A stretch of 55,978 bases of DNA from an uncultured Pirellulaceae bacterium. GTDB lineage: Bacteria > Planctomycetota > Planctomycetia > Pirellulales > Pirellulaceae. The stretch covers positions 1-55,978 of the forward strand of contig CALLUY010000035.1 in assembly GCA_938010615.1 (NCBI GenBank). Direction: 5' to 3'. The notes beneath the pieces were generated by a model. The model made no database searches, was not told the DNA's origin, and saw only the letters and a list, made by a program, of their open reading frames with translations. Positions 1 to 55,978 of the stretch are shown here, piece by piece; position 1 is the first letter of the stretch; each line of letters starts with the position of its first letter. Position numbers and translations under genes: made by a program.

Positions 1-9
1 CTTGCCTAG

Positions 10-236
10 CCCAGCCCATCGGGCTGGGACTTAGATTCCCCCGATTATTTTAGGACCAAAGGTCCGGCAAGTTGCTTCGGTTAGGGCGCACATGCGCCGC
101 AACTGGTCGGGCTTTCAGCCCTAAGTGATCGTCCAACGCAATCCCGGCCCTGCGGGCCGGGCTAGGTAAATTGCTGGGCCGTTGGCCCGAAATGACCGGA
201 ACACTGCAACATCAAAACTTGCGCTTCGGGCTTGTA
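10..236. repeat. cluster of short GC-rich palindromes (REP-like)
   Basis: This gene-free stretch downstream of the protease gene holds several short perfect palindromes. An 8-bp arm pair lies at 10-17/21-28 with a 3-nt loop, and another at 143-150/154-161, also with a 3-nt loop. Smaller ones lie near 52-64 and 175-190. A 19-nt segment at 218-236 recurs, with the same core, three times at 44587-44748. No protein-coding content is seen. These look like intergenic REP-type elements; a terminator role for the protease gene is possible, but there is no clear T-run. Confidence 0.6.
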
Positions 237-318
237 TTGGTGAGCACAAAAAATGCCAGGATCACGCTGCGTGACCCTGGCAATGATCTGCCAGTAAAAG
301 CTGTAGCGTAACGCTAAA

Positions 319-2448
319 CTAGCTTTTCTTTTCGAGCATCGTCATGTAATCAGCGGTGATCTCGAGGACCTCATCGAGATAGTAATCTCGCTTGATTTCC
401 TTGTTGCCAGAGACTTGATCCTCGATCGCTTTTTCATCTTCCTTTTCAGCACGCAATTCGCGACTGCGGGCCAAGAATTCTTCTTCATTAAGCGATACGG
501 TTTTCATGTTCTTTTGTCGAACGTACTCTTCGATGCGGCGAATTCGTTTGGCGAACTTTTCAGATTCCTTAACTCGCTTCGCAGACCGAATCTGCAAAGC
601 TTGCTTCACATCATCCGAAGCCCAACCGTAGCTCTCAAACCGGGCGGCCGAAATCCGATCAAACTCAACCGGATACTCGAGATCCGATTCACCAACCGGC
701 ATCTTGTCGGTCACTGATGGAATCACGAGATCAGAAAGGACTCCACGTTTCTGAGTACTGTCACCGTTGGGACGATAGAACTGTGAACGCGTAATCTTCA
801 AAGCGCCAAATTGGTTTGGAGCATTCGCCATCCGGGGATAGAACACGTCGCTCAGATTCAACAACGTCTGAACGGTACCTTTTCCGTGTGTTGTTGTGTC
901 GCCGACAATGATGCCGCGATTGTAATCCTGTAACGCACCGGCCAAAATCTCGCTGGCACTGGCACTGAATTTACTGGTCAAAACTACGACAGGTTTGTCC
1001 CATGTCGCGCCGCGATTCCGATCGTCAAGCTTAATGACTTGATTGGAAGCGTCCTTAATCTGAACCACTGGACCGGCATCAATGAAAAGGCCGGTGCAAT
1101 CGATGGCTTCCTGCAAGCTACCGCCACCGTTTTTCCGCAAATCGAGCACAACACCATCAACGTTTTCTCCGTTGAAACGCTGCAGAATCCTCTTCACATC
1201 GGTAGTTGTACTGCGACCACCGGAACGCCCGGACATGTCAGCATAGAAACTTGGAAGCTCGATGATGCCGATTTTTCGCGGGCTGCCATCGGCGTTGGTT
1301 CCTTGCTCGAACACTTTGCCCTGAGCAGCACTATCTTCCAGTTTGATTTTTTCACGTACGATTTCAACCGTTCGAATGTCGCCACCATCATCTGATTGCA
1401 CATTCAACCGCACAACGGTTCCAGCTTTGCCGCGAATCATCCCAACGACTTCGTCGAGCTTCATCGAATTGATATCGATGAACTCCGTTCCCTTTTTTGC
1501 AGCCAAGGTTGGATCGACACGAGCTCCGTCGACATCGCCTTGCCCAACCTCCATGATGACGTCATCGATGGCGATTCCACCTTGTGTATCGCAAGCACCG
1601 CCAGGGACGATACTTCGAATAACGGTGTAGCCTTCATCGTTGCCCGAAAGCGTCGCACCGATACCTTCGAGTTCCAACTCCATTGAAATCATGAAGTTTT
1701 CGAAAGACCGCTTCGACATGTAAGAAGTGTGCGGATCAAAAGAATTCGTTACCGCAGTAACGTACATTTCGATAATGTTTTCTGTGTCCGTTTGGTGCAT
1801 CCGTCGAGCAAACGATGCGTATCGCTTTTTCAGCTTCTCCACCGGAGAAACCTCTTTCTTTTTACTCTTCTTTTCTTTCCCGTCTTCTTTGTCCAACTCT
1901 TCGTCGCCGCGGAAAACGAGCAAGTTGTATTTGATTCTTTTCCGCCAAACGTCCTTGGCTTCTTCTTCTGTCTTTGCGTACGTGGCAACATCCGGATCGG
2001 TTACCATTTCTTCCTTGATCGTGAAGTCGTGCTCACTGCCCGCAAGTTGGATCGCAAGTTCTGATCGCTGATCGACCCTCTGTAAAAATCGCTTGTAGAC
2101 GTTGATCCCGAAATCGAAATTACCGTCTTTCACGTTGGCCGAAATTGAGAGCCGGTCTGCCATGAATTCGTCAATGTCGCTTTGCAAGAAATACGACTTG
2201 GTCGGATCGAGCATTTTCAAATACAGCTCAAACGCACGTTCCGAGATTTCGACATCGAGTTCGCGGCGAGACAGATGACTCTGCGACATCAGCTGTGCAA
2301 CGATCTTGCCGACGCGACGTTGGCTGCGGGAAGGAGCCGTGATCGTATCGTCTGCTTGAACGGCTGGAACGGCAAAAATCGCCACCAAGACCAGTGTCAA
2401 TATTTGTGTTACGCAGCGACGCGGGCGGAGTTTCGTTTGTACAGTCAT
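319..2448 (-). CDS. prc: carboxy-terminal (tail-specific) processing protease, S41 family
   Basis: This is a periplasmic serine protease that trims or degrades proteins from their C-terminus. The 709-residue product has an N-terminal signal segment (hydrophobic run about residues 14-30 ending VQA). A tail-specific-protease N-terminal region follows, then a PDZ domain (about 250-350) and the S41 catalytic domain. The SASASE motif places the nucleophile near Ser497 and the HGKGTVQ motif the general base near Lys523, so the Ser/Lys dyad is intact. The length matches the Prc branch rather than the shorter CtpA branch. I chose the ATG at 2448 because the longer frame to 2475 begins with TTG and would put extra residues before the signal peptide. 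A Lys/Glu-rich linker lies at about 185-205. The gene stands alone, divergent from the regulator at 2700. Confidence 0.93.
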   Translation of the reverse strand: MTVQTKLRPRRCVTQILTLVLVAIFAVPAVQADDTITAPSRSQRRVGKIVAQLMSQSHLSRRELDVEISERAFELYLKMLDPTKSYFLQSDIDEFMADRLSISANVKDGNFDFGINVYKRFLQRVDQRSELAIQLAGSEHDFTIKEEMVTDPDVATYAKTEEEAKDVWRKRIKYNLLVFRGDEELDKEDGKEKKSKKKEVSPVEKLKKRYASFARRMHQTDTENIIEMYVTAVTNSFDPHTSYMSKRSFENFMISMELELEGIGATLSGNDEGYTVIRSIVPGGACDTQGGIAIDDVIMEVGQGDVDGARVDPTLAAKKGTEFIDINSMKLDEVVGMIRGKAGTVVRLNVQSDDGGDIRTVEIVREKIKLEDSAAQGKVFEQGTNADGSPRKIGIIELPSFYADMSGRSGGRSTTTDVKRILQRFNGENVDGVVLDLRKNGGGSLQEAIDCTGLFIDAGPVVQIKDASNQVIKLDDRNRGATWDKPVVVLTSKFSASASEILAGALQDYNRGIIVGDTTTHGKGTVQTLLNLSDVFYPRMANAPNQFGALKITRSQFYRPNGDSTQKRGVLSDLVIPSVTDKMPVGESDLEYPVEFDRISAARFESYGWASDDVKQALQIRSAKRVKESEKFAKRIRRIEEYVRQKNMKTVSLNEEEFLARSRELRAEKEDEKAIEDQVSGNKEIKRDYYLDEVLEITADYMTMLEKKS

Positions 2449-2699
2449 GAAGGACCTTGCGAATGATGTTGTCAAAGTGTGTGGATTCAGGGGCAGTGCT
2501 TTAAACCCGTTTCAGGCCAAAAAGTTCCCGAATCAATTTTTATGGGCCGATATCGAAACCGAAGACAATTGGCTATATTAAGAGAATACTAGAGTTTCGG
2601 AATTCTCGCGACAATAGCGATCCATAATCGCGAGATGATGTTTCCGTCTAATGTTCGATAATCCTTACGGAAGTCGTGCCAGTCGTGCCAGCGTTTTTA

Positions 2700-4520
2700 A
2701 TGATGAATTCAGGCTCCAATTCTGGAGCCAGATTTGAACTAGTTGCGACCGAAGACAATTTCTTGGGCCGCGACTGGGAATGCAGAGTCGTCCTCAACGA
2801 TCCGCAGTGTTCGCGTATGCACGCGCGGATTTACGCCAATGAAGACGGTTGGTGGATTGAAGATAACGGCAGTAGCAACGGAACTTATGTGAACGGGCAA
2901 ACAATACGCGAAGCCCGACTGGATGAAGGCAACCTGATTCGCGTGGGCGGCAGTGCTTTCACGTTCACCGAATCTGCTCAAAAAGCGCCCACTGAACCAG
3001 AAAGTAAAACTGGAGAAATGCGTGGCCCAGCGGCGCAGACAGTTATTCTCGACGAGTCGCACGACCCGATGGACACTGGCCAGTACACGCTGGACTTTCT
3101 GAAAGGACACGACTGGGGTCAAGACTTTTTCTTTCTGTTCCAATTGAGCGTAAAACTTCTCGGATTGGATAATCCAGAATCGGTTATTCAAACGAGCATG
3201 AAGCGACTTTCTGAAAGAACGGACGCGTCTGCCGCTGGATTTCTCTGGGCTTCCGATGGTGGTGGACTCAAACCGAAAGTTGTCTATCCAAAAGAGCTGG
3301 CCAATGAACTGACGCTCGACCCGGAACTTACGCGGCGTGTTGTTGCCCAAGGGCACGCGATTCGTGTCGAACACGACACCACGGGAAAAGACGATTTTGC
3401 CGATAGCATTTGCGTGCCGCTGAATTCGGGAGGGAAGATCAAAGGGGCGATCCACCTTTATCGCAAAGGATCTCGGTTTCACGATTCTCATTTTAATCTT
3501 GCGTGTGCGATTGCGAACATCATGGTGCGATCTCTCGACCGCGCCGACCGGCACTCTATCCTCGCAGCGGACCACTCGAGACTGAAAGAGAAGTCAGCGA
3601 ACTTCGACGAGCTTCTAGGCGAAAGCCCAAAGATGCTTGAACTGAAATCGAAAATCGAACGGGTTGCGAAAGCTTCCGGCTGCGTACTCGTTCGCGGCGA
3701 AAGCGGATCCGGCAAGGAACTCGTCGCGCGAGCCTTGCACCAAGCCAGCCCGCGTGCGGATCGGCCGATGCTGAGCGTTAACTGTGCGGCGATTCCTCGT
3801 GACTTAATGGAGAGTCAACTTTTTGGACACAAGAAAGGTTCTTTCACCAGCGCTGATCGCGACCACAGCGGCTGGTTCGAGCAAGCCGATCGCGGAACGT
3901 TGTTTCTGGATGAAATCGGGGAGCTGACACTCGAAGGCCAAGCCAAACTTTTGAGAACCCTTGAAGGTCATCCTTTCTTGCCTGTCGGCGGAACGGAAGA
4001 AGTCTCTGTCGACGTTCGTGTCATTTGCGCGACCAATCGCGACTTGAAAGAGTTCGTCGCGGAGAAAAAATTCCGCGAGGATTTATTCTATCGACTGAGT
4101 GTTTACGAACTGTACATTCCCCCGCTTCGAGATCGCGAAGCAGACATTGAAATGTTGATGAACCATTTCATGGATCACTTCAAGACACAACACGGAAAGC
4201 ACGATCTAACGCTTTCGCGCGAATCAAAAGCGCGATTGATTGGCTACCAATGGCCAGGAAATGTTCGGCAACTTCGCAACGTGATCGACAGTGCGATCGT
4301 GATGGCCGAAACCAATGAAATCGCCGCAGATGAACTTGGGATTCGGGACGCGACCGACGGAGATTTTGAGACGCTTCGAATTGATCACTGGGAACGAAAG
4401 TTAATCGTTGACGCGTTAAAGCGAACTTCAAACAACGTCCCCAACGCCTCCGAATTGCTGGGAATTAGTCGAGCGACCCTGTATCGAAAGATCGAACAGT
4501 ACGGCGTTGTGCGAAAGTAG
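2700..4520 (+). CDS. FHA-GAF-AAA+ (sigma-54 activator-like) transcriptional regulator with Fis-type HTH
   Basis: The 606-residue product has an N-terminal FHA domain (about 1-92, with the GRDWECRVVLND and NGSSNGTYVNG segments) that should bind a phosphothreonine partner. A GAF-like region (about 140-285) comes next, then an AAA+ domain with Walker A GESGSGKE at 333-340 and Walker B LFLDEIGEL at 401-409. A Fis-type helix-turn-helix lies at the C-terminus. The loop that normally reads GAFTGA and touches sigma-54 reads GSFTSA at 380-385, so sigma-54 dependence is doubtful. The frame is open from a GTG at 2676; ATG 2700 (or 2703) starts nearer the FHA fold and is preferred, but the exact start is uncertain. 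The gene is divergent from the protease gene and has no operon partner. Confidence 0.9.
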   Translation: MMNSGSNSGARFELVATEDNFLGRDWECRVVLNDPQCSRMHARIYANEDGWWIEDNGSSNGTYVNGQTIREARLDEGNLIRVGGSAFTFTESAQKAPTEPESKTGEMRGPAAQTVILDESHDPMDTGQYTLDFLKGHDWGQDFFFLFQLSVKLLGLDNPESVIQTSMKRLSERTDASAAGFLWASDGGGLKPKVVYPKELANELTLDPELTRRVVAQGHAIRVEHDTTGKDDFADSICVPLNSGGKIKGAIHLYRKGSRFHDSHFNLACAIANIMVRSLDRADRHSILAADHSRLKEKSANFDELLGESPKMLELKSKIERVAKASGCVLVRGESGSGKELVARALHQASPRADRPMLSVNCAAIPRDLMESQLFGHKKGSFTSADRDHSGWFEQADRGTLFLDEIGELTLEGQAKLLRTLEGHPFLPVGGTEEVSVDVRVICATNRDLKEFVAEKKFREDLFYRLSVYELYIPPLRDREADIEMLMNHFMDHFKTQHGKHDLTLSRESKARLIGYQWPGNVRQLRNVIDSAIVMAETNEIAADELGIRDATDGDFETLRIDHWERKLIVDALKRTSNNVPNASELLGISRATLYRKIEQYGVVRK

Positions 4521-4620
4521 CGTGGTTGCGGCTTCCAGCCGCAGTCATTTAGTCGCACGATGGCTTCAGTCGTCGAATCAACAAACGACCTCCTCACGCA
4601 TGCGGCGGCTGGAAGCCACC
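4521..4620. repeat. inverted-repeat element after the regulator gene
   Basis: Two arms sharing a GGCTTCCAGCCGC core lie in opposite orientation at about 4527-4543 and 4601-4618, and the left arm is itself palindromic. The element fills the gap between the regulator and the AP2 gene. It resembles the other intergenic palindromes in this window. It could end transcription, although no T-run follows. Confidence 0.5.
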
Positions 4621-4630
4621 ACCAAGAACA

Positions 4631-5086
4631 ATGGCTCGCAAAAATCCACGTCGAAATATTTCTCGTGTCGAACACGCCAACCGCGGCGGCAAGTCCAGCG
4701 GTTGGATGGTTCGGATGCAGCGGAAGTACGAAAAAGTTAGCCGCTTCTTTTCCGATTCTGTCTACGGTGGTAACCGTGCAGCTCTTCAAGCCGCTAAAGA
4801 ATTTCGTGACGACCTAGAAAGTGATTCCGAAAAACTGTCGACCGAAGAACGCAGCGAATTGCCGTCGACTCGCAACAAAAGCGGCGTCGTCGGCGTGCGT
4901 TTACATCGCCAGAAAGATGTCCGAGGCAAGTACGAATACCAATATTGGTATTGGGTCGCGCAATGGATCGACGGCCGCGGTCGCCGGCGGACTCGATCCT
5001 TCTCAATCCATACCCACGGCGATGACAAGGCTTACAGCATGGCCTGCAAAGCACGTCACGATGGCGTCGCCAGTGCCCACCGATGA
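4631..5086 (+). CDS. stand-alone AP2-domain protein
   Basis: This small basic protein of 151 residues shows an AP2/ERF-like DNA-binding fold. The clearest copy runs from SGVVGVRL (84-91) through WVAQW (108-112) to KAR (140-142): three strands and a helix. An apparent degenerate first copy starts at GWMVR (24-28) and ends in an alanine-rich helix (about 50-62). No HNH nuclease domain is present, unlike most phage and homing-endonuclease AP2 proteins. The start is the ATG right after the inverted repeat; the N-terminus is Arg/Lys-rich. Family knowledge says AP2 domains bind short DNA sites, so a transcription-factor or DNA-packing role is inferred, with unknown targets. It ends 58 bp before the metalloprotease gene on the same strand and may be cotranscribed. 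Confidence 0.72.
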   Translation: MARKNPRRNISRVEHANRGGKSSGWMVRMQRKYEKVSRFFSDSVYGGNRAALQAAKEFRDDLESDSEKLSTEERSELPSTRNKSGVVGVRLHRQKDVRGKYEYQYWYWVAQWIDGRGRRRTRSFSIHTHGDDKAYSMACKARHDGVASAHR

Positions 5087-5144
5087 ACGAACTATCATAA
5101 CGCTTCATGCCTCTCCTGTTTCACGAGTCTCCGTAGGATCAGCT

Positions 5145-6221
5145 ATGTCTCTAAAGCATACGATCACATTTGTACTGATTTCATTGTCTGTCTGGCTGAC
5201 ATTCGTCCAGTCTTCAAATGCACAAGGGTTTGCGACGCTCCGTCGAGGCTTGAAACATCACTACAAGGTTGGCCACATCCGCGTCTTCTATGACACCGAA
5301 GGCATTCATGCCGTCAAACCTAAAGACGTGAATGAAAATGGCATTCCTGATCAAGTCGAAGATCTGATGAGCCAGACTTGGTGTGCTCATTATATCTTTG
5401 TCGACACACTCGGATTCCCCGATCCCATCAAGTCTGAACGGTACAAAAAAGCTGAGTACCTTGACATCAATTTCCTAGCAAAGAAAACGCTGGGGCTGTC
5501 CGGGTCTGCTTACGACGGATTGCAAAGATTCAGACGGGAAATTGATGACGATGAAACGAGAGCAATTTGTTTTGATATTGGCACGAATGTCTTCGCTCAC
5601 AAAAACCCCACGCCAACTCACGAGTATTTTCACCTGATCCAGTACAGCATGACCTACTTCAAACCTCGCTGGTATCTCGAAGGAATGGCGCGATGGTCGG
5701 AACATGCTGTCTCCAAAGATGGTGTAGGGAAATGGAAGTACAACGGCCCGTGGCCTCATGATCAGAAAGGTCAGGATGAGCTATTCGAAATGACTTACGA
5801 CACGCAGTATCACCTATGGAATCCGTTGGCTCGCCGCATCGACAAGAAAGGCAAGATTCCTGTTACCGAAGCGTCGCGGATGGCTCGGCAAATGCGTTAC
5901 ACGACTGGCAAACAGGTTTTAAAAGACTTCAAACTCAACGGAGCGGAATTCATCAAAGCAGTGCTGGTTCGACTTGGAGAATTCGACGACATCGCCAAGG
6001 AAGAGCTTGGCTTCAAAACATGGGCCGAGAAGAATCAGAAGTCACTCAAGAACAGCCCTTACGTCTACAAAGCGGTGATGGATGTCGCCAGAGAGTACGG
6101 GCAAGACATCGGAGAATTCGAAATCGCCGGTTCAAAAGTTGAGACGCTCGATTTTTCGAAAGGCGTTGAAAGCGAAGAGGCAAAGCCAATTGATGAACAG
6201 AAGAAAGAAGATGCAAACTGA
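5145..6221 (+). CDS. secreted putative zinc metalloprotease (HExxH, MXAN_6640-like)
   Basis: The 358-residue product has a signal peptide (about 1-27, ending SNAQ). A calcium-type loop DVNENGIPD (61-69) follows, then the zinc-binding HEYFH at 159-163 with a downstream WYLEG segment that may supply the third ligand. The combination of a GIPD loop, a hydrophobic helix and HExxH matches the MXAN_6640-like family of extracellular metalloproteases as I remember it. The frame is open from 4821, but that upstream part overlaps the AP2 gene in another frame; ATG 5145 begins the signal peptide and is the only sensible start. The C-terminal 30 residues are charged. The substrate is unknown. Confidence 0.75.
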   Translation: MSLKHTITFVLISLSVWLTFVQSSNAQGFATLRRGLKHHYKVGHIRVFYDTEGIHAVKPKDVNENGIPDQVEDLMSQTWCAHYIFVDTLGFPDPIKSERYKKAEYLDINFLAKKTLGLSGSAYDGLQRFRREIDDDETRAICFDIGTNVFAHKNPTPTHEYFHLIQYSMTYFKPRWYLEGMARWSEHAVSKDGVGKWKYNGPWPHDQKGQDELFEMTYDTQYHLWNPLARRIDKKGKIPVTEASRMARQMRYTTGKQVLKDFKLNGAEFIKAVLVRLGEFDDIAKEELGFKTWAEKNQKSLKNSPYVYKAVMDVAREYGQDIGEFEIAGSKVETLDFSKGVESEEAKPIDEQKKEDAN

Positions 6222-6223
6222 AA

Positions 6224-6287
6224 CTATTGCGCCGACGTCCTAAACCCGTCGGGTCCGCCAGAGATGGGGCGGCCTTCACTTAAAGGC
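6224..6287. repeat. 64-bp direct repeat, left copy (vestigial 3' end of the ExbD-like gene)
   Basis: This stretch matches 7192-7255 at 63 of 64 positions. On the reverse strand it encodes the last 20-odd residues and the stop codon of the ExbD-like gene at 7192-8253. The one difference is AGT versus AGC, both serine. Identity starts exactly at the stop codon. The copy has no start and is non-functional. Together with 7192-7255 it brackets the toxin-antitoxin pair. Confidence 0.9.
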
Positions 6288-6444
6288 AATACCGTTCACT
6301 GAAAGCGACATCACCCTTCGTTTTGGCTTTTCATTAGGGTCGTTGCAGTTGGGGAGGTGGCATAAGCCTCTGGCTTGTGGACATGCAGAACACAGGCCAG
6401 AGGCCTATGCCACCGAGACTTTGGCTTCATTGAACGGCATTGCG
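6285..6444. repeat. interspersed palindromic element, copy A
   Basis: An outer inverted pair (the sequence around 6288-6302 and around 6426-6444, both centred on an ACCGTTCA/TGAACGG core) flanks an inner 17-bp inverted pair. The inner pair spells GGTGGCATAAGCCTCTGG and its complement, at about 6356-6373 and 6399-6415. Near-identical copies lie at 16171-16309 and 45671-45845, and the inner hairpin alone recurs at 25178-25237. No coding capacity is seen. Confidence 0.85.
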
Positions 6445-6487
6445 ATTAAAAGCCAGCTGGCCATTTGGATGCAAATAAAAATGGCAA

Positions 6488-6838
6488 TTAAGATTTATCA
6501 TTGGATTGTAACGGTGGCAGGTCATCAGGACCAAGTTTGTCTTGTGCACCATCGAGCAACGAAAGGACGTGAACCGTGTCGTCTACGATCGTAAAGATGG
6601 CTCGATATCTTTTGCGCGATCCTTTGCCAACAGAGAGTTGCTTGATTTCAAAATCAAACTTGCTGTTCTCGATTGCTGCGGGGCAACGATTCGGCAAAGT
6701 GGATAGGCTTGCAATTTGGCTGTAGATCACGATCAACCAATCCTCAGCTTGAGTTGGTGAGTGATTGTCAAACCACCAATCAGCGTTGCGGTCAATGTCG
6801 TTGTGAGCTTCACCGTAAATGATCAGGTGATAGTTCAT
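6488..6838 (-). CDS. RelE/ParE-family toxin
   Basis: The 116-residue product has the ParE/RelE-like plan: an N-terminal strand, a helix with DWWFDNHSPTQAEDW, then the strand cluster KRYRAIFTIVDDTVHVLSLL. In known systems such toxins act on gyrase (ParE) or on ribosome-bound mRNA (RelE); which applies here cannot be read from the sequence. The start ATG overlaps the stop of the upstream antitoxin gene by 4 bp (ATGA), the usual coupled arrangement. The pair sits between the 64-bp repeats at 6224 and 7192, which suggests it arrived as a unit. Confidence 0.85.
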   Translation of the reverse strand: MNYHLIIYGEAHNDIDRNADWWFDNHSPTQAEDWLIVIYSQIASLSTLPNRCPAAIENSKFDFEIKQLSVGKGSRKRYRAIFTIVDDTVHVLSLLDGAQDKLGPDDLPPLQSNDKS

Positions 6839-7080
6839 GCTGTACGATGTTCACGCAATCGTTTTAAAGATGCTTCACGAGCTTCTTCAAGCGGCATTCC
6901 TCTGCCGGCTTTCATGTCTTCTATGCCGCGCTGAATTGACGCAACATTGGCAGCGTTGATGCGGACATCGTAAAGCGATTTTTCAATCAACACAAAAACC
7001 TTACCTGATGTCGGATCGACCAACTCGGTTTGTGGTTCGCCATGCAAGGCGGCTGACTGTTCTGGTGTGAGCTGATTCAT
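6835..7080 (-). CDS. antitoxin partner of the ParE-like toxin
   Basis: This acidic 81-residue protein is encoded immediately upstream of the toxin and overlaps it by 4 bp. The sequence has a strand-like segment (about 26-41) and a charged C-terminal helix, MPLEEAREASLKRLREH, as expected for an antitoxin that wraps its toxin. I cannot assign it to a named antitoxin fold. By analogy it would neutralise the toxin and repress the shared promoter, which should lie in the roughly 110-bp gap at 7081-7191. Confidence 0.75.
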   Translation of the reverse strand: MNQLTPEQSAALHGEPQTELVDPTSGKVFVLIEKSLYDVRINAANVASIQRGIEDMKAGRGMPLEEAREASLKRLREHRTA

Positions 7081-7191
7081 GCTTCAACTATATCACGAAC
7101 GGTCAGTGAAGCAAAAGAACGATGCGAAACTATCGAGAAAACAGGCCACGAAAGCCACGTTTTTTAGGGACAATTTTGAAAGATGGCTCCG

Positions 7192-7255
7192 CTATTGCGC
7201 CGACGTCCTAAACCCGTCGGGTCCGCCAGAGATGGGGCGGCCTTCGCTTAAAGGC
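7192..7255. repeat. 64-bp direct repeat, right copy (3' end of the ExbD-like gene)
   Basis: This is the functional copy. It forms the stop codon and last residues (PLSEGRPISGGPDGFRTSAQ) of the gene at 7192-8253. The left copy is at 6224-6287. The layout (gene end, repeat, cargo, repeat) looks like an att-site pair in a gene 3' end, but no integrase gene is present. Confidence 0.9.
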
Positions 7256-8253
7256 CAGCTGGCCATCTGGAAGCCCCGCTCATGAAGCCAATCTTTTAGC
7301 TTTGAATACTCACCGTAGCTGTTTGGGTAAACCCAAACTGAAACGGTCGTTCGACGAGGCTCATGGCGTTTCAAGATGTTGGCAAACTGTGAACCGTCGT
7401 TGAGCGCTGCTTGCAAGGACTCGCCGCCGTTGGAATCAACGGGCTGAATTACAAACCGCTTGAAACGTACGACGCGAGAATTCGCTTGGCCCGTTTGGCT
7501 TGGCGGAACGATGCCTAACTCGTACTGAAGCCGAAATCCGTTGACCGGCCCGATGGTCTCGCGAGTCACGTCTGCCTGTTTGAGTTTTTCCGCTTTCAAA
7601 CGAATCTCAGATTTCATCTGCTCGACCAACTCGTCCATCGGAACGTAAGAAATCTTGCCGCCATCGAGGCGAAAGTGAATTTCGTTCGAGAATACGGTCT
7701 TGGCGATTGGATTCGGGTAGTGGTCAATCGTCTCGACCGTCGATTCAATGCGACTTGCTGATACAGCATTGATTTCTTTTTCGAGCGAATCCAGCTTCGA
7801 GACCAATTGGATCTTTTCCGACTGAAGTTGAAGCTGCTTTTGTTGCTTCTGGCTTAGTTGATTTTGAATATCTCGTTTCTTCTGATCGCGGAACGAGCGG
7901 ACAGCCTCAATCTGCACCAACATCGCGTGTCGTCGTGTGGCTAACTGTTGAGCCAATTGCTTTTCACGATTGGTTTGTAGTTCGAGCTTGGCTCGATCAT
8001 GCTTGAATTTGGTCGCCACCAATTCGTGCGTCGCCAGTTCAGACTTGAGTTCCGCTTGCTTTTGCTCAAACGCAAGTTTGTCCTCCGCGGCATTCGATTG
8101 CTCAACCGTTTCCGGCTGCGAATCGGATTCAGAGACAAAATTTGCGGTCGCTTGAGCGCCAACGATAACGACCAAAATGATCAGGACTCCAACCAGATTG
8201 GCAATGATATCCAAAAAGGAATCTTGGCCATCGTCGAGATTACGAAGACTCAT
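7192..8253 (-). CDS. ExbD/MotB-like single-pass membrane protein with long coiled coil
   Basis: The 353-residue product has an N-terminal membrane segment at about 16-36 preceded by FLD, so Asp15 sits where ExbD and MotB carry the proton-channel aspartate. A coiled coil (about 50-150, many Gln/Lys/Glu) and a C-terminal globular domain follow. It is the third gene of a tightly coupled operon and overlaps the upstream gene by 4 bp (ATGA). With the ExbB-like first gene it probably forms an ion-driven motor at the inner membrane, but the load (TonB-like import, wall or surface work) is unknown. The final 64 bp are duplicated at 6224-6287. Confidence 0.75.
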   Translation of the reverse strand: MSLRNLDDGQDSFLDIIANLVGVLIILVVIVGAQATANFVSESDSQPETVEQSNAAEDKLAFEQKQAELKSELATHELVATKFKHDRAKLELQTNREKQLAQQLATRRHAMLVQIEAVRSFRDQKKRDIQNQLSQKQQKQLQLQSEKIQLVSKLDSLEKEINAVSASRIESTVETIDHYPNPIAKTVFSNEIHFRLDGGKISYVPMDELVEQMKSEIRLKAEKLKQADVTRETIGPVNGFRLQYELGIVPPSQTGQANSRVVRFKRFVIQPVDSNGGESLQAALNDGSQFANILKRHEPRRTTVSVWVYPNSYGEYSKLKDWLHERGFQMASWPLSEGRPISGGPDGFRTSAQ

Positions 8254-9875
8254 CGCTGCACCTCTTCGACGCCGAGTCCGCTGCCGCTAAGCAATTTCTG
8301 GATCGTGTTGAACTGTTGTTTCCCGCCTGGTTGAATCGTCACGGCAAGGTTCGGTTTCCAAAACGCGTTGGATCCCGCGATGCCCCACGAATCGATCCGT
8401 TGCCAAATAATGTTGACCATTCGATCAATGGCTTGTGTTGGCTGGGCTCCGATTTGAATCGTGACCGAATCGCCCGCAACGTTCTTCAATGTCAATGAAT
8501 CGGCAGAACAAGTCAGACTGACCGGACGAACGTAGCCGGTGGCGCCACTGGTTTCTGTCGGCAGCGCCCAATTGGCTCCGCGGGCGGTGGCCATGCTACC
8601 TTGAGTTGGACTCGCTGAACCTCCGGCTTGGTCTCCAGATGATGCCACATCGCCTTTTGCATCGGCATGACCCTTTCCGAATGCATTTGCGACAGACGCC
8701 GATCCCGACTTCATGTTCGAAGCAATTTTTGAGTTGGCGTCATTCGATGAGTTGCCTTGATAGGCGACTTGTTGGCCCGGTTGTTGAGACGAGCCGCCTT
8801 CGCGCACAAAACCGCCATGTTGGGACGAGGCACGAAGTCCACCGCCTCTTCCCGTTGAACCAGCTTCGCCTGCGAATCCGTCACCGGACATGCCACGACG
8901 TGCTTTCGCCAACGCGCTCCTTCGGCGCATCAACGCGACTTGCGATTGTTTTGCTTTATCAATCGCGGAACGAATCTCATTTTCTAATTGTGGATCCGAA
9001 GAACCAAAGTCAAGATCCTTCTCTGAGGACACAAGCTCATAGCCAAACTCATCATCCCAGCTGACGAGTGATCTTCGAGCAAGCCCATACGACTGAGCGC
9101 CATCGGGTCGAATCACGAGCAACGGATACGGTCGCTGATTGTCTTTTGCGAGCTCATACTTTTGGTAGTAGTTCCGCACTGCCATCAGGGCCGCATCGAC
9201 AGGATTGCCGGCTCCAACGGGATGAAAAAAATCGTTCCTTGTCAGTGGAATGTTCCACGGCTGCAACACAAGTCCCTCGCTGTTGCATTCAATGAAGATT
9301 GGGATTCGTTTTGTGCCGCCGGCACCACGATAGGGCACGATCGCGAATTTTTTTTGCTCGACCGTGACAACGCTACTACGTTTGGCTGCGAGTCGCTCTT
9401 CAGCCTCGGCGATTTCTTCGCGAAGTTTCGTCACGGCGGATTCGTCGATTTCGGCTGTCACCGTTTTTCGATCCGAATCGAGCAGGTTCAATTCGGCAGC
9501 GAGCTGTTTTGCCTGTTCTTCGATTTCGACAAGCTCTTTTTCTAGGTGAGCCCGATACTCGCGGGCAGCGGCCAGTTTTCGCTGAGCTTCTGGTCGAATC
9601 GATTCGAAGCCCTCCGACGCGATGATGTTGATATCGACTTGGTTTTCAAGCTTCTCGATGATTGCTTGCCGCCGTTTTTTAGTTGCAAGTTCTGCGGCCT
9701 CTTTCGCGGCGGCATCTTCTTCGATCGAGGCTTGTTGCTGAGCTTGGCCGATGCTCGCAGATTTTGCGGCCAACACCAGCAAAACGATCAGTACTCCTAG
9801 TGTGCAGATCAACACTGCCAAGAAAGGGAACAGCGAAACGCCGGGCTGGACAGATTTTCGAAGTCGGCGCCTCAT
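8250..9875 (-). CDS. single-pass membrane protein of the ExbB/ExbD-like operon
   Basis: The 541-residue product has an Arg-rich N-terminus, one membrane segment (about 15-37) and a coiled coil (about 40-170). A compact domain with IPIFIECNSEGL (about 195-330) follows, then a Gly/Ser/Gln-rich linker (about 345-440) and a small C-terminal domain. The membrane segment lacks an acidic residue, so unlike its neighbour it probably does not carry protons. It overlaps both neighbours by 4 bp. The shape (short cytoplasmic tail, one helix, large periplasmic part) fits a MotB/ExbD-type partner in a hetero-complex. I do not recognise a named family. Confidence 0.65.
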   Translation of the reverse strand: MRRRLRKSVQPGVSLFPFLAVLICTLGVLIVLLVLAAKSASIGQAQQQASIEEDAAAKEAAELATKKRRQAIIEKLENQVDINIIASEGFESIRPEAQRKLAAAREYRAHLEKELVEIEEQAKQLAAELNLLDSDRKTVTAEIDESAVTKLREEIAEAEERLAAKRSSVVTVEQKKFAIVPYRGAGGTKRIPIFIECNSEGLVLQPWNIPLTRNDFFHPVGAGNPVDAALMAVRNYYQKYELAKDNQRPYPLLVIRPDGAQSYGLARRSLVSWDDEFGYELVSSEKDLDFGSSDPQLENEIRSAIDKAKQSQVALMRRRSALAKARRGMSGDGFAGEAGSTGRGGGLRASSQHGGFVREGGSSQQPGQQVAYQGNSSNDANSKIASNMKSGSASVANAFGKGHADAKGDVASSGDQAGGSASPTQGSMATARGANWALPTETSGATGYVRPVSLTCSADSLTLKNVAGDSVTIQIGAQPTQAIDRMVNIIWQRIDSWGIAGSNAFWKPNLAVTIQPGGKQQFNTIQKLLSGSGLGVEEVQR

Positions 9876-11770
9876 GCGGCTTTGCGATTTCCGTTCTTGG
9901 CCCTAGTTGATTCAGGGGCTTTCCCGATGCGGACCACAGGAACGTTTTTCGCCGTATCACCCTCGCCAGCCAATGCTCTGGCAACGCGCGCCGAATTGGA
10001 TTGGTTGACTTTTGGTTTTGGTCCCGACTGGGGAACAAAATTTGGGAGATCCCTTGGCGTGAGAATTGGTTGCGACCGTGGCTTTTCGTTCGGAGCCTCA
10101 ATCTGATCTTCATCGTAAATTCGGATCGAAGGCTCAGCCTTGTCGGCTGGAACCTCTGCAACAAATGTCTCGACAGGGTCTGTCTCGACAGGGTCCGTCA
10201 CGTCAGGGGCCGTCTCCTGTGACTCCACGGAAGATTGATTCGATGGGGCGACAAGTTCGACGCTGGATGTATCGAAAGCCGACACGATAACGGGCTCAGA
10301 TACCATTCCCGCTTCTTCGACTTTGCGAAGAAGTTCATTCAATACACGATGCGTCCGTGTTGTCGCCATCACGGCGTCTTGCTGATGTTTGAGTGCTGCA
10401 TCAAACGCTGTGGAATCTTCCAGCGATCCAACGATCTGCTGAACCGATTCGGTTTGCTTCGAAAGCGCCAACATATGCTTTTCCATCAGCCGAGCGTTCT
10501 CTGAAAGAGAAACTTGCCACTGAGTCCAACGCTGCGCGATTGAATCGTCAGCTCTGTCGATCGCTTCGCCGAGGTAGTGCGCCAACGCTGCAACGTTCTC
10601 ATCGAGCGATTCGGTCAGATTGCTCCGCACAATGTCGCTGGTCTGAGTCAGCGATGCCGTCCAAGCTTGTTCTGCCATTCGAATGCTGTCTCGCCAGATT
10701 TCAGTCTGGTTCGCAACCACGTTTTGAATTGCATCGACAACCTGTTGAGAATTAGCATGTGTTCCGCCAGCGGTCAGCTCATAGTGTCTGGCGACTTCGG
10801 ATCGTGCTCGCTGGTCCACAAGCCGTAGCAACTGCGACTCGAAACGTTCGATCAAAAACTGACCAAACATCATCGCCATCGAAAGTGTCAGCGCCAAAGC
10901 AGTCGTGTCGAATGCAATGTAAAGGTTGCCTCGCAAGCCATCCATCATGGCTTGAAAATCGTTGTCAGGGCCGATCGCAATCCCGCCCAAAGCTTGCGAA
11001 ATCCCGAGCACAGTTCCGAGGAAACCCAACATGGGAGTCGCCCAGATCAAAATTCGCACCAACGAGTAACGTTGTTGTTGCCGCTCGAGATCAATGTCAG
11101 AAAGGTATTTGAGTTCTTCTTCGACGTTCGCTGTGGAACCGGTTCGATAGATCGAATGAACCGCATTGACCAATCGTTCCCACAAATAGTGACTGTGAAG
11201 ACGGCTGGGCAAGTCCAACATGACTTGTCCATGATCGACTGCTATGTCTCGCAAGTCGGTCATGCCAGCTTCGGATTCGCTGCCGGAATTCGATTCCCCG
11301 AGCGTAATATCTCTCTCGGAAGAGAACTGTTGAATCAGGTTCCATCCGATCACCAGCAGTGACGACATTCCAATCAAGAACATCGCAACGGTAACTTTGG
11401 AAACCGGATGACCGGTTAGGTATCGCAGGACGGTGTCGTCCGCGATCACTTTGGTGTCCATCAGATACTGCAAGCCAAGGTACAGACTCAGCCCAAGACA
11501 GACTGGAACAACCAGCGATGGCAAGACAGCGAACCAACTTGGAATTCGTTTCACAATGATCCTGGAACTTCGTGAGTAAACAGGCGCAGCAGTTTCCGCG
11601 CTGTCGTTTTCTTCGGTGCATTCGAGTGATCCGAATGAGCGAATATTGGAGTTACAACCGAGAAAACCGAATTTCCTTACCTCTTCGGTCAATCCTGGCC
11701 AATCGGTACCGTTTGAAGAGATAGCCTCAGTATGTGACTGCGTTGGAACGATATACAAGGCATCGAGCAA
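9872..11770 (-). CDS. MotA/TolQ/ExbB-like proton-channel protein
   Basis: The 632-residue product has three membrane segments (about 80-105, 125-148, 240-265) and a fourth hydrophobic stretch near 285-310. The TolQ/ExbB hallmark reads PMLGFLGTVLGISQAL, followed by FDTTALALTLSMAMM. The C-terminal 250 residues are soluble and partly Pro/Glu-rich, an extension absent from ordinary ExbB. It is the first gene of a three-gene operon, with 4-bp overlap to the next. Only a TTG starts the open frame at 11770, so the true start may lie further in; the first 70 residues look unstructured. Confidence 0.82.
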   Translation of the reverse strand: MLDALYIVPTQSHTEAISSNGTDWPGLTEEVRKFGFLGCNSNIRSFGSLECTEENDSAETAAPVYSRSSRIIVKRIPSWFAVLPSLVVPVCLGLSLYLGLQYLMDTKVIADDTVLRYLTGHPVSKVTVAMFLIGMSSLLVIGWNLIQQFSSERDITLGESNSGSESEAGMTDLRDIAVDHGQVMLDLPSRLHSHYLWERLVNAVHSIYRTGSTANVEEELKYLSDIDLERQQQRYSLVRILIWATPMLGFLGTVLGISQALGGIAIGPDNDFQAMMDGLRGNLYIAFDTTALALTLSMAMMFGQFLIERFESQLLRLVDQRARSEVARHYELTAGGTHANSQQVVDAIQNVVANQTEIWRDSIRMAEQAWTASLTQTSDIVRSNLTESLDENVAALAHYLGEAIDRADDSIAQRWTQWQVSLSENARLMEKHMLALSKQTESVQQIVGSLEDSTAFDAALKHQQDAVMATTRTHRVLNELLRKVEEAGMVSEPVIVSAFDTSSVELVAPSNQSSVESQETAPDVTDPVETDPVETFVAEVPADKAEPSIRIYDEDQIEAPNEKPRSQPILTPRDLPNFVPQSGPKPKVNQSNSARVARALAGEGDTAKNVPVVRIGKAPESTRAKNGNRKAA

Positions 11771-11830
11771 GCGGCGTCAAACACCGCACATTGCGAGTCG
11801 AAGGACTTACGCAATATCCCAGGGGGGGTA

Positions 11831-11870
11831 AGCCCGGCACGTCTGCAAAGATGCGTCGGGCTATTTTTTT
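11831..11870 (+). terminator. hairpin with T-run upstream of the prenyltransferase gene
   Basis: Inverted arms AGCCCG (11831-11836) and CGGGCT (11857-11862) are followed by TATTTTTTT on the forward strand. No forward-strand gene ends just upstream, so this may be an attenuator in the leader of the gene at 11951 or the end of a short unannotated RNA. Confidence 0.45.
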
Positions 11871-11950
11871 GCGAGATCGATCGGCAGATTGGGATCCATG
11901 CTCTAAAGTGCTTGCATTGACGCGACTGCACACGAAACACTTCGAATCAC

Positions 11951-12841
11951 ATGGCTTGGTTAAGACTACTTCGAATCGCCGCACTTCCGTCGGCACTGTC
12001 CAACATTCTGATTGGCTACCTTTTGGCTCACCAATCGTGGCAGCCGTCGATGCCGCTAGTTTGGCTGCTAGTTTCGTCTGCGTGCCTATACCTTGCTGGC
12101 ATGGTGCTGAACGATGTTTTCGACGTTGAAGTCGACCGTAAGGAACGCCCGTCGCGACCGCTGCCATCGAACGCCGTTTCGCTTTCGCTGGCTCGCAACG
12201 TAGGGTATGGGTTGCTCGCTGGAGGAGTCCTATTCGCGGCGTTGGCCTCGATCAGCAGTCTGGGAATCGCAGTTCTGATAGCAACCTTGGTTTTTCTGTA
12301 CGACGGGCCGCTGAAAAGAACTGTCTTTGCACCGATGACGATGGGCTCCTGCCGCACACTGAACATTTTGCTTGGTGCGTCAACGGCTGCAGCCATTCCA
12401 TCGGACGTAATTTGGTATGCGGTCGCGATCGGAGTTTTCGTTGCCGGAATTACCTGGTTGGCCAAACGGGAAGCAGCAGAGTCTCAATCGAATTCGAATC
12501 TGATTCCGGGAAGCGTCTTGATGATTGGTGGCATGTTGACCATGTGTTACGTCGCTTGGAGTTCTGCGTCCAGAGAAATCGCCAACCCAAAGTTTGCCCG
12601 CTTCTTCCCGCTGGCATTCGGGTTCCTGTGCCTGCCCATCGTGCGACGTCTGGCGTTGGCCTTGTCGACAAGATCCGGCAAAGCAGTTCAAACGACCGTT
12701 ATCACGAGCCTGAAAAGCCTGATCATTTTCGATGCTTGCATGGCGTTGCTCATCGAAAACGGCCGCCCGGTCTATTCAATCGTTTTATTGGCATTGCTGG
12801 GCGCATCGTGGTTACTGGGACGCGTGACGAAACTTACTTAG
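11951..12841 (+). CDS. UbiA-family prenyltransferase (EboC-like)
   Basis: This integral membrane protein of 296 residues has eight or nine hydrophobic helices. The first UbiA metal-binding motif is present as NDVFDVEVDRKERPSRPLPS (about 54-73), and the second region has YDGPLKRT (about 116-123). The family transfers prenyl groups to aromatic or glycerol-phosphate acceptors; the wording of the first motif reminds me of EboC-type proteins, but no other ebo genes are nearby. The acceptor is therefore unknown. The gene is divergent from the ExbB-like operon across about 180 bp. Confidence 0.82.
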   Translation: MAWLRLLRIAALPSALSNILIGYLLAHQSWQPSMPLVWLLVSSACLYLAGMVLNDVFDVEVDRKERPSRPLPSNAVSLSLARNVGYGLLAGGVLFAALASISSLGIAVLIATLVFLYDGPLKRTVFAPMTMGSCRTLNILLGASTAAAIPSDVIWYAVAIGVFVAGITWLAKREAAESQSNSNLIPGSVLMIGGMLTMCYVAWSSASREIANPKFARFFPLAFGFLCLPIVRRLALALSTRSGKAVQTTVITSLKSLIIFDACMALLIENGRPVYSIVLLALLGASWLLGRVTKLT

Positions 12842-12961
12842 AGCGACGTAGACAGCTTTCTGGTGGTCAGAATTCAATAGAGCAAATTGTTGCATCCCTC
12901 ACGCGAATGCCATACGTTGGAATATCAGACAGTTGATTGGGGTTCTTCAAAGGAGACTTTT

Positions 12962-14440
12962 GTGGGCAGATTCCAAATTCGATTGAGCTTGTCGCTGGTG
13001 TTAGTGATTGCCTTTTCTTCCCTTTCGCATGGATCCGCAATCAGGCAGGAAGAAGAAGTCGATCAGGAAGCGAACGACAGCATTCAGGAAGTTCTTACTT
13101 TCGAAGTCGTCGTCATCAACAGCGAGGGCGAACCGGTCAAGGATGCAGAAGTCACTCCGTGGGCGATTGGCAGCGCACAGGGCCACGGAGCGTGGAATGA
13201 AAAAGCTGCCGGAGGAGTCAAGGCTGAAGCCGTAATGACGGACTCCAGTGGCAAGGCAACCATTCGTTACCCCAAATTCAGCAACGTGGCCGAAGAAGTG
13301 CGATCGACAACCATTTCGGTAGCTGTCAAGCATCCGGAGTATCCCGTCGTCAATGACATTCACGTCGGCATGCCTGCGAAGAAACCGCACAAAGTCAAGC
13401 TGCCGACTGGATCAATGATCGAAGCGACTGTCTTGCTCGATGGCGAACCTGTTGTAGGTGACGAAATAAAAGCTAATTGGACGACCGGCGCATCGTGGAC
13501 GGAAGATTCTGGAGTTCAAATCGATCAAGATCAAAAAACGATTCGAACGACTCCGATTCCAAAGGGGATCGGCCAAGTCATGTTCGTTCGACTCGATGGC
13601 GATACGATCACGCACTTCAGCGCCATCGAAGACATTGAAATCGACGGCACAGAGAAACTCATCAAGAAGTCTGTAGAGTTGGTTCCCGCTGTAACCATTC
13701 GTGGCAAGTTGAGCGACGAAGTTCCTCGCCCAGTAATCAGTGGACGAGTGAAATTCCAAACCATCACTGATGGTCGCTCTTGGGATGAAATCAGCTGGTT
13801 CGATTGGGCTCAAATCGAAGAAGACGGGTCTTTTGTAATTGACGCTTGGCCGAAAGGTGAGCCCATGCAACTAACCGCCCTGTGCGATGGCTTCTGTGCA
13901 AAAAATGGCGAAAAGCCACCGATGGTCACTCCTGAACGTGCACGAGGTTCTTACATGAGAGCACAAGTTTTCCTTGAGCCAGAGAACTCTGAGATCACCG
14001 TCGAAATGGAACCAATGAGCTCTTGTCGAATTGAAGTTAATAATGCGTTTGGAAAAAAGCTCTCCGGTGTCACGGCTGGCGCCAACCCCAACATCGGATG
14101 GTGGAATGGAGGATCGCAGATTTACTGCTGGCCGCTCGTCGGCGGCGTCGAATTTTTGAAAACAGGCAAGTACAACAGAGATCGAAAAGACGGAATCCAC
14201 ACTCAGCCATTTAGCGGCAAGACGGATGAAGATGGATTTGTCACAATCCAGTTGCCAGCTCGCAAAACCAATCTCTGGATCGGGAACGAGCGGTATCAGC
14301 TAGCCGCGAAGGCAGGGCGACGAAGCCGGCGAATTGAAGTCGAACAAGCAAAATCAATGAGCCTTGAATTCGTTCTTCAACCCAAGGGGCTTGATGTCCT
14401 TGGTGACTGGGAAGACCTGTGTGGATTGGTGTTTGGCTGA
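12962..14440 (+). CDS. secreted protein with Ig/carboxypeptidase-regulatory-like domains; frame continues past UGA
   Basis: The reading frame gives 492 residues before an in-frame TGA at 14438-14440. I start it at GTG 12962 because AAGGAG lies 7-12 bases upstream and a signal peptide follows (about 1-28); the longer frame from 12887 would bury both. Repeated beta-rich segments such as VVVINSEGEPVKDAEVTP resemble carboxypeptidase-regulatory/Ig-like domains of secreted planctomycete proteins. The residues before the TGA are DLCGLVFG, and the same frame continues for 76 further codons to 14671. The full product would be 569 residues if the UGA is decoded. See the next entry for the recoding evidence. 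The function is unknown. Confidence 0.7.
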   Translation: MGRFQIRLSLSLVLVIAFSSLSHGSAIRQEEEVDQEANDSIQEVLTFEVVVINSEGEPVKDAEVTPWAIGSAQGHGAWNEKAAGGVKAEAVMTDSSGKATIRYPKFSNVAEEVRSTTISVAVKHPEYPVVNDIHVGMPAKKPHKVKLPTGSMIEATVLLDGEPVVGDEIKANWTTGASWTEDSGVQIDQDQKTIRTTPIPKGIGQVMFVRLDGDTITHFSAIEDIEIDGTEKLIKKSVELVPAVTIRGKLSDEVPRPVISGRVKFQTITDGRSWDEISWFDWAQIEEDGSFVIDAWPKGEPMQLTALCDGFCAKNGEKPPMVTPERARGSYMRAQVFLEPENSEITVEMEPMSSCRIEVNNAFGKKLSGVTAGANPNIGWWNGGSQIYCWPLVGGVEFLKTGKYNRDRKDGIHTQPFSGKTDEDGFVTIQLPARKTNLWIGNERYQLAAKAGRRSRRIEVEQAKSMSLEFVLQPKGLDVLGDWEDLCGLVFG

Positions 14441-14671
14441 ACGACTGAAAAATGTGCCTCGCTGGTCAGCGAGAATGAAGAGATTCGCAAAGTCGTCCTT
14501 GAGCTAAGAGAGAAATTTGGAGATGACGAAACTGCTGCTACCAACCCAACAATTTTGATTGCCGCCTATCAGCAACTAGCCGACGCCTGTCGGAAGTGTG
14601 GCGAAGATGAAGAAGCCCGCAAATACGACAATCGAGTGGAGCTGTTGAAGAAAAAGGTCAAGAAGCTTTGA
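14438..14671 (+). other. possible UGA recoding: in-frame extension with a SECIS-like hairpin
   Basis: After TGA (14438-14440) the same frame runs without a stop to TGA 14669-14671 and reads as a charged helical tail (TTEKCASLVSENEEIRKVV, later QQLADACRKCGEDEEARK). A 6-bp hairpin, CTCGCT (14458-14463) and AGCGAG (14468-14473), has the loop GGTC and lies 17 nt past the UGA; its loop starts 24 nt after the UGA. Bacterial SECIS elements carry a G in the first loop positions at about this distance, and the E. coli fdhF loop also contains GGUC. The alternative is a simple nonsense mutation (for example from Trp or Arg). Confidence 0.4.
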
Positions 14672-14821
14672 GTTACTTGCGGCTTTGAAGCTCGGCATAG
14701 TGACAACTGCTTCAAAGTTCGACAATTCGCGGAGAAACCGCTAGACCATTCATTCACTTTCGTTATCATACGTTGCTGTTTGAGACGCTCGAGCCCGGGC
14801 TGTTTCTGTTTGTATCCAGGT

Positions 14822-14859
14822 AACGCTGCTCAAGCGTTGCCATGCGAGCCAGTCGGCTC
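14822..14859 (+). promoter_or_regulatory. two small hairpins in the metK leader
   Basis: AACGCT (14822-14827) pairs with AGCGTT (14833-14838), and GAGCC (14846-14850) pairs with GGCTC (14855-14859). They lie 30-70 bases before the metK start. They could be part of a leader RNA, but I cannot match them to a known SAM or SAH riboswitch. Confidence 0.3.
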
Positions 14860-14889
14860 AGCTGTAACTGTTTACCACGGGAGAGTTTT

Positions 14890-16044
14890 GTGGCATCCGG
14901 CAAATATCTATTTACAAGTGAATCAGTCAGCATGGGTCACCCCGACAAGCTGGCCGATCAGATTTCTGACGCAATCCTTGATGCGATGCTCGCGCAGGAT
15001 CCCGCCAGCCGTGTGGCTTGCGAAACGATGGTCTCAACCGAGGTGGCTGTTGTCGCCGGTGAGATCACTTCGAAGGCCGACGTTGACATCGAGAAAGTCG
15101 TCCGCGACGTGATCCGCGATGTTGGCTACACCGATGCATCGATCGGAATCGGAGCTGACAGCTGCGAAGTTCAAGTACGACTCGATCAGCAGAGCCCCGA
15201 CATCGCGATGGGCGTTGACGCTGATGGCGCTGGCGACCAAGGCTTGATGTTCGGATTCGCATGCGATGACACCGAAGAGCTGATGCCGCTTCCGATTTCA
15301 CTTTCGCACAAGATTCTTGAGCGTCTTAATAAGGCTCGATTCGACAAAGAAGTTCCGTGGCTTCGTCCGGACAGCAAGAGCCAAGTTACCGTTGAGTACG
15401 ACGGCTTCAAGCCAGTTCGTATCGATACGGTCGTTGTTTCGACTCAGCACTCGCCCGATGTCGACAACGAGACGATTCAGAATTTCATCCGCGACGAAAT
15501 CGTTAATCCACTGCTTCCTGCAGATCTGGTTAAGGGCGATGTCAAATATCACATCAACCCAACGGGTAACTTTGTGATCGGTGGTCCTCACGGTGACTGC
15601 GGTCTGACCGGACGAAAGATCATCGTTGACACTTACGGTGGATGGGGACGTCACGGCGGCGGAGCATTCAGTGGCAAGGACTCAACAAAAGTTGACCGCA
15701 GTGCAGCCTATATGGCTCGCCACGTTGCCAAGAACATCGTTGCCGCTGGCTTGGCCACTCGCTGCGAAGTCCAATTGGCTTACGCGATCGGCGTCGCAGA
15801 TCCTGTCAGCGTCCGCGTTGATACTCAGGGCACTGGCTCGATTGCAGACGAAAAGATCTGTGAGATCGTGACGGAGCATTATCCGCTTTCGACTCAAGGC
15901 ATCATCAAATACCTTGAGCTGCAGCGTCCAATTTTCCGCAAGACGGCTGCTGGAGGGCACTTTGGCCGAACAGACGCAGATTTCTCATGGGAAAACACGT
16001 CTTCAGCGAAGACTCTGGCCGAGAAGGCTGGAGCTCTGGTTTAA
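14890..16044 (+). CDS. metK: S-adenosylmethionine synthase
   Basis: MetK makes S-adenosylmethionine from methionine and ATP in the cytoplasm. The 384-residue product shows the family signatures in order: [16 protein letters not shown] near the N-terminus, GAGDQG (about 116-121), [20 protein letters not shown] (about 230-250) and the glycine-rich [16 protein letters not shown] loop. The frame is open from 14842, but GTG 14890 gives [20 protein letters not shown], the usual MetK N-terminus, with GGGAGAG just upstream. A strong terminator follows. Confidence 0.97.
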
Positions 16045-16068
16045 GTCGCATACCAGTTGGAACATCAA

Positions 16069-16101
16069 AAGGCAGGAGACTTCGTTCTCCTGCCTTTTTT
16101 A
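16069..16101 (+). terminator. Rho-independent terminator of metK
   Basis: GGCAGGAG and CTCCTGCC form an 8-bp GC-rich stem with an 8-nt loop followed by TTTTTT, 25 bp after the metK stop. Confidence 0.92.
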
Positions 16102-16170
16102 TTGCGCAAACTCGCGTTCGGGATTCATCGCGATTTTGCTAGTGTAACGAAGCCCAAATCGTTGTTTCAC

Positions 16171-16377
16171 GGCAATACCGTTCAATGAAGGTGATTCAGT
16201 AGGGTCGTTGCAGTTGGGGAGGTGGTATAAGCCTCTGGCTTGTGGACATGCAGAACACAGGCCAGAGGCCTATGCCACTGGGACTTTGGCTTCATTGAAC
16301 GGTATTGTGTTTAACGTTTAGCCGAAGGCGTCGGTGTTTAGAACTGCGAAACGCCGACGCCTTCGGCTAGACGTTAA
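16171..16377. repeat. interspersed palindromic element, copy B, plus adjoining hairpin
   Basis: 16171-16309 matches the element at 6285-6444 but lacks about 20 bp in the left part. A second palindrome follows directly: GCCGAAGGCGTCGG at 16321-16334 pairs perfectly with 16354-16367, extended by TTAACG/CGTTAA-type ends. The same two-part order recurs at 45671-45908. The rest of the 392-bp gap between metK and the next gene holds nothing else that I can identify. Confidence 0.82.
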
Positions 16378-16436
16378 ACGAGGATTACCGATCAAAAGCC
16401 CTTCATTGAACGATAAAAACACACCGCGCCATTTCC

Positions 16437-16901
16437 ATGTCTGACGTTTCAACAACTTCCGGCTCCTCTTGGGACCAAGTCAACCTTGGCGACCTAGAGG
16501 CACGTTTGAATTCACTGGGCGGTGAGCCAACAACTGAACCCGCGGCGGAATCAGAGACACCAACGCTGCTCGAACAATTCATGAGCCACCCGACGCTCAA
16601 TTTTCTTGGCTCGCGTTCAACGGACACCGACCATGAAGATCAGCAAACAGAAACGATTGTCGAATACCATCGAGTTTCTTTTGCCGCTGATCAAACCAGA
16701 ACTATTCTACACCTTTCATTTCAACCGGACCTCGCGAAAGCCCCGTCCGTTGAAGTGAATCTAATTGATGCCGACGGACGAATTCGAATTACGCAGAACA
16801 CACGTTTCGGCGTCCGCATTGAAATTTCTTTGTTGTCCGGGCTTCCGACTGCTTCAACGGTTTGCGTTGAAGCAATCTGCACGACCGCTTCAGCGTACTA
16901 A
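16437..16901 (+). CDS. hypothetical protein
   Basis: This 154-residue protein is not one I recognise. The N-terminal third is Ser/Thr/Glu-rich and probably disordered. From about residue 70 the sequence alternates as beta strands (VEYHRVSFA, TRTILHLSFQP, VEVNLIDADGRIRI), suggesting a small beta-sandwich. It has no signal peptide or membrane helix. It ends 39 bp before the pyrophosphorylase gene on the same strand and is probably cotranscribed with it. Confidence 0.6.
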   Translation: MSDVSTTSGSSWDQVNLGDLEARLNSLGGEPTTEPAAESETPTLLEQFMSHPTLNFLGSRSTDTDHEDQQTETIVEYHRVSFAADQTRTILHLSFQPDLAKAPSVEVNLIDADGRIRITQNTRFGVRIEISLLSGLPTASTVCVEAICTTASAY

Positions 16902-16940
16902 AAAACTTACAGCTACAAACCATTTCCTAGGAGACGATCA

Positions 16941-18335
16941 TTGAACGCCGCCGAGCTACAAAAACACCTTGAAGAACACGGACAACAACACGTTCTGAAA
17001 TTCTTGGACGACCTTTCTCCAGCCGATCAGGAGTCGTTTTCGAAAACGCTCTCTGCGATTAATTTTGAGCAGCTAAACGATCTATTCAACGCCTCGTTTT
17101 CAGAATCAAGCTGGGCGGAGCTCGCTGCCGCAGCCAAGGTCCCTCCCGCCAAGACGCTCGAAGATTTCGCAAACGCGGAGTCTTACGCCGATGCGCGAGC
17201 CAAAGGACTGGAAACTCTAGCCGGCGGAAAAGTCGCCATGGTGATCGTCGCCGGAGGGCAGGGCAGTCGACTCGGTTTTGATCACCCGAAAGGCATGTTC
17301 CCGATCGGTCCCGTCAGCGATCGCACGCTGTTTCAAATCTTCTTTGAAAACGTCAAAGCTCGCGGCGCTGAATCGAACACAACGATTCCGCTCTACATCA
17401 TGACCAGCCCACCGACTCACGTGGAGACGGTTGAGTTCCTCACGGCCAACGATTGGTTTGGGGTCGCCGAGAGTGACGTTCGCGTGTTCTGCCAAGGTAC
17501 GATGCCGGCCGTCGACGAAAACGGAAAACTATTGCTGGACTCCAAAGGAAGCATCTTCCAAAGCCCCGACGGTCATGGTGGAACGCTCAAAGCTCTGGAA
17601 GTCAACGGCTGCCTCGACGACATGCAACAACGCGGCATCGAACATCTGTTTTATGCTCAAATCGACAATCCACTTGTTCAGGTTTGTCACCCGGCACTGA
17701 TTGGCTACCACGTTTTGGCCGCCTCTGAAATGACGACTCAAGTCGTGCGAAAAGTTGAGCCATTGCAGAAAGTTGGCAATGTGGTCGAAGTCGACGGCGT
17801 CGTCCAGATCATCGAATACAGTGACCTTCCCGAACAATACGCACGACAGACCAACGACGATGGTTCGATCAAGCTGTGGGCCGGAAATATCGCCGTGCAC
17901 CTGTTCACGTATGACTTCCTGAAGAAATCTGTCGCCAACGCGGACTCGCTGCCGTTTCATCGGGCTCACAAAAAGGTGCCGTTTATCGACGGAGACGGAA
18001 ATCTGGTTACTCCCGAATCACCCAACGCGTTCAAATTTGAAAAATTCATCTTCGACCTCCTTCCTTCCGCCCAAAATGCGATCGTCTGCGAAGTTGATCC
18101 AGCAGAAGGATTTTGTGCCGTGAAGAATGCTCCACCAGCGACATCTGAAACGCCTCAACACGTCAAAGACGCGATCGTGGCACTGCATCGCAGCTGGCTC
18201 GAATCAGCGGGAGCAAAAGTAAGCGAAGGTGTCAAAGTCGAAATCAGCCCAATGTTCGCAACTGACAGAGAGTCACTGGTCAAGAAGATTGAGGCAGGTA
18301 CGATTGTCGACTCAGACAAGTTCTTCGACGCCTAA
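16941..18335 (+). CDS. UDPGP-family UTP-sugar-1-phosphate uridylyltransferase (UDP-N-acetylglucosamine pyrophosphorylase-like)
   Basis: This cytosolic enzyme joins UTP and a sugar-1-phosphate to give UDP-sugar. The 464-residue product has the nucleotide-binding loop VAGGQGSRLGFDHPKGMFPI (about 93-112) and later NAFKFEKFIFDLLP, which resembles eukaryotic UAP1 more than bacterial GalU or GlmU. The substrate could be GlcNAc-1-P or Glc-1-P. The start is a TTG with AGGAGAC 6-12 bases upstream. A perfect 20-bp inverted repeat separates it from the guanylyltransferase gene downstream; both feed nucleotide-sugar pools. Confidence 0.87.
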   Translation: MNAAELQKHLEEHGQQHVLKFLDDLSPADQESFSKTLSAINFEQLNDLFNASFSESSWAELAAAAKVPPAKTLEDFANAESYADARAKGLETLAGGKVAMVIVAGGQGSRLGFDHPKGMFPIGPVSDRTLFQIFFENVKARGAESNTTIPLYIMTSPPTHVETVEFLTANDWFGVAESDVRVFCQGTMPAVDENGKLLLDSKGSIFQSPDGHGGTLKALEVNGCLDDMQQRGIEHLFYAQIDNPLVQVCHPALIGYHVLAASEMTTQVVRKVEPLQKVGNVVEVDGVVQIIEYSDLPEQYARQTNDDGSIKLWAGNIAVHLFTYDFLKKSVANADSLPFHRAHKKVPFIDGDGNLVTPESPNAFKFEKFIFDLLPSAQNAIVCEVDPAEGFCAVKNAPPATSETPQHVKDAIVALHRSWLESAGAKVSEGVKVEISPMFATDRESLVKKIEAGTIVDSDKFFDA

Positions 18336-18343
18336 CAACAAAA

Positions 18344-18398
18344 ATCACAACCCGACGCGTAAGCGAGGTACTACTGGCCTTACGCGTCGGGTTGTGAT
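18344..18398. repeat. perfect 20-bp inverted repeat between two nucleotide-sugar genes
   Basis: The arms 18344-18363 and 18379-18398 are exact reverse complements with a 15-nt loop; the core is ACCCGACGCGTAAG. No T-run follows, so it is more likely a REP-type palindrome than a classical terminator, although it can stop or stabilise transcripts. Confidence 0.8.
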
Positions 18399-18425
18399 CC
18401 TTTCCAACACACTAGGAAAACTTCA

Positions 18426-19502
18426 ATGATCTACGCAACGATTATGGCCGGCGGCGCTGGCACAAGATTCTGGCCAGCCAGCCGAAAACTTAATCCGAAA
18501 CAATTACTGAATCTCGCCGGCGATCGTTCCATGATCCAATCAACGGTCGATCGGCTCGGTGATATGTGCCCGCCGCAAAACGTGCTGGTCGTGACCAACG
18601 AAGTGCTCGTTGACGCGATTCGAAAACAATTGCCCGACGTTCCACCCGAGTCGATCATCGGAGAACCGGCCAAACGCGATACGGCTCCCTGTGTCGGCCT
18701 TGCCGCGGCGTGGGTCATGGCGATGGATCCGGAAGCCATCATGGCGGTCATGCCAGCTGACCATGTGATCTCACCGGATGAAGTGTTCCAACAGTCAATG
18801 CAACACGCAGCAAGCCTAGTCGAAGAAGACGATACGCGAATCGTAACTTTTGGCATCAAGCCAACCTATCCTGCAGAAGTGTTTGGCTACATTGAAAGCG
18901 CCGATGAATTGTCAGGCGCCAGCCTTCCAACGTTCGATGTCGCCAGGTTTCGTGAAAAACCAGACGCTAAAACTGCCGCGGAATTCTTGGAAGCCGGAAC
19001 GTTCTACTGGAACTCCGGAATCTTTGTTTGGAAAGCCAAAACGATTTTCGCGGCGCTCGAAAAATACGAACCTGAAATGGCCGCTCATTTGAAAACGATT
19101 CAAGCTTCCATCGGCACGGATGCGTTTGCGGCTACGCTTCAAAAAGAGTTCACCGCCATCAAAGGCACTTCGATCGACTACGCAGTCATGGAACGTTACG
19201 AGAACGTGAAAGTCGTCGAAGCTCCCTATCAATGGGACGACCTCGGAAACTGGACCGCCTTGCCGCGTCAACGCGGAGTCGACGAACATGGAAACACCGT
19301 CGATGCAAAACACTTGGGCATTAAGACAACCAACAGCATCGTTCGCAGCGATGACGACCACTTGATCGTGACCGTTGGCATGGAGGACTGCATCGTCGTG
19401 CGGACTCCGGATGCGACTTTGATCGCAAACAGAAATGACGAAAGCGCGGTCAAGGAAGTCGTCAAGAAGCTTGAGGAAAACGGATGGATCGAGTACCTGT
19501 AA
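18426..19502 (+). CDS. mannose-1-phosphate guanylyltransferase
   Basis: It makes GDP-mannose from GTP and mannose-1-phosphate, a precursor for polysaccharide and glycan synthesis. The 358-residue product starts with the nucleotidyltransferase loop MAGGAGTRFWPASRKLNPKQ (about 7-26) and has FREKPDAKTAAEFL and the FYWNSGIFVWKA segment typical of the family. It is a GMP-only length, without the isomerase domain of longer ManC proteins. The hydrolase gene begins 23 bp downstream, so the two may share a transcript. Confidence 0.93.
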   Translation: MIYATIMAGGAGTRFWPASRKLNPKQLLNLAGDRSMIQSTVDRLGDMCPPQNVLVVTNEVLVDAIRKQLPDVPPESIIGEPAKRDTAPCVGLAAAWVMAMDPEAIMAVMPADHVISPDEVFQQSMQHAASLVEEDDTRIVTFGIKPTYPAEVFGYIESADELSGASLPTFDVARFREKPDAKTAAEFLEAGTFYWNSGIFVWKAKTIFAALEKYEPEMAAHLKTIQASIGTDAFAATLQKEFTAIKGTSIDYAVMERYENVKVVEAPYQWDDLGNWTALPRQRGVDEHGNTVDAKHLGIKTTNSIVRSDDDHLIVTVGMEDCIVVRTPDATLIANRNDESAVKEVVKKLEENGWIEYL

Positions 19503-19525
19503 CTCGAACTCAAAAGGATCGTTTC

Positions 19526-20563
19526 ATGGAACGCGTTGCGGCTTCGTTTCTGGCCTTCACCCTGATCCTATGCTCCAGCGTTCAGGCTCAAACTACGTCT
19601 TCAGAAACAAATCCTGATTCTGAAACCAAATCCAACATCAACTGGAAGATCGCCACACTCGGTGGCACCCAATTCTGGACGGACGTTCGCGTCGAGGGTG
19701 GCTGGCGTATTCAACGCAATAGTTCGTTCGGTCATTTTCGTCTGCTGGATAGTTCTGACGTTCGCCAATCTTGGGGAACCGAAGAAGCTTGTACCGTTGC
19801 ACTCAAAGACAACATCACATCTGGGATCGTCAAGCCATACAGCGGAAAGGTTGTCATCCTGCTCCACGGATTATGCCGCACGTGGAAATCGATGACGTCA
19901 CTCGCCGAACACTTGGACTCACAAGGCTACACGGTCATCAATTTTCGCTACGCCAGTTCTCGCCAACAGGTCGGCGAACACGCTCGCTACTTGAAACGCG
20001 TCATCGGCGAGCTATCTCCTGACGTCACGGAAATCAATTTCGTTGGCCACTCTTTGGGCAACATTGTCGTTCGGCACTACATTTCGGATTGTAAAAAATC
20101 AAAGGTGCTGGATCTTGATTCGCGAATCAATCGCATGGTTATGATCGGCCCACCGAATCAGGGTTCGCGAATGGCGCGGCTGCTGAAGAACAGTGCGAGC
20201 TTCAAACTGATCGCATGCGCCAGCGGAGCAGAACTTTCGCTGGGTTGGGAAAAGCTAAGCGAAAATTTGGGGACGCCTGAATTCGAATTCGGTATCATTG
20301 CGGGAAATTACGGCGATCCCAAGGGGCTAAATAATTATCTTCTTCACGGGGAAAATGATTTCACGGTTTCCAAATGGGAAACCATGTTGCCCGGCGCAGA
20401 TGACTTCCTCGCGAGGCCACTTCTCCATTCAACCATGATGCATCAAACACAAGTTCTTGAAGCGACGACACAGTTTTTGGAAAAGGGCTATTTCATCTCG
20501 AAGGATCGCAAGAGGCCCATTGAATCACTTCCTAAAAAACCTCTCGGCAAAGAGGGACAATAG
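19526..20563 (+). CDS. secreted alpha/beta hydrolase (lipase-like)
   Basis: The 345-residue product has a signal peptide (about 1-22, ending VQAQ). An oxyanion-type HG in VVILLHGLCR follows, then the nucleophile elbow GHSLG; GPPNQGS follows the elbow as in triacylglycerol lipases and lipase-like esterases. A late His lies in the LLHSTMMH region. The frame is open from 19484, but ATG 19526 with AAAGGA upstream starts the signal peptide. The stop overlaps the GTG start of ruvX by one base, so translation is probably coupled. Confidence 0.82.
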   Translation: MERVAASFLAFTLILCSSVQAQTTSSETNPDSETKSNINWKIATLGGTQFWTDVRVEGGWRIQRNSSFGHFRLLDSSDVRQSWGTEEACTVALKDNITSGIVKPYSGKVVILLHGLCRTWKSMTSLAEHLDSQGYTVINFRYASSRQQVGEHARYLKRVIGELSPDVTEINFVGHSLGNIVVRHYISDCKKSKVLDLDSRINRMVMIGPPNQGSRMARLLKNSASFKLIACASGAELSLGWEKLSENLGTPEFEFGIIAGNYGDPKGLNNYLLHGENDFTVSKWETMLPGADDFLARPLLHSTMMHQTQVLEATTQFLEKGYFISKDRKRPIESLPKKPLGKEGQ

Positions 20564-21060
20564 TGAATACCGACGAAGAATCGCTTGAGCCGAACTCAGA
20601 TCTCATCCCGCAGTCTGGACGCGTCGTCGGCATCGATTTCGGTACGGCACGAATCGGAGTCGCCATTAGTGATCCTGGTCAATCGATCGCCAGCCCAATG
20701 GAAATTCGGCAGGTCCAGAATCCAGAATCCGACGCCAAGTACTTTCAACAAATCGCCAAAGTCGAACAGCCGGCCGGATTTGTGGTCGGCTTGCCACTTC
20801 ACATGAGCGGCGACCAGAGCAAAAAGTCACAAGAAGCAGTTGCGTTTGGTCAATGGTTACGAGAAGTCACCGGTCTGCCAGTCGCTTGGCATGACGAAAG
20901 GTACTCGACCGCGATGGCGAAAGAAGTTTGCCAACAGCTTGGTCTTTCGGGAGCAAAGCGGAAGGCTCACCTGGACAAAATTGCCGCACAGGTGATTCTG
21001 TCATCGTGGTTAGAACGGAAGGATCGTACGGGAGATCAAGCCGTATCGCTGGAAGACTAA
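20563..21060 (+). CDS. ruvX: RuvX/YqgF-family Holliday-junction resolvase-like nuclease
   Basis: The 165-residue product has an RNase H-like fold. The first acidic motif is VVGIDFGTARIGVAIS (about 21-36). FVVGLPLHMSG (about 71-81) and the HDERYSTAMA segment carry the other active-site residues. In bacteria YqgF is linked to 16S rRNA 5'-end maturation and to junction cleavage. The start is GTG, overlapping the previous stop by one base. The product is longer than E. coli YqgF by about 20 N-terminal residues. Confidence 0.92.
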   Translation: MNTDEESLEPNSDLIPQSGRVVGIDFGTARIGVAISDPGQSIASPMEIRQVQNPESDAKYFQQIAKVEQPAGFVVGLPLHMSGDQSKKSQEAVAFGQWLREVTGLPVAWHDERYSTAMAKEVCQQLGLSGAKRKAHLDKIAAQVILSSWLERKDRTGDQAVSLED

Positions 21061-21187
21061 ATGAAGTCGCTCGTTTCTCCGAACCGATAGCGGGCGGGAT
21101 CGAGAACTTAACTTTCGGGAGCAAGTTTCAAGTAATTGAACGGATGCCTCGGCTCGCTACCAACTCGGAGAGTTGGGCGACATTGAC

Positions 21188-22549
21188 CTAGTACTTCTTT
21201 CCGGCTCTCAACGCATCGAGCTGTCCTTCAAGCTTACGAATCGCTCGTTCTGCTTCGCCATTTTTTGAAGCCAAAACCCGCTTGGCTTTCGCAAGCTTGT
21301 CACGTTCGGCGTACACATCTTTGATGCGTTGGGAAATTTCCCGTTTCATTCGCTCAAGCTCTTCAATTTTCGCAGAATGCGCTTCGAATCCCTCTTTGCT
21401 TTCGTCGACGATCTTTTTGTTGGCCAGCAGCTGGTTTCGCATCTCTTCGATTTCTTTCTCGGACGACTTAATTCGATCTGCATAAACATTGACTGGTGAA
21501 AACTCACCCGTTTTAAGCTTCTCGATCACCGACAAAACTGAGTCGACAGGAATCGCCAGACTAGAGACTCGGCCCGCTCGGGCGATATTAATGCCGACGA
21601 TTTGGCCGTCCAAGTTAACGACTGGACCACCACATTGGTTTCTTTCCAAAGCCATATCATGCTGAAACGCGCGAGGAAAATCTTTCCCGCGTGGACTTAG
21701 CCGACTGCCCATACTGTTTTGAGCTCGACTGCGACTGTTCATTGGACTCGTTTGCTGTGCGTCGGCGAGTGTCAGCTTGATCGCCAGTTCCTTATCCTCA
21801 CGTTTCACCGTCAGAGCGATTTCAGATCCGGGTGAATAGGTTCCAATCGCTTCCACCAATTCTTCACGATTCTTAATCTCCAGAGAGTCAATTTTTACGA
21901 TGATATCAGAAGCCCGCAATTTGGATTTCTTGGCAGGCGAGTTGTCAACAATTTTGGTAATCAGCACACCACCGTCATCTGATTCATTCGACATCTGAAT
22001 CCCGATGAATGCGCGTGACGGCGGAATCTTTCGCTCATTGACACCAACAACGCCGACGGTCAACGACCCGTTCTGATCCGTGGGTGAAACCAACCACATA
22101 CCTCGAGTCGGTGCCTCTGTCATCTGAAGCGGAGCTTCAGCCAAGCCCTTAGCGTCAATTTTCAGTAACGCCAAATCATTTTCAATGTCGATTCCATATA
22201 CACTTGCCGGCACGACGTCACCATTTGGCAAGCGACATTTTAGCTCACCTCGCATTTCACTGGCCTTAGTCAAAACTAATCCGCTTTCGTCGACAATGGT
22301 CCCAACAGCGATTTGCCGACGACCACTTTGGACCTTAACCGTCGAATCACTTGCTGAAATCGCGAGCGACTTGAAAACCGAGATCAACGCGGAGTCTTTC
22401 TTGGATAGCGAACGCATCGTGCGTTTCTCTTTTTTCTCGCTGCTTTTTTCGTCGTCAGACTGTGCCATCGCAGACACGACACTCAAACAGGCAACACAAA
22501 AGAATGCGACAAGCGTGGTGACAGCGGAATAGTTGTTTGGCTTTTTCAT
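21188..22549 (-). CDS. degenerate HtrA-like protein with a PDZ domain inside the protease fold and a C-terminal coiled coil
   Basis: The 453-residue product has a signal peptide (about 1-29). The N-terminal half of a trypsin-like domain follows, with LVLTKASEM where HtrA has the catalytic His region, so the His is missing; the Asp region IENDLALLKI is kept. A PDZ domain (about 180-262) comes before the second half of the fold, where NQCGGP puts Cys306 in place of the catalytic serine. A charged coiled coil (about 355-453) ends the protein. ATG 22549 is chosen over the longer frame because it starts the signal peptide. It lies 63 bp after the active paralogue on the same strand. It is most likely a substrate-binding or regulatory pseudo-protease. 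Confidence 0.82.
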   Translation of the reverse strand: MKKPNNYSAVTTLVAFFCVACLSVVSAMAQSDDEKSSEKKEKRTMRSLSKKDSALISVFKSLAISASDSTVKVQSGRRQIAVGTIVDESGLVLTKASEMRGELKCRLPNGDVVPASVYGIDIENDLALLKIDAKGLAEAPLQMTEAPTRGMWLVSPTDQNGSLTVGVVGVNERKIPPSRAFIGIQMSNESDDGGVLITKIVDNSPAKKSKLRASDIIVKIDSLEIKNREELVEAIGTYSPGSEIALTVKREDKELAIKLTLADAQQTSPMNSRSRAQNSMGSRLSPRGKDFPRAFQHDMALERNQCGGPVVNLDGQIVGINIARAGRVSSLAIPVDSVLSVIEKLKTGEFSPVNVYADRIKSSEKEIEEMRNQLLANKKIVDESKEGFEAHSAKIEELERMKREISQRIKDVYAERDKLAKAKRVLASKNGEAERAIRKLEGQLDALRAGKKY

Positions 22550-22612
22550 GATGTGACTCTTTGCATTTTCTCGTTTGTATAAAACCATCAGTTCTGTTGG
22601 AAGCCAATAGGC

Positions 22613-23992
22613 TTATCTGATCCCCCTCAGCAAACTCTTTTCGCCGAGGACTACATTGAGGATTTTGTTTTTGCCTTTTCGCCGCACCTCGAATTCGACT
22701 TCCTGATAGGGCTTCAGATTCGAAATCGCGTCGTCGAATTGCAGTTTGTCATAAATTTCTTTTTCACCAATTCGAATGATTCGATCTGAAACTTTCAAAC
22801 CAGACCGATCGGCCAGCGAACGGCGCGTAACGGAATCAATCACATTGGATTCGCCGCGGAGCTTGATGCTGAGCTCAGCTTGCCGGTCGAGAACCACAGG
22901 TTCAAGCAGCGCAGTCCAATTGTTCAGGAATTCATTTGAGGGTACATGAAAGTTCTCACGCAACAATCGACCAATTTTACTATGGATACCGACGACACTG
23001 CCATCCATTGCAATCAGTGGTCCACCCGAGTCACCTCCCACGAGGGAACAGTCAGTGCGAACGACATCTTTAGTGATTTGATTGACTCGACCGACACGCA
23101 GCACAATCCCTCGATCCTTATCAAGGCCCCCTGGGTGGCCGACCGCGATGATCCACTGGCCGAGCTTAAGTTGGTCTGAGTCTCCGATTTCGAGGTAGCT
23201 AAACGACGGCAGGTCATCCTGAATTTTGAATCGTTCCCGCTTTGCTGGCGGCTTTTCTTCTTCATCGGAATCAGTTTCTGATTCTTCGTCGTCTGAATCT
23301 TCTTCGTCCGGCTCTTCTTCAGTTTCCCCTTCTTCAGTTTCCTCTTCTTCAGTTTCGTCTTCGTCTGTTTCCTCTTCGTCTGCTTCTTCTTCTTCAGCTT
23401 CTTCTTCAGCTTCTTCTTCTGATTCCTCTTCGTCTGACGCAACTTCAGAATCGCTTTTCGCTGGAATCATTTCGTAAATACGTAGCAGGCCAGCGTCGAG
23501 ACCTCGATCAAGCCCAAGTGTTTGTGCTTTGGCCATAGAACCGTCTGGAAAAGTGATCACAGCATTTCGATTGGGAATTGAGATCACGTGAGCTGCGGTC
23601 AGGATGTACCCATCGCTCGTTATGACAACACCGCTACCTTGTCCCATACCGGATCGAATATTGACAACGGCTGGTTCGACACGCTCATAAAGACTCGCAA
23701 CGTGGGCTTGCATCGCTTTTAGTTGCTCGATCGAATCGGGTGCGACGCCCTCGTTGAGGAACTCCAAACCTGTGAGCTCAGATTGATCGACCAAACGAGA
23801 AAGCGTTTTGTCATCGTCATCGATCTCACCAAGGATCGAATCTTCATCAAGCGTGAACTGCTTATCAAGCGACACGCTCGCTTCGGCATTTTCCGATTCT
23901 TGCTGTGCGAAGCTTGGCAGTGAGAAGGTTGCAAAGAACAACAATGCTGAACAGCAGAGAAATGCAGCCTGTAGACGTGTTCGGTGTGTCAT
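22613..23992 (-). CDS. S1C (HtrA/DegP-like) serine protease with PDZ domain and a highly acidic insert
   Basis: The 459-residue secreted protease has an intact triad: His135 in LTAAHV, Asp166 in RGLDAGLLRI and Ser322 in GGDSGGP. A signal peptide (about 1-29) and a helical region (about 80-105) come first. A Glu/Asp-rich low-complexity insert of about 65 residues (181-247) sits between the Asp and Ser parts. A PDZ domain (about 375-445) ends the protein. ATG 23992 starts the signal peptide; the longer frame from 24013 adds seven unlikely residues. It is the first gene of a two-gene operon with the degenerate paralogue. The insert may bind calcium or basic clients, which is inference. Confidence 0.9.
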   Translation of the reverse strand: MTHRTRLQAAFLCCSALLFFATFSLPSFAQQESENAEASVSLDKQFTLDEDSILGEIDDDDKTLSRLVDQSELTGLEFLNEGVAPDSIEQLKAMQAHVASLYERVEPAVVNIRSGMGQGSGVVITSDGYILTAAHVISIPNRNAVITFPDGSMAKAQTLGLDRGLDAGLLRIYEMIPAKSDSEVASDEEESEEEAEEEAEEEEADEEETDEDETEEEETEEGETEEEPDEEDSDDEESETDSDEEEKPPAKRERFKIQDDLPSFSYLEIGDSDQLKLGQWIIAVGHPGGLDKDRGIVLRVGRVNQITKDVVRTDCSLVGGDSGGPLIAMDGSVVGIHSKIGRLLRENFHVPSNEFLNNWTALLEPVVLDRQAELSIKLRGESNVIDSVTRRSLADRSGLKVSDRIIRIGEKEIYDKLQFDDAISNLKPYQEVEFEVRRKGKNKILNVVLGEKSLLRGIR

Positions 23993-24177
23993 CCAAATTC
24001 CGAGGTAAATCAAACAACCTATTAGTTCAGTATTTACAGTTTATCACGAGAACACGATAAAGCTGAGGTCCTCAAGTGTAGGTTGCAGTTGGGGCTTGGT
24101 AGATCTTCGAGACCGCAAAATTAAACCCTGATGCACGAACAAACCTCACAACTGATGCGATTCGACGGGAAAAACAC

Positions 24178-25020
24178 GTGAAAAGACTGGTTATTGGCTG
24201 TGGATTCCTCGGATTGCCGCTGGCTCGCCGTTGGCAAAACGTTGGAGATACCGTTTTCGCCACCACACGAAACAAACAAACTGCCTCCGAATTTTCTGGC
24301 TTTGGACTCCATCCTTTGGTGTTGGACACTACCGATCCCGTCTCATTGAAGCAGCTCCAGCAGCAGTCGTTTGACACCGTTGTCGTTGCCGTCGGAATGG
24401 ACAGGAGCCGCTACGATAGCGTCCATCATGTCTACGTTGACGGACTGGAAAACGTTCTGAAAAATCTCAGCAACGACATCGGTCAGCTGATTTATGTGAG
24501 CTCAACTGGCGTCTTCGGAGACTTCGGTGGCGAGTGGGTCGATGAGTCTTCGCCGACTGATCCTCAGCGTGACGGCGGAAAAGCATGCCTCGCGGCGGAA
24601 CAGCTTTTACAGTCGAGTCGCTTTTCAGATCGAGCCACCGTCTTGCGTATGTCGGGGCTGTATGGGAACGAACGTGTTCCGACTAAATCAGCCGTCGAAT
24701 CGAAACAATGGAACAAGCTTTCGGCGACGGGCTACTTAAATCTAGTTCACGTCGATGATGCAGTGAGCGCGGTTTGCATCGCTGCGGAGCAGAACCTCGG
24801 CGGCGAAATGTTTCTGGTTTCAGATTCCAATCCGACCTTGCGTCGCGAGTACTACCAATTCCTCGCTGACAAGTTTGAGCTTGGCCCAATTCCTTGGGCG
24901 GATGTGGCTCCCGATCCGAATTCACGTGGCGCGAGCAGCAAGCGTATCAGTAACCGAAAGTTCCTTAAGCAAACTGGGCTCGTGTTGAAGCATCCTGATT
25001 TTCGCAGCGGATTGAGTTAG
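24178..25020 (+). CDS. SDR-type NAD(P)-dependent epimerase/dehydratase-like protein
   Basis: The 280-residue product has the Rossmann loop VIGCGFLGLPLARRW (about 5-19) and an IYVSSTGVFG strand-loop. The following YxxxK is not clear: the segment is GGKACLAAEQLL, so the catalytic Tyr seems absent. Atypical SDRs such as the YeeZ group have the same layout. A substrate cannot be read from the sequence. The start is GTG 24178. The gene is divergent from the protease operon across a 185-bp gap. Confidence 0.8.
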   Translation: MKRLVIGCGFLGLPLARRWQNVGDTVFATTRNKQTASEFSGFGLHPLVLDTTDPVSLKQLQQQSFDTVVVAVGMDRSRYDSVHHVYVDGLENVLKNLSNDIGQLIYVSSTGVFGDFGGEWVDESSPTDPQRDGGKACLAAEQLLQSSRFSDRATVLRMSGLYGNERVPTKSAVESKQWNKLSATGYLNLVHVDDAVSAVCIAAEQNLGGEMFLVSDSNPTLRREYYQFLADKFELGPIPWADVAPDPNSRGASSKRISNRKFLKQTGLVLKHPDFRSGLS

Positions 25021-25022
25021 GT

Positions 25023-25237
25023 CGTAGTGGAACTCGTAAACAGTTCCATAGCCAATCGGAAACTTTGGAAGTCGTGACGACTTCCGCTACTGGAATCAGC
25101 TTCGTTGAACCGTATTGCATTAAGAACCGAGCGACATTGGGTCGAGTTTTCTGCTGTCGAGAAAGTTCGCTAAATCTGGTGGCATAAGCCTCTGGCTTGT
25201 GATCTGCATGCCCACAGGCCAGAGGCCTATGCCACCT
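25023..25237. repeat. inverted repeat plus partial copy (C) of the interspersed element
   Basis: 25023-25036 is an imperfect inverted match to 25077-25090. At 25100-25121 there is the outer TTGAACCGTATTGC end of the interspersed element, and 25178-25237 is its inner hairpin with a changed loop. The 446-bp gap up to the next gene holds these plus about 190 bp in which I see no feature other than the ribosome site of the next gene. Confidence 0.7.
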
Positions 25238-25466
25238 CGGACCTTGCCAGCACTTCGCGCCGCAAAGTCGACGCAGCCAAACGACTCGCCGCCTGTTTCG
25301 CGCTGGTTCCGACTGTTCTTCAGATTGTGCCGGCATTGATGCATATTCTGTTAAATGCAATTGCGCCGGTGTGCCGAAGAGAAGTTTTGAGTGGAACGTT
25401 CCCGATTTCGTTCCAATGTCAGGACCCAGTTTCAGGCGGCACAGCCGTCCCAACGGAGGAATCTCC

Positions 25467-25793
25467 ATGATTCGACGAATTTGCGTTGTTGCCGTTTGCG
25501 CTATCGCGCTCACGCTGGTCACAAGTCAGACCAGCCAGGCACAGGAAAAAGGTTATGGAGCCAGTTGGGGATCCCGGCAAACTTCGCAGAACCTTAGCCG
25601 CTTCTATCACTACCCGTACGTCACGTACCCCCAAAACTACTGGGGTAACGAGTACTATCGCAGTGCGGACAACATGTACCATCGGTATCCACCAGAAATG
25701 CGGATCCCTGTCTACAACAAGCAATGGCACAACTACTACCCGAAGCCTCGCCGTTACCACTGGGGTCACCAGTTCATCACGGACGTATTTTAA
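25467..25793 (+). CDS. small secreted Tyr/Pro-rich protein of unknown function
   Basis: The 108-residue product has a signal peptide (about 1-28, ending SQAQ). A mature part rich in Tyr, His, Arg and Pro follows (RFYHYPYVTYPQNYWGN, RYPPEMRIPVYNK). I recall similar short Tyr-rich exported proteins in other planctomycetes, but I cannot give a function. ATG 25467 follows GGAGGAATC at a good distance; the longer open frame from 25371 lacks this. A strong terminator follows. Confidence 0.78.
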   Translation: MIRRICVVAVCAIALTLVTSQTSQAQEKGYGASWGSRQTSQNLSRFYHYPYVTYPQNYWGNEYYRSADNMYHRYPPEMRIPVYNKQWHNYYPKPRRYHWGHQFITDVF

Positions 25794-25843
25794 GCGACCG
25801 ATTGTTGTGACAACCAACAGAATAAGCTTCGCTTGAAGCCCAT

Positions 25844-25876
25844 AAACGCCCTGTTCTCCTTCAGGGCGTTTTTTTG
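25844..25876 (+). terminator. Rho-independent terminator
   Basis: AACGCCCT and AGGGCGTT form an 8-bp stem with a 9-nt loop followed by TTTTT, 50 bp after the Tyr-rich gene. Confidence 0.9.
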
Positions 25877-25929
25877 TTTCGCTGTTGCAAATCCGTTTCG
25901 ATCGACATTTCGAGTCAACGCAGAAAATC

Positions 25930-25985
25930 TTTACACATATTTTCGAACTGTAACTATTGACCTGCGTAGCTCATGGGTGATACTA
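25930..25985 (+). promoter_or_regulatory. possible promoter region of the first Cys/His protein
   Basis: TTGACC at 25957-25962 is followed about 15-18 nt later by TGATAC/ATACTA. The 9-mer TTTACACAT at 25930-25938 also occurs at 31333-31341 ahead of the paralogue. A palindrome, CCAGAAC and GTTCTGG, lies just downstream, around 26000-26023, next to the gene start. The spacing of the 9-mer to TTGAC differs between the two sites, so a shared operator is only a possibility. Confidence 0.3.
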
Positions 25986-26028
25986 CCTATGTCGGGCCGC
26001 CAGAACATCTTTTTCTGTTCTGGTCACA

Positions 26029-26421
26029 ATGTTAAGCAGCAAAGTAAAAACTTGGTTTTTTCTCGGCTACCTAGTTCTATTGTTGAACTTCGGTCCGTCG
26101 CTGCACCACGCCCCCATCTTCGGTTTGCACGGTATTCACCCTGCAAACAGTGGCCACACTGCTCAGAAATCAACGTGTTGTTGCCAGAGCCACGCTCACG
26201 AAACGCAAAAACCTTCGCGTTCAACTGATCCGCTTGGCAGTTTTGACAGTCCTGACCACGACTGTGCATTTTGCAAATTCTTCAGTGAGTACAACGTTGT
26301 TCTGAACTCGTTTGAGTGCAACCTCGTTGAGGCTCCTTTCTCTCTTTTCGTATCGGAATTGCCCGATGGCGCAACTGCTGAGCTTGTGCCAAGCATTGCC
26401 CGGGGTCCGCCCACTGCGTAG
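26029..26421 (+). CDS. small membrane-anchored Cys/His protein ending in RGPP (DUF2946-like), paralogue 1
   Basis: The 130-residue product has an N-terminal hydrophobic segment (about 8-24). Outside it lie LHHAP, TCCCQSHAHE and HDCAFCK: many Cys and His in metal-ligand spacing. The tail is ARGPPTA. Two further paralogues occur at 31416 and 39313 with the same order: hydrophobic start, Cys/His part, H-x-x-x-C-x-x-C, RGPP end. The layout resembles DUF2946-type proteins often linked to copper or zinc genes. A pseudopilin gene follows 380 bp downstream. A role in metal sensing or handling at the membrane is inferred. Confidence 0.62.
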   Translation: MLSSKVKTWFFLGYLVLLLNFGPSLHHAPIFGLHGIHPANSGHTAQKSTCCCQSHAHETQKPSRSTDPLGSFDSPDHDCAFCKFFSEYNVVLNSFECNLVEAPFSLFVSELPDGATAELVPSIARGPPTA

Positions 26422-26521
26422 TTCGAGACAAAGCCTTTGAACTCCAATCGCTGGCGTGGTTCTAAACACCGTCGCGATCATTGGCTTGGTCTTTTCGCAT
26501 TGCGATGCAACACGAACGAAA

Positions 26522-26565
26522 GCAACGTTAGTCGCTGGTTAGTGATCCAGCTAACGGTCCGTTGC
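26522..26565 (+). other. long imperfect hairpin in the gap before the pseudopilin gene
   Basis: GCAAC (26522-26526) pairs with GTTGC (26561-26565), GTTA (26527-26530) with TAAC (26552-26555), and GCTGG (26534-26538) with CCAGC (26547-26551), giving 14 pairs with two bulges. It may end the preceding gene's transcript or be part of a leader RNA. The remaining about 235 bp before the gene at 26802 show no reliable gene; a 76-codon open frame there lacks support. Confidence 0.4.
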
Positions 26566-26801
26566 TTGGTGCAGCTTTCCTGACTAAGGGAATCTCTGTT
26601 TCTTCATGCATCGTTTTGAAACGCCGTCGCGGGTACCTGCGACGTTCAGGCGGCCCGACAACCGTGGAACTAGCAGACTACCCCGGCGGTCTTTTCGAGC
26701 AACGAATTGCAGCTCAAAAGTCGTCAACCTTCGGTCGTGACCCAACCATTTTGCGAACTGAAGACTCATCATTCAAGCATTTCATCCCTTAGGAATTAAA
26801 A

Positions 26802-27878
26802 ATGTCGCAACCTTATCCAAAATACCGTGGATTCACGCTCGTCGAACTCCTCGTCGTGATCGCAATCATCGGAATCCTGATTGGGATGCTGCTTCCAGCT
26901 GTCCAGCAAGTTCGTGCTGCGGCCAGAAGAGTGCAGTGTGCCAACAAGATGAGACAGATTGGACTTGCCGTCCACAACTATGAATCGGCTCTCGGAATGT
27001 TTCCAGTCAACCAAGTTGGCCCCGGTGCTTCTGATGGATCCGGCGGTTATGGACCCGGCTATTACAGTTGGTTGGTGCCGCTGTTGCCCCATTTGGAACA
27101 GAACAATCTTCATCAGATGTTCAACTTGAAAATCAACAACGGCGACGGGAATGACTTCCGCATGAGCGACACGCACCCAAATGCAATTGCTGCTGCGACT
27201 CCCGTTGATGTCTTCCTGTGCCCATCAGATACACCCGGCAGCGACAACACGATTTTCGGAACTGCCAACCCAGCTTCCAGCAATTACGTCGGCAATTCGG
27301 GCTGGCCTTCCTACGCGACCGGTTTCGACGGTGAAAGAAGTAGCCCGGGAAGTTTCAATGGAGCCATTCCGCTTATCAGTCCAGCCAACAAGGTATCGTG
27401 GCATGGCAGTTCGCGTAGTGGTTTTGCTCAGCTTACCGATGGAAGTTCAAACACGGCATTGATCTCGGAGCGTCTCATCCAAACCGGAACTAGCAGTGAT
27501 CAGGTTCGCAACGGTGATCCAAGACTGAGGTCCAAGCACGTGCTGGAGCGTTTTCAGCCGCTGGCTTCAATCGACAATCAGATATCAAATTCACACACGC
27601 ACCCATTTGAGTCCGCCTTCATAGGCCGATCTTGGAGTTCAGGCTATGCGTTGTCAGCTCCAATTTACCTTCACGTGAAAACACCCAACACACTCATTGG
27701 GCACTACGGCACTAGCGCGGTCGAAGGCGACTTCATCATGACTCCCAGCAGCCGACACACACAGGGTGTGAACGTCGTTCGAGCTGACTGTTCCACATCA
27801 TTCGTCAACGACAGCATCGACAAGGAAGTTTGGTGGGCGTTGGGCGCGTGCAACGATGGACGAACCGTCGATTTCTAA
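26802..27878 (+). CDS. DUF1559 pseudopilin-like protein (prepilin-type N-terminus)
   Basis: The 358-residue product has a type IV/type II prepilin leader: [20 protein letters not shown] (about 10-29), with cleavage expected after the Gly. The DUF1559 body follows with [17 protein letters not shown] and LCPSDTPGSDN. The usual C-terminal H-X9-DG motif is present as RHTQGVNVVRADC, with Cys where Gly is expected. These proteins are very numerous in planctomycetes and are thought to be exported through a T2SS/T4P-like machine. The start ATG has AGGAA 10 bases upstream. The position after a Cys/His protein gene mirrors the pair at 39313/39773. Confidence 0.92.
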   Translation: MSQPYPKYRGFTLVELLVVIAIIGILIGMLLPAVQQVRAAARRVQCANKMRQIGLAVHNYESALGMFPVNQVGPGASDGSGGYGPGYYSWLVPLLPHLEQNNLHQMFNLKINNGDGNDFRMSDTHPNAIAAATPVDVFLCPSDTPGSDNTIFGTANPASSNYVGNSGWPSYATGFDGERSSPGSFNGAIPLISPANKVSWHGSSRSGFAQLTDGSSNTALISERLIQTGTSSDQVRNGDPRLRSKHVLERFQPLASIDNQISNSHTHPFESAFIGRSWSSGYALSAPIYLHVKTPNTLIGHYGTSAVEGDFIMTPSSRHTQGVNVVRADCSTSFVNDSIDKEVWWALGACNDGRTVDF

Positions 27879-27986
27879 AAACCAACTTGCCATCATTGCC
27901 AAGTCGTAGAGACCGACAACTTCCGGTCACCAACGACGAAAACTATTGAACAACCTGTTTAACCTTTTGAATTCTGGAGACTTATT

Positions 27987-28766
27987 GTGACTAAAACTTT
28001 GTGTACCTTACTGTTGGTTGGGGCACTTTCATCAGTGTCCTACGCCCAACACTCAGACATCGAATTTGGGTATGACGATCATACGAATCCGACCGAGATC
28101 GAGATCGAACAGCCAAATGTTACGTCTGAAGGAATCATGTTCTTCGAATCGGAATTCGAAAGAGCTTTTGCTTCCGATCCGTGGGCATCAGATGAGCCTG
28201 GCTTTGCAACTGTCGATGAAATGGGAGAGCTGCTGAGGTTCAATCCTGGAGACAACATTTGGCTTACCGCTCTGGATGCTTCGGACACAACTTATTCGAG
28301 TATTGGTGTCGGATTCGTAAACTTTTTCAACCCAGTTACTGGCGCGTTGGAAGCTGCTGGCGAAATCACGATCCAGGAAGACTTCACCGGCACGACCATG
28401 GATTTGATCCTCAATGGTGACAGCATCACCAGCGGTGACAACCCTCAATTGATTGGTGTCGCTGACTCTGCCTCTACCGACCCGGGAGGAATTCACGATC
28501 ACGTAGAATTCGAACTCACCGGTGACACGGTTGGTGCTTATGGAATACTGTTCCAAGTAGAAGCCGACTTCGCAGGAACCAGTGCCGAAACCGATCTGAG
28601 CTCGGATCCGTTTTGGATCATCATCAATCGTGGATTGGATGAAGACACATTCGAAGGCGCAGCACTTGAGGCCTTTGGCGTCGCAGCAGTTCCTGAACCA
28701 GCTTCAGCAATCGTCCTAACCGGTGCGTTTGGTGCGATGCTCGTTCGTCGCCGACGCCGAAGCTAG
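27987..28766 (+). CDS. PEP-CTERM sorting-signal protein
   Basis: The 259-residue product has a signal peptide (about 1-20, ending SYAQ) and a C-terminal PEP-CTERM tail: VPEPASA, a hydrophobic helix, then RRRRRS. The body is acidic and beta-rich (IEFGYDDHTNPTEIEIEQ near the N-terminus; GIHDHVEFEL later). Such proteins are exported and processed by exosortase. GTG 27987 follows GGAGAC. It comes 108 bp after the pseudopilin gene and may share its transcript. Some PEP-CTERM proteins belong to zinc-responsive genes in cyanobacteria, which would fit the neighbourhood, but this is inference. Confidence 0.87.
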   Translation: MTKTLCTLLLVGALSSVSYAQHSDIEFGYDDHTNPTEIEIEQPNVTSEGIMFFESEFERAFASDPWASDEPGFATVDEMGELLRFNPGDNIWLTALDASDTTYSSIGVGFVNFFNPVTGALEAAGEITIQEDFTGTTMDLILNGDSITSGDNPQLIGVADSASTDPGGIHDHVEFELTGDTVGAYGILFQVEADFAGTSAETDLSSDPFWIIINRGLDEDTFEGAALEAFGVAAVPEPASAIVLTGAFGAMLVRRRRRS

Positions 28767-28801
28767 TCTTGCCTGGTGCCAAAGTTGGCATTCACAAAAA
28801 T

Positions 28802-28838
28802 GATCAGCTCTGTCGGTTGCGGCAGAGTTGATTTTTCT
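28802..28838 (+). terminator. Rho-independent terminator after the PEP-CTERM gene
   Basis: ATCAGCTCTG pairs with CAGAGTTGAT (one G-T pair, 10-bp stem), followed by TTTTC, 35 bp after the PEP-CTERM stop. Confidence 0.85.
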
Positions 28839-28880
28839 TTGTAGTGTTGACTGGTACTGAATCCGTTTTGGTCATTGCGA

Positions 28881-31292
28881 ATGATACGCATAACTTTCGT
28901 TGCCCTAGCATTCATCAGCGGTGCGGTCGCTCTTTCACATGAGCTTCTATGGACGCGCCGACTGATTGATTTGCTCGGCGCCAGCGATTGGGTTACTGGA
29001 AGAGTCCTTGGACTGTTTTTTCTGGGACTGTCGATCGGAGGATGGATCGCAGCCAACTGGACCGAAAAAGAAATCAATGTCGCCCGTCGATTGGGACTGG
29101 TGGAATTGTCGATCGCGTTACTGTCTCTGCCAGTCATGTTTTTGCCGTTCTGGGCTGACTGGATCATCGCGTCGGCGGGAGCTGACTTTCTGGTTTCGTG
29201 GCCCGGAAAGTTGTTCAAGCTGTTGCTTTCGGGGTTGGTCGTATTGCCGCCAGCGATCGCCATGGGTGCGACGATGCCTCTGTTCATCCGTGTTTCAACG
29301 ATGCTGGGAGGCAAAGTCGATGGGTCCGGAATTCTGATCTATTCCGTCAATATGTTGGGCGGCGTTTTTGGCCTTTGGCTGGCGTCAACTCAACTGCTCG
29401 ACCTCTTCGGAGTGCAGGGGACCATGATCGTTGCCGCGGCAGGTAACTGCCTAATCGCGCTCGCCGTACTCGTGCTTGCGAAGACGGTTCAGGATTTGGA
29501 AAACCGTCCCGACGAAACTATTTTGACCAAGAGCAATGAAGGCGCTCGCGGGACTTGGTTGCTGGAACGCAAAGGTGTCTTTGTGCTTGCATTCCTTTCG
29601 GGCGCATTTGTCCTTGCTTTGGAAGTGCTGGTTCTGCGCTTACTGGCCTTGGTTGCCCCTTCTTCGTTTCATACAACCAGTGCACTTTTGGCGAACGTCA
29701 TCTTATTTCTTTCGCTTGGAGCGTTTGGCGTCGCGATCTTTAACCGATTCAAAGTATCCAATCTTCAGCAGTTGATTTTTGGCTTTGCTGGAGCCGCGAT
29801 TTTTTGTGCGTCGTGTCCGCTGATTTTGTATCACTACACCAACAAGCTTGTTTCGGTGCGATACCTCGTCGCATTGGATGGCCAAACAACTAACTCTTTG
29901 ACGCAGTATTGGTTTCTGCTCTTTTGTATCATCGCCGTTGCAGCTGGAGCAACGTTGCTGTGCAGTGGCCTCGTTTTTCCATCAATCCTTTCGATCAACT
30001 CCAAGACAGATCCCGCTGGCAAATCGGTTGGAAGACTTTTGGCCGTCAACGGTTTCGGCGGATTGGTCGGAAGCGAATTGGCGAACTCAGTTTTGCTCAA
30101 AACGTTCGGCATCTATGGTGGGTTCGTCGTCTTGGCGATCGTCGTTTACTCGGCAGCCATCGGACTCTGTTGCTTGAGCCGCTTCACGGTTACCGGAATG
30201 GCATTGGTAACGACACTACTGGCGTTTGTCGCAATTAGCTTCGGCCAGTTTGACGAACTGCGATACGTGAGCCCGCGATCCAAAAAGAAGTACGTTATCG
30301 AGCAGACTCGCTTTGGACCTGATGGTGCGTTGCTGGTCGTTCGAGATCAGGACGATTCTCGTAGCTTATTGTTGAACAACCAGTACATTTTGGGCAGTTC
30401 CAATCAAGCAACCGTTGAACGTAGACAGTTACTTTTGCCTTGGATGTTACATTCAAAAGCAAGAACGGTGTGCTCTTTGGGATTGGCAACAGGAATCTCG
30501 GCCAGCGGACTCGAAGTGCTAGAAGATCCACCGCAAGTGACGGCGGTGGAGTTATCCGACACGGTGGCCAAACTCGCCTGTGAATCTTTTCGTGAAGACA
30601 ACCTTTCGTTCGACCAGCGACCCGGAAACAAAATCGTTTGCGAAGACGGACGAACGTTCGTCGCTGCCACCGATAGCGAGTACGACCTAATTGTCGCGGA
30701 CCTTTTTCGACCACATGGAGTCGGCGAAGGCAGACTGTTTTCGGTCGAGCACTATCGCAATGTGAAACGAGCACTCAAAGAGGGTGGAATGTTTTGCCAT
30801 TGGTTACCGGCTCATCAATTGAACGAAGATCAATTCCGCATGATCGCCGCGACTTTCTCGAAAGTGTTTCCGGAAACGTTGGTCATCAACGGCGGCTCGC
30901 TAGTGCGAACTCCATCGATTGGATTGTGCGCTTGGAAGAACGGGAAAGCGTGGGAATCGGCTGACCTAAAGCGAAAGATCGAGGACATTCGAAAGCAAAA
31001 AGGCGTAACCGACAAACTGGTGCGCAATGCTCACTTGCTAATTAATGGCGTTTTGAAAGAAGGCACATGGTCCGACGGCCCAATCAACACGCTTGACAAT
31101 GCGAGCTTGGAACTTAGTGCGGGCCGTTTTTGGTTGCTAAAGGATTTGCGCCCGGATCGACCCGAGGACAACCTTTCCAACGGATTTCTTTCGGGGCCAA
31201 ACTGGAAACGATTTCTAATCGGTTTGCATCAAGATACATCTCCAGTTCTCGATCCTGAATTCAGAGAACAATACCTAAAGCTACTGAACTAA
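28881..31292 (+). CDS. multi-pass membrane protein fused to a spermidine-synthase-like domain
   Basis: The 803-residue product has about 11-13 hydrophobic helices in the first 450 residues (SHELLWTRRLIDLLGAS, FLGLSIGGWIAA, GATMPLFIRVS). A soluble methyltransferase-fold domain follows (about 530-690: VCSLGLATGISASGLEVL, VTAVELSD, DLIVADLFRPHGVGEGRLFS). The family is known as fused MFS/spermidine synthase-like proteins; some members lack polyamine activity and no product can be assigned. The frame is open from TTG 28875; ATG 28881 is preferred. Confidence 0.82.
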   Translation: MIRITFVALAFISGAVALSHELLWTRRLIDLLGASDWVTGRVLGLFFLGLSIGGWIAANWTEKEINVARRLGLVELSIALLSLPVMFLPFWADWIIASAGADFLVSWPGKLFKLLLSGLVVLPPAIAMGATMPLFIRVSTMLGGKVDGSGILIYSVNMLGGVFGLWLASTQLLDLFGVQGTMIVAAAGNCLIALAVLVLAKTVQDLENRPDETILTKSNEGARGTWLLERKGVFVLAFLSGAFVLALEVLVLRLLALVAPSSFHTTSALLANVILFLSLGAFGVAIFNRFKVSNLQQLIFGFAGAAIFCASCPLILYHYTNKLVSVRYLVALDGQTTNSLTQYWFLLFCIIAVAAGATLLCSGLVFPSILSINSKTDPAGKSVGRLLAVNGFGGLVGSELANSVLLKTFGIYGGFVVLAIVVYSAAIGLCCLSRFTVTGMALVTTLLAFVAISFGQFDELRYVSPRSKKKYVIEQTRFGPDGALLVVRDQDDSRSLLLNNQYILGSSNQATVERRQLLLPWMLHSKARTVCSLGLATGISASGLEVLEDPPQVTAVELSDTVAKLACESFREDNLSFDQRPGNKIVCEDGRTFVAATDSEYDLIVADLFRPHGVGEGRLFSVEHYRNVKRALKEGGMFCHWLPAHQLNEDQFRMIAATFSKVFPETLVINGGSLVRTPSIGLCAWKNGKAWESADLKRKIEDIRKQKGVTDKLVRNAHLLINGVLKEGTWSDGPINTLDNASLELSAGRFWLLKDLRPDRPEDNLSNGFLSGPNWKRFLIGLHQDTSPVLDPEFREQYLKLLN

Positions 31293-31350
31293 ATGGGCAA
31301 AATCAAAAGTTAATTCTTGCTTCATAAACACATTTACACATCAACAAAAT

Positions 31351-31378
31351 TTGACTCTTAACGTACGTAAAATATTAT
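31351..31378 (+). promoter_or_regulatory. likely sigma-70 promoter of the second Cys/His protein
   Basis: TTGACT (31351-31356), a 16-nt spacer and TATTAT (31373-31378) form a good -35/-10 pair. The same TTGACT, 16-nt and TA(A/T)TAT layout precedes the paralogue at 39313. Because the -10 box covers the ATG at 31377, translation should start downstream, at GTG 31416. Confidence 0.55.
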
Positions 31379-31415
31379 GAGACGTAAGAAGGTTCATCAA
31401 TTCAAAAGGCAAGTC

Positions 31416-31811
31416 GTGCTGTTTCGTTCGTCGAGAGCTTGTTCCTGGTTAGCGATTTTTTCGCTGATTTTCAGTAGCGCGCTGACGTTGACGCACCATC
31501 ACGGTGGAGGCCAATGCGGTTGTGGCACTCACCAACATTCAGCGTCTGCTGTCGCTGGTCTTGAAAGCTTGCCCACAGGTGATTGCGATTGCAGCAGTTG
31601 CGAAGAACCCTCTAACGGTCAACAGGAGCACGACGAAGATTCATGTTCGATTTGCCGCATGGTGTTTGAGCATGCGGTTCAAATAATCGAGTTCGATATG
31701 ATTGAATCGAACGAACTTTCTTGCGACATCGTCGCGATTCTTTTTGTCACTCCTATCCAGAGCACTGCGTCTGGCTATCTAACCAGAGGACCACCTTCAA
31801 CGTTTGCGTAG
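31416..31811 (+). CDS. small membrane-anchored Cys/His protein ending in RGPP, paralogue 2
   Basis: The 131-residue product has a hydrophobic segment SWLAIFSLIFSSALTL (about 10-25). HHHGGGQCGCGTHQH, CDCSSC and HDEDSCSICRM follow, and the tail is YLTRGPP. It is closely related to the protein at 39313: the stretch from start to SWLAI is the same length in both. I therefore start it at GTG 31416, with AAAAGG upstream, rather than ATG 31377, which lies in the promoter -10 box. Family role unknown; the ligand pattern argues for metal binding at the membrane. The DUF58 gene follows. Confidence 0.68.
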   Translation: MLFRSSRACSWLAIFSLIFSSALTLTHHHGGGQCGCGTHQHSASAVAGLESLPTGDCDCSSCEEPSNGQQEHDEDSCSICRMVFEHAVQIIEFDMIESNELSCDIVAILFVTPIQSTASGYLTRGPPSTFA

Positions 31812-31969
31812 TTCTAGTTCTGCGCCGTCTTACTTGGACTCAAAATAGTTCGGGCAGGACGTAAACGATGGTCTCACTCTATTCAAATTAGTGCACTGAT
31901 TCGTACCAGCGATGCTCCACTGCCCGGCAGTGTGTGCGCTGGGTCGTGCCAGCCTGTCTGGATTTCAAA

Positions 31970-33298
31970 ATGAATTTTTCCTCCGTGAAACGCGCGTTGA
32001 CTTCGGTCATCAAGCTGGCAAACCATGACTTTTGCCCAAACCTGAACAGCTACGTCTATTGGCTGAAACAACCAATCGGCTGGGTCGTCGCCGCGACTCT
32101 GTTTTCGCTGCTAATTGGACTCTTCGTCGGACCGCAAGGTTTCGTTTTAGCGTTTGCCTTTTTCGCTCTGTTGTTACTCGGACTCGCTTGGCCGTGGCTG
32201 TCGATGAAAGGGATTCACTGTGGCCTGACCATTCCAGGTGGCCCGTTGAAAGAAAACGAATCCGGAGAAGTGATTCTCAGCGTTCGCAACTATTGGCCGA
32301 TCCCTGTATTTGGCCTAATCATCGAAGGCGATTTCCTTCAAGAATTCGACGAAGGTGAAGAACCGATCGCATTTTCACTTAAACGAATCCCGGCGCTTTC
32401 ACAAACAGAGTTTCCCGTCGAAGTAACTCCGCGTCGACGAGGCATCTTGCCGGCCGGAGAAGTTCAAATTCGAAACGGATTTCCCTTCGGTCTTGCCGAT
32501 GTTTCGAGACCCATCTTGGACATTAAACCGACGTTAGTTTGGCCGCAATGTGATCAACTTCAAGGCAGCCCACCTGCTGAGGGCAACCTGCTGAATCTTG
32601 CTGGCGCGATGGCTGACCGATCCGGAAACGACGGCGAGACGATCGGAATCAGGTCCTATCGGGAAGGCGACCGTCTACGAAACATTCACTGGGCGCAAAC
32701 CGTTCGGTCCCAAAAATTGATGGTACGTGAACGGCAAATCCCTTCCTCGACCGTTTCAACCGTTTTGCTGGATCTGTCTCCTGTCCACCACTGCGGCACC
32801 GGCGTCGACAGTAGTTTCGAATGGGCCATCCGAATCGCAGCAAGCATTTGTCAGCAACTCCATCGAACGAATTCATCGTTTCGAGTTGTTTGCTTTGGAC
32901 TGGCAAAAACTGAACTCAACTGGATTGAGAATTCTCGAGGCATCGAGCACGTTATGAATTTCTTGGCAAGCTTACCGACCCTAAGAATGCAAAGAGAGTT
33001 GGCGGCTGAAGAAATCTTGAGTGTTTACAAAAACTGGTCACGATCCAGCCAGACATTTTTCGTATGCACCACCAATTCAGCGATCGTGAATTTTTCAGAT
33101 TCCAATATCGAGCCCATCGTCATTGAGCTCGATGGCTTTGCTGAAAGTGAAACAGGGCTCAAAGACGAGCAACTGGTTTTCCGAAAGAAGCATCCAATCT
33201 TGAATCGAAAAGGGAGCTTTCTCGTCACGGCACCGCGACTTGCCTCAAGCCAACTTGAATTGGCGTGGCTACGGAGGTTCGGACATGCCGCGGGTTAG
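31970..33298 (+). CDS. DUF58-domain protein
   Basis: The 442-residue product has two hydrophobic segments near the N-terminus (about 36-72). A beta-rich middle part follows, then the DUF58 signature RSYREGDRLRNIHWAQTVRS (about 224-243), then a von Willebrand A-like fold. DUF58 proteins sit next to MoxR ATPases and transglutaminase-like membrane proteins and are thought to help assemble or mature periplasmic complexes. Here the operon order is DUF58, transglutaminase, MoxR. The gene overlaps the next by 14 bp. ATG 31970 is preferred over the longer frame from 31934. Confidence 0.87.
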   Translation: MNFSSVKRALTSVIKLANHDFCPNLNSYVYWLKQPIGWVVAATLFSLLIGLFVGPQGFVLAFAFFALLLLGLAWPWLSMKGIHCGLTIPGGPLKENESGEVILSVRNYWPIPVFGLIIEGDFLQEFDEGEEPIAFSLKRIPALSQTEFPVEVTPRRRGILPAGEVQIRNGFPFGLADVSRPILDIKPTLVWPQCDQLQGSPPAEGNLLNLAGAMADRSGNDGETIGIRSYREGDRLRNIHWAQTVRSQKLMVRERQIPSSTVSTVLLDLSPVHHCGTGVDSSFEWAIRIAASICQQLHRTNSSFRVVCFGLAKTELNWIENSRGIEHVMNFLASLPTLRMQRELAAEEILSVYKNWSRSSQTFFVCTTNSAIVNFSDSNIEPIVIELDGFAESETGLKDEQLVFRKKHPILNRKGSFLVTAPRLASSQLELAWLRRFGHAAG

Positions 33299-35678
33299 GC
33301 AAAAACAATCGAATTCAAACTCTCATAAAGCGCCACTTGCATGGATGCCGGGAGCAATGTTGCCTGCGTTGGTATCGGGGTTTGTGCTTCAATTATTCCG
33401 CGCGGATCAGCATCGTTGGGTGCCAGCGATTTGGATGGAGTTTGCAGCGCTGTCGGTTCTATCAGTCGTTTTGTTTTGCCTTGTCAAACTATGGACGCAA
33501 CGGAACGAAGACTCGACGACACCCAAAACAAGTACCTTCCTGGCTCAAGCGGGGGCCGTCATTTCGGTAGTGCTGTTGATCGGGTGGCAACTGGTTTCGC
33601 GTCGAATCGGCTTGGGAGACGCAAATGAAATCGTCGCGCTTTTGGTCATCCAATGCGTCGGTTGGCATCTTGCCGTTTTCGCTTCCGTCAAAGGTTTCGA
33701 AAAAGCCAGCCTTTTGCTCTGTGGAGCGATTGTATTCTTTGTTTGCTGCATGACGAAACGATACGACATCCTTGGCCTCGGCGCCGTCTTTGCTGTCATG
33801 TCGCTCTGGTGGTTGGCGGGAATCTACTGGTCGCGGCTGGACTCAAAAGCGATTGATGGCAATGCAAAGATGTTGCAGATTCACGGAGCCTCAACTTCGA
33901 TCGGCGCAGTCGCGATTGCGATCGCAGTTGGCTTGGCGATGCTTTCTCCTTTTTCGCCGCGCCAAATTTCGGTCGCCGGATTCATGCCTTTCTCGGGCGG
34001 AGAAGACGGCTACCAAGACCCTTTTGCAACGTCCGGCATCGGCGACGGAAATATGCTGGCAGCCGGCACTAACGCAACCACAACTGGAGCAGTCGATTCG
34101 AACGAGTTCATCGAAGACAACAAAGCTTCCATGTACGACGTGATGATGGACTCGTTTGACGGCCCGGTCTACAAGAAGAAAAAGCGCAATCGCACCATTG
34201 CTCTCGACGAGATCGCCAAACATATCCACGACGTCAAACAATCCGAACAGTCCGGACGTACTTTCCGCACCATGCGAGATACGGATCAACCTGCGGACCA
34301 AGAACTGGAAAGCCGTATTTCAAAAGCGCTGTTTTACGTAGAGGGATCGGTACCGGCAAGGTTTGTGACCGACGCTTTCCATCACTTCGACGGTTGGGAT
34401 TGGAGCAAAGCATCGCTCGACGGCGAAACTCCGTTGCCAACGAAAATCAGGTTGCAAAAACAATTCGGCAAGCCAATCCTGAAACTGTCCCAATCCAAAT
34501 CAAAATATCTAACCTCCAGTCGCACGCATCAAGTGAAATTGATGCGGCTAAAGACTCCCAACCTGCCCGCGCCGGCCTTTCTTGATTGTTGGCACATCAA
34601 TCGCGTCGACGATCCACGAATTTTCAAATGGAATGAAGCAGGGCTGCTGCAATATGACGGCGACAACATCCCCGCGCAAACCGTCATCAACGTCAATGGG
34701 CTTGTGCCAAACTATCACGTAATGCGATCAGAAGCTGATCTGGCACCGTCGTCGCGCACAAACAAGACATCCAAGTCCAGCAATTCGGACTCGGCACTTC
34801 TCCAAACGCCAGACAGCAGTTCGCGGGAGCGCGTCGAGGCATTGGCAGCTCAATATACAAAGGGCCACCGTCGAGGATGGAATCAAGTCGAAGCCATCGT
34901 CAATCGGATGCGAGAAGACTACCAACTTAATCCTGATTGGGAAGTCGATCAGTCCGTTGATGACTCGGTGAGCCATTTCCTTTCGCTCAACGGCGGACCG
35001 TCTTGGATGTTCGCTACAAGTTGTGCAATGGTTCTACGAAGCGCTGGTTATCGAACACGGCTCGCAAGCGGCTTTCTGGTTCGACAGGAAGACTACGATC
35101 GACTGTCCCGCCAATCAGTTGTGACGTCGAGGAACATGCACATGTGGCCTGAAGTTTGCTTGGACGGAAAGTACTGGATTCCTCTTGAACCGACGCCTGG
35201 ATATCCCGTTCCCTTCAGTCACGAAACGACGTGGCAATGGCTTGTCGCAAAAGTACACGGCGCGATCCACTGGTTTTGGAACCACCCTGTTTTCTCCTTG
35301 CTGACCGCAATGGCAATCGTCTTGACGTATCTTTATCGCGCCAACCTCGTCACGTTCTTGATGTTGATCTGGTGGCATCTGATTCGATTCGTGTGGCCGT
35401 GGAGTTTGCTTCGAGCAACCCGGCAATTGATCGATCTGAGATTTTGGGCAGCGGGCGACAGCAGGCCTTTATCCAAAACCGTCAAGGCTTGGTACACGAG
35501 AGTCGAGCCTAGTCTTTCGCACGGATTCTATGACCTTTGGAATGCACGGAACTACAACAGCCGCCACAAAGTTGGCAACACCGACATGATCGAAACGTGT
35601 CGAGACCAAATCAATTTACTAACGCTCAAAAAAATCCAAACTTTCGTCTCGGAAAATTCCGAACTGGAAACGCAATGA
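33285..35678 (+). CDS. transglutaminase-like membrane protein (TgpA type) with altered catalytic residues
   Basis: The 797-residue product has about six membrane helices in the first 220 residues and a further one near 670. A transglutaminase-core region lies between. The catalytic Cys motif (GxCxxFA) reads GPSWMFA, with Ser573 where the Cys belongs. The His lies in NMHMWPEV, and the Asp position reads EPTPGYP. Either the domain is inactive or it uses a different chemistry. ATG 33285 follows GGAGG and overlaps the DUF58 stop by 14 bp. Its stop overlaps the MoxR start by 4 bp. Confidence 0.82.
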   Translation: MPRVRQKQSNSNSHKAPLAWMPGAMLPALVSGFVLQLFRADQHRWVPAIWMEFAALSVLSVVLFCLVKLWTQRNEDSTTPKTSTFLAQAGAVISVVLLIGWQLVSRRIGLGDANEIVALLVIQCVGWHLAVFASVKGFEKASLLLCGAIVFFVCCMTKRYDILGLGAVFAVMSLWWLAGIYWSRLDSKAIDGNAKMLQIHGASTSIGAVAIAIAVGLAMLSPFSPRQISVAGFMPFSGGEDGYQDPFATSGIGDGNMLAAGTNATTTGAVDSNEFIEDNKASMYDVMMDSFDGPVYKKKKRNRTIALDEIAKHIHDVKQSEQSGRTFRTMRDTDQPADQELESRISKALFYVEGSVPARFVTDAFHHFDGWDWSKASLDGETPLPTKIRLQKQFGKPILKLSQSKSKYLTSSRTHQVKLMRLKTPNLPAPAFLDCWHINRVDDPRIFKWNEAGLLQYDGDNIPAQTVINVNGLVPNYHVMRSEADLAPSSRTNKTSKSSNSDSALLQTPDSSSRERVEALAAQYTKGHRRGWNQVEAIVNRMREDYQLNPDWEVDQSVDDSVSHFLSLNGGPSWMFATSCAMVLRSAGYRTRLASGFLVRQEDYDRLSRQSVVTSRNMHMWPEVCLDGKYWIPLEPTPGYPVPFSHETTWQWLVAKVHGAIHWFWNHPVFSLLTAMAIVLTYLYRANLVTFLMLIWWHLIRFVWPWSLLRATRQLIDLRFWAAGDSRPLSKTVKAWYTRVEPSLSHGFYDLWNARNYNSRHKVGNTDMIETCRDQINLLTLKKIQTFVSENSELETQ

Positions 35679-36616
35679 TTCAAGACCTTGAACCAAAAAT
35701 ATCCAATGAAAAAATTGGAGCACTTCGCGATCGGCTTAACTCAGCACTGGTTGGCAAAGCGGACGTTGTCGAACTGGTGATTGCCTGTGTGCTCGCTCGT
35801 GGACATCTGCTTTTCGACGATCTGCCTGGCCTTGGAAAAACGACACTTGCCAAGGCACTTGCGTCTGCCATTGGAGGGGACTTCGCGCGAGTCCAATGTA
35901 CGCCGGACTTGCTGCCGACGGATATTTCTGGTTTCAATGTCTTCAACCAGAAATCCCAAGAGTTCGAGTTCCGGCCGGGCCCGGTTTTTTCCGATTTGCT
36001 TTTGGCGGACGAAATCAACCGCGCAACGCCACGAACGCAGAGTGCTCTTTTCGAAGCAATGGCTGAGCGACAAGTGACTTTGGACAACCAAACGATGCCG
36101 TTGGCAAAAACGTTTCTGGTTCTTGCGACTCAGAATCCAATCGAAAGCCATGGCGCGTTCCCGCTACCGGAAGCACAACTGGATCGTTTCGCTATCAAAG
36201 TGAGTATTGGTTATCCGGCGCGAAAAGACGAAGTTCAAATGCTCGCCGACAATATCGGCAACGCAGGCCTAACTGACGCGCAACCACCCGTCATCACGCT
36301 TGATGAACTGGCTCGGATTCAGGATGAAGTCAACAAAGTTGAGGTCAACGAAAGCGTACGTAGCTACCTTGTTGATCTCGCAACCGCCACTCGAGAACAC
36401 GCCGAGGTGGATACGGGATTGAGTCCGCGTGGATTGATCATTTGGCAGAGCATGGCTCAAGCTTGGGCGTGGCTGCAGGGCCGAGAGTTTGTCACGCCAG
36501 ACGATATTCAATTCGTAGCAAAGCCAATTTTGAGTTTGCGGCTTGCGGGAGTTTCCAATCTCGCAGATCAAATTATTGATGAAGTCATCGATTCGGTAAA
36601 AGTTCCAGGAGTCTAG
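35675..36616 (+). CDS. MoxR-family AAA+ ATPase
   Basis: The 313-residue product has Walker A DLPGLGKTTLAKAL (about 49-62) and Walker B LLLADEINRATPRTQSALFE, with the MoxR-typical GNATQNPIE-like segment reading LATQNPIESHGAFPLPEAQL. MoxR ATPases act as chaperones with von Willebrand A-like and DUF58 partners. Here it is the last gene of the DUF58-transglutaminase-MoxR operon, whereas MoxR usually comes first. ATG 35675 overlaps the previous stop (ATGA); the frame open from 35537 runs over the transglutaminase gene and is not used. Confidence 0.93.
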   Translation: MIQDLEPKISNEKIGALRDRLNSALVGKADVVELVIACVLARGHLLFDDLPGLGKTTLAKALASAIGGDFARVQCTPDLLPTDISGFNVFNQKSQEFEFRPGPVFSDLLLADEINRATPRTQSALFEAMAERQVTLDNQTMPLAKTFLVLATQNPIESHGAFPLPEAQLDRFAIKVSIGYPARKDEVQMLADNIGNAGLTDAQPPVITLDELARIQDEVNKVEVNESVRSYLVDLATATREHAEVDTGLSPRGLIIWQSMAQAWAWLQGREFVTPDDIQFVAKPILSLRLAGVSNLADQIIDEVIDSVKVPGV

Positions 36617-36688
36617 CCCGGTTTATTTCACTTCAGATAACACGAGCCAAAGTATTTGTCGTTCACCACACTTACAGGATAAGAAAAA

Positions 36689-37357
36689 ATGTTCTTGAAT
36701 CAGAAATCTTCCTTAGTAGCTGCAGTTGTCATCACCATGACATTCCTGGTTGTTGGTTGCAGCAACGAAGTTGCTACCAAGTCGAAGGCCAAGGCTTTGC
36801 CGAAACTTGACTTCCACAAGCCAGCAAGTTTTGCTGCGGCGGTAAAGCGAATCCGCGAACTTCATGACGCAATCGCGTCCACGGATGCACTTCCAGAACC
36901 CGTTTCCTACACCGTCGTCGAGGTTAGCCATTCTCACGGTGAAGGCGATTCGCATGTGCACTACCATCTGGATGAACCCGGCGATCACGATCATGGACAT
37001 GATCATGATCACGGCGACCACGATCATGACGATCATGATCACGGCGACCACAGCCACGAAGACCCTTTCGACAAACCGATCAAACATACCGTATCTGTCG
37101 ATGTTTTCACTGAACTCAAAGACATCGTACGCTGGTTGCCTGCAATCGCATCCGACGGCGATCTTCCACAAGAAACGTGGAACGAGGCAAAAACAATATC
37201 CGAGGAGATGACGAGCAGTCTGGAGAAGGTTTTGGTTTCGGACGATCCATCTACTCAACGAACTAGCTACCAAAGTGATCCTTCGGTTTTGGAAAAGTCG
37301 ATCACCGCACTGGAAACCCTCCTGCCTCCAGCGACGGATGAAACAAAGGCTCAATAG
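36689..37357 (+). CDS. histidine-rich lipoprotein
   Basis: The 222-residue product has a lipobox FLVVGC, so Cys24 is the likely lipidated residue. A conserved-looking helical part follows, then a His/Asp-rich stretch at about 80-125 (runs of HDHGHDHD type). The C-terminal half is helical. Such His/Asp tracts bind Zn, Ni, Cu or Co. It lies 51 bp before the ArsP-like permease gene and probably works with it as a metal chaperone or buffer at the membrane. No homologue is recognised by name. Confidence 0.8.
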   Translation: MFLNQKSSLVAAVVITMTFLVVGCSNEVATKSKAKALPKLDFHKPASFAAAVKRIRELHDAIASTDALPEPVSYTVVEVSHSHGEGDSHVHYHLDEPGDHDHGHDHDHGDHDHDDHDHGDHSHEDPFDKPIKHTVSVDVFTELKDIVRWLPAIASDGDLPQETWNEAKTISEEMTSSLEKVLVSDDPSTQRTSYQSDPSVLEKSITALETLLPPATDETKAQ

Positions 37358-37408
37358 AATTCCTGAGAAGTACGGCTCAACTGAACTCACAAATATTTTG
37401 GAATCGTA

Positions 37409-38941
37409 ATGTTGGAATACTATCTGTTCGGAGGCAGCTTTCGTCTTGGACAAATCATCATCTACTCCTCGCTCTGGCTGGTCACAGGATTTCTGGTCTC
37501 CGGGGTCTTTCGTCACATGATGGGACCTGCCAAAGTCAGAAAACTCTTTGGTGAAGGAACCAAACGAGGGATCTTTACGGGATGGCTCATTGGGATGCTA
37601 CTCCCAGTTTGCTCGCTGGGTGCGATTCCGATTGTTCGCGAGCTGCATCGTTCCAAAGTCAAAGGAGGAACGATCATCGCTTTTGGGCTCACCGCTCCAC
37701 TCTTCAATCCGATGTCCATACTCTACGGATTGACGTTGTCAGATCCCGTAGCAATTTTAGCATTCTCACTGTGCGCTTTAGTGATTGTCAGCTTGCTTGG
37801 CATTCTGTGGGATCGCTTTTTCTCTGATGAAACGAGCGATAATCTGGACGAAGAGATGCCCGCGCCTGGCATCAAACGCATTGCAGCCGTTTTCTATTCG
37901 GTCGCTCGCGATGCGACGGGAGCTTCCACGATGTATGTGGTCATCGGAATCCTATGTTCGGTCTTGATCGCGATCACCTTTGACAAAGGCGACCTTCAGA
38001 GCGAAGTCGAAAGAAACAATATTTTTGCACCAGTAGCCGTTGCGGCGATCGCCTTGCCGATCTACAGCACACCATTGTTGGCCATGAGCCAGATCGGCGG
38101 AATGTTTCAGCATGGCAATTCAATTGGTGCAGCTTTCTCGTTATTGATTCTTGGAGCGGGTGCCAACATCGGACTGGTTGCTTGGTTCGTCGTCACTTAC
38201 GGCTGGAAGCGAACTTTTGCGTTCCTCGCCTTACTGATGCTGACGACCATTTCTCTTGCTTACTTGATCGACAAACCTCTTTACCCGAAAGGCATTGAGC
38301 CCGCAGGACACACTCATGCTTTCGATGTATACACTCATCCATTTCATCGAGGGGAATCAGAACTTGGAAAAATTACACGATCGAAACTGGAAGAGTTTTG
38401 GAAAGCCAATGAGTTCGGCGGCACTTGGCTTTTGGGGGGGATTCTTTTCCTGGGAGTCATCGTTCGATGCGTTGGGTCTACGCGAATTGAAAAATGGCTT
38501 CATTCTGATTCGCCAAAACAGGATCGAAAATACGATATGGATGTTCCCGGATGGATATTGGGGAGTACGGCAGTTACCGGCTTGATTGCTGCGAGTGTTG
38601 CAGGCTGCTACCTGTACTATCCGGCACCCGACGACCTCTTGCAAGATTTATCCACCGTCAACACGGAGTGCGTGCTATCGGCGAAGAATCAGGAGTGGGA
38701 AGCAGCCGAAAAATGGATTCCCTACGCGGATGATCTTTCAAGACGCCTTGAAGTCGGCGTGTTCCTGAGAAACGGGTCTGTCGACGAATTCAAAACCGCG
38801 AAAGCCAAAACCTATCGCGACAAACTGGACAAGCTCAAACAGTTCGTCGAAGAACGAGAAACAAATGGCCTCGAAGACTTTGCGATGGAAGTTTCGCACT
38901 CTTATCAACGACTTAGCAAGGCATTCAAGGAGCAAGAGTAG
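37409..38941 (+). CDS. ArsP/DUF318-like permease, candidate metal exporter
   Basis: The 510-residue product has about ten hydrophobic helices. The family signature reads LPVCSLGAIPIVRELHRSKV (about 66-85), then LTAPLFNPMSILYGLTLS. The Cys in PVCS matches the conserved position of ArsP_1 (formerly DUF318) permeases, some of which export trivalent organoarsenicals and some of which are linked to zinc or copper. A His-rich loop HTHAFDVYTHPFHRG lies at about 303-317. A soluble C-terminal part of about 100 residues is unusual. It is the second gene after the His-rich lipoprotein, and metal export or redistribution is inferred. Confidence 0.8.
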   Translation: MLEYYLFGGSFRLGQIIIYSSLWLVTGFLVSGVFRHMMGPAKVRKLFGEGTKRGIFTGWLIGMLLPVCSLGAIPIVRELHRSKVKGGTIIAFGLTAPLFNPMSILYGLTLSDPVAILAFSLCALVIVSLLGILWDRFFSDETSDNLDEEMPAPGIKRIAAVFYSVARDATGASTMYVVIGILCSVLIAITFDKGDLQSEVERNNIFAPVAVAAIALPIYSTPLLAMSQIGGMFQHGNSIGAAFSLLILGAGANIGLVAWFVVTYGWKRTFAFLALLMLTTISLAYLIDKPLYPKGIEPAGHTHAFDVYTHPFHRGESELGKITRSKLEEFWKANEFGGTWLLGGILFLGVIVRCVGSTRIEKWLHSDSPKQDRKYDMDVPGWILGSTAVTGLIAASVAGCYLYYPAPDDLLQDLSTVNTECVLSAKNQEWEAAEKWIPYADDLSRRLEVGVFLRNGSVDEFKTAKAKTYRDKLDKLKQFVEERETNGLEDFAMEVSHSYQRLSKAFKEQE

Positions 38942-39125
38942 TCGGCAGAAGTTCCGAACTCGTTCTCACCCGCGTTTTAAATTTCGAAAACAACGGATAA
39001 TCAACGGACCTCTGGGTGCCCGATGCGTGATCGCAGCAACTTTCATGAACGCTGTGATTAAAGCGAACGCCCGACCAACGAGCGATCAAAAATATCGTCT
39101 TCAAATGCGAGAAAACGCACACTTA

Positions 39126-39155
39126 TCCAAAGACACCTTTTTTCTTTGGATTTTC
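39126..39155 (+). terminator. weak terminator-like hairpin
   Basis: TCCAAAG (39126-39132) pairs with CTTTGGA (39144-39150), followed by TTTTCT. It lies about 185 bp after the permease stop. The rest of the 371-bp gap at 38942-39312 shows only the promoter at 39252. Confidence 0.45.
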
Positions 39156-39251
39156 TAATTGTCCAGCAAACCAAGCAACAATTCGGGCAACTGCGGAGCC
39201 GGATAACCTGAATTTCCCTCTAATCTGGACGTTCAAGGATAAATCTCCAAC

Positions 39252-39279
39252 TTGACTTGATAGCCGCGGATAGTAATAT
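39252..39279 (+). promoter_or_regulatory. likely sigma-70 promoter of the third Cys/His protein
   Basis: TTGACT (39252-39257), a 16-nt spacer and TAATAT (39274-39279). The layout is the same as at 31351-31378. The start codon lies 34 bp downstream. Confidence 0.6.
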
Positions 39280-39312
39280 TCGAGGACTCTTCTGTTTCTT
39301 CTCGGATGACTC

Positions 39313-39729
39313 GTGACGCAATCTTCCTCAAAACTTGCTTCGTGGCTGGCGATTTTTTCGCTCGTCTTCAGCAGCGTTTTGACGTTGACGCACTACCATG
39401 CTGGCAACGATTGCGGCTGCTCGGACCATACACACTCTCAGTCGGCTGTCGTTGCCGGACTGGAGACCCTGCAACAAGGCGATTGCGAATGCATTGACTG
39501 TGATGCAGTACCACAGCACGAGAATCAGCAACAAGAGAACCACGAACATGACGAAGACTCATGTTCGATCTGCCGCATGTTGTATGAACATGCCGTGCAA
39601 TCCGTTGAGTTTTCTATTGTAGAATTTGAAGAACCTTGCTGCGACTTTGTCGTCCAAGTTTTTTCCGCTCCGAAGCTGAGCACCGTTTCCGGATACTTGA
39701 CTCGAGGACCACCTGCGCTCAACGCGTAG
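39313..39729 (+). CDS. small membrane-anchored Cys/His protein ending in RGPP, paralogue 3
   Basis: The 138-residue product starts at GTG. It has a hydrophobic segment SWLAIFSLVFSSVLTL (about 10-25). HYHAGNDCGCSDHTHSQ, CECIDC, HENQQQENHEHDEDSCSICR and the YLTRGPP tail follow. It is close to the protein at 31416 and more distant from that at 26029. The gene lies 43 bp before a His-rich pseudopilin gene and is very likely cotranscribed with it. A metal-linked role is inferred from the ligands and neighbours. Confidence 0.72.
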   Translation: MTQSSSKLASWLAIFSLVFSSVLTLTHYHAGNDCGCSDHTHSQSAVVAGLETLQQGDCECIDCDAVPQHENQQQENHEHDEDSCSICRMLYEHAVQSVEFSIVEFEEPCCDFVVQVFSAPKLSTVSGYLTRGPPALNA

Positions 39730-39772
39730 CTGTTTTTCTCCAATCAAATAATCTTCTCCGGAAATTTCTCAG

Positions 39773-40735
39773 ATGAAATCTACATTTTCTCGCCGTGGCT
39801 TTACGCTTGTAGAGCTGCTCGTCGTTATCGCAATTATTGGTATTCTTATTGGCATGCTTCTTCCTGCAGTTCAGCAGGTTCGCGAAGCGGCCCGCCGCAT
39901 TCAGTGTGCTAACAATGTTCGTCAACTTGGGTTGGCCGTTTTGAATTACGAAAGTGCCCACATGCACTTTCCTGCTGGCTGGATTTCGGAAGAGTCCGGC
40001 TCGTCACTCCGTTCGCTTGGTGCCGATGAGCATTCGGGAGAACCTGGCTGGGGTTGGTCTGCTGAACTCCTTCCTTTCATCGAAGCCAACAACCTTCACA
40101 AACAACTCGACATGCAGGTTGCAATCGATGACCATGACCATGAAGACGCGATCCAAACTGTAATTCCTGTTTTCCTTTGTCCTTCCGATCCCGCCGCTGA
40201 CGTCCAAAACATGGATGTTCATATCGAAGACGATGACGATCATGATCACGATGACGATCACCTCGTTGCCGCCCATCTGCCGTTGGATGACGACCATGAT
40301 CACGAAGGACTTTGGGCCTCTCGTAGCAACTACTCAGGCATGTTCGGCACCGAAGAACTTGATGAGCACCACTTTGACGAAGGAAATGGCGCGTTCTTTG
40401 AAAACAGCTGGTTGTCCATCTCAGAATTCAATGATGGCACGAGCAACACTATCATCATTGGTGAGCGAACCAATGAGCACGGCCCAATTTCGTGGGTTGG
40501 AATGATTCCTGAACTTGATGCTGCGGCGGCACGAATCGTCGGCGCTGCGGATCACCCACTGTCGGACGAACATGGCCAACTTGAGGATTTCGGCAGCAAC
40601 CACCCAGGCGGAATCAACGTCGTTCTTGGCGATGGTTCAACCCACTTTGTCAGCCGCGACATCTCGCTTGATGTTTACCAAAAGTTGGCGACTCGTAATG
40701 GTGGTGAGGTAGTATCGATTGGGGACGCTAAATAG
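39773..40735 (+). CDS. DUF1559 pseudopilin-like protein with a His/Asp-rich insert
   Basis: The 320-residue product has the prepilin leader [20 protein letters not shown] (about 9-28) and the DUF1559 body. The tail has the canonical H-X9-DG motif ([12 protein letters not shown]). Unlike the copy at 26802 it carries two His/Asp-rich stretches at about 118-125 and 148-181 ([19 protein letters not shown]), a metal-ligand pattern. It follows the Cys/His protein gene at 43 bp and is closed by a strong terminator. The protein may expose a metal-binding surface on an exported pseudopilus-like particle. Confidence 0.9.
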
Positions 40736-40800
40736 TCTCCCGAAATCGTCGCACCAAAGGAGTGCGAGCGTTTTCGCGAAGTGAATAGCCGGAGAATACT

Positions 40801-40849
40801 GAGTGCCCAGACCAGCGTGTCAGATGCTGAACTTGGGCACTCATTTTTC
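40801..40849 (+). terminator. Rho-independent terminator after the His-rich pseudopilin gene
   Basis: GAGTGCCCA (40801-40809) pairs perfectly with TGGGCACTC (40834-40842), followed by ATTTTTC. It lies between the convergent pseudopilin and ruvA genes. Confidence 0.85.
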
Positions 40850-41477
40850 ATTCTGCATTTTTCTTTTCGTACACAACAGACAAGAACGCATCGACGTCCT
40901 TGAATTTTTTCTTCTCCACCAAAACGTCATCTACCATTTTGCGGGCCTCCATCTCAGGGTGCCCAAAGCTGACGAGAATTTGATAGACCTCTTCGGTGAT
41001 CGAAGTTGAAACGACACTGGCTTCTCCCTCTGCGGCGGGAATTAGCAACGCAAATCGAGCCATCTTTCGACGTAACTCAGCGACGATCTTCTCCGCCATT
41101 TTCGGGCCGATTCCTGGCAGCGTCGTTAGCCCTTTCACGTCTTGCTGCTCAATCGTTCGAGCAACATCGGGAACCGGACGAACGATCGCCTTCAAGGCTT
41201 TCTTGACTCCCAAACCGCCAACCGAACAGAACACTTCGAAGAATTGCTTTTCTGCGACGCTGTTGAAGCCGATCAATCGCGGCGTCATGCGGCCACCTTT
41301 CTGAACGTTGCCATCGATGTATTGAATCGTGTGCAACGTAACTTGCTCGCCGACTTTCATCTGAATTTGACGACGAGTAAACTCGGGCACAAGCACTTCG
41401 TACTCATACGGCGGTACCTCCAGAACGGCGCAGTCATCTGGAAGGTCGGCCAACACGCCGGTAATTTTTCGGATCAT
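40848..41477 (-). CDS. ruvA: Holliday junction branch-migration protein RuvA
   Basis: RuvA binds four-way DNA junctions and loads the RuvB motor. The 209-residue product has an OB-fold N-terminal domain ([20 protein letters not shown]), a helix-hairpin-helix part with [19 protein letters not shown], and a C-terminal RuvB-binding domain ending [16 protein letters not shown] 41477 overlaps the ruvC stop (ATGA), so the longer frame to 41516 is not used. No ruvB lies in the window. Confidence 0.95.
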
Positions 41478-41977
41478 AGAATGGAAGATGGCCGTGAAGC
41501 CAAAAAGTGGTGACAAATTGCAATCGCGGCTGCATCAGCCACGTCAGCAGGTTCGGGAACTGAATCGAGATTAAGTTGAGCCGCAACGGCAAACTGGACT
41601 TGGGATTTCGGTGCTCGACCGTTTCCAGTCATCACCTTTTTGACTTGAGTCGCAGCGTAAGGGTGAATGGGGAGATCGTTTTCAGCACACGAAAGGCAGA
41701 TCACGCCGCGAGCATGGCCCATGATGATCGCCGTCGTCGGATTGGCATAGTGACTGTACAACTCTTCGAGTCCCGCCGAATCGGGTTTGAGTCGCTGAAT
41801 GACTTCGGTGAGACCTTCATAAATTTCTTTCAGTCGATCGCCGAGCGAATCTTTTCGGTTGCTGCGAACGATTCCGCCTTCAACAATTTGGAACTGATTG
41901 CCGTCGGTATCCAGCACGCTATAGCCCGTGATGTTCAAGCCTGGGTCGATGCCGAGAATTCTTGTTTTGCCGTCCAT
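41474..41977 (-). CDS. ruvC: Holliday junction endonuclease RuvC
   Basis: RuvC resolves Holliday junctions by paired nicks. The 167-residue product has the RNase H-like motif ILGIDPGLNITGYSVLD (Asp11), then GLEELYSHYANPTTAII with the second acidic residue, and the DVADAAAIAICHHF end segment carrying the remaining acids. It overlaps ruvA by 4 bp and follows ispF by 15 bp on the same strand, so the three genes form an operon. Confidence 0.96.
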   Translation of the reverse strand: MDGKTRILGIDPGLNITGYSVLDTDGNQFQIVEGGIVRSNRKDSLGDRLKEIYEGLTEVIQRLKPDSAGLEELYSHYANPTTAIIMGHARGVICLSCAENDLPIHPYAATQVKKVMTGNGRAPKSQVQFAVAAQLNLDSVPEPADVADAAAIAICHHFLASRPSSIL

Positions 41978-41992
41978 GATTTTCCTCGCCGT

Positions 41993-42478
41993 TTAACTCT
42001 CGTCTCGGGTCAACAACGCAACACATTGTGCTTGCATGATTTGTCCAGTCCCAACAGCGCCAACGCCTTCGCCCGTTTTGGCTTTCACGCCAACGCAATC
42101 GGGAGCCAACCCTAAAATCTGGGCAACACGAATTGCGATGGCCGGTTTGAATGGCGAGAGTTTTGGTTTCTGCGCGAAGAGAATGCAATCGATGTTGGCA
42201 ATCGACCAACCTTCGTCGGAAACTTTCTGCCACGCCAGGCTGAGCATTTCCGCAGAGTCACGTCCTTTGTTTTCGTCAGCGTTGTCGGGGAAGAGTTCTC
42301 CGATGTCGCCAATTGCTGCCGCACCCAAAATCGCATCGGTGATCGCGTGCAGCAGCACGTCGGCGTCACTGTGGCCGACAAGATGGAAGTCGAAGTCAAT
42401 CACGACGCCGCCGACCTTGAGCGGTCCGCCTTTTTCTAGGCGATGCGTATCGTGTCCAATTCCGATTCGATGTTGCAT
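41993..42478 (-). CDS. ispF: 2-C-methyl-D-erythritol 2,4-cyclodiphosphate synthase
   Basis: IspF is the cyclase of the MEP isoprenoid pathway. The 161-residue product has the zinc ligands in GIGHDTHRL (Asp8, His10) and the GHSDADVLLHAITDAILGA motif carrying the third His. The GDIGELFPD loop and the ending CVGVKAKTGEGVGAVG are typical. It is the first gene of the ispF-ruvC-ruvA operon. The presence of IspF shows the MEP route in this organism. Confidence 0.97.
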   Translation of the reverse strand: MQHRIGIGHDTHRLEKGGPLKVGGVVIDFDFHLVGHSDADVLLHAITDAILGAAAIGDIGELFPDNADENKGRDSAEMLSLAWQKVSDEGWSIANIDCILFAQKPKLSPFKPAIAIRVAQILGLAPDCVGVKAKTGEGVGAVGTGQIMQAQCVALLTRDES

Positions 42479-42497
42479 TGTTCTTTCGTGGTTTCAA

Positions 42498-42555
42498 CGT
42501 AGCACGGTGGTCCCCACCGTTTTGAATGATTGACGGTGGAGACCACCGTGCTACG
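42498..42555. repeat. 23-bp inverted repeat between ispF and an ABC operon
   Basis: The arms 42498-42520 and 42533-42555 match as inverted repeats at 22 of 23 positions with a 12-nt loop. The core is TAGCACGGTGGT. It lies between the divergent ispF and ABC ATPase genes. No T-run is present. Confidence 0.8.
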
Positions 42556-42669
42556 GAACATTGTACGCCTCGACACTCATTCCACGTACCCCGATTGCAG
42601 GCCTGTCGCTTAACAGCCACGAGCCTATAATCATGGGCTTGCAAAAACGCCGTCGTTAGCCGAACAATC

Positions 42670-43692
42670 ATGCCCGTCATCGAGATAAAAAACCTCAGCA
42701 AGTCCTATCGCGTGTACCAAAAACGCGAAGGAGTCATGGCTTCGATCAAAGGCCTATTCCACCGTGAATATAAAGAAGTACACGCCGTCAACGACATCAG
42801 CCTCGAAGTCGAAGAGGGCGAATTCGTGGCTTTCCTTGGCCCCAACGGAGCCGGCAAAACGACAACGCTGAAATTGCTCTCCGGCGTCATCAATCCCACT
42901 TCCGGAACCTGTTCGGTCCTCGGCCACGTCCCGTGGGAACGAAAAAACGAATACCGCCGCCGGTTCGCATTGGTCATGGGCCAGAAGAATCAACTTTGGT
43001 GGGACCTTCCCGCGGCCGAATCCTTTCGGCTCAACCAACACATCTATGGAATCTCAGCCGAAGAATTCAATCGGACTCGTGATGAACTAACCGACATGCT
43101 GGACGTGACGCGTCTACTTTCACAACCAGTTCGTGAACTGTCGCTCGGTGAACGGATGAAGATGGAGTTGATCGCGGCGCTTCTGCATAAGCCCGACGTT
43201 CTATTTTTGGACGAGCCCACGATCGGTTTGGACGTGATCGCTCAACATAAGATCCAACAATTTCTCAAGCACTACCAAGAAACTCAAAACAATACGATCC
43301 TGTTAACCAGCCACTACATGAAAGACATCTCGGCTCTCTGTAAGCGAGTTGTCATCATCGCCGGTGGGGAAATTTATCACGACGGTTCGCTGGAAGAAAT
43401 CGTCGACCGTTTCAGCAGCCACAAAATCGTAACGCTTCAAATGGCGAACGATCGTTCGCTGGAAGGTTTGCAAAATCTGCCAAACGTGATCTCCGTTGAG
43501 GCTCCCAAGATCAAGTTCCGTGTCGACCGAGAAGACGTTGGCCAAACCCTTGGCGAGATACTTGGCTTGCACGATGTGGACGACATCGTGGTTGAAGATC
43601 CTCCATTGGAGGACGTGATCGCGAGTGCTTTCTCCGATGCGGCCGAGCAACAGAAGTCGCAACAGGAAACGATCGAGGCCAGCAGCCCATGA
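42670..43692 (+). CDS. ABC transporter ATP-binding protein (ABC-2 exporter, system 1)
   Basis: The 340-residue product has Walker [10 protein letters not shown] (about 56-64), the signature [10 protein letters not shown], Walker [13 protein letters not shown] and the H-loop LLTSHYMKD. The C-terminal extension (about 245-340) is a regulatory domain. The ATPase pairs with the ABC-2 permeases at 43689 and 44769, an arrangement known for PF06182-type exporters whose cargo is often unknown. It overlaps the next gene by 4 bp (ATGA). Confidence 0.92.
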
Positions 43693-44564
43693 GCCAAGCT
43701 ATTCCTGTCGCAGAACAATCGCTTTCGTTGATGCAACGTGCTCGCATTTGGTGGACTTTCTTCCAAGTCGCAATCAATGAGCGGCTCGTCTATCGTGGCG
43801 ATTTCATGATCGGCACGCTGATGCGATTCCTGCCGACACTGACTCAGATTTTTCTCTGGTGGGCGATCTACGATGTCGTCGCACAATCGGGATCGGACTC
43901 GATCGCCAGCTATCGATACGGCGACATGGTTGCGTACTATTTGATGGTCACCATCGCGCGAGCTTTCTCGAGCATGCCGGGATTGACCAGTGGAATTGCG
44001 AATCAAGTCCGTAACGGAGAAGTCAAAAAGTTTCTGATCCAGCCGATCGATATGCAAGGCTGTTTGCTGGTCCAACGGATTGCCCACAAACTGGTTTACT
44101 ATCTGATCGCGACGTTGCCGTTCGCATTGGTGTTCTTCCTGTGTCGAGATTTCTTTATTGATGGCTGGCCTTCGACCGAAGTCACCATTGTCTTTTTTGC
44201 GTCGTTGATCCTAACGTTTTTGCTTGGATTCTTTATGGAGTCCGCGATCGGGTTGATAAGTTTTTGGTTCCTAGAAGTGACGTCGCTAACGTTCATCTAC
44301 ATGCTGATGAACTTTCTGCTGTCGGGCCACATGTTTCCGCTGGAGCTGCTGCCTGAGTCGCCGATCAACGTTCGAGGCTTCGTTGAGTTTCTTCCGTTTA
44401 AGTATCTGGCCTACTTTCCGGCGGCTGTTTTCTTGGGCAAGGTCGAAGGCCCTGAAATGTATCGCGGTTTGGCGATCGAAGCGTCGTGGGTTCTGTTCTT
44501 CATCATCATCTCACGAATCATGTGGATTCGCGGCGTGAAGCGTTACAGCGGATACGGAGGATAG
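43689..44564 (+). CDS. ABC-2 permease (PF06182-like), subunit 1 of system 1
   Basis: This membrane protein of 291 residues has about six helices. [20 protein letters not shown] and [16 protein letters not shown] match the ABC2_membrane_6 family. The start overlaps the ATPase stop by 4 bp. The second permease gene follows after about 200 bp filled with direct repeats. Likely a half-transporter of a heteromeric exporter; cargo unknown. Confidence 0.87.
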
Positions 44565-44586
44565 GTCTGTGTTTCAAGAGAACCAA

Positions 44587-44748
44587 TACAAGCCCGAAGC
44601 GCAAGCGAGTGGTCGCTTGTTTCGGAAGAATAGATCTCGCTTAGCGACGACGCGACACATGCAAACGACCACTCGCTTGCGCTTCGGGCCTGTACTTGCG
44701 ACGACGCGATACATGCGAACGACCACTCGCTTGCGCTTCGGGCTTGTA
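44587..44748. repeat. three copies of a 29-bp sequence between the two permease genes
   Basis: A 29-nt unit with core ACTCGCTTGCGCTTCGGG occurs at 44666-44694 and 44720-44748 (direct, period 54 bp; the two copies differ at one position) and inverted at 44587-44615. The core also appears at 218-236. The element sits inside the ABC operon. No open frame is supported. Confidence 0.9.
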
Positions 44749-44768
44749 ATTGCGGCGAGGCTTGCAGC

Positions 44769-45614
44769 ATGAATCCGTCCTACCTGAAAGTCTTCCTGAC
44801 GTTTGCTCGTAACTCGCTGGTCCGCGACATGAGCTTTCGTTTCAATTTCATTTTGACCTGTTTCGCGTCGGTGTCTTGGGCGCTAATGAACTTTCTGCTG
44901 TTCAAAATTATTTATCAGCACACCGATTCCATTGGCGTCGATACGGGCTGGCACGAGAACGAGTTCTTCATCTTTTTGGGGACGATCTGGATCATCAACA
45001 GCTTGATTCAAACGTTCTTCATGGCGAACGCGGAAGGGTTTTCGGAAATGATCCGCACCGGCAGCTTGGACTTTGCATTGCTCAAGCCAATCGACACCCA
45101 ATTCTTGATTTCGTTTCCTCGAATCAACTGGGCGCAAATTCCAAACGGCTTGCTTGGGTTGTCGCTAGTGATTTATTCTCTGCGCGCGTTGATGAACGAT
45201 TCGGAGAAAGTCATTTCGATTGGTCCCGTTGAATGGATCCTCTACGTGTTCTACATCGGCTGCGGCGTCGTCGTGATGTACAGCGTGATGATCATCCTTG
45301 CGTCGACAAGCATCTGGCTGGGTCGGAATCAGAATCTGCACACGTTCTGGTTTTACATCACGAACTTCTACCGCTATCCGATGGAGATCTACCAGAAGTC
45401 AGGAATTGGAATGGCTTTGTGGGGCACGTTCACTTTTGTGATTCCAATTCTTGTCGTGTCGAACGTTCCGGCTCGGATTTTAGCTCAGCCGTTGGAGCGA
45501 GGTTGGTACGACTGGCAATCGCTGTACGCGATCTTTGCTGCGGCGGCTTCACTGGTGGTCAGTCGCTGGGTCTTTAAATTCGCGCTCTCGAGTTACCGAA
45601 GCGCCAGCTCGTAG
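44769..45614 (+). CDS. ABC-2 permease (PF06182-like), subunit 2 of system 1
   Basis: This membrane protein of 281 residues has about six helices. FARNSLVRDMSFRFNFILTC and GSLDFALLKPIDTQFLISFP are the counterparts of the first permease. The two subunits and the ATPase probably form a heteromeric exporter. The gene is separated from its partner by the direct-repeat block; whether translation is coupled is unknown. Confidence 0.87.
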   Translation: MNPSYLKVFLTFARNSLVRDMSFRFNFILTCFASVSWALMNFLLFKIIYQHTDSIGVDTGWHENEFFIFLGTIWIINSLIQTFFMANAEGFSEMIRTGSLDFALLKPIDTQFLISFPRINWAQIPNGLLGLSLVIYSLRALMNDSEKVISIGPVEWILYVFYIGCGVVVMYSVMIILASTSIWLGRNQNLHTFWFYITNFYRYPMEIYQKSGIGMALWGTFTFVIPILVVSNVPARILAQPLERGWYDWQSLYAIFAAAASLVVSRWVFKFALSSYRSASS

Positions 45615-45670
45615 AAGAAACAACACCCTCCCTGTGGGGGCACTTCGTGGTATTTAGTGGCTGGAGAACT

Positions 45671-45908
45671 CGTTTAACGGCAATGCCGTTCAATGAAGGT
45701 GATGTCACCCTTCGTTTTGCCTTTTCAGTAGGGTCGTTGCAGTTGGGGAGGTGGCATAAGCCTCTGGCTTGTGGACATACAGAACACAGGCCAGAGGCCT
45801 ATGCCACCGAGACTTTGCCTTCATTGAACGGTATTGCGTTTAACGGCAAGCCGGAGGTGACTGTGTACGAGGAATGCAGACGCAGTCGCCTTCGGCTTGC
45901 CGTTAAAC
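45671..45908. repeat. interspersed palindromic element, copy D, plus adjoining hairpin
   Basis: 45671-45845 is a near-full copy of the element at 6285-6444. A second palindrome, GTTTAACGGCAAGCCG (45838-45853) paired with its reverse complement at 45893-45908, follows, as in copy B. The order element-then-hairpin is conserved. The rest of the 436-bp gap (45615-46050) shows no further feature except the start region of the next gene. Confidence 0.85.
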
Positions 45909-46050
45909 ACCGTTAAACAATTCCGAAAAAACTGACTTACCCAACAGTAGCTGCAAGGACCAATTAACATCCATGATGAGCCCCCTGTGGGATGGTGCAA
46001 GGCCAGCGGAGGATTGAAACAATTTCGAGGATCGCGGAGTACTCAACACC

Positions 46051-46857
46051 ATGAACACAAATCTTGCGATTGAGACCGACTCACTATCCAAATTTTACGG
46101 AGACTTCCAAGCGGTTGATTCCGTCGACCTCACAGTAGAAAAAGGCTGTTTGTACGGATTCCTCGGTCCAAACGGTGCCGGCAAGTCAACGACAATCAAG
46201 ATGTTGACCGGAATCCTCAAACCGTCTTCGGGCTCGGTGAGACTACTCGGCGGCGATCCTTGGAATCAAACTGAAGCTTTGCAAATCAAGAAACAGATCG
46301 GCGTCGTTCCAGAAGATCTGGCACTGTTCGACAACCTCACCGCACGAGAGTATTTGACTTTCGTCGGTCAAATGCACTTGTTGGACAAAGCCACGATTCT
46401 GCAACGCGGCGAAGAATTGCTCTCCTTGCTGAAGCTCGAAGGCGTGGAGAAAAAACTGACCGTCGAATACTCGCACGGCATGAAAAAGAAGCTTGCCCTT
46501 GCGGCGGCGCTATTGCCGAATCCGAAGCTGCTGTTCTTGGACGAACCGTTCGAAGGCGTCGATGTGGTGACGGCGAAAGTCATCCGCGACTTGCTGTTGA
46601 ACTACGTTGCAAAAGGCTCAACCGTTTTTGTGACATCCCACGTGATGGAAATCGTCGAACGAATTTGCACTCACGTCGGAATCATTGCCAATGGAAACCT
46701 TGTCGAACAGTGTTCGCTAGATGACCTCAACGCACGCAACAGTTTGGAGAATCGCTTCATCGAATTGGTCGGCTCAAACACCGACGAGAAACCAAATTTG
46801 GACTGGCTCGACGGCGGCGAACGCTCAGGCAAATCGGCCGCGGAGGCATCCGAATGA
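46051..46857 (+). CDS. ABC transporter ATP-binding protein (ABC-2, system 2)
   Basis: The 268-residue product has Walker A GPNGAGKSTTIKML (about 43-56), the signature YSHGMKKKLALAAALL, Walker B LLFLDEPFEGVD and the H-loop VTSHVME. It overlaps the large permease gene by 4 bp (ATGA), so the two are translationally coupled. Substrate unknown. Confidence 0.92.
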   Translation: MNTNLAIETDSLSKFYGDFQAVDSVDLTVEKGCLYGFLGPNGAGKSTTIKMLTGILKPSSGSVRLLGGDPWNQTEALQIKKQIGVVPEDLALFDNLTAREYLTFVGQMHLLDKATILQRGEELLSLLKLEGVEKKLTVEYSHGMKKKLALAAALLPNPKLLFLDEPFEGVDVVTAKVIRDLLLNYVAKGSTVFVTSHVMEIVERICTHVGIIANGNLVEQCSLDDLNARNSLENRFIELVGSNTDEKPNLDWLDGGERSGKSAAEASE

Positions 46858-48500
46858 ACTGGAAGCAGCTGACCGGCCCGATTGAACTTCGGTTCCGATT
46901 GATAAAAAATCAGATCGTGAAAGGGGGCACTTTTAACACCGCCTTTCTAACGGTCGCATTCATCCTACTGATCTTCATGTCCGTAGTTTCGTTTTTAGGC
47001 ACAGTGATCGGCGGCGCTTTATTACTGGGCCCACTGCGCGCCGAATGGATTGTATTGACGTGGAACGTTGCCACTCTGGTTTTCATTGGAAGTTCAATCT
47101 TTGAACTTATGAATAGTGTGCAACAAAACGATGCGATCGAAATTGATCGCCTGCTGCACCTCCCGTTGACAATGGGAGGTGCCTTTTCGCTCAACTATCT
47201 GAGTTCATTGGCCAGCCTCAACATGCTGATGTTGGCTCCGATCGTGATTGGCTTGGCCATTGCGATGCCGATCGCCAAAGGCTGGCACTGCTTCATAGCG
47301 ATTCCACTATCGGTGTCATTTTTGTTCATGGTGACGGCGCTGATGTTTCAACTTCGCGGCTGGTTCGCGGGGTTGGCAAAGAACAAAAGGACCAAAGGCT
47401 GGCTGATGATTGTGGTCCCTTTTGCTCTTGTTGCACTCATCCTAGCGATGACTGAATTCGCCAAATCGAGTCCGATCCAAACCGTGATCAGCGAGAATCC
47501 TCTGGGATTTATGACTTTGGGTATTGATGCCGCAAATCGAAATGCAAATCTGCTGCCCGGATTGATTGGTACGGCTTGCATGACGACGATTGGAGTTCTC
47601 AGTCTGTTCTTGGCCTATCGAAAATCAATGAAGCAATACACTGGGGCAGATATTGCGACACGATCTAACACCCGTAAAGTATTGGCGGCCACATGGGAAC
47701 AGAGCAGCCAATTCAACAAACTTCCTTGGACATCGAAACCGGAATCTGCTGTTGCACTGGCTGAACTCAAATGCCTTCGTCGAGCACCGGAAATTCTAGC
47801 CGCGGTCATTCCGTTGATTGCCGCGATAATTTTTGGAAGCCCTTACCTAATTGGCATCGAAGGCTACAACGTCTCGCCGTTCTTCAAAACTCAATTGCCG
47901 GTCGCAGTGATCTTTCTAACTTTGATCGGATTTCCCGCGTTTCTGTTCAGCACTTATAGTTACGACCGCGACGGATTTCGAGCCTTCATGCTTTCGCCGC
48001 TTCCTCGTGAAACGATTTTGCATGGAAAGAATCTGGCGGTCGGTATCCCCACGGTCATTTGCGGGTGGGTCAGCCTGTTGGTTCTGCAGATCTTTTTGCC
48101 GGTTGGCCCGATCTGGTTTCTCGCTTCACTCATTCAGGTTCCTGCGGCGTTTCTGCTGATGTGTTTTGCGGGGCACATCGTTTCGATCTTCACGCCAATT
48201 GGATTCAAGCGTGGTTCGATGCAGCCTGTTAACCTCAAACTCGTTCCTGCGATTGCGATTTACGTAGGCGTTCTTGTGGGGCCGATGCTGGCGGTCCTCC
48301 CGGCGAGCTTTGCTCAAGAGCTATCGAGGTTCGCGGGCTTTTACTTCGGTGCTTCGTTTGCTTGGCTGTACGTATTGATATCAGTGATTCAACTGGCGGT
48401 CACGTGGGTGATTTATCGTAAAAGCCTGCCGATGATTGCGTCATGGTTGTGGAATCGCGAGCCAGAGATTTTGGAAATGGTTGCGAATATTCCAGAGTAG
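46854..48500 (+). CDS. large ABC-2-type permease (system 2)
   Basis: The 548-residue product has about 12 hydrophobic helices in two halves, separated near residue 280 by a soluble stretch. It looks like a fused pair of ABC-2 permease halves. It partners the ATPase at 46051. The gene ends 30 bp before the convergent S41 peptidase gene. Function of the exporter unknown. Confidence 0.85.
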   Translation: MNWKQLTGPIELRFRLIKNQIVKGGTFNTAFLTVAFILLIFMSVVSFLGTVIGGALLLGPLRAEWIVLTWNVATLVFIGSSIFELMNSVQQNDAIEIDRLLHLPLTMGGAFSLNYLSSLASLNMLMLAPIVIGLAIAMPIAKGWHCFIAIPLSVSFLFMVTALMFQLRGWFAGLAKNKRTKGWLMIVVPFALVALILAMTEFAKSSPIQTVISENPLGFMTLGIDAANRNANLLPGLIGTACMTTIGVLSLFLAYRKSMKQYTGADIATRSNTRKVLAATWEQSSQFNKLPWTSKPESAVALAELKCLRRAPEILAAVIPLIAAIIFGSPYLIGIEGYNVSPFFKTQLPVAVIFLTLIGFPAFLFSTYSYDRDGFRAFMLSPLPRETILHGKNLAVGIPTVICGWVSLLVLQIFLPVGPIWFLASLIQVPAAFLLMCFAGHIVSIFTPIGFKRGSMQPVNLKLVPAIAIYVGVLVGPMLAVLPASFAQELSRFAGFYFGASFAWLYVLISVIQLAVTWVIYRKSLPMIASWLWNREPEILEMVANIPE

Positions 48501-48530
48501 AGGCTATTTGGGAGGTCTTGTTTGCCGGCA

Positions 48531-50801
48531 CTACCGCACAACCTCAATCGCCTTTTCCAGAAGCTCGTCTTTTCCATCGCGAATGCCCTGAACGGTTGGC
48601 TCCATTGGAATTGTTGGCTTCACACCAAGGACATGATGCTGTGAATCGTCATGATTGATGACACGCATTCCGGTGTAGACAACTCGGTAGCCACCGGGCA
48701 GCTCGAAAGGATTTATATTCCCGTTGGCTCCTGCGGTTGGTGAACCAATAATTTCGGCAAGTTCATAGTTTGCCACGATTGCCATGCAGCTTTCCGCATA
48801 ACTGATGGCGGAACCATTGGTGATGAAAGCGAACTTCCCCTTGAAGCGAGGTTCTCGCGGTGGCATCTCCCAACGACCTCGTTTGTCAAAGTCAGCCATG
48901 TCGACACGGTCAGGGCGAACCTGCTTTGAAACCAGCCATTGCGCTGACTGCATATGATCGTCCGTCATGTGCTGGAAAAGATACTGAGTCCCGCGAGGAT
49001 AGCCGCGCATGTCGAAAACGATGCCTTTCGCGTTGGCGAACTTCTCAATCATCGGATCGACGTCCTTCGGTTCGGCTCGACCAAGATCGACGTAGTAAAT
49101 TGCTCCGCTGCCATCTTTTTCGCCTTCTTCGATCGTGTCAACGACTTCGCGTTTTTTCACAACAGGTGGACGATCGGTTCCTGTTTGTAGTTCGGACTCC
49201 CATTCCTTGTCGCCACGTTTTAGCTTGAACGCGACGCGCTCGCGGCCATCAAAAACGACGCTAAGTTGAGCCAGCGATCGATAGCGCTTCCATTGTGGCG
49301 AGCCAGAAATCAAAGCTTCCTCTTCAACCAAGCAATCGATACTCGGTTTGCCATTGATGTGAGTCACAACGTCGCCGACCTGAATCGAATCATCATCGCT
49401 GGCAAGCACAACCAATTGATCTTCGACCCAACCGAAGCTTAGCGTCAGAAACTTCATGTTTTGGTAACGCATCGGATCCATCACGTTTCCGTGTCCATCA
49501 TGAAGTTGAGCCACGAGCCACTGCAAACTTTTGGTCGCGGTCTTCCGATCGTCGGCGGCAGCCGCCATCTTCATGCTGGAAACCAAGACGCCGTCCCAGT
49601 CCGTTTCAACTTGATCGAAATATGGGTAGAAATGCTGGAAGATGCTCCATGTTATTGCGATGTTCGCAGTTGCGATCACGTTGTCACTCTCGTTTGAGAA
49701 ATCGGCTACGCGTTGAACGAAGCGATCGACCTGCTCATCGTCACCTTTTTCGTATCGAGCACCCGCAGACATCGCCAATGGCATCCGGACGCGCAGGCCT
49801 GTTGCCACTTCCGCGTCGACGACTTCACCAAGTTTAGGGACGACGTCCAAAAAGCCAGCTGACGCGGCACTTGTTTTGGTCTGAACTGCGATCCGCATCG
49901 CCTGATCGCCCTGCGCGACATCTTTGGTTTCCGAAACGTAGTCGTATCCTTGTGCCGTTCCGAACCAACCTTCGGGCGACGAGTCACCGTCTTCAAAGTT
50001 AGCGTTTCTGATTTCAATTTCCGACCAGTCGTCGCCGTCTTTGACCTCCAAACGGGCATCGTCAATTAGGCCGCTTCCTTTGCCCATCATCATGACGCCG
50101 AAAGTAATTAGCTCGGCATCGTCGTCGACAGTTCCTGAAAGTTCATACTCGGCCCATTCGCTACCGGTGATCGGACGGTTTCCCATGTTGTCAAACAGAC
50201 CTTTCTCCTCCGATTCGCGATCCACTCGAAACCAACCCTGCAGACGGCAAGGCTTTTGGTCGACTTTTGCCTGAAAGCGAAAACGGATCTCTTTACCTCG
50301 CAAGTCGTTGGCATCCATGGCTTGGAGCACGTTCGCAAACGGTGCCGCGGGAGCAGACGTGATGACAGCTCGATTCGTGCGGGCACTTCGATACATTCCT
50401 TTTTTGCCGCCAAGCCCGACACCGAAGTGTTGCCACGCGAGGACTTCGCTGGCCGGCACTTCCTTGGTTTCCGGGAGCTCTTTCTGCTGCCCTTCGTAGA
50501 ACTGAAGATCAACGACGACGGGGCCAAAGATCTTCTGGAGGACTTGCTGCGTCGACTCATCGTCGGGAGAATTCAGAACTTCGTTCGCTCCGAAGATTGC
50601 CATTTGATTCCAGTCCAGCAAACTGGCTTGGTCGCTGGGATGGAAGAATCTTGCGTAGCCGTAGGTTCTTGCGAACGCGGTCAGCTTCTGCATTTGGAGA
50701 TCCGACACTTCATCCGTCGCGGCCCTCAATTCAACCGGAACAGAAAACTGCAGAAGGACGACACTGAAAACGACGCATAGCTGCAGTGAAAGACGGCTCA
50801 T
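48531..50801 (-). CDS. secreted S41-family peptidase
   Basis: The 756-residue product has a signal peptide (about 1-27). The N-terminal half is a helical region plus beta-rich domains of jelly-roll look (GWFRVDRESEEKG). A PDZ-like segment (VLASDDDSIQVGDVVTHING) and the S41 catalytic core follow. The nucleophile is likely the second Ser of SYAESC in NGSAISYAESCMAI, and GSPTAGANGN follows. The general base is not obvious in this short core, so the activity is probable but not certain. ATG 50801 is chosen because the longer frame from 50951 adds residues before the signal peptide. Confidence 0.83.
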   Translation of the reverse strand: MSRLSLQLCVVFSVVLLQFSVPVELRAATDEVSDLQMQKLTAFARTYGYARFFHPSDQASLLDWNQMAIFGANEVLNSPDDESTQQVLQKIFGPVVVDLQFYEGQQKELPETKEVPASEVLAWQHFGVGLGGKKGMYRSARTNRAVITSAPAAPFANVLQAMDANDLRGKEIRFRFQAKVDQKPCRLQGWFRVDRESEEKGLFDNMGNRPITGSEWAEYELSGTVDDDAELITFGVMMMGKGSGLIDDARLEVKDGDDWSEIEIRNANFEDGDSSPEGWFGTAQGYDYVSETKDVAQGDQAMRIAVQTKTSAASAGFLDVVPKLGEVVDAEVATGLRVRMPLAMSAGARYEKGDDEQVDRFVQRVADFSNESDNVIATANIAITWSIFQHFYPYFDQVETDWDGVLVSSMKMAAAADDRKTATKSLQWLVAQLHDGHGNVMDPMRYQNMKFLTLSFGWVEDQLVVLASDDDSIQVGDVVTHINGKPSIDCLVEEEALISGSPQWKRYRSLAQLSVVFDGRERVAFKLKRGDKEWESELQTGTDRPPVVKKREVVDTIEEGEKDGSGAIYYVDLGRAEPKDVDPMIEKFANAKGIVFDMRGYPRGTQYLFQHMTDDHMQSAQWLVSKQVRPDRVDMADFDKRGRWEMPPREPRFKGKFAFITNGSAISYAESCMAIVANYELAEIIGSPTAGANGNINPFELPGGYRVVYTGMRVINHDDSQHHVLGVKPTIPMEPTVQGIRDGKDELLEKAIEVVR

Positions 50802-50889
50802 AACTTGTTTCCCATCGCGTTTGAATTGGACACCAGGATTCAATTTACGGGAGTAAACGCTTGCCCGCAAACAACTCAATGTGAAACCC

Positions 50890-50905
50890 GGCTCCAATCG
50901 GAGCC
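50890..50905. repeat. short hairpin in the 50802-51233 gap
   Basis: GGCTCC (50890-50895) and GGAGCC (50900-50905) form a 6-bp stem with an AATC loop. The surrounding 432-bp gap between the divergent genes should hold both promoters; I see no clear -35/-10 pair and no small gene. Confidence 0.5.
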
Positions 50906-51233
50906 ATGGTAAATCGGGTTGTGCCCAATATCCGGTCCAAGCTTGAGACACTTGTTCAGACTGTAGTGGGGCCGTTCGGAACTATGGACTCTGCCAGCAA
51001 AACCGTCGAAACGAGGAGAAGAGCTGTGGAAATCCAGCGACGGCGCTGGGGGACTACTCTTGAGACACCACCAAAGACCAAAATTTGTTGCATCCAAACA
51101 GATTTCGACTCAAAATTACTCAGATTTCAAGGTTGGCAAGTTATACTACTTGGGCAACTTTAGATGAGCAAAAACAACAAGATCAACGCACAAGTCTCGC
51201 CGACGCCTCAGAGACGACACGGAGCCGAAAAGA

Positions 51234-52781
51234 ATGTCAAAACTGATTCCGATGGAACAAGCCGCAACGATGTTGGGCATGTCAGTAGATCAAATCAATG
51301 AGCTTCGGAGTAACCAAGAGATCTTTGGTTACAAAGATGGAGGCACGTGGAAGTTCAAGATGACCGAACTTGAACGCGTGGCAGACAACTTGGGAGTCAG
51401 CCTTGGTGGTGCGGACGATGTGGCTGGTGCAATCGGTGGAATGATCGGCGGAGCAAAAGACAAAGCGAAGGACGTTGCAGACAGTTTCGACGATCTCGAT
51501 TTCGGCGATTCAGAAGAGCTCCTGTTGGATGACGATTCGTCGGCTGATTCAATGGATCTCGATATCGACGAAGACTCGTCGGTCGAATTGATGCAGAGTG
51601 CAAAATCATCGGACATCTTCAGCGACCTCGAAGAGGACGGCGTTACTCTTGAAGACAGCGGACTGTTGCCATCCGGAACCTCAAAGGATCTCGACGACAA
51701 AGACGAATTGGTCATCAGCAACAGCGACGAAATCGACTTGGGCGAAAGCGGCAGTCTGAAACTCAAAGAGGAGAGCTCGATTAGTCTCAATGAGAGTGGC
51801 GTACTCGATCTCGGTACGGCATCAGAAGTCCTCGACAACGATGACCAACTCTCGTTCGGAACGAGCGACATCAGCCTCGCTTCGGGCAGTAGTAAGAAAT
51901 TGAAAGACGGTGACACTGGATCTGATGTTCTCGATGGCGAAGCTGCTGCTTCTGGAAGTCCATCGGACACCGGCAAGATGCTCGGCGCGGACAGTGGCGA
52001 TGATTTGCTACTCGCCGAAGACGATCTTTTCGAAGACGATCTCGTGCTCCAAGACAGTGCTTCATTCGCAGACAGCTCAGACATGGGCAGCGATTTCGAC
52101 GAAAGCGACTTGATCTTGGACGATAGCGATTCAAGTTCAGAGCTCGCTTTGGAAGCCAACCAATCAGGCATCTCACTCTCTCCAAACGAGAGCGGCATTT
52201 CTCTGGGCGACGAGCCTCTTGAGCTTGGTGGATCGGATATTGACGCGCTGGAACTTCCTGAAGACGACATGATCGTTCTTGAGGACGCAGCCGACCCTGA
52301 AGCAGCCACGATGATGCAGGAAGATGATTTCAACTTGACGCCGCTCGAGCAATCACTCGATGGCGACGATTCAAGTGGATCTTCATCGCAAGTCATCGCA
52401 CTCGAAGATTCTGAAATCTACGCTGACGAATCGGAAGCAACGATTCTCGGTGGAAGCGATGACGCCTTTGGTGCCCCCGCGATGGTTGACGACGGGATGG
52501 GCATGACCGAAGCCGGATTTGTCGGCGCTGGCGCTGCTGCCGGAGCAATGATTCCGGGCATGGCGATGGACGGAACGATGGTCCAAACAGGACCAATGGG
52601 ACCACCAGAAGCTGAATACTCACTGCTCAACATTCTTTCTCTTGCTGGAGCTGCGGCGATTCTATTCCTCGGTGCTCTGTTGGCGTTCGACACATGTCGC
52701 AACCTTTGGGTTGGTGATGGTTCGGTCGTATCCAGCGGATTCCTCGACTTCGTGATCCGCACACTCGGCATGAAGAACTAG
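51234..52781 (+). CDS. protein with excisionase-like HTH, long acidic repeat region and C-terminal membrane segment
   Basis: The 515-residue product starts with an HTH of the MerR/excisionase type (MEQAATMLGMSVDQINELRS, then GTWKFKMTELERV; about 7-50). A long Asp/Ser/Glu-rich region (about 80-400) contains repeated motifs such as SGISLSPNESGISLG, and a Gly/Ala/Met-rich stretch (about 415-455) comes next. A membrane segment (LLNILSLAGAAAILFLGALL) and a short C-terminus end the protein. An excisionase-type head tied to a membrane tail is odd; a membrane-bound DNA-associated protein is inferred. ATG 51234 is the only sensible start. A strong terminator follows. Confidence 0.75.
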   Translation: MSKLIPMEQAATMLGMSVDQINELRSNQEIFGYKDGGTWKFKMTELERVADNLGVSLGGADDVAGAIGGMIGGAKDKAKDVADSFDDLDFGDSEELLLDDDSSADSMDLDIDEDSSVELMQSAKSSDIFSDLEEDGVTLEDSGLLPSGTSKDLDDKDELVISNSDEIDLGESGSLKLKEESSISLNESGVLDLGTASEVLDNDDQLSFGTSDISLASGSSKKLKDGDTGSDVLDGEAAASGSPSDTGKMLGADSGDDLLLAEDDLFEDDLVLQDSASFADSSDMGSDFDESDLILDDSDSSSELALEANQSGISLSPNESGISLGDEPLELGGSDIDALELPEDDMIVLEDAADPEAATMMQEDDFNLTPLEQSLDGDDSSGSSSQVIALEDSEIYADESEATILGGSDDAFGAPAMVDDGMGMTEAGFVGAGAAAGAMIPGMAMDGTMVQTGPMGPPEAEYSLLNILSLAGAAAILFLGALLAFDTCRNLWVGDGSVVSSGFLDFVIRTLGMKN

Positions 52782-52829
52782 GCTTTCCTGTAGCAAAAGT
52801 CGTCAAGACGACCACTAAGCAAATCACGA

Positions 52830-52863
52830 AGCGATCAGCAATTTCTGCTGATCGCTTTTTTTG
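52830..52863 (+). terminator. Rho-independent terminator
   Basis: GCGATCAGCA and TGCTGATCGC form a perfect 10-bp stem with a 5-nt loop followed by TTTTTTT. It closes the acidic HTH gene. Confidence 0.95.
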
Positions 52864-52928
52864 TAGCCTGAGATATTGAAAACAACACGAAGCTCAACTC
52901 TTCTCCAACAATCGGAGCTCCACCTACA

Positions 52929-53567
52929 TCAACCCTCTGAACTGCTCGCTGCGGTGTGCCAGTCTCGTTTGAATCCTTCAAACCCATCCACATCAACTGC
53001 ATGGCAATCCGAACAGTTGACCAGCTTCGCAAACTCATCCTTTTCAACCGTTGCCGCCACGTGGCATTTCGAACAATCGGCGAGCCCATCCGGATGGGAC
53101 TCAAAAAAATGCTCGTCGCCATAAAACCAACCTTGGAAAACTTCTTTCAGCGTGGCGTCTTCGTCCGCGACTTTTCGATGGCACTGATTGCAGTTATCAA
53201 ATTCGGCCAATTGCGAATGACCATGCAACAGATTGAACGCCTTCACATTGAACGCAACCGAAGTCAGGTCAGAGTCGGACGAATTCAAATCAACGGTCGC
53301 CACATCCGAACCAGAAACCTTCTCACTGATCGGCGCAAAAGAATAACCCACCAAAACGCCGGCCAGCATGGCAGCAGCTGCAGTCGCCAGAATTGCAGTC
53401 CATCCAAACTGGATACCACCTGCCACCGAACGCTCCGCAAATTCGTCATTTGCAACAAGATTCGAAATCACAACGTCCAACTGATCCGATGGGCCACGCA
53501 ACTTCATTTGTTTCAACAACGATTCAACATCGGACGATTGGAAACTGCGAGATTCGTTCAGGCTCAT
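52929..53567 (-). CDS. single-pass membrane protein with three CxxCH heme c sites; candidate heme-bearing anti-sigma factor
   Basis: The 212-residue product has an N-terminal cytoplasmic part (about 1-52), one membrane segment (about 55-77) and an outer part. The outer part carries CNQCH (126-130), CSKCH (165-169) and CSDCH (185-189), with extra His at 115, 117, 153, 158 and 204 as possible axial ligands. The start overlaps the ECF sigma gene by 4 bp (ATGA), exactly where an anti-sigma factor is expected. The N-terminal part is short and has no recognised zinc anti-sigma motif. The alternative is a plain membrane-bound multiheme electron carrier. A cytochrome c maturation gene lies about 1.4 kb away. 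Confidence 0.8.
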   Translation of the reverse strand: MSLNESRSFQSSDVESLLKQMKLRGPSDQLDVVISNLVANDEFAERSVAGGIQFGWTAILATAAAAMLAGVLVGYSFAPISEKVSGSDVATVDLNSSDSDLTSVAFNVKAFNLLHGHSQLAEFDNCNQCHRKVADEDATLKEVFQGWFYGDEHFFESHPDGLADCSKCHVAATVEKDEFAKLVNCSDCHAVDVDGFEGFKRDWHTAASSSEG

Positions 53568-54073
53568 ATTTGACCTTTCAATTGATTTTCCAGTTTGATC
53601 AGCGCTCTTCGGTATCGAGTTGCCATCGTTTTGGGAGATGTTTCAGCCATTTCACCAGCTTGCTCAAATGTCAAACCTGCAAACATTTTCAAAACGACCA
53701 CTTCCCGCTCCGATTCAGCCAATTCATCGATCGCTGCCCGAAGCATTTCTGCTCGTTCTTCTGTCAGCAGAGAGTCTGGTGGCGAAGGAGTATTGTCGGT
53801 TTGCTGAAAACTCTCAAACAAACCTTCACTCAATCGCCGTTGATGGTGGTGCTTCCTTTGCAAATCGACGGCACAATTTCGCACACACCGAAAAACATAA
53901 GGAACCATGTTCTGTTGCTCCATTTCCTTCACTGCATTTGAACTCCGATGCAAACGCGTAAATGCGTTCTGAATCGCGTCTTCTGCCATTTGCGGGCAAC
54001 CAAGAATCGAAAGCGCGTACGAAAACAAACCTTGTCGGTGTTCTCGATACAGGCTTTCCATCCACTGTTTCAT
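53564..54073 (-). CDS. ECF-type RNA polymerase sigma factor
   Basis: The 169-residue product has region 2 (YREHRQGLFSYALSILGCPQ, then EDAIQNAFTRLHRS) and region 4 (LAESEREVVVLKMFAGLTFE, then TSPKTMATRYRRALIKLE), the ECF plan without region 3. It overlaps the heme-site membrane protein by 4 bp, and the pair should be cotranscribed and coregulated. Target promoters are unknown. A 247-bp intergenic stretch separates it from the divergent lipoprotein gene and should hold its promoter. Confidence 0.94.
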   Translation of the reverse strand: MKQWMESLYREHRQGLFSYALSILGCPQMAEDAIQNAFTRLHRSSNAVKEMEQQNMVPYVFRCVRNCAVDLQRKHHHQRRLSEGLFESFQQTDNTPSPPDSLLTEERAEMLRAAIDELAESEREVVVLKMFAGLTFEQAGEMAETSPKTMATRYRRALIKLENQLKGQI

Positions 54074-54320
54074 GAATTCCGTTCATTCCCTGGCGATCAA
54101 GTCTTGGCAGTAAATATTAGACGTTTGTCGAATCGATCTTCCTTCAAAAAAGTTTGAAGAAATTATGGGCGGCCACACGTTATTGAGACAGATGCGGTTC
54201 TCAGCAACACGGATTGCGACATTATGTCTGATCCATCCAAATTGATTGCCCATAGGACTGTTTCCAGTACCGCCTATAATCTGTCATTGATATTCACCGG
54301 CTCTCTAACCAACTATTTTT

Positions 54321-54926
54321 GTGCTCCGTTCAATCTTTAAAAAACCAATCCATTCGAGCTTCATTGTCACTGCAATCGGTTGCGCCGCCATTTTGTTTTC
54401 GCTGACCGGTTGCAAGGATTCGCCTCAGATCGTGAAACATCGTGTCCCCAAATCTCAATCGGGGCTCGAGGGAATTCGTCCACTGGAAGATTCATCATCT
54501 TCAGGCAGTCCGGCGCCAGCCTCCAGCATGCCAACCCCGGAAGGGTGGAATCGTGAAAAATCGAATCCGATGTTCCCGAGCGACAAATTTTCCAAAACGA
54601 TCGACAATAATGAAGTCATCCTAAGCGTCATGTCTTTGCCGTCTTCGAATGACTGGCAATCGAATGTTGTACGCTGGCTGGGCCAAGTCGACATGACGAA
54701 GACGCCAGAGGAAATTGACGAGCTAACGACGGAAGTCAAAGTCGACGGAAAGACATCGCAAAAGATTCGCTTGTTCAAAGATGACGACGACAGCACGGCG
54801 ATTGTTGGTGCGATGGCCGTTAAAGGTAATCTCGCCTGGTTCATCAAACTGACCGGTAAAAAGCCTGCCGTCGAAGCCACAGAAAAAGAGTTCGACGACT
54901 TTCTCAAGTCGTTCAAGTTTCCATAA
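54321..54926 (+). CDS. hypothetical lipoprotein
   Basis: The 201-residue product has a hydrophobic start and a lipobox LTGC, so the Cys at about residue 31 is probably lipidated. A Ser/Pro-rich linker (about 55-75) and a folded domain of about 120 residues follow, with NPMFPSDKFSKTI and AWFIKLTGKKPAVEATEKEF. I do not recognise the family. GTG 54321 starts the open frame. It lies 67 bp before the ResB-like gene and may share its transcript, so a link to cytochrome maturation is possible. Confidence 0.7.
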   Translation: MLRSIFKKPIHSSFIVTAIGCAAILFSLTGCKDSPQIVKHRVPKSQSGLEGIRPLEDSSSSGSPAPASSMPTPEGWNREKSNPMFPSDKFSKTIDNNEVILSVMSLPSSNDWQSNVVRWLGQVDMTKTPEEIDELTTEVKVDGKTSQKIRLFKDDDDSTAIVGAMAVKGNLAWFIKLTGKKPAVEATEKEFDDFLKSFKFP

Positions 54927-54993
54927 AGCAAAGCTGGTTTCAGCTTCTAACCGCCGCAGATTTTCAAATCAAAAAACGATAAGCAGATAAATC

Positions 54994-55978
54994 ATGGCCA
55001 CTAACACGCTTCCATCCAAGTCTGATTTAAAGGCTCGCAATGCCGAACTCACGGCGACCGTCATTGCGTCTGCGATCATTTCTCCACTGGCGTCACTCAA
55101 GCTGACTGTCTTTCTGTTGGTTACAGCAATCGCCGTTGTCTTCATCGCTACGTTGCAGCAAGCTTCGGTCGACATGTGGACCGTGAAGAACATGCACTAC
55201 GACAACTGGTTTGTGAAGATTCCATTTAAAGCATTGCTGATCGAGCGTTGGTTTCCAAATTACCAAAACGTTCCAGGAAGCTTCGTCATTCCCAGCGGGA
55301 AACTGATCATTTACGCACTAATTGTAAACCTAGTTGCGGCTCATGTTTTACGTTTTCGAATCAAAGCCAAAGGCATCAAGCTCTGGCTGGGCTTGGTCAC
55401 TGCAGTCGTCGCCGCAGTTATCACGTGGGCAATGTCGTTCAACACACTTGGAGCCAATGGATTTCAGAAAGCTCCACCAGTCAGCTACGAACAAATGTGG
55501 CTGATCATGCAAGTGATTCTGCTAGGCCTTTCATTGAGTTGTGTCGCAGGAATGTTCTTGACCGAAAGCGGAAAACGAATCGAAAAAGCAATCTTGTTCA
55601 CATTCGCTTTCCTCGCCGCGTCGGTACTCGTCATCACGATGTACCTTGGCAAGGACGCATTCATTGGCGATTCAGGAATGCGGATTCTATGGCAGCTGGG
55701 ACAATCAACCGTTGCGGCATGCGTTGCTTGGGGAGCCTGCATTTTGCTGTTCCACCGCAAAGCCGGCATCGTTCTTTTGCACTTCGGTGTCGTTGGGCTG
55801 ATGGCGAACGAGCTCTACGTAACCTACACCAATCAGGAAACCAGAATTCAGTTTGCGGAAGGCCAAACCACCAGCACGGCCGTCGACATTCGAGCAACAG
55901 AGCTGGTTGTGATCGACCAATCGAATCCGGAATTCGACGAGATGGTCGCCATCCCGGAACAGCTTTTGAAATCGGGAC
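54994..55978 (+). CDS. ResB-like cytochrome c maturation protein (5' part; runs off the window)
   Basis: The first 328 residues are seen and no stop occurs before the window ends. A ResB-type first helix, SPLASLKLTVFLLVTAIAVV, is followed by VFIATLQQASVDMWTVK. Further helices then alternate with soluble parts. In system II cytochrome c maturation, ResB and CcsA deliver heme across the membrane and attach it to CxxCH motifs. In planctomycetes ResB and CcsA parts can be fused; the C-terminal part is not visible here. The neighbourhood with a three-heme membrane protein fits. Confidence 0.8.
   Translation, partial: MATNTLPSKSDLKARNAELTATVIASAIISPLASLKLTVFLLVTAIAVVFIATLQQASVDMWTVKNMHYDNWFVKIPFKALLIERWFPNYQNVPGSFVIPSGKLIIYALIVNLVAAHVLRFRIKAKGIKLWLGLVTAVVAAVITWAMSFNTLGANGFQKAPPVSYEQMWLIMQVILLGLSLSCVAGMFLTESGKRIEKAILFTFAFLAASVLVITMYLGKDAFIGDSGMRILWQLGQSTVAACVAWGACILLFHRKAGIVLLHFGVVGLMANELYVTYTNQETRIQFAEGQTTSTAVDIRATELVVIDQSNPEFDEMVAIPEQLLKSG

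Follow-up and report, generated by a model that had tools for sequence, protein, structure and literature searches.

A predicted exported protein of an uncultured Pirellulaceae bacterium with an in-frame UGA as candidate selenocysteine codon

The stretch of DNA analysed here (the window, 55,978 nucleotides from an uncultured Pirellulaceae bacterium) contains on its plus strand a reading frame that starts with GTG at 12962, 6 nt behind a likely ribosome-binding site (AAAGGAG, 12949..12955), and meets TGA 14438-14440 in frame as codon 493. After this TGA the frame stays open for 76 codons more (14441..14668), up to TGA 14669-14671, and if the second TGA is taken as the stop the read-through reading frame (12962..14671) has 569 residues. 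The N-terminus reads as hydrophobic, with a modelled helix at residues 2-22, and a signal peptide is predicted at about residues 1-25 (12962..13036). Two TGT codons lie close to the UGA, one for Cys487 (14420..14422) and the other for Cys498 (14453..14455), a possible redox partner that is conserved in P0052, the relative of the tail described below. The neighbouring genes, of UbiA type and for S-adenosylmethionine synthetase, show no clear link to it as operon partners. Elsewhere in the window, three tightly packed genes occupy 7192-11770 of the minus strand; the one read first carries a MotA/TolQ/ExbB domain, and neither of the other two has a Pfam match at 1e-4.

An earlier note on this DNA had claimed that the frame continues past the UGA with coding character, and the codon-usage scores confirm this. 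The tail scores 0.33 bits per codon versus 0.28 for the body of the gene, its other two forward frames score -0.33 and -0.43, and the DNA that follows (14672-14840) scores negative in each of its three frames. Within the tail, ATG, GTG or TTG appears for the first time at codon 39, and the tail is therefore hard to explain as a separate gene.

Residues 42-477 (13085..14392) are modelled as an Ig-like or transthyretin-like beta-sandwich part with a mean pLDDT of 89.9, and structure matches cover the same residues; DUF4198 reaches 33.1 bits here, just below its cut-off of 34. Residues 480-569 (14399..14668) are modelled as a C-terminal helical domain, which would hold Cys487, Sec493 and Cys498. 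Predicted helices surround residue 493, and there is no thioredoxin Pfam match. The structure matches of this domain are too weak for the fold to be named from them, an option that we rejected; no thioredoxin fold is listed among them, which excludes nothing. No NCBIfam model was above its cut-off for the window protein.

Among 5.8 billion proteins searched, 7998 candidates were scored and 50 hits obtained, the window's own truncated product included; the counts below refer to the 49 other homologues. Exactly one residue before the UGA position, at Gly492, 28 of these 49 come to an end, and the residues immediately before the stop are nearly invariant. The 28 are known here as proteins alone, and their stop codon is presumed to be UGA rather than UAA or UAG. 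Among the 16 continuing homologues readable by script, residue 493 is Cys in 15 and Ser in one (P0049). Five homologues gave no match to the motif of the script: P0036, which by eye has Cys at position 493, P0010 and P0027, which appear frame-shifted, and P0050 and P0051, which are without the motif. Trp or Arg was never found at this position in continuing homologues, and the homologue check thus bears out the proposal of selenocysteine made in the earlier note. Residue 487 is Cys in 27 of the 28 ending proteins and Tyr in the remaining one, and it is Cys in none of the 16 continuing proteins (Ala in 12, Ser in three, Lys in one). A tree of 45 rows, built without P0001, P0010, P0027, P0036, P0050, P0051 and P0052, separates the window protein together with the 28 ending proteins from the rest by a branch with support 100/100. 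As far as protein sequences can tell, it is this shared end point (28/49), and not the hairpin alone, that is the evidence of more than chance.

Searching with the 76-residue tail alone led to P0052, a 76-residue open reading frame on a metagenome contig of 1281 bases. Its identity to the tail is 70%, with no gaps over the whole length; its first residue corresponds to the codon after the UGA, and EKCASLVSE, the stretch spanning the hairpin, is the same in both. An untranslated tail would not be expected to remain so alike, P0052 being one separate relative of the tail. Repeating the tail search with a profile of two rows returned P0052 again and nothing else. The tail also shares positions with the tails of the Cys-form homologues.

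The proposed SECIS element is the hairpin CUCGCU-GGUC-AGCGAG at 14458..14473 of the plus strand, with its loop at 14464-14467. Its 6-bp stem lies 17 nt downstream of the UGA and its loop begins at the 24th base, just as had been claimed, and it shares the GGUC of the E. coli fdhF loop. With a 4-nt loop beginning with GG, a 6-bp stem, 23 nt from UGA to loop and -8.6 kcal/mol, the hairpin has the layout of a bacterial SECIS element. It falls within all of the limits given in a 2026 review (PMC13188914, section 5), and this part of the earlier claim also held.

By itself, the hairpin is only moderately unusual. A hairpin that obeys the loop rule and has at least 6 Watson-Crick pairs follows 1.65% of the 2179 TGAs of the window. 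A GGTC loop closed by 5 or more pairs follows just one of the 2179, TGA 14438-14440, and three of the 11142 TGAs in the collected loci, all three being copies of the window gene. When the first 16 codons of the tail were recoded synonymously 20000 times, such a hairpin survived in 488 cases and its stricter apical form in 107. The stability of the hairpin is ordinary: 415 of 4000 recodings fold at least as stably as the native sequence, and against shuffles the 61-nt region has a z of 0.71, with 150 of 200 shuffles folding at least as well. Low folding energy was therefore rejected as SECIS evidence. No SECIS family was matched in Rfam, either by the region or by the whole window.

Other genes with an in-frame UGA are present in the same genome. 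There are 21 AhpC/TSA matches, and eight of them (L086, L089, L092, L093, L097, L098, L099 and L104) have one in-frame TGA. In six of the eight the motif is U-x-x-C (WUPFC, WUPYC twice, WUAGC, GUAFC and WUGAC), and two have no second Cys. A hairpin apex CU-GG...AG with at least 5 pairs, G-U allowed, was found in four of the eight, or three with Watson-Crick pairs only. The window hairpin has this apex as well, and its remaining stem bases differ yet still pair. The apex pattern was picked after both sets had been seen. In the background it follows 2 of 2168 TGAs in the window outside 14301-14500 (Fisher p about 1e-9), or one if G-U pairs are not counted. Elsewhere in the genome it follows 6 of 4178 TGAs of other loci, where L103 is the L086 hairpin again, and in the loci of relatives 4 of 8143. 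The genome appears from these frames to be rich in selenoproteins or UGA-containing thioredoxin-like genes.

All four sel genes that the earlier note had named were found in this genome, which is 84% complete. The scores were above the cut-offs for selA (552 bits), selB (349.8), selD (262.6) and the tRNA-Sec gene selC (65.9 bits, anticodon TCA). As selA is common in the family, being above the cut-off in 120 of 241 genomes, its presence discriminates little. It was below the cut-off in 21 of 21 Cys-form genomes of the window's family; as these belong to six genera, they do not count as 21 independent cases. In other families, selA was above the cut-off in two of six tested Cys-form genomes and just under it in a third, these six not including G668, G653 and G683. 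The selD match (L019, contig C68; 311-position model) sits inside a 741-codon open frame and may be part of a fusion.

At the DNA level, codon 493 is TGC or TGT in all 30 genomes of relatives with a readable motif. The class search gave seven of these and the family search 20 (G233 being in both); G459 and three genomes of a second family complete the set. A TGA at codon 493 was found in no genome other than the window's own, across protein searches of 397 genomes of the class, 241 of the family and 43 of a second family; in the class and family searches, loci were taken only for the best matches and the codon was read there, where the motif was present. When a pattern with at most 2 mismatches was run over 396 genomes of the order, or the genome contigs and viral contigs were searched, the only UGA copy was again the window's own. 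Three candidates for a further UGA form were rejected. A second match in G527 has TGC at 493, a G231 match with one TGA is without such a domain and ends ahead of the site, and L108 (G653) has TGC at 493. The in-frame TGA of L108, some 137 codons before Cys493, could be a sequence error, a pseudogene or a second recoding site. Indirect evidence at the DNA level comes from the frame-shifted P0027, whose back-translation fits the window DNA at 83 of 100 positions, against a mean of 46 (sd 4.8) over all placements. The back-translation limits codon 493 to NGA, so that Cys, UAA and UAG are excluded, and it is compatible with 16 of 16 hairpin bases, many of these positions being degenerate.

We consider it very probable that UGA 14438-14440 is read as selenocysteine, which would give one 569-residue, predicted exported protein whose C-terminal helical domain, placed on Ig-like domains, contains Cys487, Sec493 and Cys498. 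The earlier note had allowed for a chance hairpin combined with a simple nonsense mutation, but this fails to explain both the clade with its end points at one residue and the separate tail copy at 70% identity. A rival reading is a true stop, with an ancestral nonsense mutation by which the tail domain was lost, leaving 28 homologues that end at Gly492 and a hairpin due to chance. A single event could then account for the ending proteins, since they form one clade, and the hairpin energy is indeed ordinary. However, the tail retains its coding signal, its 70% identity to P0052 and its positions in common with the Cys-form tails, and the residues just ahead of the stop are nearly fixed, so a true stop seems to us very improbable.

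The UGA might also be read through by means that do not involve selenocysteine, for example by a near-cognate tRNA, with an extended form as a minor product. The common end point and the conserved tail would be consistent with this, as on their own they leave the inserted residue unnamed. Cys in the relatives, the full set of sel genes, and a SECIS-like hairpin that matches those of other UGA genes in the genome all argue against it, and we give this reading scarcely any credence. Recoding as Trp and an assembly error were both rejected, given that the relatives have Cys and that the end point is shared by 28 other proteins.

If UGA is read as selenocysteine, SelB and charged tRNA-Sec would bind the GGUC hairpin at 14458-14473, selenocysteine would be inserted, and the stop of the ribosome would be avoided. 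The protein would then exit the cytoplasm by means of its predicted signal peptide, and the selenol, placed ahead of a helix, could do redox work, partnered by Cys498 or Cys487. We have moderate confidence in a redox role for Sec493. That the C-terminal Cys/Sec cluster instead binds a metal such as copper is unlikely, though worth keeping in mind. At least 28 database proteins have probably been cut off at their selenocysteine codon and are without the C-terminal domain. With this family, selenocysteine would gain a setting that is helical and predicted to be exported.

Six relatives carry the module C-terminal to a PF05569 part (P0028, P0029, P0034, P0037, P0039 and P0049), and one of the six is labelled M56 family metallopeptidase by its source. 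Four of them end at residue 492; of the other two, one continues with Cys and one with Ser. The four ending ones (P0028, P0029, P0034 and P0039), which have an M56-type PF05569 membrane part, are possible selenoprotein sensors. These M56 fusions suggest an extracytoplasmic role in redox or sensing. The module being free in the exported window protein and fused to BlaR1/M56-type metallopeptidases in relatives, one might even imagine the C-terminal Sec domain as a selenium-based redox sensor module of the planctomycete envelope, in which oxidation of the selenol outside would lead to M56 proteolysis and a transcriptional response inside. This last idea is a long shot, but the sharing of the module suggests a link between selenium and cross-envelope signalling that can be tested.

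Compared with known systems, the window gene resembles the catalogued bacterial selenoproteins in having a UGA inside the frame, a SECIS hairpin just after it, Cys homologues and sel genes. Its selenocysteine is predicted, and its family lies outside, and is absent from, the 119 prokaryotic selenoprotein families and subfamilies that Table 1 of PMC13188914 is said to span, as far as the available part of that review goes. The available text of PMC4807772, on selenoproteins in two planctomycete genomes, names formate dehydrogenase and formylmethanofuran dehydrogenase subunits, and the nine new families in what is available of PMC12013277 (deep-Sep) include none that resembles it. Among the literature matches listed, whose scope leaves out most subscription journals, there was no paper on the family. 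The window protein most likely represents an uncatalogued selenoprotein family, with a product predicted to be exported. The AhpC/TSA genes of the same genome have in common with it the in-frame UGA and, in four of eight, the hairpin apex, but they are thioredoxin-like matches whereas the selenocysteine domain of the window protein is modelled as helical. The BlaR1/M56-type relatives have the module of the window protein at their C-terminus, whereas the window protein itself is without an M56 match; P0028 and P0037, with 70 and 46 bits, fall far short of the 400 bits that blaR1_generic requires. Lastly, Cys-form homologues from Pirellulaceae-like and Lacipirellulaceae-like genomes, among them P0030, P0044 and L022 of Botrimarina hoheduenensis, are 31-37% identical to the window protein and share with it the Ig-like part and the C-terminal domain. 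Cys-form homologues differ from it in having Cys where it has the UGA, and at position 487 their residue is Ala, Ser or Lys instead of Cys; the family would offer a natural set of Sec and Cys forms for comparison.
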